Origin: Sedimenticola selenatireducens
Lineage (GTDB): Bacteria; Pseudomonadota; Gammaproteobacteria; Chromatiales; Chromatiaceae
DNA: 42,029 nt
Reading direction: 5' to 3'
Assembly: GCF_007625115.1 (NCBI RefSeq)
Contig: NZ_VMNH01000021.1
Location: 1 to 42,029, forward strand
The stretch's first letter is position 1. Every line of letters begins with the position of its first letter. The notes under the pieces were generated by a model. It was given only the letters and a program-made list of their open reading frames with translations. It did no database searches and was not told where the DNA came from. Made by a program: the position numbers and the translations under genes. Of the stretch, positions 1-42,029 are shown piece by piece.

Positions 1-37
1 CGAAAAACTGCGTAACGAAGCGAAGGTGATCTCATGA
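1..37 (+). CDS. etfB: Electron transfer flavoprotein subunit beta, C-terminal end (partial)
   Basis: Only the last eleven codons are present. From base 2 the frame reads [11 protein letters not shown] and then TGA at 35-37. The stop overlaps the etfA start in an ATGA arrangement, the usual translational coupling of etfB-etfA. The identity is inferred mainly from that position in front of etfA, because eleven residues are too few to identify alone. Confidence 0.75.
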
Positions 38-960
38 GTATCCTGGTCATAGCCGAACACGACAATGCCCAACTGAAGGCCGCCACCCTCAACACCGTCA
101 CAGCGGCCAGCCAACTGGGGGACGATATTCACCTGCTGGTGGCCGGATCCGGTTGCGGTGCGGTCGCCGAAGCGGCCGCCCAGATCAACGGCATCAGCAA
201 AGTGCTGGTAGCGGATGACGCCGCCTACGAACACCCGCTGGCGGAAGGGCTCTCGCTACTGATCACCCAACTGGCGGAAGGCTACAGCCATGTGCTGGCC
301 TCCGCCACCACCTATGGCAAGAACTTCATGCCCCGAGTGGCCGCATTACTGGATGTGGCGATGCTCTCTGATATCACCGCCATAGAGAGCGAAGACACCT
401 TTGTGCGCCCCATCTATGCCGGTAACGCATTAGCAACGGTACAGAGCCGTGATCGGATCAAACTGATCACCGTACGCGGCACCGCGTTTGATGCGGCAGG
501 CGAGGGTGGCAGTGCCGCGATAGAAAACATCGCGGCAGGCGAGGCCTATGGCCAGTCCAGCTATGTAGGTTCTGAACTGACCGTATCGGAGCGCCCTGAA
601 CTGGCCGGAGCCAAGATCGTGGTCTCCGGTGGTCGTGGCATGGGCAGTGGCGAGAACTTCAAACTGATCGAAGCGGTGGCAGATAAGCTCAACGCTGCGA
701 TTGGCGCATCCCGTGCGGCGGTGGATGCGGGTTATGTCCCGAATGACTACCAGGTGGGACAGACCGGCAAGATTGTCGCACCAGACCTCTATATTGCAGT
801 CGGTATCTCCGGTGCCATTCAGCATCTGGCGGGTATGAAAGAGAGCAAGGTGATTGTGGCGATCAACAAGGACGAAGAGGCACCGATCTTCCAGGTGGCC
901 GATTATGGTCTGGTAGCGGATCTGTTTGTGGCGTTGCCTGAGTTGGCGGAAGCACTTTAA
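34..960 (+). CDS. etfA: Electron transfer flavoprotein subunit alpha
   Basis: EtfA pairs with EtfB to form a soluble FAD/AMP heterodimer that takes electrons from acyl-CoA and other dehydrogenases and passes them to ETF:quinone oxidoreductase. The 308 residues are the usual family length. The C-terminal third carries the FAD-binding signature, including [19 protein letters not shown] and the following [19 protein letters not shown], preceded by the [12 protein letters not shown] loop. The ATG overlaps the etfB stop by four bases, so the pair is one transcription unit. An acyl-CoA synthetase gene lies 5 kb downstream, which fits an organism that oxidises fatty acids, but it is a separate unit. 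No clear terminator follows. The identification is secure. Confidence 0.97.
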
Positions 961-1031
961 CGCATCACGCACTCAGTCATGATGGCGGTACATGGCCGGG
1001 TGTTTTTTCAAATTCAAAAGGAGAAGCGAGG

Positions 1032-1607
1032 ATGAAAAAAACCATCATCAATTTGCTGGCAGGTTTATGTCTCATTATGGCCTTACCGTCATCAGCTATG
1101 GAGATTGCAAAACAGACTATTCCTGATCAGGCCACTTTAGACGGGGTTGAACAATCCCTGGTACTGAATGGGGCCGGTATTCGTTACAAGTTTGTTTTCA
1201 AGATTTATATCGGTGCACTCTACCTGCCTGAGAAGAGTCAGGATGCGGAGGCTATCATCGCCAGTGAAGGTCCAAAACGAATCCTGATGCATTTCCTCTA
1301 TGACAAGGTCCAGAAGAAGGATATGGACAAGGCATGGAAAGAGGGTTTTGCGGATAATCTTGATAAAGCAATGTTGGTACAACTCGGGCAACGTATGGAT
1401 GATTTTTCCGACTTATTCACTGATACGGTGGAGGGGGATACCATTTGGCTCGATAACATCCCTGGTAGTGGAACGCGAGTGACAATTAATGGTGCAGAAA
1501 AAGGGCTTATTCCTGGTGATGATTTCTATCCTGCATTGATACAGATATGGATCGGTAAGGATCCAATCACAACCGATCTTAAAAAGCAGATGTTGGGGCT
1601 GGAATGA
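1032..1607 (+). CDS. Secreted chalcone isomerase-like family protein
   Basis: The 191-residue product starts with a clear Sec signal peptide (KK, then a hydrophobic stretch ending PSSAMEIA; cleavage near residue 22), so the mature protein should be periplasmic. The body (LNGAGIRYKFVFKIYIGALY, later GDTIWLDNIPGSGTRVTING) matches the bacterial chalcone isomerase-like family. In bacteria this family has no proven chalcone substrate; fatty-acid or lipid binding is suggested for relatives. An AAGGAG Shine-Dalgarno lies just upstream of the ATG. It is probably monocistronic: a 71-base gap separates it from etfA, and 320 bases with a repeat follow. The family call is good; the function is unknown. 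Confidence 0.8.
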   Translation: MKKTIINLLAGLCLIMALPSSAMEIAKQTIPDQATLDGVEQSLVLNGAGIRYKFVFKIYIGALYLPEKSQDAEAIIASEGPKRILMHFLYDKVQKKDMDKAWKEGFADNLDKAMLVQLGQRMDDFSDLFTDTVEGDTIWLDNIPGSGTRVTINGAEKGLIPGDDFYPALIQIWIGKDPITTDLKKQMLGLE

Positions 1608-1928
1608 CGCCTTAAAAGAAGTCCGTAGCGTTTACTGACGTTCTTGATTATGTTGTTTCGCTGAATCCACAATCCCGGCGAAAGCCGGGATCTTGTACGC
1701 ATCCTGCTCAGAATGGTTGATAGGTAGTGTGAAAGATCTCTTTTCACTCGCCCAGCCTGACTCCTCGTTACTCATTTTAGTAGGGCCTCCAGCCACAATT
1801 TTTTGACCAACTCCCCATTTTTACGCAGAAAAGCAGATCTGATGCCTCTGTCAGGCTTTCTTATTACGGCTTTGTGACAACACCTGTTATCATGCGTTCG
1901 GCAGCACCCATAAAACCGGACAATAAAT
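1608..1928. other. Gene-free spacer with a REP-like hairpin
   Basis: This 321-base spacer separates the chalcone isomerase-like gene from the DUF3581 gene. I see no credible ORF. It holds the GNRA-loop hairpin annotated separately at 1672-1691 and presumably the promoter of the DUF3581 gene, for which I cannot point to clear -35 and -10 boxes. Confidence 0.6.
1672..1691. repeat. REP-like hairpin, 8-bp stem with GAAA loop
   Basis: ATCCCGGC-GAAA-GCCGGGAT is a perfect 8-bp inverted repeat closed by a GAAA tetraloop. Such motifs are widely scattered in proteobacterial genomes as short extragenic palindromes. There is no T-run behind it, so it is less likely to be an intrinsic terminator. No second copy of this exact motif was seen in the window. 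Confidence 0.6.
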
Positions 1929-2636
1929 ATGGTATTGAAGAACTATTACAACGAAGATGAGTCAGGGCTTCGTTTCACCCGAATTCAGGCCAGTGAATTT
2001 GCTAAAAAAATAGCCGATGACTTCAATCCTCTACATGATCAGGACGCCAAACTGTTCTGTGTGCCAGGGGATCTGCTGTTTGCAGTAACTCTGGAAAAAT
2101 ATGGATTGAGTCAGCGGATGTGCTTTACTTTTTCCGGAATGGTGGGTGACGGCATCAATCTGCACTACCTTGAACATGAAAATCAGGATTTGGTCCTCGT
2201 CGATGAACAAGATAAGGCCTGTCTTGGTATCGAACGCGATGGGGAGATCAGCACAAATAGTCAGCTCGTATGGGAATTTTCCAGGCGCTATGTGGAATTT
2301 TCCGGACATAATTTCCTGCAGGTATTGGTGCCAATGATGGAACGGGAAGGTGTGATGATAAACCCTGATAGGCCTTTGGTGATGTATCAAAGTATGTCGA
2401 TTGATTTACGGCGCCTGGATATTGAAGACCCGGCGCTTGAGTTGATGGAGACTGAGATTAAGGTAGAGGGCAAAAGAGGGGACGTCCGGATGCGTTTCTG
2501 CCTGAAATCGGCTGGCAGCATTGTCGGTGAAGGGGAGAAACGGATGGCCTTACGAGGTTTGCGACCCTACGAGAAGAGCGGCATGAATAAGATGGTGAAT
2601 GCCTACAAGGGTTACAAGCTCGCGCATACCGCCTGA
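1929..2636 (+). CDS. DUF3581 family protein
   Basis: The 235-residue protein has no signal peptide or membrane segment and should be cytosolic. It resembles the gammaproteobacterial DUF3581 family, which is of unknown function. Residues 23-37 (FAKKIADDFNPLHDQ) look like the active-site segment of MaoC-type hotdog hydratases (D-x4-N-P-x-H), and later stretches such as FSGMVGDG and VEGKRG would fit a hotdog beta-sheet. A role in acyl-thioester chemistry is therefore possible but is my inference. The ATG at 1929 is the natural start. The gene ends 41 bases before the convergent MBL gene, with a hairpin between them. Confidence 0.75.
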   Translation: MVLKNYYNEDESGLRFTRIQASEFAKKIADDFNPLHDQDAKLFCVPGDLLFAVTLEKYGLSQRMCFTFSGMVGDGINLHYLEHENQDLVLVDEQDKACLGIERDGEISTNSQLVWEFSRRYVEFSGHNFLQVLVPMMEREGVMINPDRPLVMYQSMSIDLRRLDIEDPALELMETEIKVEGKRGDVRMRFCLKSAGSIVGEGEKRMALRGLRPYEKSGMNKMVNAYKGYKLAHTA

Positions 2637-2647
2637 ATGTTGTTGCG

Positions 2648-2669
2648 GAGCGTCTGAGCAGACGCTCCA
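2648..2669. terminator. Hairpin between convergent genes
   Basis: GGAGCGTCT-GAGC-AGACGCTCC is a perfect 9-bp stem with a 4-base loop, placed between the stop codons of the DUF3581 gene and the convergent MBL gene. On the plus strand it is followed by AT-rich sequence rather than a clean T-run. A bidirectional terminator role is likely from position. Confidence 0.65.
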
Positions 2670-2677
2670 TTCCGATA

Positions 2678-3622
2678 TTAAAATTGTTCTTTTTCCACTT
2701 CCAGGTAGGCACGATTGATATGTCGACCTATCTCATCTTCAAAGCCCACCCAATTTGTGAAATCTCCCAGTGTGCTGATGATTTTCGGCTTCATCTCAAA
2801 ATCTGACAGTCCCTCTTCGATGAGCGAAGTGACCTGAGTGCGTATCTTGTTTAGGTAGGTACGGTAGTGTTCCGCGACCTCTCGTCCACCAGCCGGTCCG
2901 TGCCCAGGAACAAAGTTTTTGCTGGATGATGTGAGGGCTAGATCAATTGCTGCAATATTCCCTTTGAATGTGCCGTGGGTCATCTGTCCGAAGCGCTTGC
3001 TCATGACATTATCACCTAAAAACAGTAAATCCTCTGTTGGGATATCTATCATCAGATCCGTATCGCTGTGTGCTTCGGCGACATACAGTGAATGGAATGT
3101 GATATCGCCAATGGTGATGACGTCTGCGTGTTCCAGTGCATGGTCAGGACCGATTACCTGAGTGCCGGCAGTGGCCTGTTCAGTCATCGAAAGCATAGAT
3201 TGGCGCCAAGACTCTCCCTCTCCCAGTTTCACTCGTTCCAGCATTTTGCTGTGGCCGTAGATAACCGCCGTCGGGTAATGTTCCCGTATGGCCTGATTGC
3301 CTAGCCAGTGATCGCCGTGAATATGTGTGTTAAACACGGCGATGACCGGATCGCTGGTTTTTGTGGCGACCTGTCGTAATACCATTTCGCCAATTTGGAC
3401 ACTGCCACCAGGATCAATGACAACAACGCCGTCTTGGGTGAGGATAAAACCAGGATTGTTCATGAAGCCCTGATTCTCTGCTGATGGACGGCCAAGTGGT
3501 CCCTCTATCAGATAACTGTTGGGTCCTATCTGTTTTAGCGGATAGTCAGGAAGTGGTGGCGCCTTTTCTGCAATCAGCAGTGTTGGTAATACCAAAAGAA
3601 CGAGTGAGAGTAAAAGACGCAT
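2678..3622 (-). CDS. Periplasmic MBL-fold metallo-hydrolase (SoxH-like)
   Basis: This is a 314-residue metallo-beta-lactamase fold protein with an N-terminal signal peptide (hydrophobic residues 2-18). The metal ligands are all visible: H100, H102, D104 and H105 in NTHIHGDHW, H185, D204 in LFLGDN and H241 in PGHGPAG, so a dinuclear zinc site is expected. Secreted MBL proteins of this type include SoxH and the zinc hydrolases beside quinoprotein or sulfur-oxidation genes. No sox genes are adjacent here, so the substrate is open. A strong AGGAGG-type ribosome binding site precedes the ATG at 3622. The gene stands alone on the minus strand, upstream of nothing obviously related. Confidence 0.85.
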   Translation of the reverse strand: MRLLLSLVLLVLPTLLIAEKAPPLPDYPLKQIGPNSYLIEGPLGRPSAENQGFMNNPGFILTQDGVVVIDPGGSVQIGEMVLRQVATKTSDPVIAVFNTHIHGDHWLGNQAIREHYPTAVIYGHSKMLERVKLGEGESWRQSMLSMTEQATAGTQVIGPDHALEHADVITIGDITFHSLYVAEAHSDTDLMIDIPTEDLLFLGDNVMSKRFGQMTHGTFKGNIAAIDLALTSSSKNFVPGHGPAGGREVAEHYRTYLNKIRTQVTSLIEEGLSDFEMKPKIISTLGDFTNWVGFEDEIGRHINRAYLEVEKEQF

Positions 3623-3736
3623 GGTTTCCTCCTGATAATGTCCACTCCATTCTAGCTGTCTGAAATGGCGGAATCAGTTGTGGAATATACCAATGATCTA
3701 GGGGTAATCCGGAGGAGTGTGCTGGTGCTGTGAAGG

Positions 3737-4051
3737 CTATACAAAGAAGAAAATGGTAAGTAATGCGCCGATGCCAATAAGCACATAAGGGGCAGGAGAG
3801 GGTGGAGCGCCTTTTTTTTGCATGCCGACAAAGCCTTCAAAACGTGACCGGGTCAGCAGGCTGAGAATGCCAAGTAGAATAAAAAAGAGGCCGGCATACG
3901 AGGCAATTTGTTTAAGGATGCCCAGTTTATGACTATCTTCCCCACTCACCCCGCCACCAATGGTGGTGAATTTATTGGCCAGAGCAATTTCGGGTAACAG
4001 TATCGCCGCAAGCACCATGACTAACAAAGTGAATAATATGGGTCTGCTCAT
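3737..4051 (-). CDS. Small membrane protein of unknown function
   Basis: The 104-residue product has a hydrophobic N-terminus (residues 5-25, ending LPEIALA, either a signal peptide or an anchor). A polar loop follows, then a second hydrophobic segment near residues 48-66 and a third at the C-terminus (IGIGALLTIFFFV). I do not recognise the family. It shares direction with the MBL gene downstream but is separated from it by 114 bases. Base usage is like its neighbours. It is probably a real gene because the hydrophobic pattern is coherent across the whole frame. Confidence 0.6.
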   Translation of the reverse strand: MSRPILFTLLVMVLAAILLPEIALANKFTTIGGGVSGEDSHKLGILKQIASYAGLFFILLGILSLLTRSRFEGFVGMQKKGAPPSPAPYVLIGIGALLTIFFFV

Positions 4052-4337
4052 AGTGTTTTATCCAGACGTCCAAAGTGTTGATTGAGCCAATAACTGCTTC
4101 AAGGAAAATGTATAGCACGGTTTATTAGCGTCCTCAATGTCTATAACCTTTAATTCTCTAGTGGAAATGGATGGGGGTGGCTTAATGGCGGGCGTTGTCA
4201 TTTACATAATATGAAGGCTTGCCGTGTTTTTTGACAGGCCTGTCCGTCATCTTCGTTAGCCGTTATCATGTAGTATAAGGATTAGGATTGATGATCCGGG
4301 AATCGAACTCAGCATGCACTGCTCAAATGAGGCATTT

Positions 4338-5540
4338 ATGAAGTATGACATTGTCATTATCGGTGGTGGTCCTGCCGGACTGAGTTTTGCGCGCTCCCTC
4401 TGCGACAGCAAATTCAGTGTTCTGGTGGTTGAACGTGCTACGGTTGATGATCTAAAAGCCCCATCGATTGATGGGCGCGATATTGCGTTGACCCATCTCT
4501 CGAAGAAGATTCTCACTGAAATGGGGGTGCTGGCGCGTATCCCGGAGAGTGAAATATCACCTATAAAACAAGCCAAAGTAATCAATGGCAACTCATCTTA
4601 TTGCCTTGAGATCGATAGCAAAAAGGCCGCTGTGGAAGCGCTCGGGTATCTGGTGCCCAATTATCTGATTCGAAAGGCACTCTATGAGGTAGTTGCACCA
4701 CATAAGAATGTGCAGATTCTAACGGAAACTACGGTGAGTAATGTTGAGATTGGTGAACAGCAAGCCACTGTATATCTTTCCAATGGCGAGGCGGTAAATG
4801 CCACATTGGTGGTGGCCGCTGATAGTCGCTTCTCTGAGTCCCGGAGAAAAGTGGGCATCTCTGCCTCGATGCAAGATTTTGGGCGTGTCGCGATTGTCAG
4901 CCGCATGACCCATGAAAAACCCCATGAGCAGATTGCCTATGAGTGCTTTCATTACGGCCGCACACTGGCTGTCTTACCACTCGCCGGTAATCTCTCATCC
5001 ACAGTAGTGACGGTATCTGCTGATGTGGCTCAGCAGATAATGGCTTTAAGTGATGAGGCCTTTGCAGCAGAAGTGCAGACGCGTTTTAAAAACCGCCTTG
5101 GAAAGATGCAATTGGTGGGTAAGCGGCATGCCTATCCTCTGGTTGCGGTGCATGCCAATAAATTCGTTAAATCTCGCTATGCCTTGTTAGGTGATGCGGC
5201 TGTTGGCATGCATCCCGTTACGGCACATGGCTTTAATCTGGGTTTGCGGGGGCAGGATACGCTGTATCGCGAGATTATGGCGGCGCATCTTCTGGGGCAG
5301 GATATCGGTTCTCTTTCTGTATTGGAGAAATACCAGCGTAAGCATCAGCGCGTCACCTGGCCGTTATATACCGGGACCAACGAGATCGTAGACCTCTACA
5401 CAAATGACTCCGTTCCTGCAAAGATTCTGAGAGGATTGGTGCTAAGATTTAGTAACAACTTCCCGCCGATTAAACAGATGATCTCTCGTAAGCTTACCGA
5501 ACTGGGTGGACATGAAGAGGCAGGACTGCCTTTTTTATAA
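4338..5540 (+). CDS. ubiM: FAD-dependent ubiquinone-biosynthesis hydroxylase, UbiM-like
   Basis: This flavin monooxygenase of the UbiH/UbiF/Coq6 family hydroxylates the ring of a ubiquinone precursor in the cytosolic Ubi complex. The N-terminus (YDIVIIGGGPAGLSFA) is the dinucleotide-binding GxGxxG motif. A second FAD motif lies near residue 285 (LLGDAAVGMHPVTAHGFNLG). The GMHPVTAHGFN variant is, to my memory, characteristic of UbiM rather than UbiH, UbiF or UbiI. I start the protein at 4338 because GAGG lies five bases upstream; an in-frame ATG 24 bases earlier has no such site. The length is 400 residues, normal for the family. The 3' end overlaps the convergent DUF599 gene by six bases. Regiospecificity (C5 or other) cannot be told from sequence. 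Confidence 0.85.
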   Translation: MKYDIVIIGGGPAGLSFARSLCDSKFSVLVVERATVDDLKAPSIDGRDIALTHLSKKILTEMGVLARIPESEISPIKQAKVINGNSSYCLEIDSKKAAVEALGYLVPNYLIRKALYEVVAPHKNVQILTETTVSNVEIGEQQATVYLSNGEAVNATLVVAADSRFSESRRKVGISASMQDFGRVAIVSRMTHEKPHEQIAYECFHYGRTLAVLPLAGNLSSTVVTVSADVAQQIMALSDEAFAAEVQTRFKNRLGKMQLVGKRHAYPLVAVHANKFVKSRYALLGDAAVGMHPVTAHGFNLGLRGQDTLYREIMAAHLLGQDIGSLSVLEKYQRKHQRVTWPLYTGTNEIVDLYTNDSVPAKILRGLVLRFSNNFPPIKQMISRKLTELGGHEEAGLPFL

Positions 5541-6269
5541 GGGGTCCGACGTCCCCTCTTCGGCGCGGCTGGTGATCAGCTCTTCCAGTGTGCGAGATTT
5601 GAACTCGCGTCGATAGAGTACCCATACAATGCCGGTGCTCAATGCCAGGAATAGCCAGGGATTGATAAACCAGCCAATCACCGCGAGGCTGAAGTAGTAG
5701 GTCCGCAAGCCCTGGTTGAAATTGTTGGCCGCAAGGGATGCAACACGGGCGATACGTATCGCGTAAGCCTTGCGTTCACGGTCAGATACCTGGTTGTCAG
5801 GTGTGGGGGCTCCACCTAACATGACGGCGCAGAAACCATACTGACGCAGACTCCAGGTGAATTTGAAAAAGGCATACATAAAGAGCCCAACCAGCAGTAC
5901 CAACTTCATCTCCCACTCCGCACGACTCGCTACAATCGCGAAAGGGACGTCCGCCACCATATCGATAACCTTGTCGGTAGATCCCATAACCGTCATGAGG
6001 CCCGCCAAAATCAACATGGTCGAAGAGGCAAAAAATGCGACGCTGCGCTCGAGATTTGAGAGTACGGTTGTATCTGCCACGCGCACTTCCCGTGACAGCA
6101 TGTGTTCCATCCATTCCTGGCGGTATTGATGCAGTACGCTGGAGAGGCAGTGCGTGGTTGCAGCCATGCGCTGTGAATAGAGCATGTAACCGTAAAAGCA
6201 GACTAAGAACCAGAAAAAAGCGAGGATACTTTCCCAGTGTGCTTTAGAAAATAGAATAAACTCATTCAT
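5535..6269 (-). CDS. DUF599 integral membrane protein
   Basis: The 244-residue protein has about four membrane segments: residues 12-32, a pair in the middle (around 77-95 and 122-140) and a pair near 198-225. It matches the DUF599 family, which is widespread in proteobacteria and has no known function. Charged stretches between the helices include RQEWMEHMLSREVRVADT, a typical family signature near residues 50-70. The stop lies inside the last codons of convergent ubiM. The ATG at 6269 has only a weak ribosome binding site. Confidence 0.8.
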   Translation of the reverse strand: MNEFILFSKAHWESILAFFWFLVCFYGYMLYSQRMAATTHCLSSVLHQYRQEWMEHMLSREVRVADTTVLSNLERSVAFFASSTMLILAGLMTVMGSTDKVIDMVADVPFAIVASRAEWEMKLVLLVGLFMYAFFKFTWSLRQYGFCAVMLGGAPTPDNQVSDRERKAYAIRIARVASLAANNFNQGLRTYYFSLAVIGWFINPWLFLALSTGIVWVLYRREFKSRTLEELITSRAEEGTSDPL

Positions 6270-6362
6270 ACGCGCCAGGCCAGTGTGATCGAAGGGAGAG
6301 TGAGGGCTCCACTATAGCAGGGCTCGATGGGAGAGATAACCACCATTGATGGTGGACTAGCA

Positions 6363-6398
6363 AGCGCTGTACCCAGGGTTTAATCTGGGCACAGCGTT
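6363..6398. terminator. Long hairpin downstream of the acyl-CoA synthetase gene
   Basis: AGCGCTGT-A-CCCAG pairs with CTGGG-C-ACAGCGTT around an 8-base loop. This gives a stem of about 14 bp with one A-C mismatch and one G-U pair. It sits 18 bases past the stop of the minus-strand acyl-CoA synthetase gene. No T-run follows, so it may protect an mRNA 3' end rather than terminate on its own. A smaller hairpin (CCACCAT-TG-ATGGTGG) lies just beyond it at 6341-6356. Confidence 0.55.
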
Positions 6399-6415
6399 GA
6401 ATGCTGTGTGTCAGG

Positions 6416-8224
6416 CTAGTGTCCGCTATAGATATCAGCGATCACCTGACTGTTGTGTTCGACGATCAGTTTTCGTTTGGTCTTGAGTGTCGGAGTCAGA
6501 TAACCGTTTTCTACACTCCAGGCTTCACTTAGCAATACTGCCTTACGAACCTGGGCATAGCCGGGGAACTCGCTGATCTGCTCACTAATCCGATGATTGA
6601 TGTGTTCCAATACCTGTGGGGCTTTATAGGAGGATGGATCATCTGGATCCAGCCCCAATCCTTCAGCGAAGTTTTTCCAGTGTTCAGCTTCCGGAACGAT
6701 CAAGGCGGATAGGAATGCCCGGCCTTCGCCAATGATCAAGACCTGTTCAAACAGGGCGTCCATGGCTATGGCGATCTCCATGTCTGCAGGTGAAACCTTC
6801 TCCCCATTTGCCAAGACGATAATGTCTTTTATGCGACCGGTAATATACACATGACCATCGGGGTCTATGCGTGCAATGTCTCCCGTGTGAAACCAACCGT
6901 CCTGATCAATAACCCGATCAGTCTCGGCCTGGTTATTCCAAAACCCCAGCATGATAGCGGCACCTTTGGCGAGTAATTCACCATTATCCGCAACCTTTAA
7001 TTGCGTACTGGGCAGCGCTAGACCAACACTCTCAGGAATATTGTCATCAATCCGGCTGACTGCCAGTACCGGGCTGGTTTCTGTCAGGCCATAACCCTGT
7101 AATACCGGTACGCCAAGCGCAAGAAAGGTGCGTGCCACATCCGGTGGTAGTGGGGCACCGCCACTGATCGCGGTCTTTAGTCGGCCACCGAGTTTCTCAA
7201 CAATCTTACTGGCGACCAGTTTATTTAATAGCGGCCAGAGCAGCATTGACAGTGACCAGCGGCCTCTCCCCTGCAAGTATTCAAAACGCGTCCAGCCAAC
7301 ATCAACAGCCAAGTTGAACAGTTTTCGTGCGATGGGTGGCTTTGCATCCAGCCCTTCCTGAATCTTTGCGTAGATACGCTCATAGATCCTTGGCACGCTA
7401 ATCATAAAGGTTGGACGGATAATCACCAGATCTTCAGCCAACTGCAGTATTGAGCGCGCATACGCGACAGTAATTCCCGCCATCATGGGCAGATAGTAGC
7501 CGCCTGTTCGTTCCAGCATATGCGAAAGGGGCAAGAACGAGAGCAGTATGTCGTCATCATTGATGGTAGTGGTTTGCAACGCCTCGTGAGTATTGCTCAA
7601 AATATTGTGATGGCTCAGCATCACGCCTTTAGGATGACCCGTGGTACCGGACGTATAGACGATTGAACAGAGCTCATGAGGATCAATGCCATCCACTACC
7701 TTATAGTTTTCGGTTGTCTCAGGTAACCAGGCGTCAAGCAGACGCACACGATCATCGTGTGCCATGCCATCCAGTGATTCAATGGAGACAATCCGGTGAA
7801 TGGTGGTGATTTCATCCCGGACCGGCTCCAGGCTTTTCCACTGTTCCCGGCCAAGAATCACCAGCAGTTTGATGCCTGCCGCTTCAGCGATATAGGAGAC
7901 GTTGCCCCCACGGTCATTGTAAAATAGCGGAACGCTTACCAAGCCGAGCCCCAATGCGGCCTGATCAAACATGACCCACTCGCGCCGGTTGGACATCATG
8001 ATGCCAACACGGTCGCCACGTTTTAATCCTTCTTTCTCGAATGCCGCCTGCCAGCGGGCTGTCTCACGCCCCATTTCAGCCCAACTGCAATCATGCCAGC
8101 TTGCTCGATCTGGATCGAAATAGCGGTAGGCGACACGATCAGCGCTTTGCCGAATTCTGGCCTGGAAAAGTCCTGCTAATGTAACGGCCTCATCCAGGGA
8201 GATGATTTCCTGGTTGGCTTTCAT
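6416..8224 (-). CDS. Long-chain fatty acid-CoA ligase (AMP-forming)
   Basis: The 602-residue acyl-CoA synthetase activates fatty acids to acyl-AMP and then acyl-CoA. The P-loop is at residues 190-200 (YTSGTTGHPKG), the A5 motif GYGLTETSPV lies near 380, and the A7/A8 motifs (GWFHTGDIARIDPDG, then TGRIKDIIVLANGEKVSP) lie near 435-470. The lack of membrane helices and the overall layout fit the FAA1/FadD15-like long-chain class. A GAGGAGAG ribosome binding site lies directly upstream of the ATG at 8224. The gene follows a TetR regulator on the same strand with a 222-base gap, so it probably has its own promoter and may be controlled by that regulator. Its product would feed beta-oxidation, which passes electrons to EtfAB. 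Confidence 0.93.
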   Translation of the reverse strand: MKANQEIISLDEAVTLAGLFQARIRQSADRVAYRYFDPDRASWHDCSWAEMGRETARWQAAFEKEGLKRGDRVGIMMSNRREWVMFDQAALGLGLVSVPLFYNDRGGNVSYIAEAAGIKLLVILGREQWKSLEPVRDEITTIHRIVSIESLDGMAHDDRVRLLDAWLPETTENYKVVDGIDPHELCSIVYTSGTTGHPKGVMLSHHNILSNTHEALQTTTINDDDILLSFLPLSHMLERTGGYYLPMMAGITVAYARSILQLAEDLVIIRPTFMISVPRIYERIYAKIQEGLDAKPPIARKLFNLAVDVGWTRFEYLQGRGRWSLSMLLWPLLNKLVASKIVEKLGGRLKTAISGGAPLPPDVARTFLALGVPVLQGYGLTETSPVLAVSRIDDNIPESVGLALPSTQLKVADNGELLAKGAAIMLGFWNNQAETDRVIDQDGWFHTGDIARIDPDGHVYITGRIKDIIVLANGEKVSPADMEIAIAMDALFEQVLIIGEGRAFLSALIVPEAEHWKNFAEGLGLDPDDPSSYKAPQVLEHINHRISEQISEFPGYAQVRKAVLLSEAWSVENGYLTPTLKTKRKLIVEHNSQVIADIYSGH

Positions 8225-8446
8225 AATGCTCTCCTCTCACGAAGCGAATGTGTGCCAAAGATCTTTTTGTCTGTTTGTACACAATTGACTTCTTTTCAAC
8301 CTGGGTAAAATAGGTATCCCGGTTGGCGTGGCGGGGGCTTTGTCACCTTCTTCGCCGGGTGGTTTTTAATTATTGTTTTAGTTTAATTGTCGGGCCTGTG
8401 CCCATTATTTATCAAGTTTTGTATTGACTGGCTTTTGGGTCACCTC

Positions 8447-9157
8447 TCAATCAATTGTGGATTTGGTCAGAGCAGCAGGAGCCGATAGGCCCCCCTGCAG
8501 AAAAGGCAGCAGGCGTTGGATTATTCCTTCAATATCTGCCGGATCGCAATACCGGCATGATTCAATCATCTCTAAAGCATCAGTGCCTGCAAGTGTGAAA
8601 GCGATTGTGCCAATCACAAAATGTACGCGCCAAGAAAGTTCTTCTTGTGACAGTTCAGGTAGTGTCAGCGCCAATGCTGAGCGGTACCGATCCTTTACTT
8701 TCTCATACAGCAAAGGGAGAAAATCATGCACTTCAGGCCCGGGCTCGGCATGTGTCCGTCCCAGCAGTCTGATGAAGTTTGTCCCCCCTTGATTGGGATT
8801 GAGGCTGGCACGCAGCGCCGGTTCAATAAAGGCGCGCAGGATATCTTCAAGTGCCAGCGGGTTTCCGTTGGCTTTCTGTTCCAGCGTTTCCAACATATCG
8901 ATACGCTGCTTATTCATGGGGGCAACGCGACGTTGAAATACCGCTTGATAGAGCTGTGCCTTAGACCCGAAGTGATAGTTGACGGCCGCCAGATTGACAT
9001 TGGCCCTGGAGGTGATCGTCCGCATGGATGTGGCGGAATAACCTTTCTCAGCAAAGATCTCCTCGGCTACATCAAGTATCTTGTCCTTGGTGTCGACGGG
9101 AGGCTTCATGTGCTGGCTGACTGTTTCAGCAACAGCATTTGCTCTGAACGGGTTCAT
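8447..9157 (-). CDS. TetR/AcrR-family regulator, PsrA/FadR-like
   Basis: The 236-residue TetR-type repressor has its helix-turn-helix at about residues 43-64, within ILDVAEEIFAEKGYSATSM and VNLAAVNYHFGSKAQLY. The latter stretch is typical of PsrA-like TetR regulators, which respond to acyl-CoA or free fatty acids. The remainder is the ligand-binding and dimer domain. Its neighbour, a fatty acid-CoA ligase on the same strand, supports lipid control. A palindromic candidate operator (AAACG-TT-CGTTT, 9201-9212) lies 44 bases upstream of the start and suggests autoregulation. The ATG at 9157 is preferred, although the ribosome binding site is weak; an internal ATG at 9109 is an alternative. Confidence 0.85.
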   Translation of the reverse strand: MNPFRANAVAETVSQHMKPPVDTKDKILDVAEEIFAEKGYSATSMRTITSRANVNLAAVNYHFGSKAQLYQAVFQRRVAPMNKQRIDMLETLEQKANGNPLALEDILRAFIEPALRASLNPNQGGTNFIRLLGRTHAEPGPEVHDFLPLLYEKVKDRYRSALALTLPELSQEELSWRVHFVIGTIAFTLAGTDALEMIESCRYCDPADIEGIIQRLLPFLQGGLSAPAALTKSTID

Positions 9158-9200
9158 TCGTCATATTACCTGATAAACTATGCCATAATAGGTTTCAGTT

Positions 9201-9212
9201 AAACGTTCGTTT
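9201..9212. promoter_or_regulatory. Candidate TetR operator
   Basis: AAACGTTCGTTT consists of perfect 5-bp arms around a 2-base centre and sits 44 bases before the TetR start. It fits the AAAC-N2..4-GTTT form described for PsrA operators, although the flanking C/G bases of that consensus are missing. AT-rich sequence with a CTTGACAAAAA stretch on the minus strand (9217-9227) lies beside it and could include the -35 box. Confidence 0.45.
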
Positions 9213-9310
9213 TAATTTTTGTCAAGACGTTTTTTTGCACTATTATGTCGGTGAGTGTCCCTTCAAACAGGCACTCAGTCTATTAACTCAATGATTCCCT
9301 GGAGGGTGAG

Positions 9311-9574
9311 TTGACCCAAGTAATTGAAGAGATACGCAGTGATCAGCAGTTGGACGTGAGTGGCTTTATCTGTCCACTTCCCGTGTTAAAGACCAAGGCG
9401 GCGCTCTCGAGAATGGCGGTGGGTGAGGTACTAAAAGTGATCGTAACCCATCCCGATTCCCGCAAGGAGTTTCCGGTACTTTGTCGGTTGCCAGAATTTG
9501 AACTGCTGTCGAGCGCTGAGGAGGATGGGCATTTCCTCTACTGGATAAAGAAGGTCTCCGGCCATAAGGTTTAA
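9311..9574 (+). CDS. tusA: TusA-family sulfurtransferase
   Basis: The 87-residue TusA-like protein carries persulfide sulfur on a single cysteine. The family motif C-P-x-P is present as C21 in DVSGFICPLPVLKTK, followed by the VGEVLKVIVTHPDS strand-loop. The start codon is TTG at 9311; a GGAGG site at 9301-9305 fixes it. TusA proteins feed sulfur into tRNA thiolation, molybdenum-cofactor synthesis or, in sulfur oxidisers, the Hdr-type cytoplasmic pathway. No dsr, hdr or rhd genes adjoin, so the housekeeping and dissimilatory roles cannot be separated. It is followed by an intrinsic terminator and is probably monocistronic. Confidence 0.88.
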   Translation: MTQVIEEIRSDQQLDVSGFICPLPVLKTKAALSRMAVGEVLKVIVTHPDSRKEFPVLCRLPEFELLSSAEEDGHFLYWIKKVSGHKV

Positions 9575-9594
9575 TTCGGGACTTTCTTTGCGAC

Positions 9595-9627
9595 TACCGG
9601 AGACTCTTCCGGTATACTTTTTATTTT
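9595..9627 (+). terminator. Intrinsic terminator after tusA
   Basis: TACCGGA-GACTCT-TCCGGTA forms a 7-bp stem with a 6-base loop and runs into a T-rich tail (TACTTTTTATTTTT). It lies 21 bases past the tusA stop and just ahead of the next gene. Confidence 0.8.
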
Positions 9628-9650
9628 TCAACAATATCTGATGGTTTCAT

Positions 9651-10280
9651 ATGAAGTTTACGGTAATCCCTGTTACAGCATTTGAGCAAAATTGCACGCT
9701 GGTTTCTTGCGATGAAACTAAACGGGCAGCCGTGGTAGATCCGGGCGGTGATATCGATCGGATTCTCCAGGAGGCAGAGGAGCAGGGAGTAACGCTCGAG
9801 AAAATCCTTATAACCCATGCCCATATTGATCATGCAGGCGCGGCGGGTGAGCTTTCCAGACGTTTAGGGATTCCCATTGAAGGGCCACACAAGGAAGATC
9901 AGTTCTGGATTGATGACTTGGCACAGCAGGCGAAGATGTTTGGTTTTCCCCCTGCCGAGACCTTTGAACCGGCGCGCTGGCTTAATCAGGGTGATCGTGT
10001 GCAGGTGGGGAATCAAGAGCTTGAAGTACGTCATTGCCCCGGTCATACACCTGGTCACGTAGTCTTCTTTAATCCCAATGATAAAGTAGCCATCGTCGGT
10101 GATGTCTTATTCAGTGGCTCGATTGGTCGAACAGATTTTCCGAAAGGGGACCATGCCACCTTACTGCGCTCTATTCGTGAGCAGCTCTGGAGTATGGGGG
10201 ATGATGTGGAGTTTATCTCCGGTCATGGCCCGGTCTCTACCATCGGCCATGAGCGGGCTACCAACCCTTTCCTGAACTGA
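9651..10280 (+). CDS. MBL-fold hydrolase, YcbL/type II glyoxalase-like
   Basis: The 209-residue cytosolic metallo-beta-lactamase fold protein is of the YcbL class. Metal ligands are H56, H58, D60 and H61 (LITHAHIDHAG), H132 (CPGHTPGH), D151 (IVGDVLF) and H192 (ISGHGP). The IGRTDFPKGD motif is typical of glyoxalase II-like YcbL proteins, which lack the C-terminal substrate-binding helical domain of true GloB. The usual suggestion is thioester hydrolysis. It shares no operon with its neighbours: a terminator precedes it and the next gene is convergent. Family confidence is high; the physiological substrate is open. Confidence 0.9.
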   Translation: MKFTVIPVTAFEQNCTLVSCDETKRAAVVDPGGDIDRILQEAEEQGVTLEKILITHAHIDHAGAAGELSRRLGIPIEGPHKEDQFWIDDLAQQAKMFGFPPAETFEPARWLNQGDRVQVGNQELEVRHCPGHTPGHVVFFNPNDKVAIVGDVLFSGSIGRTDFPKGDHATLLRSIREQLWSMGDDVEFISGHGPVSTIGHERATNPFLN

Positions 10281-10289
10281 TCAATCAGT

Positions 10290-10328
10290 GGGCGTTTATG
10301 CGATGGATGAACGCCCTTCCAGGCGTTC
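10290..10328. terminator. Overlapping inverted repeats at a convergent junction
   Basis: GGGCGTT (10290-10296) can pair with AACGCCC (10310-10316). GAACGCC (10309-10315) can alternatively pair with GGCGTTC (10322-10328), inside the last codons of the aminotransferase gene. The two hairpins exclude each other. They lie between the convergent ycbL-like and aminotransferase genes and may end transcription from either side, but T-runs are lacking. Confidence 0.4.
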
Positions 10329-11480
10329 ATTATTGATCAGTGAAGCAAGTCGTTTCACGCCTTCGTTGATCAGATCCACATGGCTGTTGGAAAAATTGAG
10401 TCGCATGCTGTTATGTGACTCACCAAAGGCATAGAAGGCTTCTCCTGGAACGAAGGCGACACCCTGTTCAATGGCTGATTTGAACAGGGTCATCGTGCTC
10501 TCATTGCTGGTTAGGGTCGCCCAAATAAACATGCCGCCCTCGGGTTTGGTGAATTGAACCTGATCTGGCATATAAGTCGTCAAGGCGGCAGCCATCGCTT
10601 CAAGCCGTCTGCCGTAGGCCGTGCAAATCGTTTGTAGATGGGGTAGCAGTGCGCCGCTCTGGAGATAGTGCAAAACCAAGTGCTGATCATATCCACTAGA
10701 GTGGAGATCGGCGGCCTGTTTCAGCTTTTCCACAATTTTGATCACCTCCCGTGGCCCATTGATCCAGCCAAGCCGGAGTGCCGGTGCAATCACCTTTGAG
10801 AATGATCCGAAATGGATCACCCGATGGGGCATCAGTGTGTGCAGGCTGGGGAGAGATTCGCCTGAATAGCGCAGCGATGAATAGGGGGCATCCTCCAGAA
10901 TCAAGAAATCATACTTTTCTGCCAACTCAACCAGCCCCTTTCTCCGCTCTAGTGAGTAGCTGGCGCCGGTAGGATTCTGGAAATCCGTTACGGTGTAGAA
11001 AAAGCGGATCGGCTCCAGTTTAACGATCTCTTCCAGGGCAGATAGGTCGGGCCCCTGATCATCAGATGGGATGGTCACCAGTTCAGCCTGATTAGCCCTG
11101 AGAACCTGCAAGGCGCCCAGGTATGTGGGCGCTTCGACAACGACCTTCTGACCGGGATCAATCAGACAGCGTACAACCAGATCGAGCCCTTGTTGTGAAC
11201 CCGTGGTGATGATGATGTTATCTGGCTGGCTCTCTGCAATGGTCAGGTTCTGGGCAATATAGGACCGCAATGGTAAAAGACCGGCCGTTTCACTGTATTG
11301 ATAGAGTGCATTACCCAGCTGCTGATGCATCTGCTGGGCGGCTTGCTGTAACTCATCAACAGGAAAAAGTTGGGGGTCAGGTAGCCCGCCCGCAAATGAG
11401 ATAATGTGCGGCTGTTGGGTGACGGCAAGGATGTCCCGGATGAATGAGCTATTAAGGTTTTTCGTCCGTTGGGCAAACAT
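10296..11480 (-). CDS. PLP-dependent aminotransferase (class I, 2-aminoadipate/LysN-like)
   Basis: The 394-residue fold-type I aminotransferase has the PLP-binding lysine in HFGSFSKVIAPALRLGW (near residue 235) and the cofactor-contacting FYTVTDFQNPTGASYSLERR around 160-180. The N-terminal IISFAGGLPDPQLFP is typical of the 2-aminoadipate (LysN/Aro8-like) group, which accepts aromatic, branched-chain or aminoadipate substrates. There is no N-terminal GntR domain, so it is not a MocR regulator. A GAGAGGATC ribosome binding site precedes the ATG. An aromatic-amino-acid activity could supply indole- or phenylpyruvate to IpdC elsewhere in the window, but that link is speculative. An AraC regulator diverges from it. 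Confidence 0.88.
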   Translation of the reverse strand: MFAQRTKNLNSSFIRDILAVTQQPHIISFAGGLPDPQLFPVDELQQAAQQMHQQLGNALYQYSETAGLLPLRSYIAQNLTIAESQPDNIIITTGSQQGLDLVVRCLIDPGQKVVVEAPTYLGALQVLRANQAELVTIPSDDQGPDLSALEEIVKLEPIRFFYTVTDFQNPTGASYSLERRKGLVELAEKYDFLILEDAPYSSLRYSGESLPSLHTLMPHRVIHFGSFSKVIAPALRLGWINGPREVIKIVEKLKQAADLHSSGYDQHLVLHYLQSGALLPHLQTICTAYGRRLEAMAAALTTYMPDQVQFTKPEGGMFIWATLTSNESTMTLFKSAIEQGVAFVPGEAFYAFGESHNSMRLNFSNSHVDLINEGVKRLASLINNERLEGRSSIA

Positions 11481-11590
11481 CCGCTGATCCTCTCGTTCTA
11501 ATAGTGATCATCGGAGCATAAGGCAGGCCACTGATTCCGAGTTTGATTGGAAGAGGGTATTCTTTTGTCGAAATGTGCTATTTTTGCACT

Positions 11591-12520
11591 ATGGGGCTGC
11601 GCAGAAATACATCCTACGAACATCAGACGCGTATTAATGAGGCGCTGTATCGTATTCATGCCGATCTTTCCGCAGAACTCACTATAGCGGATCTGGCAAA
11701 GCGCGCCTGCTACTCACCTTATCACTTCCAGCGCATCTTCAAACAGATAACCGGCGAGAGTGTGCATGACTACATTCGCCGCTGTCGATTGGAGTGGGCG
11801 GCCAATCTGCTGATCTACAATCCAGACACGGTGATTGTTGAGATTGCCACGGAGTGTGGTTTTCATTCCAACGCCTCTTTTAATCACGCCTTTAAGTCTT
11901 TTTTTGGCTGTTCTCCCAGCATTTGGCGTAAGGAGGGCTATGCACAGAGGAGCCGCAGTTTAAAGGCGCTTTGGTCGACTTCAGCGGTCAATCCGCATCG
12001 CAAATTTTATGAGGATACACTCCGGGAAAACGAGCGGCCTCTGTTGCCGCCTGTCGTTATAAAACGCCTGGCCAGTCAATCGGTCGCCTATATTCGGCAC
12101 ATAGGTTATGACCAAGGTATTGGTGAGGTGTGGGAACGCTTATTGGACTGGGGGGCGGATCATGGATTTGATGTCGATAAGCAACAGATGATCGCACTAC
12201 ACCACAGCAATCCGGATTTGATCCCTTTCGATCAGTGTCGCTATGTGGCCTGTCTGACGTTACCCAAAAAAAGTTATCCCAGTGATGGCGTTGGCGTCAT
12301 GGAGATACCCGGTGGTCTGCATGCGTGCTGCGAAGCGGAAGGGGTATTTGGAGACCTACTCTACCTGATGCGAAATCTGTATATGTACTGGTTGCCGGCC
12401 AGTGATTATCAGGCGAGAAGCATCCCTCCACATGCCTGTTACCAGGATAATCACTTCATTAATCAAAGTCATCGATTTCACCTCGAATTCCGCATTCCAG
12501 TAGCGCATAAGCGGCGTTAG
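11591..12520 (+). CDS. AraC-family regulator with GyrI-like effector domain
   Basis: Two helix-turn-helix motifs form the N-terminal AraC DNA-binding domain (roughly residues 10-105, including TIADLAKRACYSPYHFQRIF and IVEIATECGFHSNASFNHAF). The C-terminal half (about residues 145-300) is a GyrI-like small-molecule-binding domain, beginning at PPVVIKRLASQSVAYIRHIG. This is the Rob/MarA-like layout with the DNA-binding part first. The open frame extends 16 codons upstream to a TTG at 11543. I choose the ATG at 11591 because the AraC homology begins shortly after, but an ATG at 11573 is also possible. The divergent aminotransferase gene is a candidate target. Confidence 0.85.
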   Translation: MGLRRNTSYEHQTRINEALYRIHADLSAELTIADLAKRACYSPYHFQRIFKQITGESVHDYIRRCRLEWAANLLIYNPDTVIVEIATECGFHSNASFNHAFKSFFGCSPSIWRKEGYAQRSRSLKALWSTSAVNPHRKFYEDTLRENERPLLPPVVIKRLASQSVAYIRHIGYDQGIGEVWERLLDWGADHGFDVDKQQMIALHHSNPDLIPFDQCRYVACLTLPKKSYPSDGVGVMEIPGGLHACCEAEGVFGDLLYLMRNLYMYWLPASDYQARSIPPHACYQDNHFINQSHRFHLEFRIPVAHKRR

Positions 12521-12679
12521 CGGGTAGTCTATATATTTGATATTAATCAAGAAAGTAATTTATCAACCACATTGCCGGCGTGTTTTTTGCGCCATCACCT
12601 GACGCACATCATTAAGTTTGATCTGTTCCCTATGCTGCATATGGACAGGCCTATTATGAGTACATATTCTTGAATCGTG

Positions 12680-14035
12680 ATGAGAACATTAAACGCCGTG
12701 CTTTACAGTGTGATTCTCTCCTTCCTAGTTGGTGGCGCGGTTTTTTTCGGTATTTTTTCTGGTTCCTGGATTAACTATCCCCTGCATGCCTTTATCGAAA
12801 GTCTGGGTGCCTTTATTGCCCTGCTGATTGCTGTCCTTATTCTGATGCTGCGCATCTATGATCGCCTGCCTGTTCGCTATATCTGGATCATATCGGCCTT
12901 AGTCAGTATGGGCGTGCTGGATGGTTTTCACGCGGTTACACAAGAGATTCAGTCTTTTGTCTGGTTACACTCGATGGCGATGTTAAGTGGCGGGTTGATA
13001 TTTGCCTGCATATGGCTACCCGATGAGATTGCGCGGCGTGTTTATCGAAGGGGACTGCCACTCATTTTTCTTGCGTCTATGTCGATCATCGGCGTATTTG
13101 CGCTTATTAGTCCCTCTTCAGTTCCGGTGATGATTGAATCGGGGGCGTTTACCGCGTTAGCCAGAATAATGAATTTGGCGGGTGGCATACTCTTCCTCAC
13201 TGCTGCGGGTTACTTTTTATTGCAGCAGCGTTCATCCATCAGCCGGGATAACACGATCTTCAGCAGTCACTGTCTCCTGTTTGGACTGTCAGGACTATTA
13301 TTCGAATATTCAGTGCCTTGGGATGGGATTTGGTGGTACTGGCATCTCTTGCGATTTGTCGCCTATGCGTTGGTGCTTTATTACTTCTTTATGTTGTCCC
13401 ATGCTGAGGAGCGACAACTGCATCTCTTAAACAGCGAATTGGAAAATCGGGTTGCGCTGCGCACGCTTCAGTTGAGTAATGAGCTGAAAGAACGCAAAAG
13501 GATGGAGAAAAAACTGAAGCATTTGGCAACACATGATCCGCTGACGGGGCTCTACAACCGAAATGAACTTGAGCGCCGAATAGCCGAGGACCTTGAACGT
13601 GCCGCCCGTTACCAGCATCCCCTCTCTATCTTTATGGTGGATATCGATCACTTTAAAGAGATTAATGACAACTACGGGCATGCAGGCGGGGATCGTGTTT
13701 TGCGAAGTATTGCCTTCGAATTGGAGCGCTCGCTACGAAAAACGGACTATGTTGCCCGATTTGGGGGTGAGGAGTTTCTGGTTGTGTTGCCTGAGACGTC
13801 ACTTGCCCGGGCAATCGAACTCGGTGAACGATTACGCCATAGGATTGCCAGCCATGAAGCGATACTGGGTGATGAGAAAGTGGCTTTGACGATCAGTATC
13901 GGTGTGGCCAGTTTTCCAGCTATCTCGACCAACTGGAGTGATCTATTGGATGCCGCCGATACGGCTATGTATCAAGCCAAGCATGATGGGCGGAATTGTC
14001 TGCGCTCGGCTCCTGAGCGAGGCGGTGGATTATGA
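12680..14035 (+). CDS. Membrane-anchored diguanylate cyclase (GGDEF)
   Basis: About seven hydrophobic helices in residues 1-230 form an integral sensor region, reminiscent of MASE-type domains (GVLDGFHA near residue 75). A short coiled coil (LENRVALRTLQLSNELKERK) then leads to a GGDEF domain. The catalytic motif is RFGGEEF near residue 362, and an RKTD inhibitory I-site stands exactly five residues before it, so an active, feedback-inhibited c-di-GMP synthase is expected. The start is ATG at 12680; an adjacent GTG at 12677 is equivalent. It is monocistronic. The last codons overlap the convergent rarD-like gene by six bases. Confidence 0.92.
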   Translation: MRTLNAVLYSVILSFLVGGAVFFGIFSGSWINYPLHAFIESLGAFIALLIAVLILMLRIYDRLPVRYIWIISALVSMGVLDGFHAVTQEIQSFVWLHSMAMLSGGLIFACIWLPDEIARRVYRRGLPLIFLASMSIIGVFALISPSSVPVMIESGAFTALARIMNLAGGILFLTAAGYFLLQQRSSISRDNTIFSSHCLLFGLSGLLFEYSVPWDGIWWYWHLLRFVAYALVLYYFFMLSHAEERQLHLLNSELENRVALRTLQLSNELKERKRMEKKLKHLATHDPLTGLYNRNELERRIAEDLERAARYQHPLSIFMVDIDHFKEINDNYGHAGGDRVLRSIAFELERSLRKTDYVARFGGEEFLVVLPETSLARAIELGERLRHRIASHEAILGDEKVALTISIGVASFPAISTNWSDLLDAADTAMYQAKHDGRNCLRSAPERGGGL

Positions 14036-14962
14036 AGAGAGTTGACCTACTTTTCTGGCCAAAGACTCCTGCCTGATCCGATTCCTTGAGTCGAGCGTAA
14101 ACACGATCAGACCGAGCCAGATAAGGGCAAAAGTGATTAAGTGAGGCTGCGAGAACGGTTCATCAAATAAAAATACAGCCAGCAGAAACTGGCAGGTTGG
14201 ATTTAGGTACTGTAATAGACCAACGGTTCCCAGCCGCAGGCGTTTTGATGCCGAGGTGAAGAGGATCAGGGGCAGGGCGGTCATCAGGCCTGATCCAATC
14301 AGCAACAGGTCAAAGCTTATCGTTTGGGTGCCAAAGACAAGTGTCTCCTCTCGATGCAGTAGCCAGAGGTAACCCACTGCGAGCGGTGCGAGAAAAAGGC
14401 ACTCCATGGTCAGGCCCACCAATGCACTCACATCAATCTTTTTTCTAACCAGACTATAAAACCCAAACGAGATGGCCAACAGCAATGCTATCCAGGGGAG
14501 TTGCTGGATCGCAATCAAAAGATTCAGTACGCCTAAACAGACCAGAATCAGAGAAATGATCTGGTTGCGGTTTAGCCGCTCGTCGAGAAACAACCTGCCC
14601 AACACAACCATCACAATGGGCATGATGAAATAGCCCATGCTGGCTTCCAGTGCTTTTTCGTTGTTGACCGCCCAGATAAATCCAAGCCAATTGACCGAAA
14701 CAAGAATCGAGCTGGTGAGTAGCGTCAGCAACATTTTACGGTTAGAGAACAGCCTTATAAAAATCCGAATCTGTCCGCTGAAACCAACCAGGATCAGTGT
14801 GAACAGCAGTGACCAGATAGCGCGGTGGGCAATGATTTCGAGGGCTGGGGCCTCGCCAATAGCCCTATAGTAAAGCGCAGAAAAGCCCCAGATGAGAAAG
14901 GCACCCAATGCACTGGCAACGCCGATGTTTACAGCACGATCAGATTCTGTGGGCGAGTTCAT
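14030..14962 (-). CDS. rarD: RarD-type EamA/DMT-family transporter (copy 1)
   Basis: The 310-residue protein has ten predicted membrane helices and two EamA repeats. The RarD hallmarks are HRAIWSLLFTLILV near residue 47 and WGFIWAV-like VNWLGFIWAVNNEKALEAS near 105, followed by GYFIMPIVMVVLG. RarD proteins are drug/metabolite exporters with poorly known substrates; many sit beside amino-acid regulators. It is downstream of an Lrp/AsnC gene on the same strand (88-base gap), a probable operon. A second RarD-like gene lies 1.7 kb away on the opposite strand with the same organisation of motifs, suggesting paralogues or parallel acquisition. Confidence 0.9.
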   Translation of the reverse strand: MNSPTESDRAVNIGVASALGAFLIWGFSALYYRAIGEAPALEIIAHRAIWSLLFTLILVGFSGQIRIFIRLFSNRKMLLTLLTSSILVSVNWLGFIWAVNNEKALEASMGYFIMPIVMVVLGRLFLDERLNRNQIISLILVCLGVLNLLIAIQQLPWIALLLAISFGFYSLVRKKIDVSALVGLTMECLFLAPLAVGYLWLLHREETLVFGTQTISFDLLLIGSGLMTALPLILFTSASKRLRLGTVGLLQYLNPTCQFLLAVFLFDEPFSQPHLITFALIWLGLIVFTLDSRNRIRQESLARKVGQLSS

Positions 14963-15050
14963 GGTTATGCTGTTTCCAGACGATAGTTGGTTTCAACTGT
15001 AACAGTCAACCAACAGGCAGGTCGAGTGATCCCTGGATAATACAGGTTGG

Positions 15051-15518
15051 TTATAGCTTGACAGCCGTTTCAAATTTTACCCGATCCAGTGAGATCAGGC
15101 TGCGGAATTTTCTGAGATTGGGTTGGGTATAGAATACTTTATGGGTGAAGGCATCATAGGCCTGCATGTCTGGCACTGAAACAACCAGAATGAAATCGAC
15201 CTCTCCTGTGACGGCATAGCATTGAGTGACCTCAGGGGAGGCTATTATTGTCTTCCGGAATTGCGCTGATAACTCCAGATGATCCCTCTCCATCTCCACT
15301 TCAACAATAATATTAATAGTATGTCCCGCTATATGCGGTTCTACCAGCGACACATCACCTGAGATGATTCCCTCGTCCCGCAGGCGTTTTACCCGTCTGA
15401 GGCAGGCGGGCGGAGATAGCCCAACTCGTTCGGCAAGTTTTAAATTGCTGATTTGGTTGTTTTTTTGTAATTGATTGAGGATGTGTCGATCAATTCGGTC
15501 AAGGGTATCTGATTTCAT
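15051..15518 (-). CDS. Lrp/AsnC-family transcriptional regulator
   Basis: This 155-residue Lrp-type protein has an N-terminal winged helix (LDRIDRHILNQLQKNNQISN, then LAERVGLSPPACLRRVKRL) and a C-terminal RAM domain for amino-acid binding (QCYAVTGEVDFILVVSV near 100-115). Full-length for the family. It leads the rarD copy 1 gene and diverges from the Gate-rarD pair across a 133-base, extremely AT-rich spacer, so it most likely controls both exporters in response to an amino acid. Confidence 0.92.
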   Translation of the reverse strand: MKSDTLDRIDRHILNQLQKNNQISNLKLAERVGLSPPACLRRVKRLRDEGIISGDVSLVEPHIAGHTINIIVEVEMERDHLELSAQFRKTIIASPEVTQCYAVTGEVDFILVVSVPDMQAYDAFTHKVFYTQPNLRKFRSLISLDRVKFETAVKL

Positions 15519-15651
15519 AGTTAATTAAATTACAATTAATATTGATAATATAAAATAAAATTAAGAAAATTCTAATAATAAAAAATTATATTACATAATC
15601 ATATGCATAAACAAAATCATAGCAGAGATTCATTGATTACAATATGCACTA
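15519..15651. promoter_or_regulatory. AT-rich divergent control region (probable Lrp-type operator)
   Basis: This spacer between the divergent Lrp gene and the Gate/rarD genes is nearly all A and T for about 80 bases (15525-15605), with many A- and T-tracts that should bend DNA. Lrp/AsnC proteins typically bind several such degenerate sites in phase. No single palindrome stands out, so individual sites cannot be assigned. Confidence 0.5.
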
Positions 15652-16644
15652 TTGATATCAACTGATTTGAGGCCTCGCTTGAAAAACTGGTTTAAAGAAC
15701 TGTTACTCGATATCTACCAGGTAACCAGCACACTCTTCAAAATCATGATTCCCACACTGCTGGTGGTGAAGCTGCTGGAAGAGATGGGAGGTGTTGAACT
15801 CATCGCCTGGGTCTTGGGGCCGGTGATGGCGTTTGTTGGTCTTCCTGAGTCAATGGGATTAGTTTGGGCAACGACGCTTCTAACCAATATCTATACCGGC
15901 ATGATTATCTTTTTCAATGTGGCGCAGTCTGAATCGCTCACTGTTGCCCAGGTGACGGTAGTAGGCACCATGATGCTGGTTGCTCACACCTTGCCGATTG
16001 AGGCGCGAATTGCACAGAAAGCGGGCGTACGTCTTGGCGTCACACTGTTGATCCGCCTTTCCAGTGCCTTGCTACTTGGGTTTATGCTGCATCATCTCTA
16101 TGCCTGGGGAGGCTGGTTGCAACAGCCTAATCAACTGCTCTGGTCGCCCAGCGTGATTGATAGCTCGCTGCAGGCTTGGTTGGTTTCCCAAGTGCAGAGT
16201 CTTGGTATGATTTTATTGATCATATCCCTATTGCTGACGACACTAAAATTACTGCGTTTGTTGCATATCGAAAGGCTGCTTCACTGGCTGCTTCAACCCG
16301 TTCTTAGACTACTGGGGATAGGACCCACGGCAACCACTATTACCATTGTGGGGTTCACTCTGGGATTGGCGTTTGGTGGCGGACTGCTGATCAAAGAGGC
16401 GAAGGCAGGTCATGTACCGTATCGGGATGTATTCAGCGCCATGACACTGCTGGCGCTCTGCCACAGCGTTATTGAGGATACCCTATTGATTCTTCTGCTG
16501 GGTGCCGATATCAGCGGCATCCTCTGGATGCGCTTGCTGTTTGGTTTTTTGGTGGTGGCGCTGGTCAGTCGTCTGATGAATCGCAGCAGTGAGCAGTTTC
16601 ACCGACGCTATCTAGTTCGTGAACCAGAGGCGGCAAAGCCATGA
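15652..16644 (+). CDS. Nucleoside-recognition (Gate) domain membrane protein
   Basis: The product of up to 330 residues has about eight to ten membrane helices and two Gate-type repeats (FKIMIPTLLVVKLLEEMGG near residue 30 and GFTLGLAFGGGLLIKEAKAG near 235). Such proteins resemble spore-maturation and nucleoside-transporter gate domains; their substrate is unknown. There is no ATG at the expected N-terminus. TTG codons at 15652, 15667 and 15679 are possible; TTG 15679 has GAGG six bases before it and may be the true start. The stop overlaps the ATG of the rarD copy 2 gene (ATGA), so the two are translationally coupled, hinting at a two-part transport function. Confidence 0.8.
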   Translation: MISTDLRPRLKNWFKELLLDIYQVTSTLFKIMIPTLLVVKLLEEMGGVELIAWVLGPVMAFVGLPESMGLVWATTLLTNIYTGMIIFFNVAQSESLTVAQVTVVGTMMLVAHTLPIEARIAQKAGVRLGVTLLIRLSSALLLGFMLHHLYAWGGWLQQPNQLLWSPSVIDSSLQAWLVSQVQSLGMILLIISLLLTTLKLLRLLHIERLLHWLLQPVLRLLGIGPTATTITIVGFTLGLAFGGGLLIKEAKAGHVPYRDVFSAMTLLALCHSVIEDTLLILLLGADISGILWMRLLFGFLVVALVSRLMNRSSEQFHRRYLVREPEAAKP

Positions 16645-17561
16645 GTGCGCCTATCATATCGCCCAGTGAGGCGCGTACAGGGTTTATTTACGGACTGCTG
16701 GCATTTGCCATGTGGGGCTTTGGGCCTGTCTATTTCAAGGCCGTTTCGTCGATATCACCCATGGAAGTGTTGGCGCATCGAGTCATCTGGTCAGTGGTTT
16801 TGCTTGTGTTGCTCATTACTTGGCAGAGACAGTGGCGGGATCTGGGACGCTTGCTCAAGGATTTTCGCAGGGTGAGTTGGTTGTTGGTGACTGCGTTACT
16901 GGTCGCGGCCAATTGGTTGACCTTTATCAGTGCTGTATCTCAAGGTGAGATTGTTGCCTCTAGCCTGGGCTATTTCATTATCCCTTTATTCAGTGTCTTG
17001 TTGGGTGTTCTCTTCTTTAGCGAACGATTGAGGCCGCTACAGATGATTGCCATTCTTTTGGCAATCTGCGGTGTTGCTAACCAAGTCATTACCTTGGGTG
17101 AGCTACCGATCATTGCGCTTACACTGGCAGTCACATTTGGACTATACGGCTTGATTCGTAAAAAGATTGCAGTTGATCCCCTGCTGGGATTAGGTGTGGA
17201 AACGCTGCTGTTATCGCCGTTCGCCTTCGGTTATCTCTCATGGCTTGATGGCCAAGGTGGGCTGGGTTTCGGATCAATCTCCATCACCATGGACCTTTTG
17301 TTGGTGCTGGGAGGGCTGGTGACAACACTGCCTCTGGTCTGCTTTGCGGCCGCCGCCAATCGCCTGTCACTGACTACGATTGGGATTTTGCACTATCTGG
17401 CCCCGAGTATCACATTTCTACTGGCCATCTACCTCTATAATGAACCCTTTGGCAGTTATCAGCTGATTACATTTGGCTTTATCTGGACGGCGTTGGCGAT
17501 CTTCTCCTGGGAGGGTTGGCTGAACCAGAGAAAGGTTGTGCCGGCATTTCAGGGGGTATGA
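16641..17561 (+). CDS. rarD: RarD-type EamA/DMT-family transporter (copy 2)
   Basis: The 306-residue ten-helix exporter carries the same RarD features as copy 1: HRVIWSVVLLVLL near residue 48, ANWLTFISAVSQGEIVASS near 95 and GYFIIPLFSVLLG after it. Its ATG overlaps the stop of the Gate protein gene. An intrinsic terminator follows 28 bases after the stop, so the unit is Gate-rarD. The two RarD copies on either side of one Lrp regulator differ along their whole length and are not a recent duplication. Confidence 0.9.
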   Translation: MSAPIISPSEARTGFIYGLLAFAMWGFGPVYFKAVSSISPMEVLAHRVIWSVVLLVLLITWQRQWRDLGRLLKDFRRVSWLLVTALLVAANWLTFISAVSQGEIVASSLGYFIIPLFSVLLGVLFFSERLRPLQMIAILLAICGVANQVITLGELPIIALTLAVTFGLYGLIRKKIAVDPLLGLGVETLLLSPFAFGYLSWLDGQGGLGFGSISITMDLLLVLGGLVTTLPLVCFAAAANRLSLTTIGILHYLAPSITFLLAIYLYNEPFGSYQLITFGFIWTALAIFSWEGWLNQRKVVPAFQGV

Positions 17562-17588
17562 GTAGAATTATCCCGTTTTTTTGAACAG

Positions 17589-17613
17589 TGGCGCTCTATT
17601 GCGCCATTTTTTT
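17589..17613 (+). terminator. Intrinsic terminator after rarD copy 2
   Basis: TGGCGC-TCTATT-GCGCCA forms a 6-bp GC-rich stem with a 6-base loop followed by seven T. This is a textbook Rho-independent terminator. It also argues against the upstream GTG at 17588 as start of the next gene. Confidence 0.88.
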
Positions 17614-17677
17614 ATTAAACTCCTCTCACTATGCTGCCGATAGGTTCTTTAATGAGCCAGGGGTTAACGAGGGGATA

Positions 17678-19501
17678 ATGAATCAACCGTCTGACGAGTG
17701 GAAAAAAAAGTATTTTGACAGCTTGGCTGATCTCGAACGCAAGGAGAAACAGTGGGAGACGGTCGAATCAGCCTTGAGGCGTTGTATCTCCCGTATCTCT
17801 TTTATTGGCGACGGCCTTGATCCGACGTTGGATGAACGGCTGGAGCATTTGCGTAACCGTGTCAGGGGCGAAAAAGATACCCGGGCCTTACTCCGATTGG
17901 TGGAGGATATTGCAGCCAAGGCCGAGGGTATTCAGGGTAAATCGGAACCTTTGGGTGGCATGGCGTCATCTGATAAATTCCTCGGCGACCTTTTTTCCCA
18001 GGCAACTTTCCCCAAAACAGTTGAAAAACGGGCGCGTAAACTTGCCAAGGCACTGAGTCAGCCGGCGGTTTCAACTGATACGCTGCAGGCCGCTAAGGCC
18101 TTGATATTGGATGCCTTGTCTCAGCCGTCTACCCCTGAGGCAGAGAAGGGGAAAGGGTTGATAGGGAAGCTGTTCGCGAAAGATAAAGAGAAGGAAGATG
18201 AGCGCACGTCAGCACCTGCCACAGCCTCTGATCATTCGGCTCCTACGGTACAGGAGGAGCGGATCGAGGGGCAGACGTTACTCGTATCCCTGATAAACCA
18301 GCTCGAATCGTCCCTGCGGCAGATGGATGAATTGCATGCGCTTGCCAAGAAAGCTGCATCAGCTTCTAGCCATCGTGAGTTGGAGCTACTCGCGACTGAT
18401 CTCGTGAAGGTGTTGTCATTCAATGAAACGTCCGCCGCAGCCGATTTGCTTCCTCCCGTTGATCAGGTACTACTACAGCTGATTGAACGGATAGATATCA
18501 CTAAACAACTCGAGCCCAGGATTCAAGCCCTCAAAAAACAACTGGTTCGAGGCATCATCGCTAAAGATATCCCTTCAATTCTTACAGAACTGCTACAGCT
18601 GGTAGAGTATGCCAAGACTCAGGCTGAAAATGAGCGTCAGGAGGTAGAGCGTTTTCTTCTGCAGATGACGGAACAGTTGCAACAACTGGACCAGGAGGTC
18701 ACTGGAGTCAGTGCGATAGGTGGTGAGCTTATTGAGGGTAGCAGGCAACTTGACCAAGAGATGCAGACTCAAGTCGACCATATCCAGTCCAGTGTGGATC
18801 ATGCGACAGAGTTGAATGACCTCAAACTATCTATCACAGAAAGATTAAACGTGATTCAGGAGCGTCTGAGAGACAACCGGAGCGACAATGAGCGGCTGGT
18901 AGAGGATTTTGAGCACCGCATTGATCTACTCACGACAAAGATCGGGAGCATGGAGCAGGAGACTGCTTCATTAAAAGAATCTGTCCAGAAAGCCAGAACA
19001 GAGGCATTCACCGATGCCCTGACCGGTTTACACAACAGACATGCATTTGATTGCAAGTTGGAAGAGGAGTTTGCACGTTGGAATCGCTACGGCTTTCCGC
19101 TCAGCATGATTATCGTGGATGTTGATCACTTTAAGAAGGTGAATGACACCTACGGTCACTTAGCGGGGGATAAGGTACTGCACGTAATAGGTGCGCATCT
19201 GAAAAAAGCGACTCGAAATGTTGATTTTCCTGCGCGCTATGGTGGTGAGGAATTTGTGGTACTGTTGCCAGAAGTGGATTTAAAAGGCGCCAAGATTGTG
19301 GCTGAAAAAATTCGGCAAGCAGTTGAAGAAAAACCGTTCCGCTCTGGTGACAATCGGGTCAATATAACAGTCTCTTGTGGTATCGCCTCATTCAGGAAGG
19401 GTGATGCTCGAAAAACGCCTTTTGAGCGAGCAGATGAAGCGCTGTATCTGGCAAAGCGGGGTGGACGTAATCGATGTTGCAGTGAAGAGCAGGTCAAATA
19501 A
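17678..19501 (+). CDS. Soluble coiled-coil diguanylate cyclase (GGDEF)
   Basis: The 607-residue cytosolic protein has a long helical N-terminal region (about residues 1-445) of predicted coiled coils, then a GGDEF domain. The catalytic motif is RYGGEEF near residue 522, with an RNVD I-site five residues before it, so it should make c-di-GMP and be product-inhibited. Residues 155-200 contain a low-complexity linker rich in K, E and S. I start at 17678, after GAGGGG, rather than at a GTG inside the upstream terminator. The next genes encode a receiver-TPR protein and a small histidine kinase in the same direction, which suggests that the coiled-coil region is a protein-interaction or signal-input platform. 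The N-terminal domain is not recognised. Confidence 0.9.
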   Translation: MNQPSDEWKKKYFDSLADLERKEKQWETVESALRRCISRISFIGDGLDPTLDERLEHLRNRVRGEKDTRALLRLVEDIAAKAEGIQGKSEPLGGMASSDKFLGDLFSQATFPKTVEKRARKLAKALSQPAVSTDTLQAAKALILDALSQPSTPEAEKGKGLIGKLFAKDKEKEDERTSAPATASDHSAPTVQEERIEGQTLLVSLINQLESSLRQMDELHALAKKAASASSHRELELLATDLVKVLSFNETSAAADLLPPVDQVLLQLIERIDITKQLEPRIQALKKQLVRGIIAKDIPSILTELLQLVEYAKTQAENERQEVERFLLQMTEQLQQLDQEVTGVSAIGGELIEGSRQLDQEMQTQVDHIQSSVDHATELNDLKLSITERLNVIQERLRDNRSDNERLVEDFEHRIDLLTTKIGSMEQETASLKESVQKARTEAFTDALTGLHNRHAFDCKLEEEFARWNRYGFPLSMIIVDVDHFKKVNDTYGHLAGDKVLHVIGAHLKKATRNVDFPARYGGEEFVVLLPEVDLKGAKIVAEKIRQAVEEKPFRSGDNRVNITVSCGIASFRKGDARKTPFERADEALYLAKRGGRNRCCSEEQVK

Positions 19502-19588
19502 AGCAGTTGAGACAAATTGATTCGATAGCCCCTTTTTCTGATAGAAGTGCGGATAACGGTAGACGACAGTGCAGTATGAGATCGTTGT

Positions 19589-21202
19589 ATGACACACAAA
19601 ATTGAACAGCTTAATTTTCTGATCGTTGATGACTATGGCGATATGCGTGGTGTGCTGCGCAATATGTTGCAGTCATTTGGTGTGGCCAATATCGATTCTG
19701 TGGCCAATGGGCGAGAGGCTATCGCGCACATCGAGGCTAAAAGGTATGACGTAATCCTTTGTGATTATAATCTGGGTGATGGTCGGGATGGTCAGCAAAT
19801 ACTTGAAGAAATCCGCGCCAGAAAACTGATAGGCGTAAGCAGTATATTTGTCATGATCACTGCAGAGAATACAAGGCTCATGGTCATGGGGGCTGTAGAG
19901 TATGAACCGGACTCATATCTAACCAAGCCCTTCACCAAAGATCTGCTTGCGCAGCGGCTTGAGCGCCTACTGAATAGAAAGGCCGATTTATTAGAGATCG
20001 AAAATGCCATTGATCATAAAGAGTATGAGCTTGCTAACGTAATGCTTGATAAGCGAATTGCGGAAAATCCACGCAATGTAAATGAGTTCATAAAACTCAA
20101 GGCTGAACTCTGTATTAAGGCGGGTGCCTATGATCAAGCCGAGGCTATCTACTCCGATGTGCTGGTTCAGAGGGATATCGCCTGGGCACGCCTCGGCATT
20201 GGAAAGGCCTACTATGGCAATCGGCGTTTCGATGATGCCAAGCGCGTGTTCGAAGGCTTGCTTGAGGGTAATGAGCGTTTCATGGCTGCCTATGATTGGC
20301 TAGCGAAGACCCAGTTGGCATTAGATGAGCCACAGAAAGCACAAAAAGTGCTGGAGACAGCGACAGCGCACTCCGCCAAGGCAATAGTCCGACAACGCGC
20401 ACTAGGGGAACTGGCACTCTCTAATCATGATGAGAAAGTAGCCGAGCATGCCTTCAGTCAGGCAATTCATCTGGGTCGACACTCTATCTATAAGCATCCA
20501 TCAATCTACGCCAACCTGGCAAAAGCCAAGGCGACGACCACAAACGGGGAAGCGGGTCTAAGGGTGCTTCGTGATCTAAAAAAGGCCTTTAAAGGAGATA
20601 AAGAGGCGGATCTCTACTCCTCCATGACGGAAGCTGTTTTACAGGAAGACATGGGCAATGGTGAGCGGGCCAGGACCTGCATGATCAATGCCCATGAACT
20701 CTACAAGGAGTTGGGTACCCGGGCCGCACCCGAACTTGCACTGGATATGGCACGCTCATGCAGCAAAATGGGTGAGACGGAGCGGGCGCATGAACTGTTG
20801 CAACAGGCGGTCAAAAACAACCACTCAGATGAAACCTTCTTGAAACAAGTTGGATCAACCTTGGCTGACCTAGGCCTTTCGGACGACCCCAATGCGCTTA
20901 TTGCCGATATCAAGAAGGGCATTGTACGTCTTAATAATCGCGGTGTTGAACTGGCCAAGGTTGGCAAACTGGATGAAGCGATGCTGCTGTTTGAGGAAGC
21001 CGTAGAGGGCATGCCGGGGAACAAAGTGGTAAATCTTAATGCGGCGCGTATCTTTATGTTACAGATGAAAAAATCTGGAATTGATCCTAAGCGGTTAGAT
21101 CAGGTGCGCGAATACCTGACACGAGTACGGCAGATGGATTCCGAGAATAGGACATTGCATAAAATGGAACGAATGCTCAAGCAGCTTTTGAGCGGTTCAT
21201 AG
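19589..21202 (+). CDS. Response regulator with C-terminal TPR repeats
   Basis: Residues 5-130 form a CheY-like receiver: acidic pair D14/D15, phospho-acceptor D59 (VILCDYNLGDG), T91 and K113 (YLTKPFT). The rest (about 140-530) is helical repeat sequence with TPR-like pairs such as AWARLGIGKAYYGNRRFDDA and ANLAKAKATTTNGEAG. There is no DNA-binding or enzymatic output domain, so the output is presumably protein binding. It lies 87 bases after the diguanylate cyclase gene and 24 bases before a histidine kinase gene. The likely scheme is that the kinase phosphorylates the receiver and the TPR arm engages a partner, possibly the cyclase. Confidence 0.9.
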   Translation: MTHKIEQLNFLIVDDYGDMRGVLRNMLQSFGVANIDSVANGREAIAHIEAKRYDVILCDYNLGDGRDGQQILEEIRARKLIGVSSIFVMITAENTRLMVMGAVEYEPDSYLTKPFTKDLLAQRLERLLNRKADLLEIENAIDHKEYELANVMLDKRIAENPRNVNEFIKLKAELCIKAGAYDQAEAIYSDVLVQRDIAWARLGIGKAYYGNRRFDDAKRVFEGLLEGNERFMAAYDWLAKTQLALDEPQKAQKVLETATAHSAKAIVRQRALGELALSNHDEKVAEHAFSQAIHLGRHSIYKHPSIYANLAKAKATTTNGEAGLRVLRDLKKAFKGDKEADLYSSMTEAVLQEDMGNGERARTCMINAHELYKELGTRAAPELALDMARSCSKMGETERAHELLQQAVKNNHSDETFLKQVGSTLADLGLSDDPNALIADIKKGIVRLNNRGVELAKVGKLDEAMLLFEEAVEGMPGNKVVNLNAARIFMLQMKKSGIDPKRLDQVREYLTRVRQMDSENRTLHKMERMLKQLLSGS

Positions 21203-21226
21203 AAAGCAGTAACAAGGAGATTTCAA

Positions 21227-21895
21227 ATGAAATTTTATGATGTACTGGCTTCGTTGATCCATGATATGAAAAATTCCCTGAGTATGGTCGTGCATACCCT
21301 GGAACAGCTCACAAGTGATCCATCGTTTCACTATGATAAACCGGAGCAGGTTACGGCCCTACAGAATGAAGCACGGCGACTGAATAATAACCTTATAGAA
21401 CTGCTCACCCTGTATAAGATCGAGAATGAACGTATCTCGCCTACGATTGAGGATGTGGATGTGGCCAATTTTCTCGCCGAGATTGTGGCTGAAAGTTCCT
21501 CATCGGCCACTGCCAATCATATTAAACTGAGTTACGATTGCGACCCTGATCTGTATGGGTACTTTGATGAGGGATTATTACGTGGGGTGTTAAATAACTT
21601 GGTGGGGAATGGCCTGCGCTATACCATGGATGAATTGCGGATTTCGGCTGCTCAGGAGGATAACTACCTGGTTTTTAGGGTAGAGGATAATGGTGTAGGA
21701 TATCCCAAACAGATGCTTGCTGCTCAGACCTCAGAAGATCTACATCGAGACCTGGCTGAGGGGCGGACGCAGTTGGGTATATATTTTGCCACTATGATTG
21801 CCGAGATGCATAAGAATAAAGACCAGTCAGGATTTATTCGGCTTGAAAATAATTACCGGTTACCGGGAGGCTGTTTTTCTGTCTGGTTGCCGTAA
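21227..21895 (+). CDS. Minimal soluble histidine kinase
   Basis: The 222-residue protein has no membrane segment and no sensor domain. A dimerisation/phospho-acceptor helix opens the sequence with H12 in LIHDMKNSLSMV. The HATPase domain follows with an N-box (LNNLVGNGLRYT, N124 and N128) and a G1 box (VEDNGVG, 153-158). The small size implies that input comes from another protein. A strong AAGGAG site precedes the ATG, 24 bases after the REC-TPR gene, so the pair is almost certainly co-transcribed and cognate. Confidence 0.88.
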   Translation: MKFYDVLASLIHDMKNSLSMVVHTLEQLTSDPSFHYDKPEQVTALQNEARRLNNNLIELLTLYKIENERISPTIEDVDVANFLAEIVAESSSSATANHIKLSYDCDPDLYGYFDEGLLRGVLNNLVGNGLRYTMDELRISAAQEDNYLVFRVEDNGVGYPKQMLAAQTSEDLHRDLAEGRTQLGIYFATMIAEMHKNKDQSGFIRLENNYRLPGGCFSVWLP

Positions 21896-21973
21896 TAGTT
21901 CGGAAAATACAGTGTATTAGATAAAAACAAATTATTTGTTCTGGAACACCAATTAAATTGATTGCGAAGTCTT

Positions 21974-22717
21974 ATGATTGTAATGAATAGAGAGCCTCTG
22001 GTGTTGATTCCATGGTTGGTACTGTGTCTCTGTTTATCTGGATATGGTACTGCGTTCGCTGCCAAGATGTATAAATGGGTGGATGAGAATGGCGAAGTAC
22101 ATTTTAGCCAGACCCCGCCCATTCCAAATGAAACATCGGTCGACCAAGATCAAGTGCAGGTACAGACCACTTCTGGATCGGTGCTGATTCCCATGGTAGT
22201 CGAGGGTCAACCCTATTGTGGTGAATTAAAATTAACCAAGCCACGGGAAAATCGGCAGATGAGTGTGAAAACACTCAGTGAAAAGATTAAATATTGGAAT
22301 CAATCTCTGGATCGATCCAAGCAAGCGCTTGATAGGTATCTTGCTCCAAAAAGAAAACGCTACTCCTCCTATAATAAGTCATCCACTAATAAGTCATCCA
22401 CCTTCAACGAAGAGCTGGCACGCTATCAGAAACCGGTCAATGAGTATCAGTGTGCGATTGAGTGGGCTAATAAAAAAATGGATGATGTGCGGCAATCTGA
22501 AGCCGAATATATGCGGGATGTAAGCAAGGCTCAAAAAGATGTCGATGTGGCAACGGCACAGATGCATCGCCTCTGTGGGGAAGAGCCTGAAGAGTATAAT
22601 GAGTACAGTAAAAAACGTGAGCGGTATCTGGCCTGGAAAAAATGTACTCGAAAATACGGTGCCGTAGTACGTGAAATGCAGAATAAATTGCACACGGTCG
22701 AAAGAAAACAGTACTGA
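21974..22717 (+). CDS. DUF4124 domain exported protein
   Basis: This protein of about 247 residues has a signal peptide (hydrophobic LVLIPWLVLCLCLSGYG, cleaved near AFA-AKM) followed at once by the DUF4124 motif MYKWVDENGEVHFSQTPP. The remainder is charged and helical (residues 100-247) with scattered cysteines, perhaps a periplasmic coiled coil. A 15-base in-frame tandem duplication (22373-22402) makes an NKSST-NKSST repeat. The start is ATG 21974 or ATG 21983; an upstream TTG is less likely. DUF4124 proteins have no known biochemical role. Confidence 0.8.
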   Translation: MIVMNREPLVLIPWLVLCLCLSGYGTAFAAKMYKWVDENGEVHFSQTPPIPNETSVDQDQVQVQTTSGSVLIPMVVEGQPYCGELKLTKPRENRQMSVKTLSEKIKYWNQSLDRSKQALDRYLAPKRKRYSSYNKSSTNKSSTFNEELARYQKPVNEYQCAIEWANKKMDDVRQSEAEYMRDVSKAQKDVDVATAQMHRLCGEEPEEYNEYSKKRERYLAWKKCTRKYGAVVREMQNKLHTVERKQY

Positions 22718-22819
22718 GTTTTAGCTTGAACGGTGATGCATAGCGCGCGCTAGTACTCAATGGAATGGCGTATACAGCTGTGTATTGATCAGATAATCAG
22801 TAACAAGGGAATTGACATA

Positions 22820-23062
22820 ATGGATAAGCCAGTGCGGGCTGCAGAAAGCCCTTTTGCTATTGATGTTGAACAGGGTAAATCCTATTTTTGGTGTGCCTGT
22901 GGAAAAAGCGCCAAACAACCTTTTTGTGATGGTTCACATAAAGATACAGCATTCAAACCCGTCAAGTATGAGGCTAGTGAAACAAAGACGGTCTACTTTT
23001 GTGGATGTAAAGTGACACAGACGGCCCCTCTTTGTGATGGCAGTCATAAGAAGACAGGGTGA
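22820..23062 (+). CDS. CDGSH iron-sulfur domain protein (two domains)
   Basis: The 80-residue cytosolic protein has two CDGSH zinc-finger-type motifs, CACGKSAKQPFCDGSH and CGCKVTQTAPLCDGSH. Each provides three cysteines and one histidine for a redox-active [2Fe-2S] cluster (mitoNEET-like). An open frame extends upstream to 22760, but the ATG at 22820 sits next to the first conserved residues and has AGGGA upstream. Its partner is unknown; roles in electron transfer or cluster delivery are typical suggestions. Confidence 0.88.
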   Translation: MDKPVRAAESPFAIDVEQGKSYFWCACGKSAKQPFCDGSHKDTAFKPVKYEASETKTVYFCGCKVTQTAPLCDGSHKKTG

Positions 23063-23120
23063 GTTTAAGTACATCCATGCCAGGGCCTGCTCTAGTTATA
23101 TCAGCGCTGGATGATCTTGG

Positions 23121-23651
23121 GTGACTGTTGTTCAAACTCTCCATGATTTAGAGGGGAAGCCCCCCTCTGGTTATGTGCGCAAGCTTGATATTCAGCACTG
23201 CATATTTGACTGGGGTAATACCCTCATGGTCGACCTACCAGAGATGGAAGGTCCCATGTGTAGTTGGTCACAGGTGTCTATGGTGGAAGGAGCTGACCGC
23301 GTTTTAGCGGCGCTCTCTGCTCAATATAGGTGCCATTTGGCGACCAGTGCGGCTGACTCTGACGAGCATCAGATCAGGCAGGCACTGGAGCGTGTTGGGC
23401 TGTCCCGATTTATTGAACGTATTTTTTGCTCCCATACACTTGGATGCGGCAAAGATTCCCCTCAATTTTATACGCAAATTCAACAATCCCTCGGCTGTCC
23501 ATCGTCTAATATCGTGATGATAGGTGATTCCTTTAGTAGTGATGTTGCGAGTGCTATCGCGAGTGGTCTGCAGGCGGTCTGGTTTAATCCAATGCGTCAG
23601 TCGGTACCTGAGGGGATAATCGCTATCCATTACCTTGAAGAACTGATCTAA
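23121..23651 (+). CDS. HAD-superfamily hydrolase
   Basis: The 176-residue HAD-like protein has motif I at residues 29-33 (DWGNT; the usual second aspartate is replaced by glycine), a Thr motif II (LATSAADSD), the conserved lysine in GCGKDSPQF and motif IV GDSFSSD. The glycine at Asp+2 is unusual and may mean weak or non-phosphatase chemistry. GTG 23121 is the only plausible start, since an in-frame stop lies six bases upstream and no later ATG precedes motif I. It follows the CDGSH gene by 58 bases and could be co-transcribed. Confidence 0.8.
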   Translation: MTVVQTLHDLEGKPPSGYVRKLDIQHCIFDWGNTLMVDLPEMEGPMCSWSQVSMVEGADRVLAALSAQYRCHLATSAADSDEHQIRQALERVGLSRFIERIFCSHTLGCGKDSPQFYTQIQQSLGCPSSNIVMIGDSFSSDVASAIASGLQAVWFNPMRQSVPEGIIAIHYLEELI

Positions 23652-23735
23652 GAAGCGAAATGTTTTGCTTCTGATCAATTTGATGCCACTTTTTATTGGT
23701 TTATAATCAGACAGCTAACGAAAAGAGGAAGCCGA

Positions 23736-24176
23736 ATGAACGGTTTTATGAACTTGAAGATATTTGCCACAGCTCTGGTGGTTACTGTGCTGGTTGGGCC
23801 GGTTGTTCAATGGCTGATGCCCGCTTGGTCTGTCTTGGCAGAAGATGTAGGTGCTGGCGGGGCTTGGTTTGCCTCGATCATGTACCATATTGTCTACGGC
23901 ATTATAATTGGTGCGGGTGCGGCACTTGCGGTGACTGTTTTACGACGTTTTGGAAAGGTTGTTACCGTACAGGCGGCCGTTATAGCGGCCTGTACGACGA
24001 TTGTGCTGTTCGATGTCGGTTTTGTCCTGCTCGGGCAAAAGGTACAAGCCTTTACTTATCTGGCGCTACTGCTGGCACTCTCCAGCTTTATTCTGCAGAC
24101 AGTGATCTCTATTTCACCCATTGGTAAAGCGACAGCCTCTTCAAACGATCATGCGGCAAATACTACTGATGCCTGA
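23736..24176 (+). CDS. Small four-helix membrane protein of unknown function
   Basis: The 146-residue protein has about four membrane segments (residues 8-25, 45-67, 76-98 and 105-125) and a short polar C-terminus. A GAGGAAG ribosome binding site lies seven bases before the ATG. I do not recognise the family. It converges with the ferritin-like gene, leaving only ten bases between stops. Confidence 0.65.
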   Translation: MNGFMNLKIFATALVVTVLVGPVVQWLMPAWSVLAEDVGAGGAWFASIMYHIVYGIIIGAGAALAVTVLRRFGKVVTVQAAVIAACTTIVLFDVGFVLLGQKVQAFTYLALLLALSSFILQTVISISPIGKATASSNDHAANTTDA

Positions 24177-24186
24177 AATTGTCGCA

Positions 24187-24708
24187 TTAACCTGCCATGG
24201 TGCCGTGTTCTCTATCGGCAAAGAAACCCTGGGGGTCTTCCAGCATCTGGATTGAATCCTGGATGGCTTTTAGATGGTGAAACTCTTCATGGGCCAGTTG
24301 GGTATAAAAATTCTTCTCGAATAAATCAGTGACCTCTTCGGCTCTTTTGGCGTAAAAGTGTTCGCCATTTTGCTCAAAGACGGCGGCCTGTCTGAGTGCC
24401 TCAATATCATCGGCATTTACGGTCTGTTGTTCTTGTAGCTCATGTAGTGCATCAGAAAAGATTGTTTTCACCGTCTCTTCAGGTGTGTCAGCCTGGGGTG
24501 GATTTTGAGGCCATGTGCCCGAAAGTTCCAAAGCATGGTAAATCTCGCGGATTCGCCGAATATGTCCTTCTTCTGATTTGCGCAGATACTCAAACATATT
24601 TCGACCCATTTCACTGCTGGCCTTGTCCCGTGATGCGGCGTAGAAGGCCATGCCTTCTTTTTCTAATTGCATCGCCTTCTTTAGCGCGTCTAAACGTACA
24701 TCCAACAT
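24187..24708 (-). CDS. Ferritin-like/rubrerythrin-fold diiron protein
   Basis: The 173-residue four-helix protein shows the paired diiron-ligand pattern: E18 (LEKEGMAFY), E46/E47-x-H49 (SEEGHIRRI), E112 (FEQNGEHFY) and E141/E142-x-H144 (HEEFHHLK). This is the erythrin-vacuolar-iron-transport type of ferritin-like domain without a rubredoxin domain. Probable roles are iron binding or peroxide and oxygen detoxification. GAGG stands upstream of the start at 24708. Confidence 0.8.
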   Translation of the reverse strand: MLDVRLDALKKAMQLEKEGMAFYAASRDKASSEMGRNMFEYLRKSEEGHIRRIREIYHALELSGTWPQNPPQADTPEETVKTIFSDALHELQEQQTVNADDIEALRQAAVFEQNGEHFYAKRAEEVTDLFEKNFYTQLAHEEFHHLKAIQDSIQMLEDPQGFFADREHGTMAG

Positions 24709-24893
24709 AGGATTGGCCTCGGCTATAACACATAATCATGGAATTCAGTTAAGGATAGGATTCAAAATATATCCCGTCGCTGAAAAATATGTATCATTAT
24801 TAGCATGGTTTGTACGTACTAGGCAAAGGAAATATCAGTTGCCATTCATATTCGAGGCAATCCTGGTTTGTGTGCTCATTATAGGAGAGTAAG

Positions 24894-25574
24894 TTATTTT
24901 TTTCCTAAAGATAGGATGGTTTGCATGAAGTCTGCGGCGAAGTTTTCACTACTCAGTTTGGAGAATTCAAGCTGGTATTTACCGTTAATAATTAAGGATG
25001 GCACTCCGGTTAGCTCGGCCTGATCAAAGAGCTTCTTTGAGCGTTCGATCTGGATGGAGACTTCATCACTGTTCATGCTGGTTTCAAGTACCTCTTTTGT
25101 GATGCCTTGTTGATCCATTAGGCTAACGACTTCATCCAAGGTGGGATACCGCTTTTCATTGCGTTTATCTGCATAGAGTTTAAATACTCGATCAAGCAGG
25201 GCGTCTTTTATACCCAGTGCTTCCATTGCGTAAAAAAGCCGCGCTTCAATTTCCCAGCGGCTGTTAGGTGCAGCAGGTATCATAATGAACTGGAAATCTG
25301 GATTATCCTCCTTAAACGCCTTGGTCAAGGGCTCTAGGCTGTAGCAATGGGGACAGCCGAACCAGAAAAATTCAACCAGGTAGGGTTTTTGAGACGCTAA
25401 TTCTGCGCTGGGCAGTGGGGACTTTAACGTCGTGTATTTTCCTTCAGTTGGATCGCTTACAGGCTGCGCAGTTTTATTCAGTTGGTCCGTGGGACTGGGT
25501 GGCTGTGTGCTGTTATCACAACCCGTTAAGAATATGAGCAGTGTCAGAACAGCGATGAGAAGGCCTTTTTTCAT
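24894..25574 (-). CDS. DsbA-like thiol:disulfide oxidoreductase lipoprotein
   Basis: The N-terminus (MKKGLLIAVLTLLIFLTGC) is a lipoprotein signal with lipobox LTGC, so the protein should be anchored in an envelope membrane and face the periplasm. A proline- and serine-rich linker leads to a DsbA thioredoxin fold with active site CPHC (FFWFGCPHCYSLEP) and a cis-proline loop (GVPSLIINGKY). The protein is 226 residues long from the ATG at 25574; the frame is open 22 codons further upstream, but that part lacks signal features. The CPHC redox centre is the one of oxidising DsbA. No dsbB adjoins. Confidence 0.88.
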   Translation of the reverse strand: MKKGLLIAVLTLLIFLTGCDNSTQPPSPTDQLNKTAQPVSDPTEGKYTTLKSPLPSAELASQKPYLVEFFWFGCPHCYSLEPLTKAFKEDNPDFQFIMIPAAPNSRWEIEARLFYAMEALGIKDALLDRVFKLYADKRNEKRYPTLDEVVSLMDQQGITKEVLETSMNSDEVSIQIERSKKLFDQAELTGVPSLIINGKYQLEFSKLSSENFAADFMQTILSLGKK

Positions 25575-25821
25575 TATAATACCGTTAGTTAGGTTGTCTT
25601 TATGTGTGTGTCTTGCGGGACTGTTGCAAACAGGAAGCATAGCCGTTGACTATTAGGACTTCAACTGGAAAGCGCGCTATAGGGATGAACCTGATTGCCT
25701 TGTTGTTGTCTTCACGGAATCATATTGAGTATGTAATACTCGAGACAGCAAGAATTGCCATGCTGGGCCTTCGAAGTAAGGCGGCGCTTAATTTAGAGAA
25801 TTGATTGAGGAGATTTATCCA

Positions 25822-27540
25822 TTGAGTTATCGAATCGACCACAGTGTGCCACAGCTTGTTCCTCCTAAGATCTTGTTGTTGGATTGGCATGCAACACTGG
25901 TTGATTCTTTGGATGCGATGTACCTTGCCATTGATGATCTATTGCCTCAGTTCGAAGCGTTGGGGTTATTAAACCGCCTGGCTCCTGAGGAGTTGAGTAA
26001 GACACCCGATGATCGGAAGCTGGTCCGCTTCGTTCGTATCTTCAGACGCTTGCATCCGAAAATTCGGGCGGAACGGCGCGTTTCCCGCACCGATATTTTT
26101 GATGCCTTATTTGGTCCGGATTTGGAAGCCATATCCATTGCCCACAAGGCATTCAATAAGTGCTATCGGGATCATTATGGTGCTGTAGCCCCTTTTGAAG
26201 AAGGCATGCGTGAGCGTCTACAGTTTTTGCGAAAATTAGGCATAAAACTGGGCGTGCCAACCAACCGCAGTCGAGAGTTTCTTGGGCATGAGATGAGAAG
26301 CCTGGAAGGTGGCAGTTGGATTGATCTTTTTGATACCACGGTGTGTGGTGATGAGGTGAATCATCATAAACCGGCTCCCGATGTATTGCTGAAATCAATC
26401 GCTAATTTAAAGGCGACACCGGGTCCTGATGTGTGGTATCTGGGTGATAGTCGAACCGATACCATAGCGGCAAAAGAAGCGGGTATTACAAGCATTTTCT
26501 ATAACGGCGCAATGTGGGAGTGGGATTGGATAGAGCGGATTTTTCCCCGCACTCAACAGCATCCGCATAAACCCGATGCGGTCGTTGATGATCTCGATTC
26601 ATTGCTGGATTTGATTCAAAAAATAGACGGGCCTGAAAGGGCCGAGATTTGGGCAGAGCGTCCTGAGCGTGCTCCGGCAAGACGCAAGCCACCTGCACGC
26701 ATTGAACCTGACTGGCATCCGGCCGTCGTTGAGTTAACTGCGCCTATATTTTTATTGTTTGACTGGCACGCCACCTTGGTGGACACCCTGGATGCCATGT
26801 ACCACGCTGTAGACGATATGCTGCCAGAACTTGACACGTTAGGACTTGCGGAAAGACTGGTAGATCCCTCTCAGAGTAAAACCGTTGAAGATGCCAAGCT
26901 GGTGGAGCATGTACGTGACTACCACCAGTTGCACCCTAAAATTAAGGCGGACCGAAAAATATCGCGGACCGATATTTTCGAAGTGCTTTTTGGGGCTGAT
27001 GAAGAGGCAAAACAGATCGCCCATGCGGCGTTTAATCGGCACTATAGAAATCACTACGGCGCAGTCTATCCCTTTGAGCCTGGAGTAAAGGATATGCTCA
27101 TTGGATTGCGTGCACTCGGTTTAAAATTGGGCGTGCTAACGAATCGTGATCGTGAGTTTTTTCAGCATGAGCTGGCTGCGGTTGAAGGAACGGGCTGGGC
27201 TGACCTGTTTGATACCACCGTTTGCGGAGATGATACAGCGTTGCGAAAACCCCACGCTGATCCCATTCTCAAGGCACTGGAGAATTTGCACTTCTTGCCT
27301 GGGCCTGAAATCTGGTATATCGGGGATAGCACCACAGATACCATTGCGGCCAAGAAAGCTGGAGTGACAAGTGTTTTCTTCAATGGGGCCCAGTGGGATC
27401 AAAAGTGGCTGGATAAGATCTTTCCAGGAACAGAGCGCCATCCCCATAAACCCGATGTGGTGGTGAATGATTTTGGTGAGTTATGGGCCCTTACCTTAGC
27501 CTGTCGTGCCGCCCGACCCAGGATAGGGTGGAGTATTTAA
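25822..27540 (+). CDS. Tandem two-domain HAD-superfamily hydrolase
   Basis: One 572-residue chain contains two clearly homologous HAD domains, about residues 10-280 and 305-570. Both carry the rare motif I DWHATLVD (nucleophiles D21 and D314, with histidine where the second aspartate usually is). Both also carry motif II threonine (LGVPTNRSREF / LGVLTNRDREF), motif III lysine (HHKPAPD / LRKPHADP) and motif IV (YLGDSRTDTIAAK / YIGDSTTDTIAAK). A proline/arginine-rich linker (ERAPARRKPPARIEP) joins them. TTG 25822 is the preferred start, with TTGAGGAG about ten bases upstream. Both halves look catalytically complete. The substrate is unknown. Confidence 0.85.
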   Translation: MSYRIDHSVPQLVPPKILLLDWHATLVDSLDAMYLAIDDLLPQFEALGLLNRLAPEELSKTPDDRKLVRFVRIFRRLHPKIRAERRVSRTDIFDALFGPDLEAISIAHKAFNKCYRDHYGAVAPFEEGMRERLQFLRKLGIKLGVPTNRSREFLGHEMRSLEGGSWIDLFDTTVCGDEVNHHKPAPDVLLKSIANLKATPGPDVWYLGDSRTDTIAAKEAGITSIFYNGAMWEWDWIERIFPRTQQHPHKPDAVVDDLDSLLDLIQKIDGPERAEIWAERPERAPARRKPPARIEPDWHPAVVELTAPIFLLFDWHATLVDTLDAMYHAVDDMLPELDTLGLAERLVDPSQSKTVEDAKLVEHVRDYHQLHPKIKADRKISRTDIFEVLFGADEEAKQIAHAAFNRHYRNHYGAVYPFEPGVKDMLIGLRALGLKLGVLTNRDREFFQHELAAVEGTGWADLFDTTVCGDDTALRKPHADPILKALENLHFLPGPEIWYIGDSTTDTIAAKKAGVTSVFFNGAQWDQKWLDKIFPGTERHPHKPDVVVNDFGELWALTLACRAARPRIGWSI

Positions 27541-27557
27541 GTTACCTAGGGATCTGA

Positions 27558-27890
27558 TTGTTTGTGGCGCAAAGTATTAACCATTTTGATTGTCCGGTAT
27601 GCAACACCCAGATTGCATCATGGGTTGTGCGGCGCCCAGTGTTCACCTGCACTGCTTGTGGTCAAGCCTTCACATCAAACTACCGTCGATCACTTAAAAG
27701 GAGCGCGCTATTAGGTTTGTTACTCTGGATAGGTGGTGCATTGGCTGGTATTCTATTTATCGATCCGTGGCAGATGGTGCTCGCCTTTTCGCTGGAATTT
27801 GGTGGCCTCATAGCTTTTCTTTTCGCTTATCTTGTTCATCATTTTTCCATTCGGATAGACATCAACAATGAAACATCGTCTATTGAATAG
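27558..27890 (+). CDS. Zinc-ribbon membrane protein
   Basis: The 110-residue product has an N-terminal zinc ribbon (CPVCNTQI at residues 12-19, CTACGQAF near 31-38) and two membrane helices (about 52-70 and 73-97). TTG 27558 with AGGGA six bases upstream, or GTG 27564, is the start. The gene follows the tandem HAD gene after 17 bases and is likely its operon partner. The function is unknown. Confidence 0.65.
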   Translation: MFVAQSINHFDCPVCNTQIASWVVRRPVFTCTACGQAFTSNYRRSLKRSALLGLLLWIGGALAGILFIDPWQMVLAFSLEFGGLIAFLFAYLVHHFSIRIDINNETSSIE

Positions 27891-27916
27891 ACGCGCTTAA
27901 CACGGGTGTATATGTA

Positions 27917-28132
27917 CTAAGTCGTTGGTCCCATTCCAACCTTGCTGAAGTCAGTGCCTTGCTTGAGCCCATAGTGCTGATCAAGATTAAAATATTCGAT
28001 CAGCTGATCAACGGCATGCTGGCCCTGAGTGCGCTGAATGTCCCCAAGGATCATGCGTACGGCATTGCGGTTATAGCCGCTATTGAATTGCAATTGAACC
28101 TGTATCAATTCTTTGGCTCTGTCGATATTCAT
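27917..28132 (-). CDS. Conserved small protein of unknown function
   Basis: The 71-residue cytosolic protein resembles small conserved hypothetical proteins of gammaproteobacteria with a core like SGYNRNAVRMILGDIQRTQG and an LKQGTDFSKV tail, from memory. A good AGAGG site stands before the ATG at 28132. There are no motifs I can tie to a function. It converges with the zinc-ribbon gene and diverges from the coiled-coil gene. Confidence 0.65.
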   Translation of the reverse strand: MNIDRAKELIQVQLQFNSGYNRNAVRMILGDIQRTQGQHAVDQLIEYFNLDQHYGLKQGTDFSKVGMGPTT

Positions 28133-28257
28133 AATGCGGCCTCTGAACAGGGTCTCTGAGTCATACTGTACCTCTAACCCTATAGTATTTGTGATTTTTA
28201 TTTCGCCAATTGACGTTAGACTTTCCTATAGATGCCTATTACGGACAAGGATTTCCC

Positions 28258-29325
28258 ATGATGCGAAAAAACACGGACGAAATTGAAAAGCTCTACCAGC
28301 GTATAGTGCTACTGCATCAAGATGTTGACACAATCCGACAGCCTCTGCTCAATATCAAGTCGATTATTGACGAAATGAAAAAGCTATTGGATCTGCCTGA
28401 CACTATAGCAAAAGATCTGAAGAAACTCAGGACAGTTATTTTAGCGCTGAATGAAATCACACAGTTACTTGAGTGGGTCCCTGGTCAATTAGGCAGTGCC
28501 TGTAAAGCCGCGCACAATCTACTCTCTCCATTGGTGTCGCCAACCAATAAAGGTGTCTTGGATAAGATGATCAAGACAACCGAAGATATGGATAAAATGG
28601 CGTCTAGAATAAAACAGTATCTTGAAAAGGTTGAACCGCTGGTTAATAAGGGGCTTGAGGAGTTAAACGCGCTACGTGGCCGCGTGATCTCACTTGAAGA
28701 GAAACTGGCCGAATTAGTTGAGCACTATAAACGTATTCCGCCCTCAGCCGATACCGTGGCTTGTGTGCATGAGATTAACCACGCGCTTGATCAACTGGAC
28801 CAGTCCGTTCAAGAAATTAAAAATCAGTTTAATAAGGCCATCCAACCGCTCGTAATGGTATTGCAAACGATTAAGAATACGCTTGATCCTATCGCTGATC
28901 TGGCACAGAAAATCACCCAGCTACTAAAACAGATTGATATTAAACCAATCAATGATCTCATTCGTCAGGTAAACCAGTGCAGAAAGAAAATTGAAGACTT
29001 TAGAAAAAAGGTTGTATCAAAAGTAGAGGCGGTAGTTAAAGCGGCATTCAAACGCTTTGGTATTGATATTGATGCCGTAGACAAACTGATTCGCGGATTG
29101 ATTGATTCGGTGTTGAAGCCAATAAGGAAGTTCATTGACCAGATATGTGACAGTATAAATGGCATGCTGGAGCAACTCACCCGAATGATTGATGGCATGC
29201 TCCCTGTTGATCAACTGAAGCAGATCATTGCTACACTTGAAACCTGGCGAGACAAGCTTGAGTGCGAACTGGATAAGCTGGCAGGGTCGACCTGTAAATC
29301 TGTTTTAAAGGTCTGGCGGTGTTAG
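28258..29325 (+). CDS. Long coiled-coil protein of unknown function
   Basis: This protein of about 355 residues lacks a signal peptide and membrane helices. It is almost wholly heptad-like helix, with repeated patterns of I/L every three or four residues such as IKPINDLIRQVNQCRKKIED and VDKLIRGLIDSVLKPIRKFI. A few prolines break it into bundles, and two or three cysteines lie at the C-terminus (ECELDKLAGSTCKSVLKVW). AAGGA before the ATG at 28258 supports that start. I cannot assign a family; a structural, apolipoprotein- or phasin-like scaffold is possible. A 359-base gap follows. Confidence 0.6.
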   Translation: MMRKNTDEIEKLYQRIVLLHQDVDTIRQPLLNIKSIIDEMKKLLDLPDTIAKDLKKLRTVILALNEITQLLEWVPGQLGSACKAAHNLLSPLVSPTNKGVLDKMIKTTEDMDKMASRIKQYLEKVEPLVNKGLEELNALRGRVISLEEKLAELVEHYKRIPPSADTVACVHEINHALDQLDQSVQEIKNQFNKAIQPLVMVLQTIKNTLDPIADLAQKITQLLKQIDIKPINDLIRQVNQCRKKIEDFRKKVVSKVEAVVKAAFKRFGIDIDAVDKLIRGLIDSVLKPIRKFIDQICDSINGMLEQLTRMIDGMLPVDQLKQIIATLETWRDKLECELDKLAGSTCKSVLKVWRC

Positions 29326-29684
29326 GTCGTGAATAAAATCGCAGCAGCATTTATTCTCTCGGCATTTGTAAAGCAAACGTGTAAAGACTGCATAGGGTAG
29401 AGAAGATATGCCTTCCATGGATGACGTAAAGGGAAAAGGCCTAAAAATTCGGTTTGCAATGGGTTTGTGATTTGGCGACTTGTCATCTCTCACTGGTCAG
29501 TATTGTAAAGGCGCTGCAGGAGACCTATGCCCATTAGAGTGACTTATGCAGTTGTTCTAGGTCATGTAAATCGCAAAGTGGTTTTATTTGGAAAGTAAAA
29601 CGGTATAGAGTCGGAATAGGTCTAGATACGGCTTGGTTTTCTGGATTCTGGGCTCTATATCAACCAAACAGTGGAGAAGTGATA
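29326..29684. other. Gene-free spacer before the lysine-rich gene
   Basis: I see no convincing gene in these 359 bases. One 23-codon frame (ATG 29527 to TAA 29598) has a GGAG site but no sign of conservation that can be read here. The last part should contain the promoter of the lysine-rich protein gene. Confidence 0.5.
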
Positions 29685-29867
29685 ATGGGAAAAAAGAAAA
29701 GTGATAAGAAAGACGATAAAAAAGCTGATGAGCTGAAGAAAAAATTAAAAGCAAAGACTAAAAAGCGTAAAGCCAAGAAGAAGGCGAAGAAAAAAGCTGC
29801 GAAAAAAGCTAAAGCTAAGAAAAAGAAATCGAAGAAGAAAAAAGGCAAGAAGTCGAAAAAGAAATGA
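29685..29867 (+). CDS. Very lysine-rich small protein, histone H1-like composition
   Basis: From ATG 29685 the product is 60 residues, with runs such as KAKKKAKKKAAKKAKAKKKK and well over half lysine; only a few Asp/Glu (residues 7-16) are acidic. No hydrophobic core is visible, so it should be unfolded and highly basic. Such tails resemble bacterial H1-like or DNA/RNA-binding basic proteins, but no family is recognised. GGAGAAG lies upstream of the start. It ends in an intrinsic terminator, which supports expression as a separate gene. A GTG at 29679 is an alternative start. Confidence 0.65.
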   Translation: MGKKKSDKKDDKKADELKKKLKAKTKKRKAKKKAKKKAAKKAKAKKKKSKKKKGKKSKKK

Positions 29868-29892
29868 ATAATAGCCCCCTGCACGTTAAGTG

Positions 29893-29916
29893 ACACCCGC
29901 TTGTGCGGGTGTTTTT
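29893..29916 (+). terminator. Intrinsic terminator after the lysine-rich gene
   Basis: ACACCCGC-TTGT-GCGGGTGT is a perfect 8-bp stem with a 4-base loop followed by TTTT. It lies 25 bases past the lysine-rich gene and ahead of the convergent Lrp gene end, so it may act in both directions. Confidence 0.85.
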
Positions 29917-29927
29917 ACTTTAGCGCT

Positions 29928-30404
29928 CTATTCAATATCGAGTAGGGGTAGGGGAGCGCGGGCCTTTATTTGTGATAGCTGAATATTCGACTTGATGGAA
30001 GAGACCCCAGGCATTCTCATCAGATGCTCAGAGATAAAGCGCGAAAACTCTTGCAGGTTCTTTGCAATAACGCGCATTTCGTAATCACCATCACCTGTAA
30101 TCAATAAGCATTCCAGAATTTCAGGTCTTTCTTGAACGGCCTTCTCGAATGCCGCTGCAATGTTCTCCTGATGCTTCTCCAGTGTGATGTTAATCAGCGC
30201 AACCACATCCATACCCAGTGCCTGGGGATCCAGTATGGCCGAATAACCGCGTATCACGCCCTCGTTTTCAAGCTGTTGAAGCCTCCTGGCGCATTGAGAG
30301 GGCGAGAGATTAACGCGTTCTGACAACGCAACGTGCGAGAGGCGGGCATCCTCCTGCAGATGGTGAAGTATCAGTCGGTCGTACTTGTCGAGTTTGATGC
30401 TCAT
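29928..30404 (-). CDS. Lrp/AsnC-family regulator divergent from ipdC
   Basis: The 158-residue Lrp-type regulator has a winged helix (LDKYDRLILHHLQEDARLSH, then LSERVNLSPSQCARRL) and a RAM effector domain (LECLLITGDGDYEMRVIA near 100-117). The ATG at 30404 fits the usual N-terminus; the frame extends 30 codons upstream without homology. It is divergent from the decarboxylase gene. Lrp-type genes beside aromatic keto-acid decarboxylases typically respond to aromatic amino acids, so it is the likely regulator of ipdC. Confidence 0.9.
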   Translation of the reverse strand: MSIKLDKYDRLILHHLQEDARLSHVALSERVNLSPSQCARRLQQLENEGVIRGYSAILDPQALGMDVVALINITLEKHQENIAAAFEKAVQERPEILECLLITGDGDYEMRVIAKNLQEFSRFISEHLMRMPGVSSIKSNIQLSQIKARAPLPLLDIE

Positions 30405-30587
30405 GGGCTGATTCTTTGTTTTGTAAAGAGTATCTAAAGCGATAAAAGCGCAGTTAAATAGCAAAAAAATAAAATATATGCATGAATATAGCATATCTGG
30501 CTTATTTGGCTATGGATAACACCCGATAACGTCATGTCAGATCGACTATGCTAGCCTCCAAATTGAACCACTATTTTGGAGAGCATG
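30405..30587. promoter_or_regulatory. Divergent promoter region between lrp-type gene and ipdC
   Basis: This 183-base spacer has an AT-rich half beside the regulator and an ATAGC (30488-30492)/GCTAT (30509-30513) inverted repeat near the middle, a possible Lrp-type site. No unambiguous -35/-10 pair is visible. Confidence 0.4.
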
Positions 30588-32216
30588 ATGACACTGGCAG
30601 AGGCGTTACTGAACGGGTTGAAGCTGCATGGGGCAAAGGAGTTGTTCGGCATCCCCGGGGATTTTGCATTGCCTTTTTTCAAGGTCATTGAGCAGTCAGA
30701 GATTCTGCCGTTCTATACGTTGAGTCATGAACCGGGTGTTGGCTTCGCGGCTGATGCGGCGGCACGGGGAAGAGGATCACTCGGCGTTGCTGTAGTGACC
30801 TATGGTGCCGGGGCCTTCAATATGGTCAATAGCGTTGCCTGCGCCTATGCGGAGAAGTCTCCACTGGTGGTCATTTCGGGTGCACCGGGTATTTCTGAAC
30901 TGCAAGGCGATCTGTTGCTGCATCATCAGGTGAAGACACTGGGTTCGCAGTATGAGGTCTTTAAAGAGTTCACCTGTGATCAAGTGTTGCTGAATGATCC
31001 GTTGAAGGCACCCGAGCAAATTGCCCGGGTGTTACGCCGTTGTCTTGAAGAGTCCCGACCCGTCTATATCGAATTCCCGCGCGACTTGGTGAATGTACTC
31101 TGTGATCCGGTTCCTCAGTTACCCCCTACAATGGCCGATCCACAGGCACTGTCGGCCTGTGCGGATGAGATACTCAGCCGATTGTCGGCGGCTGAGAATC
31201 CTGTGATTCTGGCGGGTGTAGAAGTGCGCCGCTATGGGCTGGAAAATAAAGTAGCCGAACTCTCTCGTCGCTTGAAGCTGCCTGTAGCAACCAGTTTTAT
31301 GGGTAGAGGGCTTTTCTCAGATGCTGACTGTCAATTGATCGGCTCCTATATCGGCATGGCAGGCGATCAGGCCATTAGTAACACGGTGGAAACATCCGAC
31401 CAGTTGTTGATGTTGGGCGTCATTGTCTGTGATTCAAACTTTGGTGTTTCAGCCAAGCGATTGGATATCCGCCATACCATTAATGCCTCCGATCAAGAGG
31501 TGAAGGTGGGCTATCATCTTTATCAGCAACTCTCACTGACTGAACTGATTGATGAGTTGCTTTCCAAGACAACGCCCAATTCCCATCATGCTTCTCCAAT
31601 GAAGCCTAATTATCCGCGCGGCCTTGAGGCTGATGATAACCCAATTGTGCCAACCGATATTGCCCGGGCTGTTAATGATCTTTTTGATCAGCGTGGTGCC
31701 ATGCCCATTGCCTCGGATATTGGTGATTGCCTGTTTACCGCCATGGATATGGATAACACGCAACTGGTTGCGCCGGGCTACTACGCCACCATGGGGTTTG
31801 GTGTGCCTGCAGGATTGGGATTACAAGCCTCAACGGGTCAGCGTCCCCTCATTTTGGTTGGTGACGGCGCCTTTCAAATGACCGGTTGGGAGTTGGGCAA
31901 CTGCAGACGCTATGGCTGGGATCCAATTGTGCTGTTGTTCAATAACAGTTGCTGGGGCATGTTGGCTACGTTTCAACCGGAGAGTCGTTTCAATCAGCTG
32001 GATGACTGGCATTTTGCCGATATGATGGGTTCGATGGGCGGTGATGGTGTGCGTGTGCAGACCCGTGCAGAACTACAACAGGCGCTGAGCCAGGCTGTTG
32101 AGCGGCGCGGGCGCTTTCAGCTGATAGAGATCATGATGACCGCCGATGCGCGCAGCGCTACGCTACAACAGTTCGTTGAGGCACAGGGACGGCGTACGGG
32201 TATGCGCAAGGGTTAA
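30588..32216 (+). CDS. ipdC: Indolepyruvate/phenylpyruvate decarboxylase (ThDP-dependent)
   Basis: The 542-residue thiamin-diphosphate enzyme converts aromatic 2-keto acids to aldehydes. Visible motifs are the ThDP-activating glutamate E48 (LSHEPGVGFAAD), the HH dyad at H113-H114 (LLHHQVKTLG) found in pyruvate and indolepyruvate decarboxylases, and the GDG...N cofactor motif (LVGDGAFQMTGWELGN, later LLFNN). The pattern fits the Azospirillum-type IpdC/PpdC group, which makes indole-3-acetaldehyde or phenylacetaldehyde. The start is chosen at the second of two adjacent ATGs, six bases after GGAG; the first is at 30585. The last 198 bases are repeated downstream at 34165. Substrate preference cannot be read from sequence. 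Confidence 0.9.
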   Translation: MTLAEALLNGLKLHGAKELFGIPGDFALPFFKVIEQSEILPFYTLSHEPGVGFAADAAARGRGSLGVAVVTYGAGAFNMVNSVACAYAEKSPLVVISGAPGISELQGDLLLHHQVKTLGSQYEVFKEFTCDQVLLNDPLKAPEQIARVLRRCLEESRPVYIEFPRDLVNVLCDPVPQLPPTMADPQALSACADEILSRLSAAENPVILAGVEVRRYGLENKVAELSRRLKLPVATSFMGRGLFSDADCQLIGSYIGMAGDQAISNTVETSDQLLMLGVIVCDSNFGVSAKRLDIRHTINASDQEVKVGYHLYQQLSLTELIDELLSKTTPNSHHASPMKPNYPRGLEADDNPIVPTDIARAVNDLFDQRGAMPIASDIGDCLFTAMDMDNTQLVAPGYYATMGFGVPAGLGLQASTGQRPLILVGDGAFQMTGWELGNCRRYGWDPIVLLFNNSCWGMLATFQPESRFNQLDDWHFADMMGSMGGDGVRVQTRAELQQALSQAVERRGRFQLIEIMMTADARSATLQQFVEAQGRRTGMRKG

Positions 32217-32220
32217 AGGT
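32023..32220 (+). repeat. Direct repeat, copy 1 (ipdC 3' end)
   Basis: These 198 bases, the last 64 codons of ipdC plus four bases beyond its stop, recur without gaps at 34165-34362. I count about eight differences, six of them synonymous. Sequence on both outer sides is unrelated. Confidence 0.9.
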
Positions 32221-32336
32221 ACGAGTATCATAAGGGTCGCACTTAAATGGCACTAGCTTAATGCCGGGGTCCTGTTATTTTATGGCGGATTATTCTACAG
32301 CTGCGTTAGCTGCGTTATGTCATTGGATGAAACAGC

Positions 32337-32885
32337 ATGAATACAACTGAAGAAATGTGGAATAAGTATCACACCAATCTTCGCGCTTTCATAGGCAAGC
32401 GGGTCAACGATAAAGATGCGGCTGAAGATATTCTTCAGGATATCTTTGTTCGGGTTCATTCTCGGATTGATACCCTTGAAAACAGGAACAAGCTTGAAAG
32501 CTGGCTCTATCAAATAACAAGAAATGCGCTCATTGATTACTATCGTTCTCACAAGCCGCTGGAAGCATTACCGGAGTGGCTTGAACAACCGCAAGCCAAC
32601 AGGGAGGAGACTAACAGGCGGGAGTTATCGTCGTGTCTTGCCCCGATGATTCAGCAATTACCGGAAAAATACCGCCATGCGGTTCAGCTCTCTGCGATGG
32701 AAGGGAAGACCCAAAGTGAGATAGCGGAAAAAGAAAACATTTCACTGTCCGGGGCGAAGTCGCGCGTCCAACGGGGAAGAGCGCTGTTGAAAACCATGCT
32801 TTACGACTGCTGCACAGTAGAAATTAACGCGATGAACCAAATAGTTGATTACGACAAAAAAGAGGGCGATTGCAAATTCTGCTAA
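32337..32885 (+). CDS. sigZ: ECF sigma factor, SigZ-like, with cysteine-rich tail
   Basis: The 182-residue sigma-70 family ECF factor has region 2 at residues 10-75 (DAAEDILQDIFVRVHSRI, then SWLYQITRNALIDYYR) and region 4 at about 105-155 (LPEKYRHAVQLSAMEGKTQ, then SGAKSRVQRGRALL). It resembles the SigZ group. Beyond region 4, a tail carries C-C near residue 158 and ends D-C-K-F-C, with no anti-sigma gene next to it. An arsenite methyltransferase follows 101 bases downstream, so the sigma factor probably drives arsM. Thiol-based metalloid sensing through the tail is my inference. Confidence 0.88.
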   Translation: MNTTEEMWNKYHTNLRAFIGKRVNDKDAAEDILQDIFVRVHSRIDTLENRNKLESWLYQITRNALIDYYRSHKPLEALPEWLEQPQANREETNRRELSSCLAPMIQQLPEKYRHAVQLSAMEGKTQSEIAEKENISLSGAKSRVQRGRALLKTMLYDCCTVEINAMNQIVDYDKKEGDCKFC

Positions 32886-32986
32886 GAAGTTTTACTGATT
32901 TTGCGTCTTTTTCGTGATGTCTCCGTCTACCTGTGTAGGAAGCAGAAATCGTTCTGATTCAATTGTAATCATGAAAGGAGACACAG

Positions 32987-33892
32987 ATGAAACCACTCAA
33001 CACGGATCAAGTCCGCGAAGCGGTACGTAGCCACTATGGCAAAGTAGCGGAAGGCTGCTGCGGTGGGCCAGCCCCGAAAGAAACTGATGCCTGCTGCGTG
33101 GCAGATGCCGAGGCAAAAGTAGCCGGTGAAGACGGTTGTGGTTGCGACACTGCAACACCATCAAGTGATAACAACAGCGTACAAGGCGCGTGTTGCAGCG
33201 GCCCGGCGCTATCGCCGGATGAAACCTCAAAAGCACTTGGCTATTCATCAGGCGAGCTGGCTTCCTTGCCGGAAGGGGCGAATCTTGGCCTTGGTTGCGG
33301 CAATCCTCAAGCCATTGCCTCAATTAAACAGGGAGAGACCGTTCTTGATCTGGGAAGCGGCGCCGGAATTGATTGTTTTTTGGCGGCAAAGGCCACGGGT
33401 GATAAGGGCTTTGTGATCGGGGTGGACATGACGCCCGAAATGATCTCCAAAGCCAAGTTAAATGCCGAAAAGACCGGCGTGCAAAATGTGGAGTTTCGAC
33501 TGGGTGAGATCGAAAATCTTCCCGCAGCAGACAACAGTGTAGATGTCATTATCTCCAATTGTGTGATCAACCTGTCCCCGGAGAAGCGGAAGGTTTATTC
33601 GGAGGCCTTTCGTGTCCTGAAACCTGGTGGCCGTATCGCCGTCTCCGATATTGTTCTAACAGCGGCGTTGCCGGAAGCACTGCAAAATGACCTATTCCTT
33701 TACACCGGTTGTATGGCAGGGGCCAGTTCACTTCCAGACATTGAAGCCTATCTGAGTGATACGGGGTTTGGGAATATCCGCATCTCGCCTAAGGATGAAA
33801 GTCGTGACTTCATCCGCGAATGGGTTCCGGGCAGCAAAATAGCGGATTATGTGGTATCAGCTACAATCGAGGCAACTAAACCCATGGCATAG
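32987..33892 (+). CDS. arsM: Arsenite S-adenosylmethionine methyltransferase
   Basis: This 301-residue class I methyltransferase has the SAM motif [12 protein letters not shown] (119-130) and GVDMTPEMI (145-153). ArsM-specific cysteine contexts are C104 (LGLGCGNP), C192 (ISNCVINLS) and C242 ([10 protein letters not shown]). The N-terminal 75 residues hold an unusual set of further cysteines (C24-C25, C36-C37, C51, C53, C69-C70), which may bind arsenite. ArsM methylates As(III) to volatile or less retained species. An AAAGGAG site precedes the ATG. It is preceded by sigZ and followed by palindromic repeats. No arsR, arsC or efflux gene is nearby. Confidence 0.95.
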
Positions 33893-33903
33893 CCAACAAA
33901 AAA

Positions 33904-33915
33904 CGGGTCAGAGAA
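33904..33915 (+). repeat. 12-bp direct repeat flanking the palindromic element, left
   Basis: CGGGTCAGAGAA here recurs identically at 34103-34114, just beyond the other end of the palindromic element. It may be an insertion footprint, or the REP-like module may once have been split by the insertion. Confidence 0.6.
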
Positions 33916-33920
33916 GAATA

Positions 33921-34098
33921 GTACTTACTTAAGCAGATTCGTATCCAATGTAGGGTGGGTTAGGCGCGTTGTTTGCGCCGTAACCCACCAACGGTGCCGT
34001 CAGGCACACCTTAAATAAACGCCTTGTGTTGCTGCGCAACGCTTGGTGGGCTACGCAAAAAACGCTAACCCACCCTACATTTGAGCTTAAGTAAGTAC
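33921..34098. mobile_element. MITE-like palindromic element with 14-bp terminal inverted repeats
   Basis: The element is bounded by perfect inverted repeats GTACTTACTTAAGC (33921-33934) and GCTTAAGTAAGTAC (34085-34098). A second, inner pair, TGTAGGGTGGGTTAG (33949-33963) and CTAACCCACCCTACA (34065-34079), is also perfect. It encodes no credible protein. The GTAGGGTGGG core recurs at 35510, so it belongs to a dispersed family. The structure suggests a non-autonomous element mobilised in trans. Confidence 0.75.
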
Positions 34099-34103
34099 CA
34101 TTC

Positions 34104-34153
34104 GGGTCAGAGAACAATTAACTCTAATATTGGCGACAATTGTTCTCTGGCCC
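34104..34153. repeat. REP-like hairpin, possible RAYT substrate
   Basis: GGGTCAGAGAACAATT (34104-34119) faces AATTGTTCTCTGGCCC (34138-34153): 16-bp arms with one mismatch around an 18-base loop. Such GGGTCAGAG palindromes recall elements moved by REP-associated tyrosine transposases. No transposase gene is in the window. Confidence 0.6.
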
Positions 34154-34164
34154 GGATTGCTATG

Positions 34165-34362
34165 TGATGGGTTCAATGGGCGGTGATGGTGTGCGTGTGC
34201 AGACCCGTGCAGAACTACAACAGGCACTGAGTCAGGCTGTTGAGCGGCGAGGGTGCTTTCAGCTGATAGAGATCATGACGACCGCCGATGCGCGCAGCGC
34301 TACGCTACAACAGTTCGTTGAGGCACAGGGCCGGCGTACGGGTATGCGTAAGGGTTAAAGGT
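34165..34362 (+). pseudogene. ipdC: ipdC 3'-end fragment (direct repeat copy 2)
   Basis: These 198 bases repeat the end of ipdC at 32023-32220 with about eight substitutions and no gaps. The frame is open (stop at 34356-34358) and encodes the last 64 residues. However, there is no start, cofactor site or ribosome binding site, so it is a remnant. Six of the eight changes are synonymous, so the divergence arose mainly while at least one copy was under protein-level selection. Together with copy 1 it brackets sigZ, arsM and the palindromic element. Confidence 0.9.
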
Positions 34363-34575
34363 GCAAAGGTTCAGATCGTTTCTGACACAAGGCTGCTATT
34401 AGAAAAATCTAGGTGCTGGTTAAGAAACATCCAAAAGCGGCCGCTTACTCCTGCACCGGCTTGTACGTAGAAAATAAATCTGCCCTTTTTAATTCATGTG
34501 CAAACAACACAAAGTGTCAGGTAATTTTACAGGTCGGCTGAAGGAACACTAAATAAGTCGTTGATTTATATTGAA

Positions 34576-34591
34576 TGGCATCATAATTGCA
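34576..34591 (+). promoter_or_regulatory. Sigma-54-type promoter of the TSP_C-like gene
   Basis: TGGCATCATAATTGCA matches the sigma-54 consensus TGGCACG-N4-TTGCA with exact GG-to-GC spacing (GG at 34577-34578, GC at 34589-34590). Transcription would begin near 34602, giving an untranslated leader of about 50 bases to the ATG at 34653. Confidence 0.7.
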
Positions 34592-34652
34592 ATCCTCGTA
34601 AAGTGTGATATCGACGGATTTATTTCAAGAATTCTTTAAGGAAGTAAAGACT

Positions 34653-35441
34653 ATGCTAACCCACATGAAAATAATAACCGCTGTCGGATTGATGAGTATT
34701 GCAGGATCTGTTTTTGCCGTTCCGACACCCATCGACCTGAATACCTTCCAGCAGGAGGGGCCTCTGGGCAATGGCAATTGGGTGGTATCGGGTGACGGAA
34801 ACAGTGTACTGCAAACAATCAACGGCAATCCTACAGCCTTTGTAAGCCCTGGGAACTTTTTCAATACGCAATTCCAGGGATCATTTTCCGCCGCCAACGA
34901 CGGGGATGATGACTACATGGGCTTTGTGTTTGGTTTTGATGCGAATGATACAACACCATTTTTCCTGTTTGACTGGAAACAGGGCCAGCAGTCGGGCTCC
35001 GCGCCTGGATTCTACCTCTCCGAGGTGTCTGGAGGTTTGAACGCAATTCCGTTCGGAAACCACCATCTGGACGCGACCGGTTACGATGTACTGGCCACCA
35101 ACCTGGGAACTGGCTGGGTGGATAACGTTATTTACGACTTTACGTTGGAATACACTGCATCCCTGATCAAGATCGACATCTCCGGAGGCAGTTTCGGGAC
35201 CGGTACCAACATCTTCAACTACGCTACGTCCGGCAACACCACGGGCCGCTTTGGATTCTACAACTTCTCCCAGTCTCAGGTTGCTTACCAGGGATTCACC
35301 GAGACGGTTGCCCCCACATTCTGTGAGCTGAATCCGACAGACCCCCAATGTACTGGTGCACAGGTACCCGTACCGGTACCGCTCAGTCTTATAGGTCTTG
35401 GCCTTGGCCTGCTGGGATTGTCCCGCCGGATTAAAAGGTAA
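34653..35441 (+). CDS. Secreted thrombospondin-C-like protein with PEP-CTERM-like tail
   Basis: This 262-residue exported protein has a signal peptide (MKIITAVGLMSIAGSVFA). Next comes a domain with DDDYMGFVFGFDANDT and FFLFDWKQGQQSG, strongly reminiscent of the thrombospondin C-terminal lectin-like (TSP_C) fold. The tail, VPVPVPLSLIGLGLGLLGL then SRRIKR, has the PEP-CTERM plan of short motif, one membrane helix and basic end, although the motif glutamate is valine here. Such proteins are processed by exosortase and linked to the cell surface or extracellular polysaccharide. AAGGAAG lies eight bases before the ATG. A sigma-54 promoter precedes it and a strong terminator follows, so it is a single-gene unit. 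Confidence 0.85.
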   Translation: MLTHMKIITAVGLMSIAGSVFAVPTPIDLNTFQQEGPLGNGNWVVSGDGNSVLQTINGNPTAFVSPGNFFNTQFQGSFSAANDGDDDYMGFVFGFDANDTTPFFLFDWKQGQQSGSAPGFYLSEVSGGLNAIPFGNHHLDATGYDVLATNLGTGWVDNVIYDFTLEYTASLIKIDISGGSFGTGTNIFNYATSGNTTGRFGFYNFSQSQVAYQGFTETVAPTFCELNPTDPQCTGAQVPVPVPLSLIGLGLGLLGLSRRIKR

Positions 35442-35447
35442 TCACCG

Positions 35448-35474
35448 GGGGGGCTACACAGCCCCCCTTTTTTT
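35448..35474 (+). terminator. Intrinsic terminator after the TSP_C-like gene
   Basis: GGGGGGCT-ACAC-AGCCCCCC is a perfect 8-bp GC-rich stem followed by seven T. Confidence 0.92.
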
Positions 35475-35509
35475 GTTGCGAAAGCAAACCGACAGACTTA
35501 CTCAGCCAG

Positions 35510-35587
35510 GTAGGGTGGGCACGTTTTTTGTGCCCACGGGTATGCGCCATAATTATCGCGTGGGCACACACGGCGTGCCCACCCTAC
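35510..35587. repeat. GTAGGGTGGG palindromic repeat, second copy
   Basis: Outer perfect arms GTAGGGTGGGCACG (35510-35523) and CGTGCCCACCCTAC (35574-35587) enclose a second inverted pair GTGCCCACG (35530-35538)/CGTGGGCAC (35559-35567). The core GTAGGGTGGG is shared with the element at 33949-34079, but the 14-bp outer repeats of that element are absent. Confidence 0.7.
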
Positions 35588-35747
35588 CGATCTGGGTTGA
35601 GTGGCAGCTATTGGATGGTTTCTGCCGAACAAACTGAATGACTCAATGGTCGCTTTTGGCAACCAAACGAGAAAGTAACACCGCAATCAGCAGTAAACAA
35701 AATACACTCGACAGTAACTGCCAGATCCAGGCACAAGGTACTGTACC

Positions 35748-36674
35748 TTAAAGCACCTTATCCCAGCTTTCACTGGTCAGATCGGCGCCAAATATATGTT
35801 CATCCCACGCCTTGGTGCAGGTGAAACCCGATTTGGTATAGAGCTTTCGTGCCTGAGTAAGGCAGGAGCAGGTCCAGAGCGTCATCTTCTTGTATCCACA
35901 TTGGCGACAGAAGTCGATGCACTGTTGAATCAGTTGTCGGCCAATCTGCATGCCGCGAAATTCGGGTTCGACTAACAGGGCACGCAGCCGAGCTGTTTCA
36001 GTATCTTCTTTGACAGCAAATATACTGCCAGCGAATCGGCCATCTACTTCAGCAATCCAACCTCGTTCGCAGGTTTCATCATAGTTGTTGGCAAACGATG
36101 CAAGCACTTCCAGCACGGTACGCTCAAAACTTTTATCCCATTGATATTCTGTGGCGTAGAGCACCGCGTGACGATTGATTACTGTGCTGATATCACCCAG
36201 TTGTAGGGGGCGTATCAGTACAGAGCGCTTTCGTGTCGGCTCAAGCAGGTCCATTATGCGATGCATGGCGTCTACCAGTTCGCGGCGTTGATGCATGAGC
36301 AAGGGCTTAAGCAGTTGATCCAGATTGTCCCGGGCAAGTCCATCCAGCGCTTGTAATGTTGTCAGTCCGGCGGGGGACAGCGTAAGCCGTTTTCTGCGTC
36401 GATCCGTTGGATCTGTTGTTTTCTGCAACAGGCTCTGTCTGAGCAGTTTAGCCAGTATTCGACTGACATAGCCGGGATCCATTCTCAGGTAGTCCGCAAG
36501 CGTGGTGGCGGTCAATGTGCTCTCTTTTGCCACCTCAAACAGGACGCGAATCTCTGGGAGATTAAGTGCTTGTCCCAAGAACCCTTCATCCAGGATACCT
36601 ATGTGACGGGTATAGAATCGATTAAAGGCACGTATCTGATCAATTTCGTCCAGCGAGTCTGCGATTTGTTTCAT
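35748..36674 (-). CDS. MarR-type regulator fused to GNAT acetyltransferase
   Basis: The 308-residue fusion has a MarR winged helix at about residues 20-140 (TLTATTLADYLRMDPGYVSR, then KTTDPTDRRRKRLTLSPAG) and a GNAT acetyltransferase at about 155-300 (the acetyl-CoA loop is LLVEPEFRGMQIGRQLIQQC near 235). Such fusions are known; the acetylation target is unknown. I start at 36674 because a 14-bp palindrome and a plausible promoter lie immediately upstream, while the longer frame to 36713 would include them. Confidence 0.9.
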   Translation of the reverse strand: MKQIADSLDEIDQIRAFNRFYTRHIGILDEGFLGQALNLPEIRVLFEVAKESTLTATTLADYLRMDPGYVSRILAKLLRQSLLQKTTDPTDRRRKRLTLSPAGLTTLQALDGLARDNLDQLLKPLLMHQRRELVDAMHRIMDLLEPTRKRSVLIRPLQLGDISTVINRHAVLYATEYQWDKSFERTVLEVLASFANNYDETCERGWIAEVDGRFAGSIFAVKEDTETARLRALLVEPEFRGMQIGRQLIQQCIDFCRQCGYKKMTLWTCSCLTQARKLYTKSGFTCTKAWDEHIFGADLTSESWDKVL

Positions 36675-36694
36675 GACGACCACCCATGATGCTC

Positions 36695-36708
36695 TATTGC
36701 ATGCAATA
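36695..36708. promoter_or_regulatory. MarR-type palindromic operator
   Basis: TATTGCATGCAATA is a perfect 14-bp palindrome starting 21 bases before the MarR-GNAT start codon. It overlaps the predicted -10 box, an arrangement typical of MarR autorepression. Confidence 0.65.
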
Positions 36709-36734
36709 TGCAACTTATTAATTGACTATGTCAA
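36705..36734 (-). promoter_or_regulatory. Predicted sigma-70 promoter of the MarR-GNAT gene
   Basis: On the minus strand, TTGACA (36729-36734) and CATATT (36705-36710) are separated by 18 bases. The -35 box lies within a second small dyad, TTGAC-TAT-GTCAA. Spacing and boxes are plausible, not proven. Confidence 0.5.
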
Positions 36735-36789
36735 CTAATATTGAATGAAAAATAATCCATAGGGTGGAAATAGATGCGGATGTGGCTAT

Positions 36790-37179
36790 CTAGTTAAAGC
36801 TGAAGCGGCCAATGATGGGATACCGGAATTCAGCGCCAGCCATGGCTTTGGCCAATCCTACGATACCCAATAGGACCAGTGTGGAGTGGACGGTGGTAAA
36901 ATAGAGAATTAATACCATCCATGTATTCGCGCTTTGATAACCCCCAAGCCAGAGTATGGCCAGGTTGGCTATAACTAATAAAATGCCGCCAATAATGCTC
37001 GCCACAAAGGTTTGTTCAAGATGACTGCGGGCAAGCGCTGAGGCTGTGGTGCGGTGTTTGAAATAGAGGTAAGTCAGCCAGGCAAAACAGACCCCTGGAA
37101 GCAGGAGCAAGTTAGCCAGGAACAATCCCTCTGCCATAACGGCAAGCTGTGTGTCATTGTTATCAATGGTTTCATTCAT
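36790..37179 (-). CDS. Small four-helix membrane protein, DUF4870-like
   Basis: The 129-residue protein has about four hydrophobic segments, with FLANLLLLPGVCFAWLTYLY near residue 24, IIGGILLVIANLAILWLGG near 67, and a C-terminal end EFRYPIIGRFSF. The last motif and the helix layout recall DUF4870/Tic20-like proteins, but the match is weak. The start at 37179 is an in-frame ATG seven codons inside the longest frame. It diverges from the HTH-ferredoxin-reductase gene. Confidence 0.65.
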   Translation of the reverse strand: MNETIDNNDTQLAVMAEGLFLANLLLLPGVCFAWLTYLYFKHRTTASALARSHLEQTFVASIIGGILLVIANLAILWLGGYQSANTWMVLILYFTTVHSTLVLLGIVGLAKAMAGAEFRYPIIGRFSFN

Positions 37180-37337
37180 AGTTGTAACCAAACTGTCCAA
37201 TCCAGCACATTGCAGTAATTAAGACCAATAATACGGCTAACGGTTGCAGTTGTCTCTTCTGGCTGGAATCAATCTGGCTTACTATTCTTATAATAGTTGA
37301 TATATTGGATTGGAAAGTGAATCAGGAGGGAAGCCGT

Positions 37338-38807
37338 ATGCCACAACTGTTATCACTGTCTCGGGCTGCACGTCTGGCTGATGTCAGCCGTGGCGAACTG
37401 CAGAAGAGAATCCGAAAGGAGCGCGTAGAGACCTTCGAGGGGGAGATCTCCCTGGAGACACTGCTGGCGCTCTATCCCCATATCGATATGGATGAAGACC
37501 CTGTTCTGGAACGGGTGCAGCGTATCAAGTCCGAGGCGCGTCCCAAACGACACTACAGTGATGGGTGGATGCCAGATCCGCAGGTGCTGATGACGCGTTT
37601 GCATGAGTTTCAACATACGCTAGTACATACGAAGGCGGCATTGAATTCATCAGAGGCCTTAATTGACGAGGCTGTAACTGATCTTACATCCGCGCTGGAA
37701 GAACCAGAGAAAGCACTGCGTGTTTCGGTTAAAAAGTGCATTGAAAAGCTTGAAGGCGCGATAGGGCGCCTTGACCGGGCCAGTGATGCAAAGGCGCGTC
37801 TGTTTGCCAAAGATGCGCTGCTCAAGATAGTGACCGCCAGTGTTCGAATATTACCGAGTGGGCATGAGTATTTTATTGAAGGTAATGATTCGATTCTGGA
37901 AGCTGGACTCAAAGCAGGACTGTATCTCGATTATGGCTGTACCAGTGGGAATTGCGGGGCCTGTAAATGCAAAGTGACCGCCGGTGCCGTGCGAAAATTG
38001 CGTCATCACGATTATGTTCTGAGTGCGCGAGAACAAGAAGAGGGCTATATCCTGGCGTGTTCCAACACGGCTATTTCAGATTTGGTGATCGAGGCGAATG
38101 AAGCGCAAGTCTCTGACACACTTCCCCATCAGGTCATTCGAGCGGTTGTGCGTAAAGTTGAGCAAGAGGGCCCTGAACTCGCTTTGCTCCATGTACAGAC
38201 GCCCCGCACACATTCGTTGCGCTTTAAGGCTGGGCAGCGGGTCACAGTGACAACAGAGGATGGCATCAGTGATCAGCTCTATATTGCCAGTTGCCCCTGT
38301 GATGGGCGTAATCTCCAGTTCCTGATTTTTGCCGAATCAAAATCACCATTAATGCAAGCTGTCTACAGTGGAGAGCTGGCCAAACAGACGGTTGTGCTCG
38401 AGGGACCCGAAGGTGGTTTTGTGCTGAATCAGGACTCCTCGCGTCCGGTGGTGTTTATGGCAAAAGGCAGTGGGTTGGCACCCATCAAGAGCCTGGTTGA
38501 ACAGGCCATCACGATCGATGATGCAGAAGACATCTCGCTGATCTTGGTCGGGGGTAATCCTGCAGGTTCTCAGCTGGAGAAACTCTGTCGGTCCTGGAAT
38601 GATGCCCTGGATAATTTTCATTACAAGGATACAAAAAAGGATATCACGGTTGATGAATTAGCCAACCAGCTCATTGAAGAGATTACCGAGAACAGAAAAA
38701 CGCAGATCTATTTAGCAGGACCAATTGACTGGATTCAATCAATCAAAAATGCTGTCGAGAAACAATCCATTGATACCGGCGAATGGTTTGTAGAGCCGGT
38801 AAGTTGA
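37338..38807 (+). CDS. Ferredoxin/FNR-type oxidoreductase with HTH-like and helical N-terminal extension
   Basis: The 489-residue protein combines several parts. Residues 5-50 resemble a small helix-turn-helix (LSLSRAARLADVSRGELQKR). Residues 80-165 are a helical linker. A plant-type [2Fe-2S] ferredoxin domain follows with C201, C206, C209 and C241 (C-x4-C-x2-C-x31-C). An FAD-binding reductase domain and an NAD(P)-binding domain lie at about 260-489 (including VFMAKGSGLAPIKSLVEQ). The C-terminal part is the Fd-FNR layout of oxygenase reductases. The reason for the N-terminal extension is unknown; no oxygenase gene adjoins. GGAGGGAAG stands before ATG 37338. Confidence 0.85.
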   Translation: MPQLLSLSRAARLADVSRGELQKRIRKERVETFEGEISLETLLALYPHIDMDEDPVLERVQRIKSEARPKRHYSDGWMPDPQVLMTRLHEFQHTLVHTKAALNSSEALIDEAVTDLTSALEEPEKALRVSVKKCIEKLEGAIGRLDRASDAKARLFAKDALLKIVTASVRILPSGHEYFIEGNDSILEAGLKAGLYLDYGCTSGNCGACKCKVTAGAVRKLRHHDYVLSAREQEEGYILACSNTAISDLVIEANEAQVSDTLPHQVIRAVVRKVEQEGPELALLHVQTPRTHSLRFKAGQRVTVTTEDGISDQLYIASCPCDGRNLQFLIFAESKSPLMQAVYSGELAKQTVVLEGPEGGFVLNQDSSRPVVFMAKGSGLAPIKSLVEQAITIDDAEDISLILVGGNPAGSQLEKLCRSWNDALDNFHYKDTKKDITVDELANQLIEEITENRKTQIYLAGPIDWIQSIKNAVEKQSIDTGEWFVEPVS

Positions 38808-38995
38808 GCATCAAACGATTTGGATAAATGGGTCAACGTGATTAAATTGCTGTCGTGCCTAATCCTGCTGATAGGATTGGGTTATAACATTTACGTCACT
38901 CATGGTTAGTTTCAATCACTCTCTAAGAACAGCTTATATGAGTTCGCTGGAAAATGAGATTTGCGCGTTATTAAACAGAATGCCTTTCCATTTCT

Positions 38996-39043
38996 TATTG
39001 AGATCAGCATACCCCTCTATTTCTGGGGCATGCTGATTCAATA
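38996..39043. terminator. Long inverted repeat between convergent genes
   Basis: TATTGA-G-ATCAGCAT-A-CCCC pairs with GGGG-C-ATGCTGAT-TCAATA around a 9-base loop. That is 18 pairs with one mismatch and one bulge. It lies between the convergent oxidoreductase and truncated-haemoglobin genes and may terminate both. Confidence 0.7.
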
Positions 39044-39058
39044 AGGTGTTTTTGAGTA

Positions 39059-39418
39059 TTAGACCAATACAATCTGTGAACGCATGCTGTAGAGAACATA
39101 CAGCACTTCCTCCTGTTCCCGTTGACCAACGTTATTATTTTCAAGTGCTTTTAACGCATCATCCAAGACGGCCATAAACTCACCGGCAGAAATATTCATA
39201 CCCTTATGGGCAGAGAGCATATCCACCCCCTTATACACCTCGGGTCCACCTGTTCCGGTGATAAAAAAGGTGGCTGCCGCATGCTTCAGCTTATCGGCAT
39301 CTGAATTTTCAAACCTTGTAGATATAGTTGAATTTATCAGATGATTATCAACTACGTCATTCGCAATGCTGGTTATGCCCTCACTTCCACCTAATCGCTC
39401 GTATAGTGACTGTGACAT
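39059..39418 (-). CDS. Group 1 truncated haemoglobin
   Basis: The 119-residue globin has the proximal histidine H70 (LSAHKGMNIS), an N-terminal SLYERLGGSEGI motif, and GTGGPEVYKG in the E-F region. The usual distal Phe-Tyr pair is replaced by a VVDNHLINS stretch, so the distal haem pocket is atypical, as in a subset of gammaproteobacterial members. Typical roles are NO or oxygen binding. AGGAGG precedes the start at 39418. The HxlR regulator diverges from it across 170 bases. Confidence 0.9.
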   Translation of the reverse strand: MSQSLYERLGGSEGITSIANDVVDNHLINSTISTRFENSDADKLKHAAATFFITGTGGPEVYKGVDMLSAHKGMNISAGEFMAVLDDALKALENNNVGQREQEEVLYVLYSMRSQIVLV

Positions 39419-39588
39419 GATTCGGTTTCCTCCTGTGAATCAGTAATGAACTCTGCATCGTTACGTTTTTGTTGTGTACAGCGCGAAATTAGCACTGCTG
39501 ATTAACAGAAAGAAGTACAGAATCTGTAGTAGCTGCTAGGCTTAATAGCGTTGTATATAAGAAATCAAATAATGAATAAGGAGTAAGC

Positions 39589-40293
39589 ATGAAGGCGTAC
39601 GGTCAGTTTTGTCCATTAGCACAAGCAACCCAGTTACTCTGTGAGCGTTGGACCTTGCTTATTGTAAGGGAATTCATTGCTGGGAGTACCCGTTATAGCG
39701 AGTTGCAAAAAGGCGTGCCTTTAATGTCTCCAACATTGTTATCAACACGCCTCAAGCAATTGGTAAAAGCAGGTGTTATCACAATGAAAAGCGAGAGTGG
39801 GAAAAATCATTATGAATTGACAAAGGCAGGGATAGAGTTGAAACCCGTAGTAGAATTGCTCGGTGCTTGGGGTCATCGTTGGGCGCAAACCAATTTAGAT
39901 GAGGGTGATCTGGATGCTGGATTATTGATGTGGGATATGCGGCGCAGTGTAGATCCTGCTGTTTTTCCGCAAAACCGTATTGTTGTTCAGTTTGAATATC
40001 CCGATGCACCGAAGGGCGCCCATGATTGGTGGCTGATTTCGGAGGATGGGATCATTGATCTCTGTCTGTCTGATCCTGGTTATGAAGTTGATATTCTCAT
40101 AAAAAGTTCTTTAGCGGATATGACGGCAGTGTGGACCTGCCAAAGACCATTCAAGCAAGCCGTAGAGTGCGGGGATATTAAGGTTATGGGTGATAAGAAG
40201 CTCGCTTCTAACCTTCAGGATTGGCTTAAATCAAGTCTCCTGTCTCGACTTGGATCCCTTGAAGAACTTCCTAAATTGAATTGGGTTGTTTGA
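39589..40293 (+). CDS. HxlR-family regulator with C-terminal SCP2-like domain
   Basis: The 234-residue protein has an N-terminal HxlR winged helix (FCPLAQATQLLCERWTLLIV, then LLSTRLKQLVKAGVIT; residues 7-100) and a C-terminal half with the layout of an SCP2/sterol-carrier-like ligand domain (LCLSDPGYEVDILIKSSLAD near 162-180). An AAGGAG site lies before the ATG. It is divergent from the truncated haemoglobin, its likeliest target. C8 is a candidate redox cysteine, as in other HxlR regulators. Confidence 0.85.
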   Translation: MKAYGQFCPLAQATQLLCERWTLLIVREFIAGSTRYSELQKGVPLMSPTLLSTRLKQLVKAGVITMKSESGKNHYELTKAGIELKPVVELLGAWGHRWAQTNLDEGDLDAGLLMWDMRRSVDPAVFPQNRIVVQFEYPDAPKGAHDWWLISEDGIIDLCLSDPGYEVDILIKSSLADMTAVWTCQRPFKQAVECGDIKVMGDKKLASNLQDWLKSSLLSRLGSLEELPKLNWVV

Positions 40294-40421
40294 GTGTTTT
40301 TTCCATCTAAACAACGGGCGCTATCAACACTGTAGCTATTTCTACCGGCTCTTTGACGGCGACACGTGCTGTTTCTAACCCAGTAGAGTTAAGCACTCAA
40401 GTTGTTTCTGTACTGTGCTGG

Positions 40422-41765
40422 CTAGATAATAAACCAGGTAACGAGGCTGATTAGACACGCCAGTACCAGATTTAATACCAAGCCGATCCGTATCATCTGA
40501 CTCTGGGGGATATAGCCCGATCCAAATACTATCGCATTAGGTGGTGTTGCGACAGGAAGCATGAACGCGGAGGAAGCGGCGATAGCAATCACCACTGCCA
40601 TAACGGCAGACGATATTCCCATAGCCTCAGCGATGGAGGCAAAAATAGGAATCATCAGTGCACTACTGGCGGTATTGCTTGCCACCTCAGTCAGCATCAC
40701 CATAAAAAAGACAATAACAAATAGCAGTAAGAGTAGCGGTGCCCCCTGAAGCAGACTGGCAGCCCCCTCCGCCAGAAAGACACTGGTGCCGGTTTCTTTG
40801 AGCAAAGCGGAGAGAGTGAGACCACCGCCGAACAGCAACAACACACCCCAGTTCGCGGAATTTTCAATATCCTTCCACTCCACCAATCTCAGTGCAGCGA
40901 TCAAGACAATAGCCATGATTGCGACCAGAGAGTCAAAATCCTTGGAAATCCCCAGAACCTTTGAAATAGGTTGACTCAGTAGCCAGAGCAGCACAGTAAG
41001 AAGAAACACACCCAATGTCAGGTATTGCGGCTTTGTAAAATGGTTATTTGATGATTCTGGTATCTCTTGCTCAATACGATGTGACAGGTCTGGGCGGAAG
41101 ACTAGTCGCAGCAGTAGGAACATCAGGGGCAACAGGACTAGCACAATTGGCACACCGAAACTCGACCATTCGGCAAAGCTAATCCCTGCTGCTGCCGCTG
41201 CAATCGCATTAGGCGGACTTCCAACCAAGGTGCCGATGCCACCGATATTGGCTGAGTAGGCAATTCCAAGAAGCAGGTACCAGTAGGTCGGGCGATAGTT
41301 TTCATAGGGTAGACAGACTAGCAGACCCAGCGCTAGCGGCAGCATCATCGCGGTGGTAGCAGTGTTAGAGATCCACATGGAGACAAAGGCAGTGGTGATG
41401 AACAGTAGCAGCGCGGCGACAGAAAGCCGCCCCTTGGCGGCCCGCATCACCAACGAAGCAAGACGGATATCCAACTGCTGTCTGTGCAGCGCCGCCGCTA
41501 GAGCGAACCCGCCTAGAAACAAGAATATGATCGGATGGGCAAAGTTACTGAGGGCTTGATCGACACTGAACACTCCACTGCTGACTGTGAGCACCGGTAT
41601 CAGCAGCGCGGTGATGGTAATATTGAAAGTCTCGGTGACCCAGAGCAGGGCAATGAGAGTGAGTATGGAGAGACCGATGCGCAAAGGTGTTTCGAGATCG
41701 CTACCCCAGTAGAGACCCAAAGCGACCAAAATTGTCATGCTCAGAGTAATCCAGCGTCGATCCAT
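40422..41765 (-). CDS. SLC13/DASS-family anion:sodium symporter
   Basis: This protein of about 447 residues has about eleven membrane helices. The two family SNT motifs are present: WISNTATTAMMLPLA near residue 133 and VASNTASSALMIPIF near 365. The P-P-N-A loops SPPNAIAAAA and TPPNAIVFGS are also visible. DASS transporters take up di- or tricarboxylates or sulfate with sodium. Substrate cannot be assigned. The start at 41765 is favoured by GAGG six bases upstream; an ATG four codons earlier is possible. Confidence 0.9.
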   Translation of the reverse strand: MDRRWITLSMTILVALGLYWGSDLETPLRIGLSILTLIALLWVTETFNITITALLIPVLTVSSGVFSVDQALSNFAHPIIFLFLGGFALAAALHRQQLDIRLASLVMRAAKGRLSVAALLLFITTAFVSMWISNTATTAMMLPLALGLLVCLPYENYRPTYWYLLLGIAYSANIGGIGTLVGSPPNAIAAAAAGISFAEWSSFGVPIVLVLLPLMFLLLRLVFRPDLSHRIEQEIPESSNNHFTKPQYLTLGVFLLTVLLWLLSQPISKVLGISKDFDSLVAIMAIVLIAALRLVEWKDIENSANWGVLLLFGGGLTLSALLKETGTSVFLAEGAASLLQGAPLLLLLFVIVFFMVMLTEVASNTASSALMIPIFASIAEAMGISSAVMAVVIAIAASSAFMLPVATPPNAIVFGSGYIPQSQMIRIGLVLNLVLACLISLVTWFII

Positions 41766-41873
41766 CTCAATCCTCATTTATGCCTGCTTTGCATACATGG
41801 CGGTTTTGGATAATAAGTACAATTGGTAGAAGAGAGGTCAGCTGGTAGAGTCAGCGCTCCTCCCGACCAAGAA

Positions 41874-41949
41874 ATGAAACGCTATAATCTGCAATCAACT
41901 GGCCGAGTATGAACGATACCAAATTTACGCCCTGTTGAAAGCAATGGGA
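41874..41949 (+). pseudogene. IS30-family transposase N-terminal remnant, frameshifted
   Basis: The frame from 41896 reads QLAEYERYQIYALLKAMG, which resembles the start of IS30-type transposases. It is preceded by ATG-AAA-CGC-TAT-AAT at 41874, from which it is separated by an apparent 7-base insertion that breaks the frame. The similarity ends at 41949, where an inverted repeat begins. Everything typical downstream (the DDE domain) is missing. Confidence 0.5.
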
Positions 41950-42029
41950 TGGACTCCTCCTCACCCTTACGGCATCGATGTGCCAAACTGAGATTGGTGT
42001 TTCAGTTAACGGTGAGCATGAGGAGTCCA
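41950..42029. repeat. Inverted repeat at the window end, possible mobile-element end
   Basis: TGGACTCCTC-CTCACC (41950-41965) mirrors GGTGAGCATGAGGAGTCCA (42011-42029), apart from three extra bases. An inner AACTGA/TCAGTT stem lies between. The repeat ends exactly at the window edge, so its full extent is unknown. Confidence 0.5.

What the first reader, a model, noticed from the sequence alone, without database searches (positions are those of the whole stretch)
32023..34362. sigZ-arsM bracketed by a direct repeat of the ipdC 3' end
The last 198 bases of ipdC recur without gaps 2142 bases downstream, with about eight differences, six of them synonymous. Between the copies lie the sigma factor, arsM and palindromic elements. 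This is the pattern expected if a DNA circle or imported segment carrying an ipdC 3' fragment integrated by single crossover or site-specific insertion into ipdC, leaving it intact. The synonymous bias suggests that the donor fragment came from a diverged, functional ipdC, not a fresh duplication. No integrase is visible.
Basis: partly seen in the sequence, partly recalled or inferred. Interest (0 to 1): 0.75.

Follow-up and report, generated by a model that had tools for sequence, protein, structure and literature searches.

The report
Arsenic-gene insert bracketed by gene-end copies
In a bacterium of the genus Sedimenticola, a small self-contained arsenic-methylation module sits just behind the ipdC gene, followed by a second, decaying copy of ipdC's last 200 bases; this looks like the scar of imported DNA that recombined at the gene's end without a dedicated mobile element.

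Summary
The repeat is real: 32020-32220 recurs at 34162-34362, 9 differences in 201 nt (8 in 198, 6 synonymous), with no other match in the genome. The genus is Sedimenticola. Of 9 genus genomes 8 have ipdC: in 5 it meets a MarR-GNAT gene tail to tail (29-bp overlap to 394-bp gap); in 1 MarR-GNAT was not found; in 1 the slot holds a type III restriction-modification island without a detected ipdC fragment; this genome holds 3.5 kb: sigZ-arsM, a hairpin split by a 188-bp MITE, the ipdC fragment and a PEP-CTERM-like gene. Insertion at ipdC's end is supported. Both amino-acid changes lie in copy 2 at residues kept in relatives, so copy 2 is decaying. The synonymous excess favours a diverged functional donor only weakly. 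No integrase-sized gene besides sigZ and arsM lies between the copies. Best reading: homology-anchored, single-crossover import, as made experimentally in E. coli; local duplication and an e14/icd-like remnant are rivals. Bonus: a conserved SigZ-type promoter block between sigZ and arsM, found in 7 of 142 family genomes, once each, always before arsM. Known kind; moderate interest.

The parts
30585..32216 (+). ipdC, indolepyruvate/phenylpyruvate decarboxylase, intact, 543 aa
   Evidence: TIGR03394 861.6 bits against cut-off 554.5; 82-91% identical to 7 congeners
32020..32220 (+). copy 1 of the direct repeat: last 197 nt of ipdC plus 4 nt
32337..32885 (+). sigZ, ECF sigma factor with Cys-containing C-terminal tail
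   Evidence: NF007215 225.7 bits (cut-off 212), TIGR02959 209.7 (cut-off 168.65); tails
32902..32929 (+). conserved SigZ-type promoter-like block TGCGTCYTTTT-N8-YTCCGTCTA upstream of arsM
32987..33892 (+). arsM, arsenite methyltransferase with Cys-rich N-terminal region
   Evidence: NF008823 344.3 bits against cut-off 263
33905..33915 (.). left copy of the 11-bp target duplication GGGTCAGAGAA (outer arm of the hairpin)
33916..34103 (.). 188-bp MITE with terminal inverted repeats; 5 further near-full copies and many partial ones in the genome
34104..34153 (.). rest of the hairpin (right target-duplication copy at 34104-34114); with the MITE left out, 16 outer pairs, -27.4 kcal/mol
34162..34362 (+). 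copy 2 of the direct repeat: decaying ipdC 3' fragment
34653..35441 (+). PEP-CTERM-like secreted protein with thrombospondin C-terminal-like match
   Evidence: PF05735 E 1.5e-15; the PEP-CTERM label is by inspection of the C terminus, and no NCBIfam family matched
35500..35597 (.). repeated palindromic (REP-like) element present at many places in the genome
35748..36713 (-). MarR-GNAT gene, the usual tail-to-tail neighbour of ipdC in the genus

Best explanation
A piece of DNA from a related strain, carrying an ipdC 3' end followed by sigZ-arsM and a hairpin, was taken up and integrated by ordinary homologous recombination anchored in the last ~200 bp of ipdC. Either its ends were joined into a circle that went in by a single crossover, or one end was anchored by homology and the other joined illegitimately near the hairpin. 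The intact gene was completed with a donor end (copy 1, wholly or partly) and the recipient's own end was left behind as copy 2, with its old downstream DNA (PEP-CTERM-like gene, MarR-GNAT gene). Copy 2 then began to decay, and a MITE at some time went into the hairpin. Shown: the repeat, the tail-to-tail state in relatives, which copy carries the replacements, that the MITE is younger than the hairpin, and that no integrase-sized gene other than sigZ and arsM lies between the copies. Inferred: import rather than local duplication, circle or linear form, donor identity, and which flank is native.
For: Tail-to-tail ipdC/MarR-GNAT in 5 of 8 ipdC-bearing genus genomes. The same slot holds an unrelated type III R-M/helicase island in G001, so it accepts cargo. 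arsM is patchy (5 of 9 genus genomes at E 1e-40) and the sigZ-arsM pair sits in different neighbourhoods, as expected of transferred DNA. Repeat homology stops 4 nt past the stop codon, as expected where coding sequence is alike and flanks differ. dS between copies 0.14 against 2.08 and 1.82 to two congeners, with a synonymous excess, fits a donor about 4% diverged. E. coli precedent: 56 of 60 clones gave the PCR product diagnostic of a gene-end duplication, the 14 sequenced had 109-950 bp duplications, ascribed by the authors to single crossover with a circle lacking part of its homology (PMC3240628, one section and passages read).
Against: No donor-type arrangement (ipdC-sigZ-arsM without the fragment) and no precise empty site (ipdC-PEP-CTERM) is in the genomes searched; no same-species genome is held. 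Neither downstream flank aligns to relatives, so which copy is native is not shown. Simple duplication is only marginally disfavoured by the counts, is not disfavoured by the share of changes on copy 1 (P 0.24 with 3 of 8), and is favoured at two of four omega values if the edge difference is counted. The left joint shows little microhomology by eye. In the cited E. coli work true homology-facilitated illegitimate recombination was very rare (4 of 60 clones).
Confidence: 0.52

Rival explanations
1. Local duplication: a repair or replication error duplicated the ipdC 3' end around sigZ-arsM (a very long target duplication, or a tandem duplication with deletion at the hairpin), and copy 2 has decayed as a pseudogene since.
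For: Both amino-acid changes and the edge change are in copy 2, at residues kept in relatives, while the changes assignable to copy 1 (32084, 32090, 32207) are all synonymous: the pattern of one constrained and one unconstrained copy. The share of changes on copy 1 fits (P 0.24 for 3 or more of 8). The joint lies 8 nt from a strong hairpin.
Against: Equal-time decay predicts more replacements in copy 2: P of at least 6 synonymous of 8 is 0.036-0.046; if both undecided changes fell on copy 1 (5 of 8), P would be 0.014. Does not by itself explain where sigZ-arsM came from.
Confidence: 0.25
2. Remnant of an integrative element of the e14/icd type: a tyrosine integrase used the ipdC 3' end as attachment site, the element brought a replacement end (copy 1), the host end became copy 2, and the integrase was later lost.
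For: The anatomy is like e14 in icd: 165-bp displaced gene end, 12 nt exchanges, two amino-acid replacements (PMC11148124, passages).
Against: The only long ORFs between the copies are sigZ and arsM (family scans; the shorter ORFs were not scanned). G001's insertion in the same slot shows no ipdC fragment on the contig that carries MarR-GNAT. 0 of 5 further sigZ-arsM pairs have bracketing repeats of 40 nt or more (G017's is cut by a contig end).
Confidence: 0.13
3. The order was reversed: sigZ-arsM sat behind ipdC first, and a second import brought the ipdC fragment with the PEP-CTERM-like gene.
For: The PEP-CTERM-like gene is also absent from the slot in the relatives and has homologues at E 1e-20 in only 5 of 116 family genomes, own included.
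Against: Copy 2 carries the decayed residues, which a fresh functional donor end would not have on arrival; no strain with only one of the two cargoes was found.
Confidence: 0.07
4. Assembly artefact: a false join at the MITE or at the repeat.
For: The MITE is repeated genome-wide and copies of it touch contig starts (C7:1-146, C8:1-160, C3:5-121), so it breaks the assembly.
Against: Both sides of the MITE carry ipdC sequence and the neighbours expected from relatives (Lrp-ipdC left, MarR-GNAT right), and the two copies differ at 9 sites.
Confidence: 0.03

Closest known systems
Single-crossover insertion of circularised, end-trimmed DNA (seen beside homology-facilitated illegitimate recombination in E. 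coli, PMC3240628)
   Same: Insert flanked by a direct duplication of a gene end in the 109-950 bp range; no recombinase of its own in the insert.
   Different: There an experiment with a selected marker and a cloned piece of the recipient's gene; here a natural event with 4% diverged copies.
Sequential displacement of T6SS effector-immunity modules in Vibrio cholerae (PMC5361080, passages read)
   Same: A conserved gene part is proposed to anchor incoming cargo, and old 3' DNA is pushed downstream.
   Different: There effector-immunity modules in recurrent arrays; here a single case with metabolic cargo behind a gene that remains intact.
Prophage e14 in icd of E. coli K-12 (PMC11148124, passages read)
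   Same: Displaced gene 3' end (165 bp) with a few mostly silent changes on the far side of the insert.
   Different: e14 carries an integrase gene (intE) and phage genes; nothing like them lies between the copies here.
ArsM arsenite methyltransferases and SigZ ECF sigma factors
   Same: Both proteins pass the curated NCBIfam cut-offs.
   Different: They form one unit with a conserved promoter-like block in this family; no held paper has both terms 'SigZ' and 'arsenite methyltransferase'.

Membership tests
e14/icd-type integrative element | Gene 3' end restored by the element, displaced end on the far side | tested here: met
   ipdC ORF intact. The anatomy is met; that copy 1 came from an element is not shown
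e14/icd-type integrative element | Site-specific integrase carried in the insert | tested here: not met
   The only long ORFs between the copies are sigZ and arsM; shorter ORFs were not scanned
e14/icd-type integrative element | Same attachment site used by other elements in relatives | tested here: inconclusive
   G001 has a different island in the slot, with no ipdC fragment detected beside MarR-GNAT; a contig gap lies inside its mod gene
Single-crossover (homology-anchored) insertion | Direct repeat of the anchor flanking non-homologous cargo | tested here: met
Single-crossover (homology-anchored) insertion | Ancestral site without the cargo | tested here: inconclusive
   Tail-to-tail ipdC/MarR-GNAT in 5 of 8 genomes, but these also lack the PEP-CTERM-like gene; the exact empty site was not found
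Single-crossover (homology-anchored) insertion | Donor-type molecule (ipdC end joined to sigZ-arsM) in another strain | tested here: not met
   The 4 other arsM-bearing genus genomes have the pair on contigs other than ipdC's, and G017's neighbourhood shows no ipdC; no same-species genome is held, so this does not exclude a donor
SigZ (TIGR02959 / NF007215) | Score above curated cut-off | tested here: met
   209.7 against 168.65 and 225.7 against 212
ArsM (NF008823) | Score above curated cut-off | tested here: met
   344.3 against 263
IpdC (TIGR03394) | Score above curated cut-off | tested here: met
   861.6 against 554.5; TIGR03393 not met, 198.4 against 946
MITE | Short, non-coding, terminal inverted repeats, target duplication, many copies | tested here: met
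   188 bp, inverted ends, 11-bp duplication in the window; copies; duplications of about the same length visible by eye at L035 (10 of 11) and L036 (11 of 11), not clear at L034

The most novel reading that the evidence does not exclude
sigZ-promoter-arsM is a minimal, self-regulated travelling module: an ECF sigma factor with a Cys-containing tail that may itself sense arsenite and that serves essentially one promoter in the genome, moved between loci by host recombination at gene ends rather than by a transposon.
Probability: 0.25. Interest if true: 0.55.

Novelty: new member of a known kind. Interest (0 to 1): 0.36.

Why it matters
It is a clear natural scar of how small cargo can enter a genome at a gene's end, keep the gene intact, and do so with no visible mobile element: a route known mainly from laboratory systems. 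The conserved SigZ-type promoter block gives a direct, testable regulatory hypothesis for arsenite methylation in these bacteria, and the ipdC/MarR-GNAT slot has taken different cargo in two of the eight ipdC-bearing genus genomes.

Tried and rejected
Deciding the native copy from its downstream flank: neither flank aligns to the intergenic DNA of relatives (blastn word 7 of 32217-35747 against L009-L015). Search for more ipdC sequence left of copy 2: only short chance-like pieces between ipdC and 32217-34161 (best E 0.009, on the opposite strand). Bracketing repeats at other sigZ-arsM loci: of 10 non-own sigZ-like hits I opened 7 with flanks; 5 of these have the pair; no direct repeat of 40 nt or more brackets any of the 5; repeats in L082 and L084 lie elsewhere, and L083 (G017) is cut by a contig end. 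A class-wide arsM search at E 1e-105 found only the own gene among 369 genomes; the threshold was too strict to inform. Plasmid transfer: arsM relatives are on 63 plasmid records at E 1e-30; I opened 1 of the 63, from Sulfuricella, which has arsM and a sigma-factor gene 1.4 kb apart in a different ars cluster, not as a neighbouring pair. Y1 transposases as drivers of the hairpin: 4 matches in the own genome, none with GGGTC[A/G]GAG arms inside the fetched loci. Rfam: no match in 30000-36800. The generic promoter/terminator scan found no more than shuffles give. Script slips: the first polarity table had three relatives out of frame (corrected), and a motif filter missed most SigZ homologues (corrected). 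L015 (planctomycete) was left out of the slot counts.
Full report
Observation. The repeat is as described. Positions 32020-32220 and 34162-34362 match without gaps at 96% with spacing 2142, and in the 4.03-Mb own genome the 201-nt query hits only those two places. ipdC is intact and passes TIGR03394.

Genomic setting. In the genus search 8 of 9 genomes, own included, have ipdC, each once, and 7 of 9 have the MarR-GNAT gene at E 1e-60. In G002, G004, G006, G007 and G008 the two genes face each other tail to tail; from the stop coordinates the gaps are 118, 24, -29 (overlap), 394 and 38 bp (G004's MarR-GNAT is cut by the contig end). In G003 MarR-GNAT was not found and ipdC faces the next gene. 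G005 (90% complete) gave no match to either gene. G001 has ipdC 5.7 kb from a contig end, followed by a restriction gene (NF046055), a DNA-damage-inducible-protein-D gene (NF008573) and the first part of a type III methyltransferase; a second contig begins with the last part of the same methyltransferase profile (profile positions 4-471 on one contig, 658-982 on the other), then a helicase-like gene and MarR-GNAT. So the slot took a different island in another species, with no ipdC fragment detected on the MarR-GNAT contig (tblastn).

Anatomy of this insert. After the ipdC stop come sigZ, arsM, a hairpin, the ipdC fragment, a PEP-CTERM-like gene and a repeated palindrome, then MarR-GNAT. The hairpin is interrupted by a 188-bp element with inverted ends and an 11-bp direct duplication, GGGTCAGAGAA; five other near-full copies and many partial ones lie elsewhere in the genome. 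The MITE is therefore younger than the hairpin. With it left out, the 55-nt stretch folds with 16 outer pairs at -27.4 kcal/mol. The ipdC fragment starts 8 nt beyond the last pair.

Which copy is decaying. Eight homologous loci were aligned (L008 and L014 are the same genome, so seven genomes). Arg at 32112 is kept in all eight; Met at 32137 is kept in the nearest three and is Leu in the others; copy 2 has Cys and Thr. Copy 1 departs from the nearest three relatives at 32090 and 32207 and from two of three at 32084, all silently; copy 2 departs at 32033, 32112 and 32137; 32108 and 32189 are undecided. dS between copies is 0.14 and dN 0.014, against dS 2.08 and 1.82 (near saturation) to two congeners. 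If copy 2 had been free of constraint since a simple duplication, at least 6 synonymous of 8 has probability 0.036-0.046 over four omega values; a fragment functional for the whole divergence is favoured 1.7- to 10-fold, but counting the edge difference takes that to 0.16-3.75. A model functional for 80% of the time is the best of those tried at three of four omega values. The share of changes on copy 1 is compatible with simple duplication (P 0.24 for 3 or more of 8; 0.014 if it were 5).

Mechanism. The only long ORFs between the copies are sigZ and arsM (families; ORFs of 60-108 aa there were not scanned). A published E. coli experiment gives the expected product without an integrase: of 60 Lac-minus clones 56 gave the PCR product diagnostic of a duplication of part of the gene end, the 14 sequenced showed 109-950 bp, and the authors ascribe them to single crossover with a circle lacking part of its homology; only 4 of 60 were true homology-facilitated illegitimate recombination (PMC3240628, one section and passages read). 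The Vibrio T6SS arrays are explained by their authors with a kindred anchored mechanism (PMC5361080, passages read). The e14/icd case looks alike on sequence but has an integrase gene (PMC11148124, passages read). I rate homology-anchored import 0.52, local duplication 0.25, integrative remnant 0.13, reversed order 0.07, artefact 0.03.

The cargo. arsM occurs in 5 of 9 genus genomes at E 1e-40, and a sigZ-like gene in 11 of 146 family genomes at E 1e-25. In five further genomes (G001, G002, G006, G008, G017) sigZ and arsM are adjacent, in neighbourhoods unlike this one; only G001's and G006's look alike. Between the two genes lies a conserved block, TGCGTCYTTTT-N8-YTCCGTCTA, in all six pairs. 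Searched with one mismatch allowed in 142 family genomes (six of the nine genus genomes among them) it occurs in 7, once each and without mismatch, against none for the reversed control; all 7 sit just before arsM, six with sigZ next door and one (G091) without sigZ in the 1.06 kb up to its contig end. The pattern was made from six of these sites, so those matches are by construction; the single occurrence per genome and the seventh site are the informative parts. The SigZ tails of the window, G008 and G017 share DCC...DC..C; those of G001, G002 and G006 keep a CC and further cysteines near the end; four more distant SigZ-like proteins have other tails. Direct sensing of arsenite is a guess from this. 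No held paper has both 'SigZ' and 'arsenite methyltransferase', and none has all of 'arsM', 'extracytoplasmic function sigma factor', 'arsenic' and 'methylation'; most subscription papers are not held.

Limits. No same-species genome is held, neither flank aligns to relatives, and the exact empty site and donor were not found.

Noticed in passing
32902-32929, and L119-L125: A conserved promoter-like block between sigZ and arsM, once per genome in 7 of 142 family genomes and always just before arsM: a likely single-target SigZ promoter.
   Followed up: partly
32800-32882, and SigZ tails in L022-L027: SigZ proteins paired with arsM end in a cysteine-containing tail (DCC...DC..C in the window), a possible metalloid-sensing element.
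   Followed up: partly
L120 (G091): arsM with the conserved promoter block but no sigZ in the 1.06 kb upstream, where the contig ends.
   Followed up: partly
33916-34103: 188-bp MITE with inverted ends and an 11-bp target duplication, in several copies next to hairpin arms of the GGGTCNGAG or CTCTCTGACCC type; some copies at contig starts.
   Followed up: partly
L010 5405-6466 (- strand): An integron integrase gene (TIGR02249, 412.6 bits) right after the cdR homologue, three genes beyond ipdC, in G008.
   Followed up: no
L105 and L106 (G001): Type III restriction-modification island with dinD-like and helicase-like genes in the same ipdC/MarR-GNAT slot.
   Followed up: partly
25801-27540: A 579-aa protein that by eye looks like two tandem HAD-type hydrolase halves; its relative in L009 is 92% identical over nearly the whole length.
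   Followed up: no
35500-35597: A palindromic element of about 90 bp repeated at many places in the genome.
   Followed up: no
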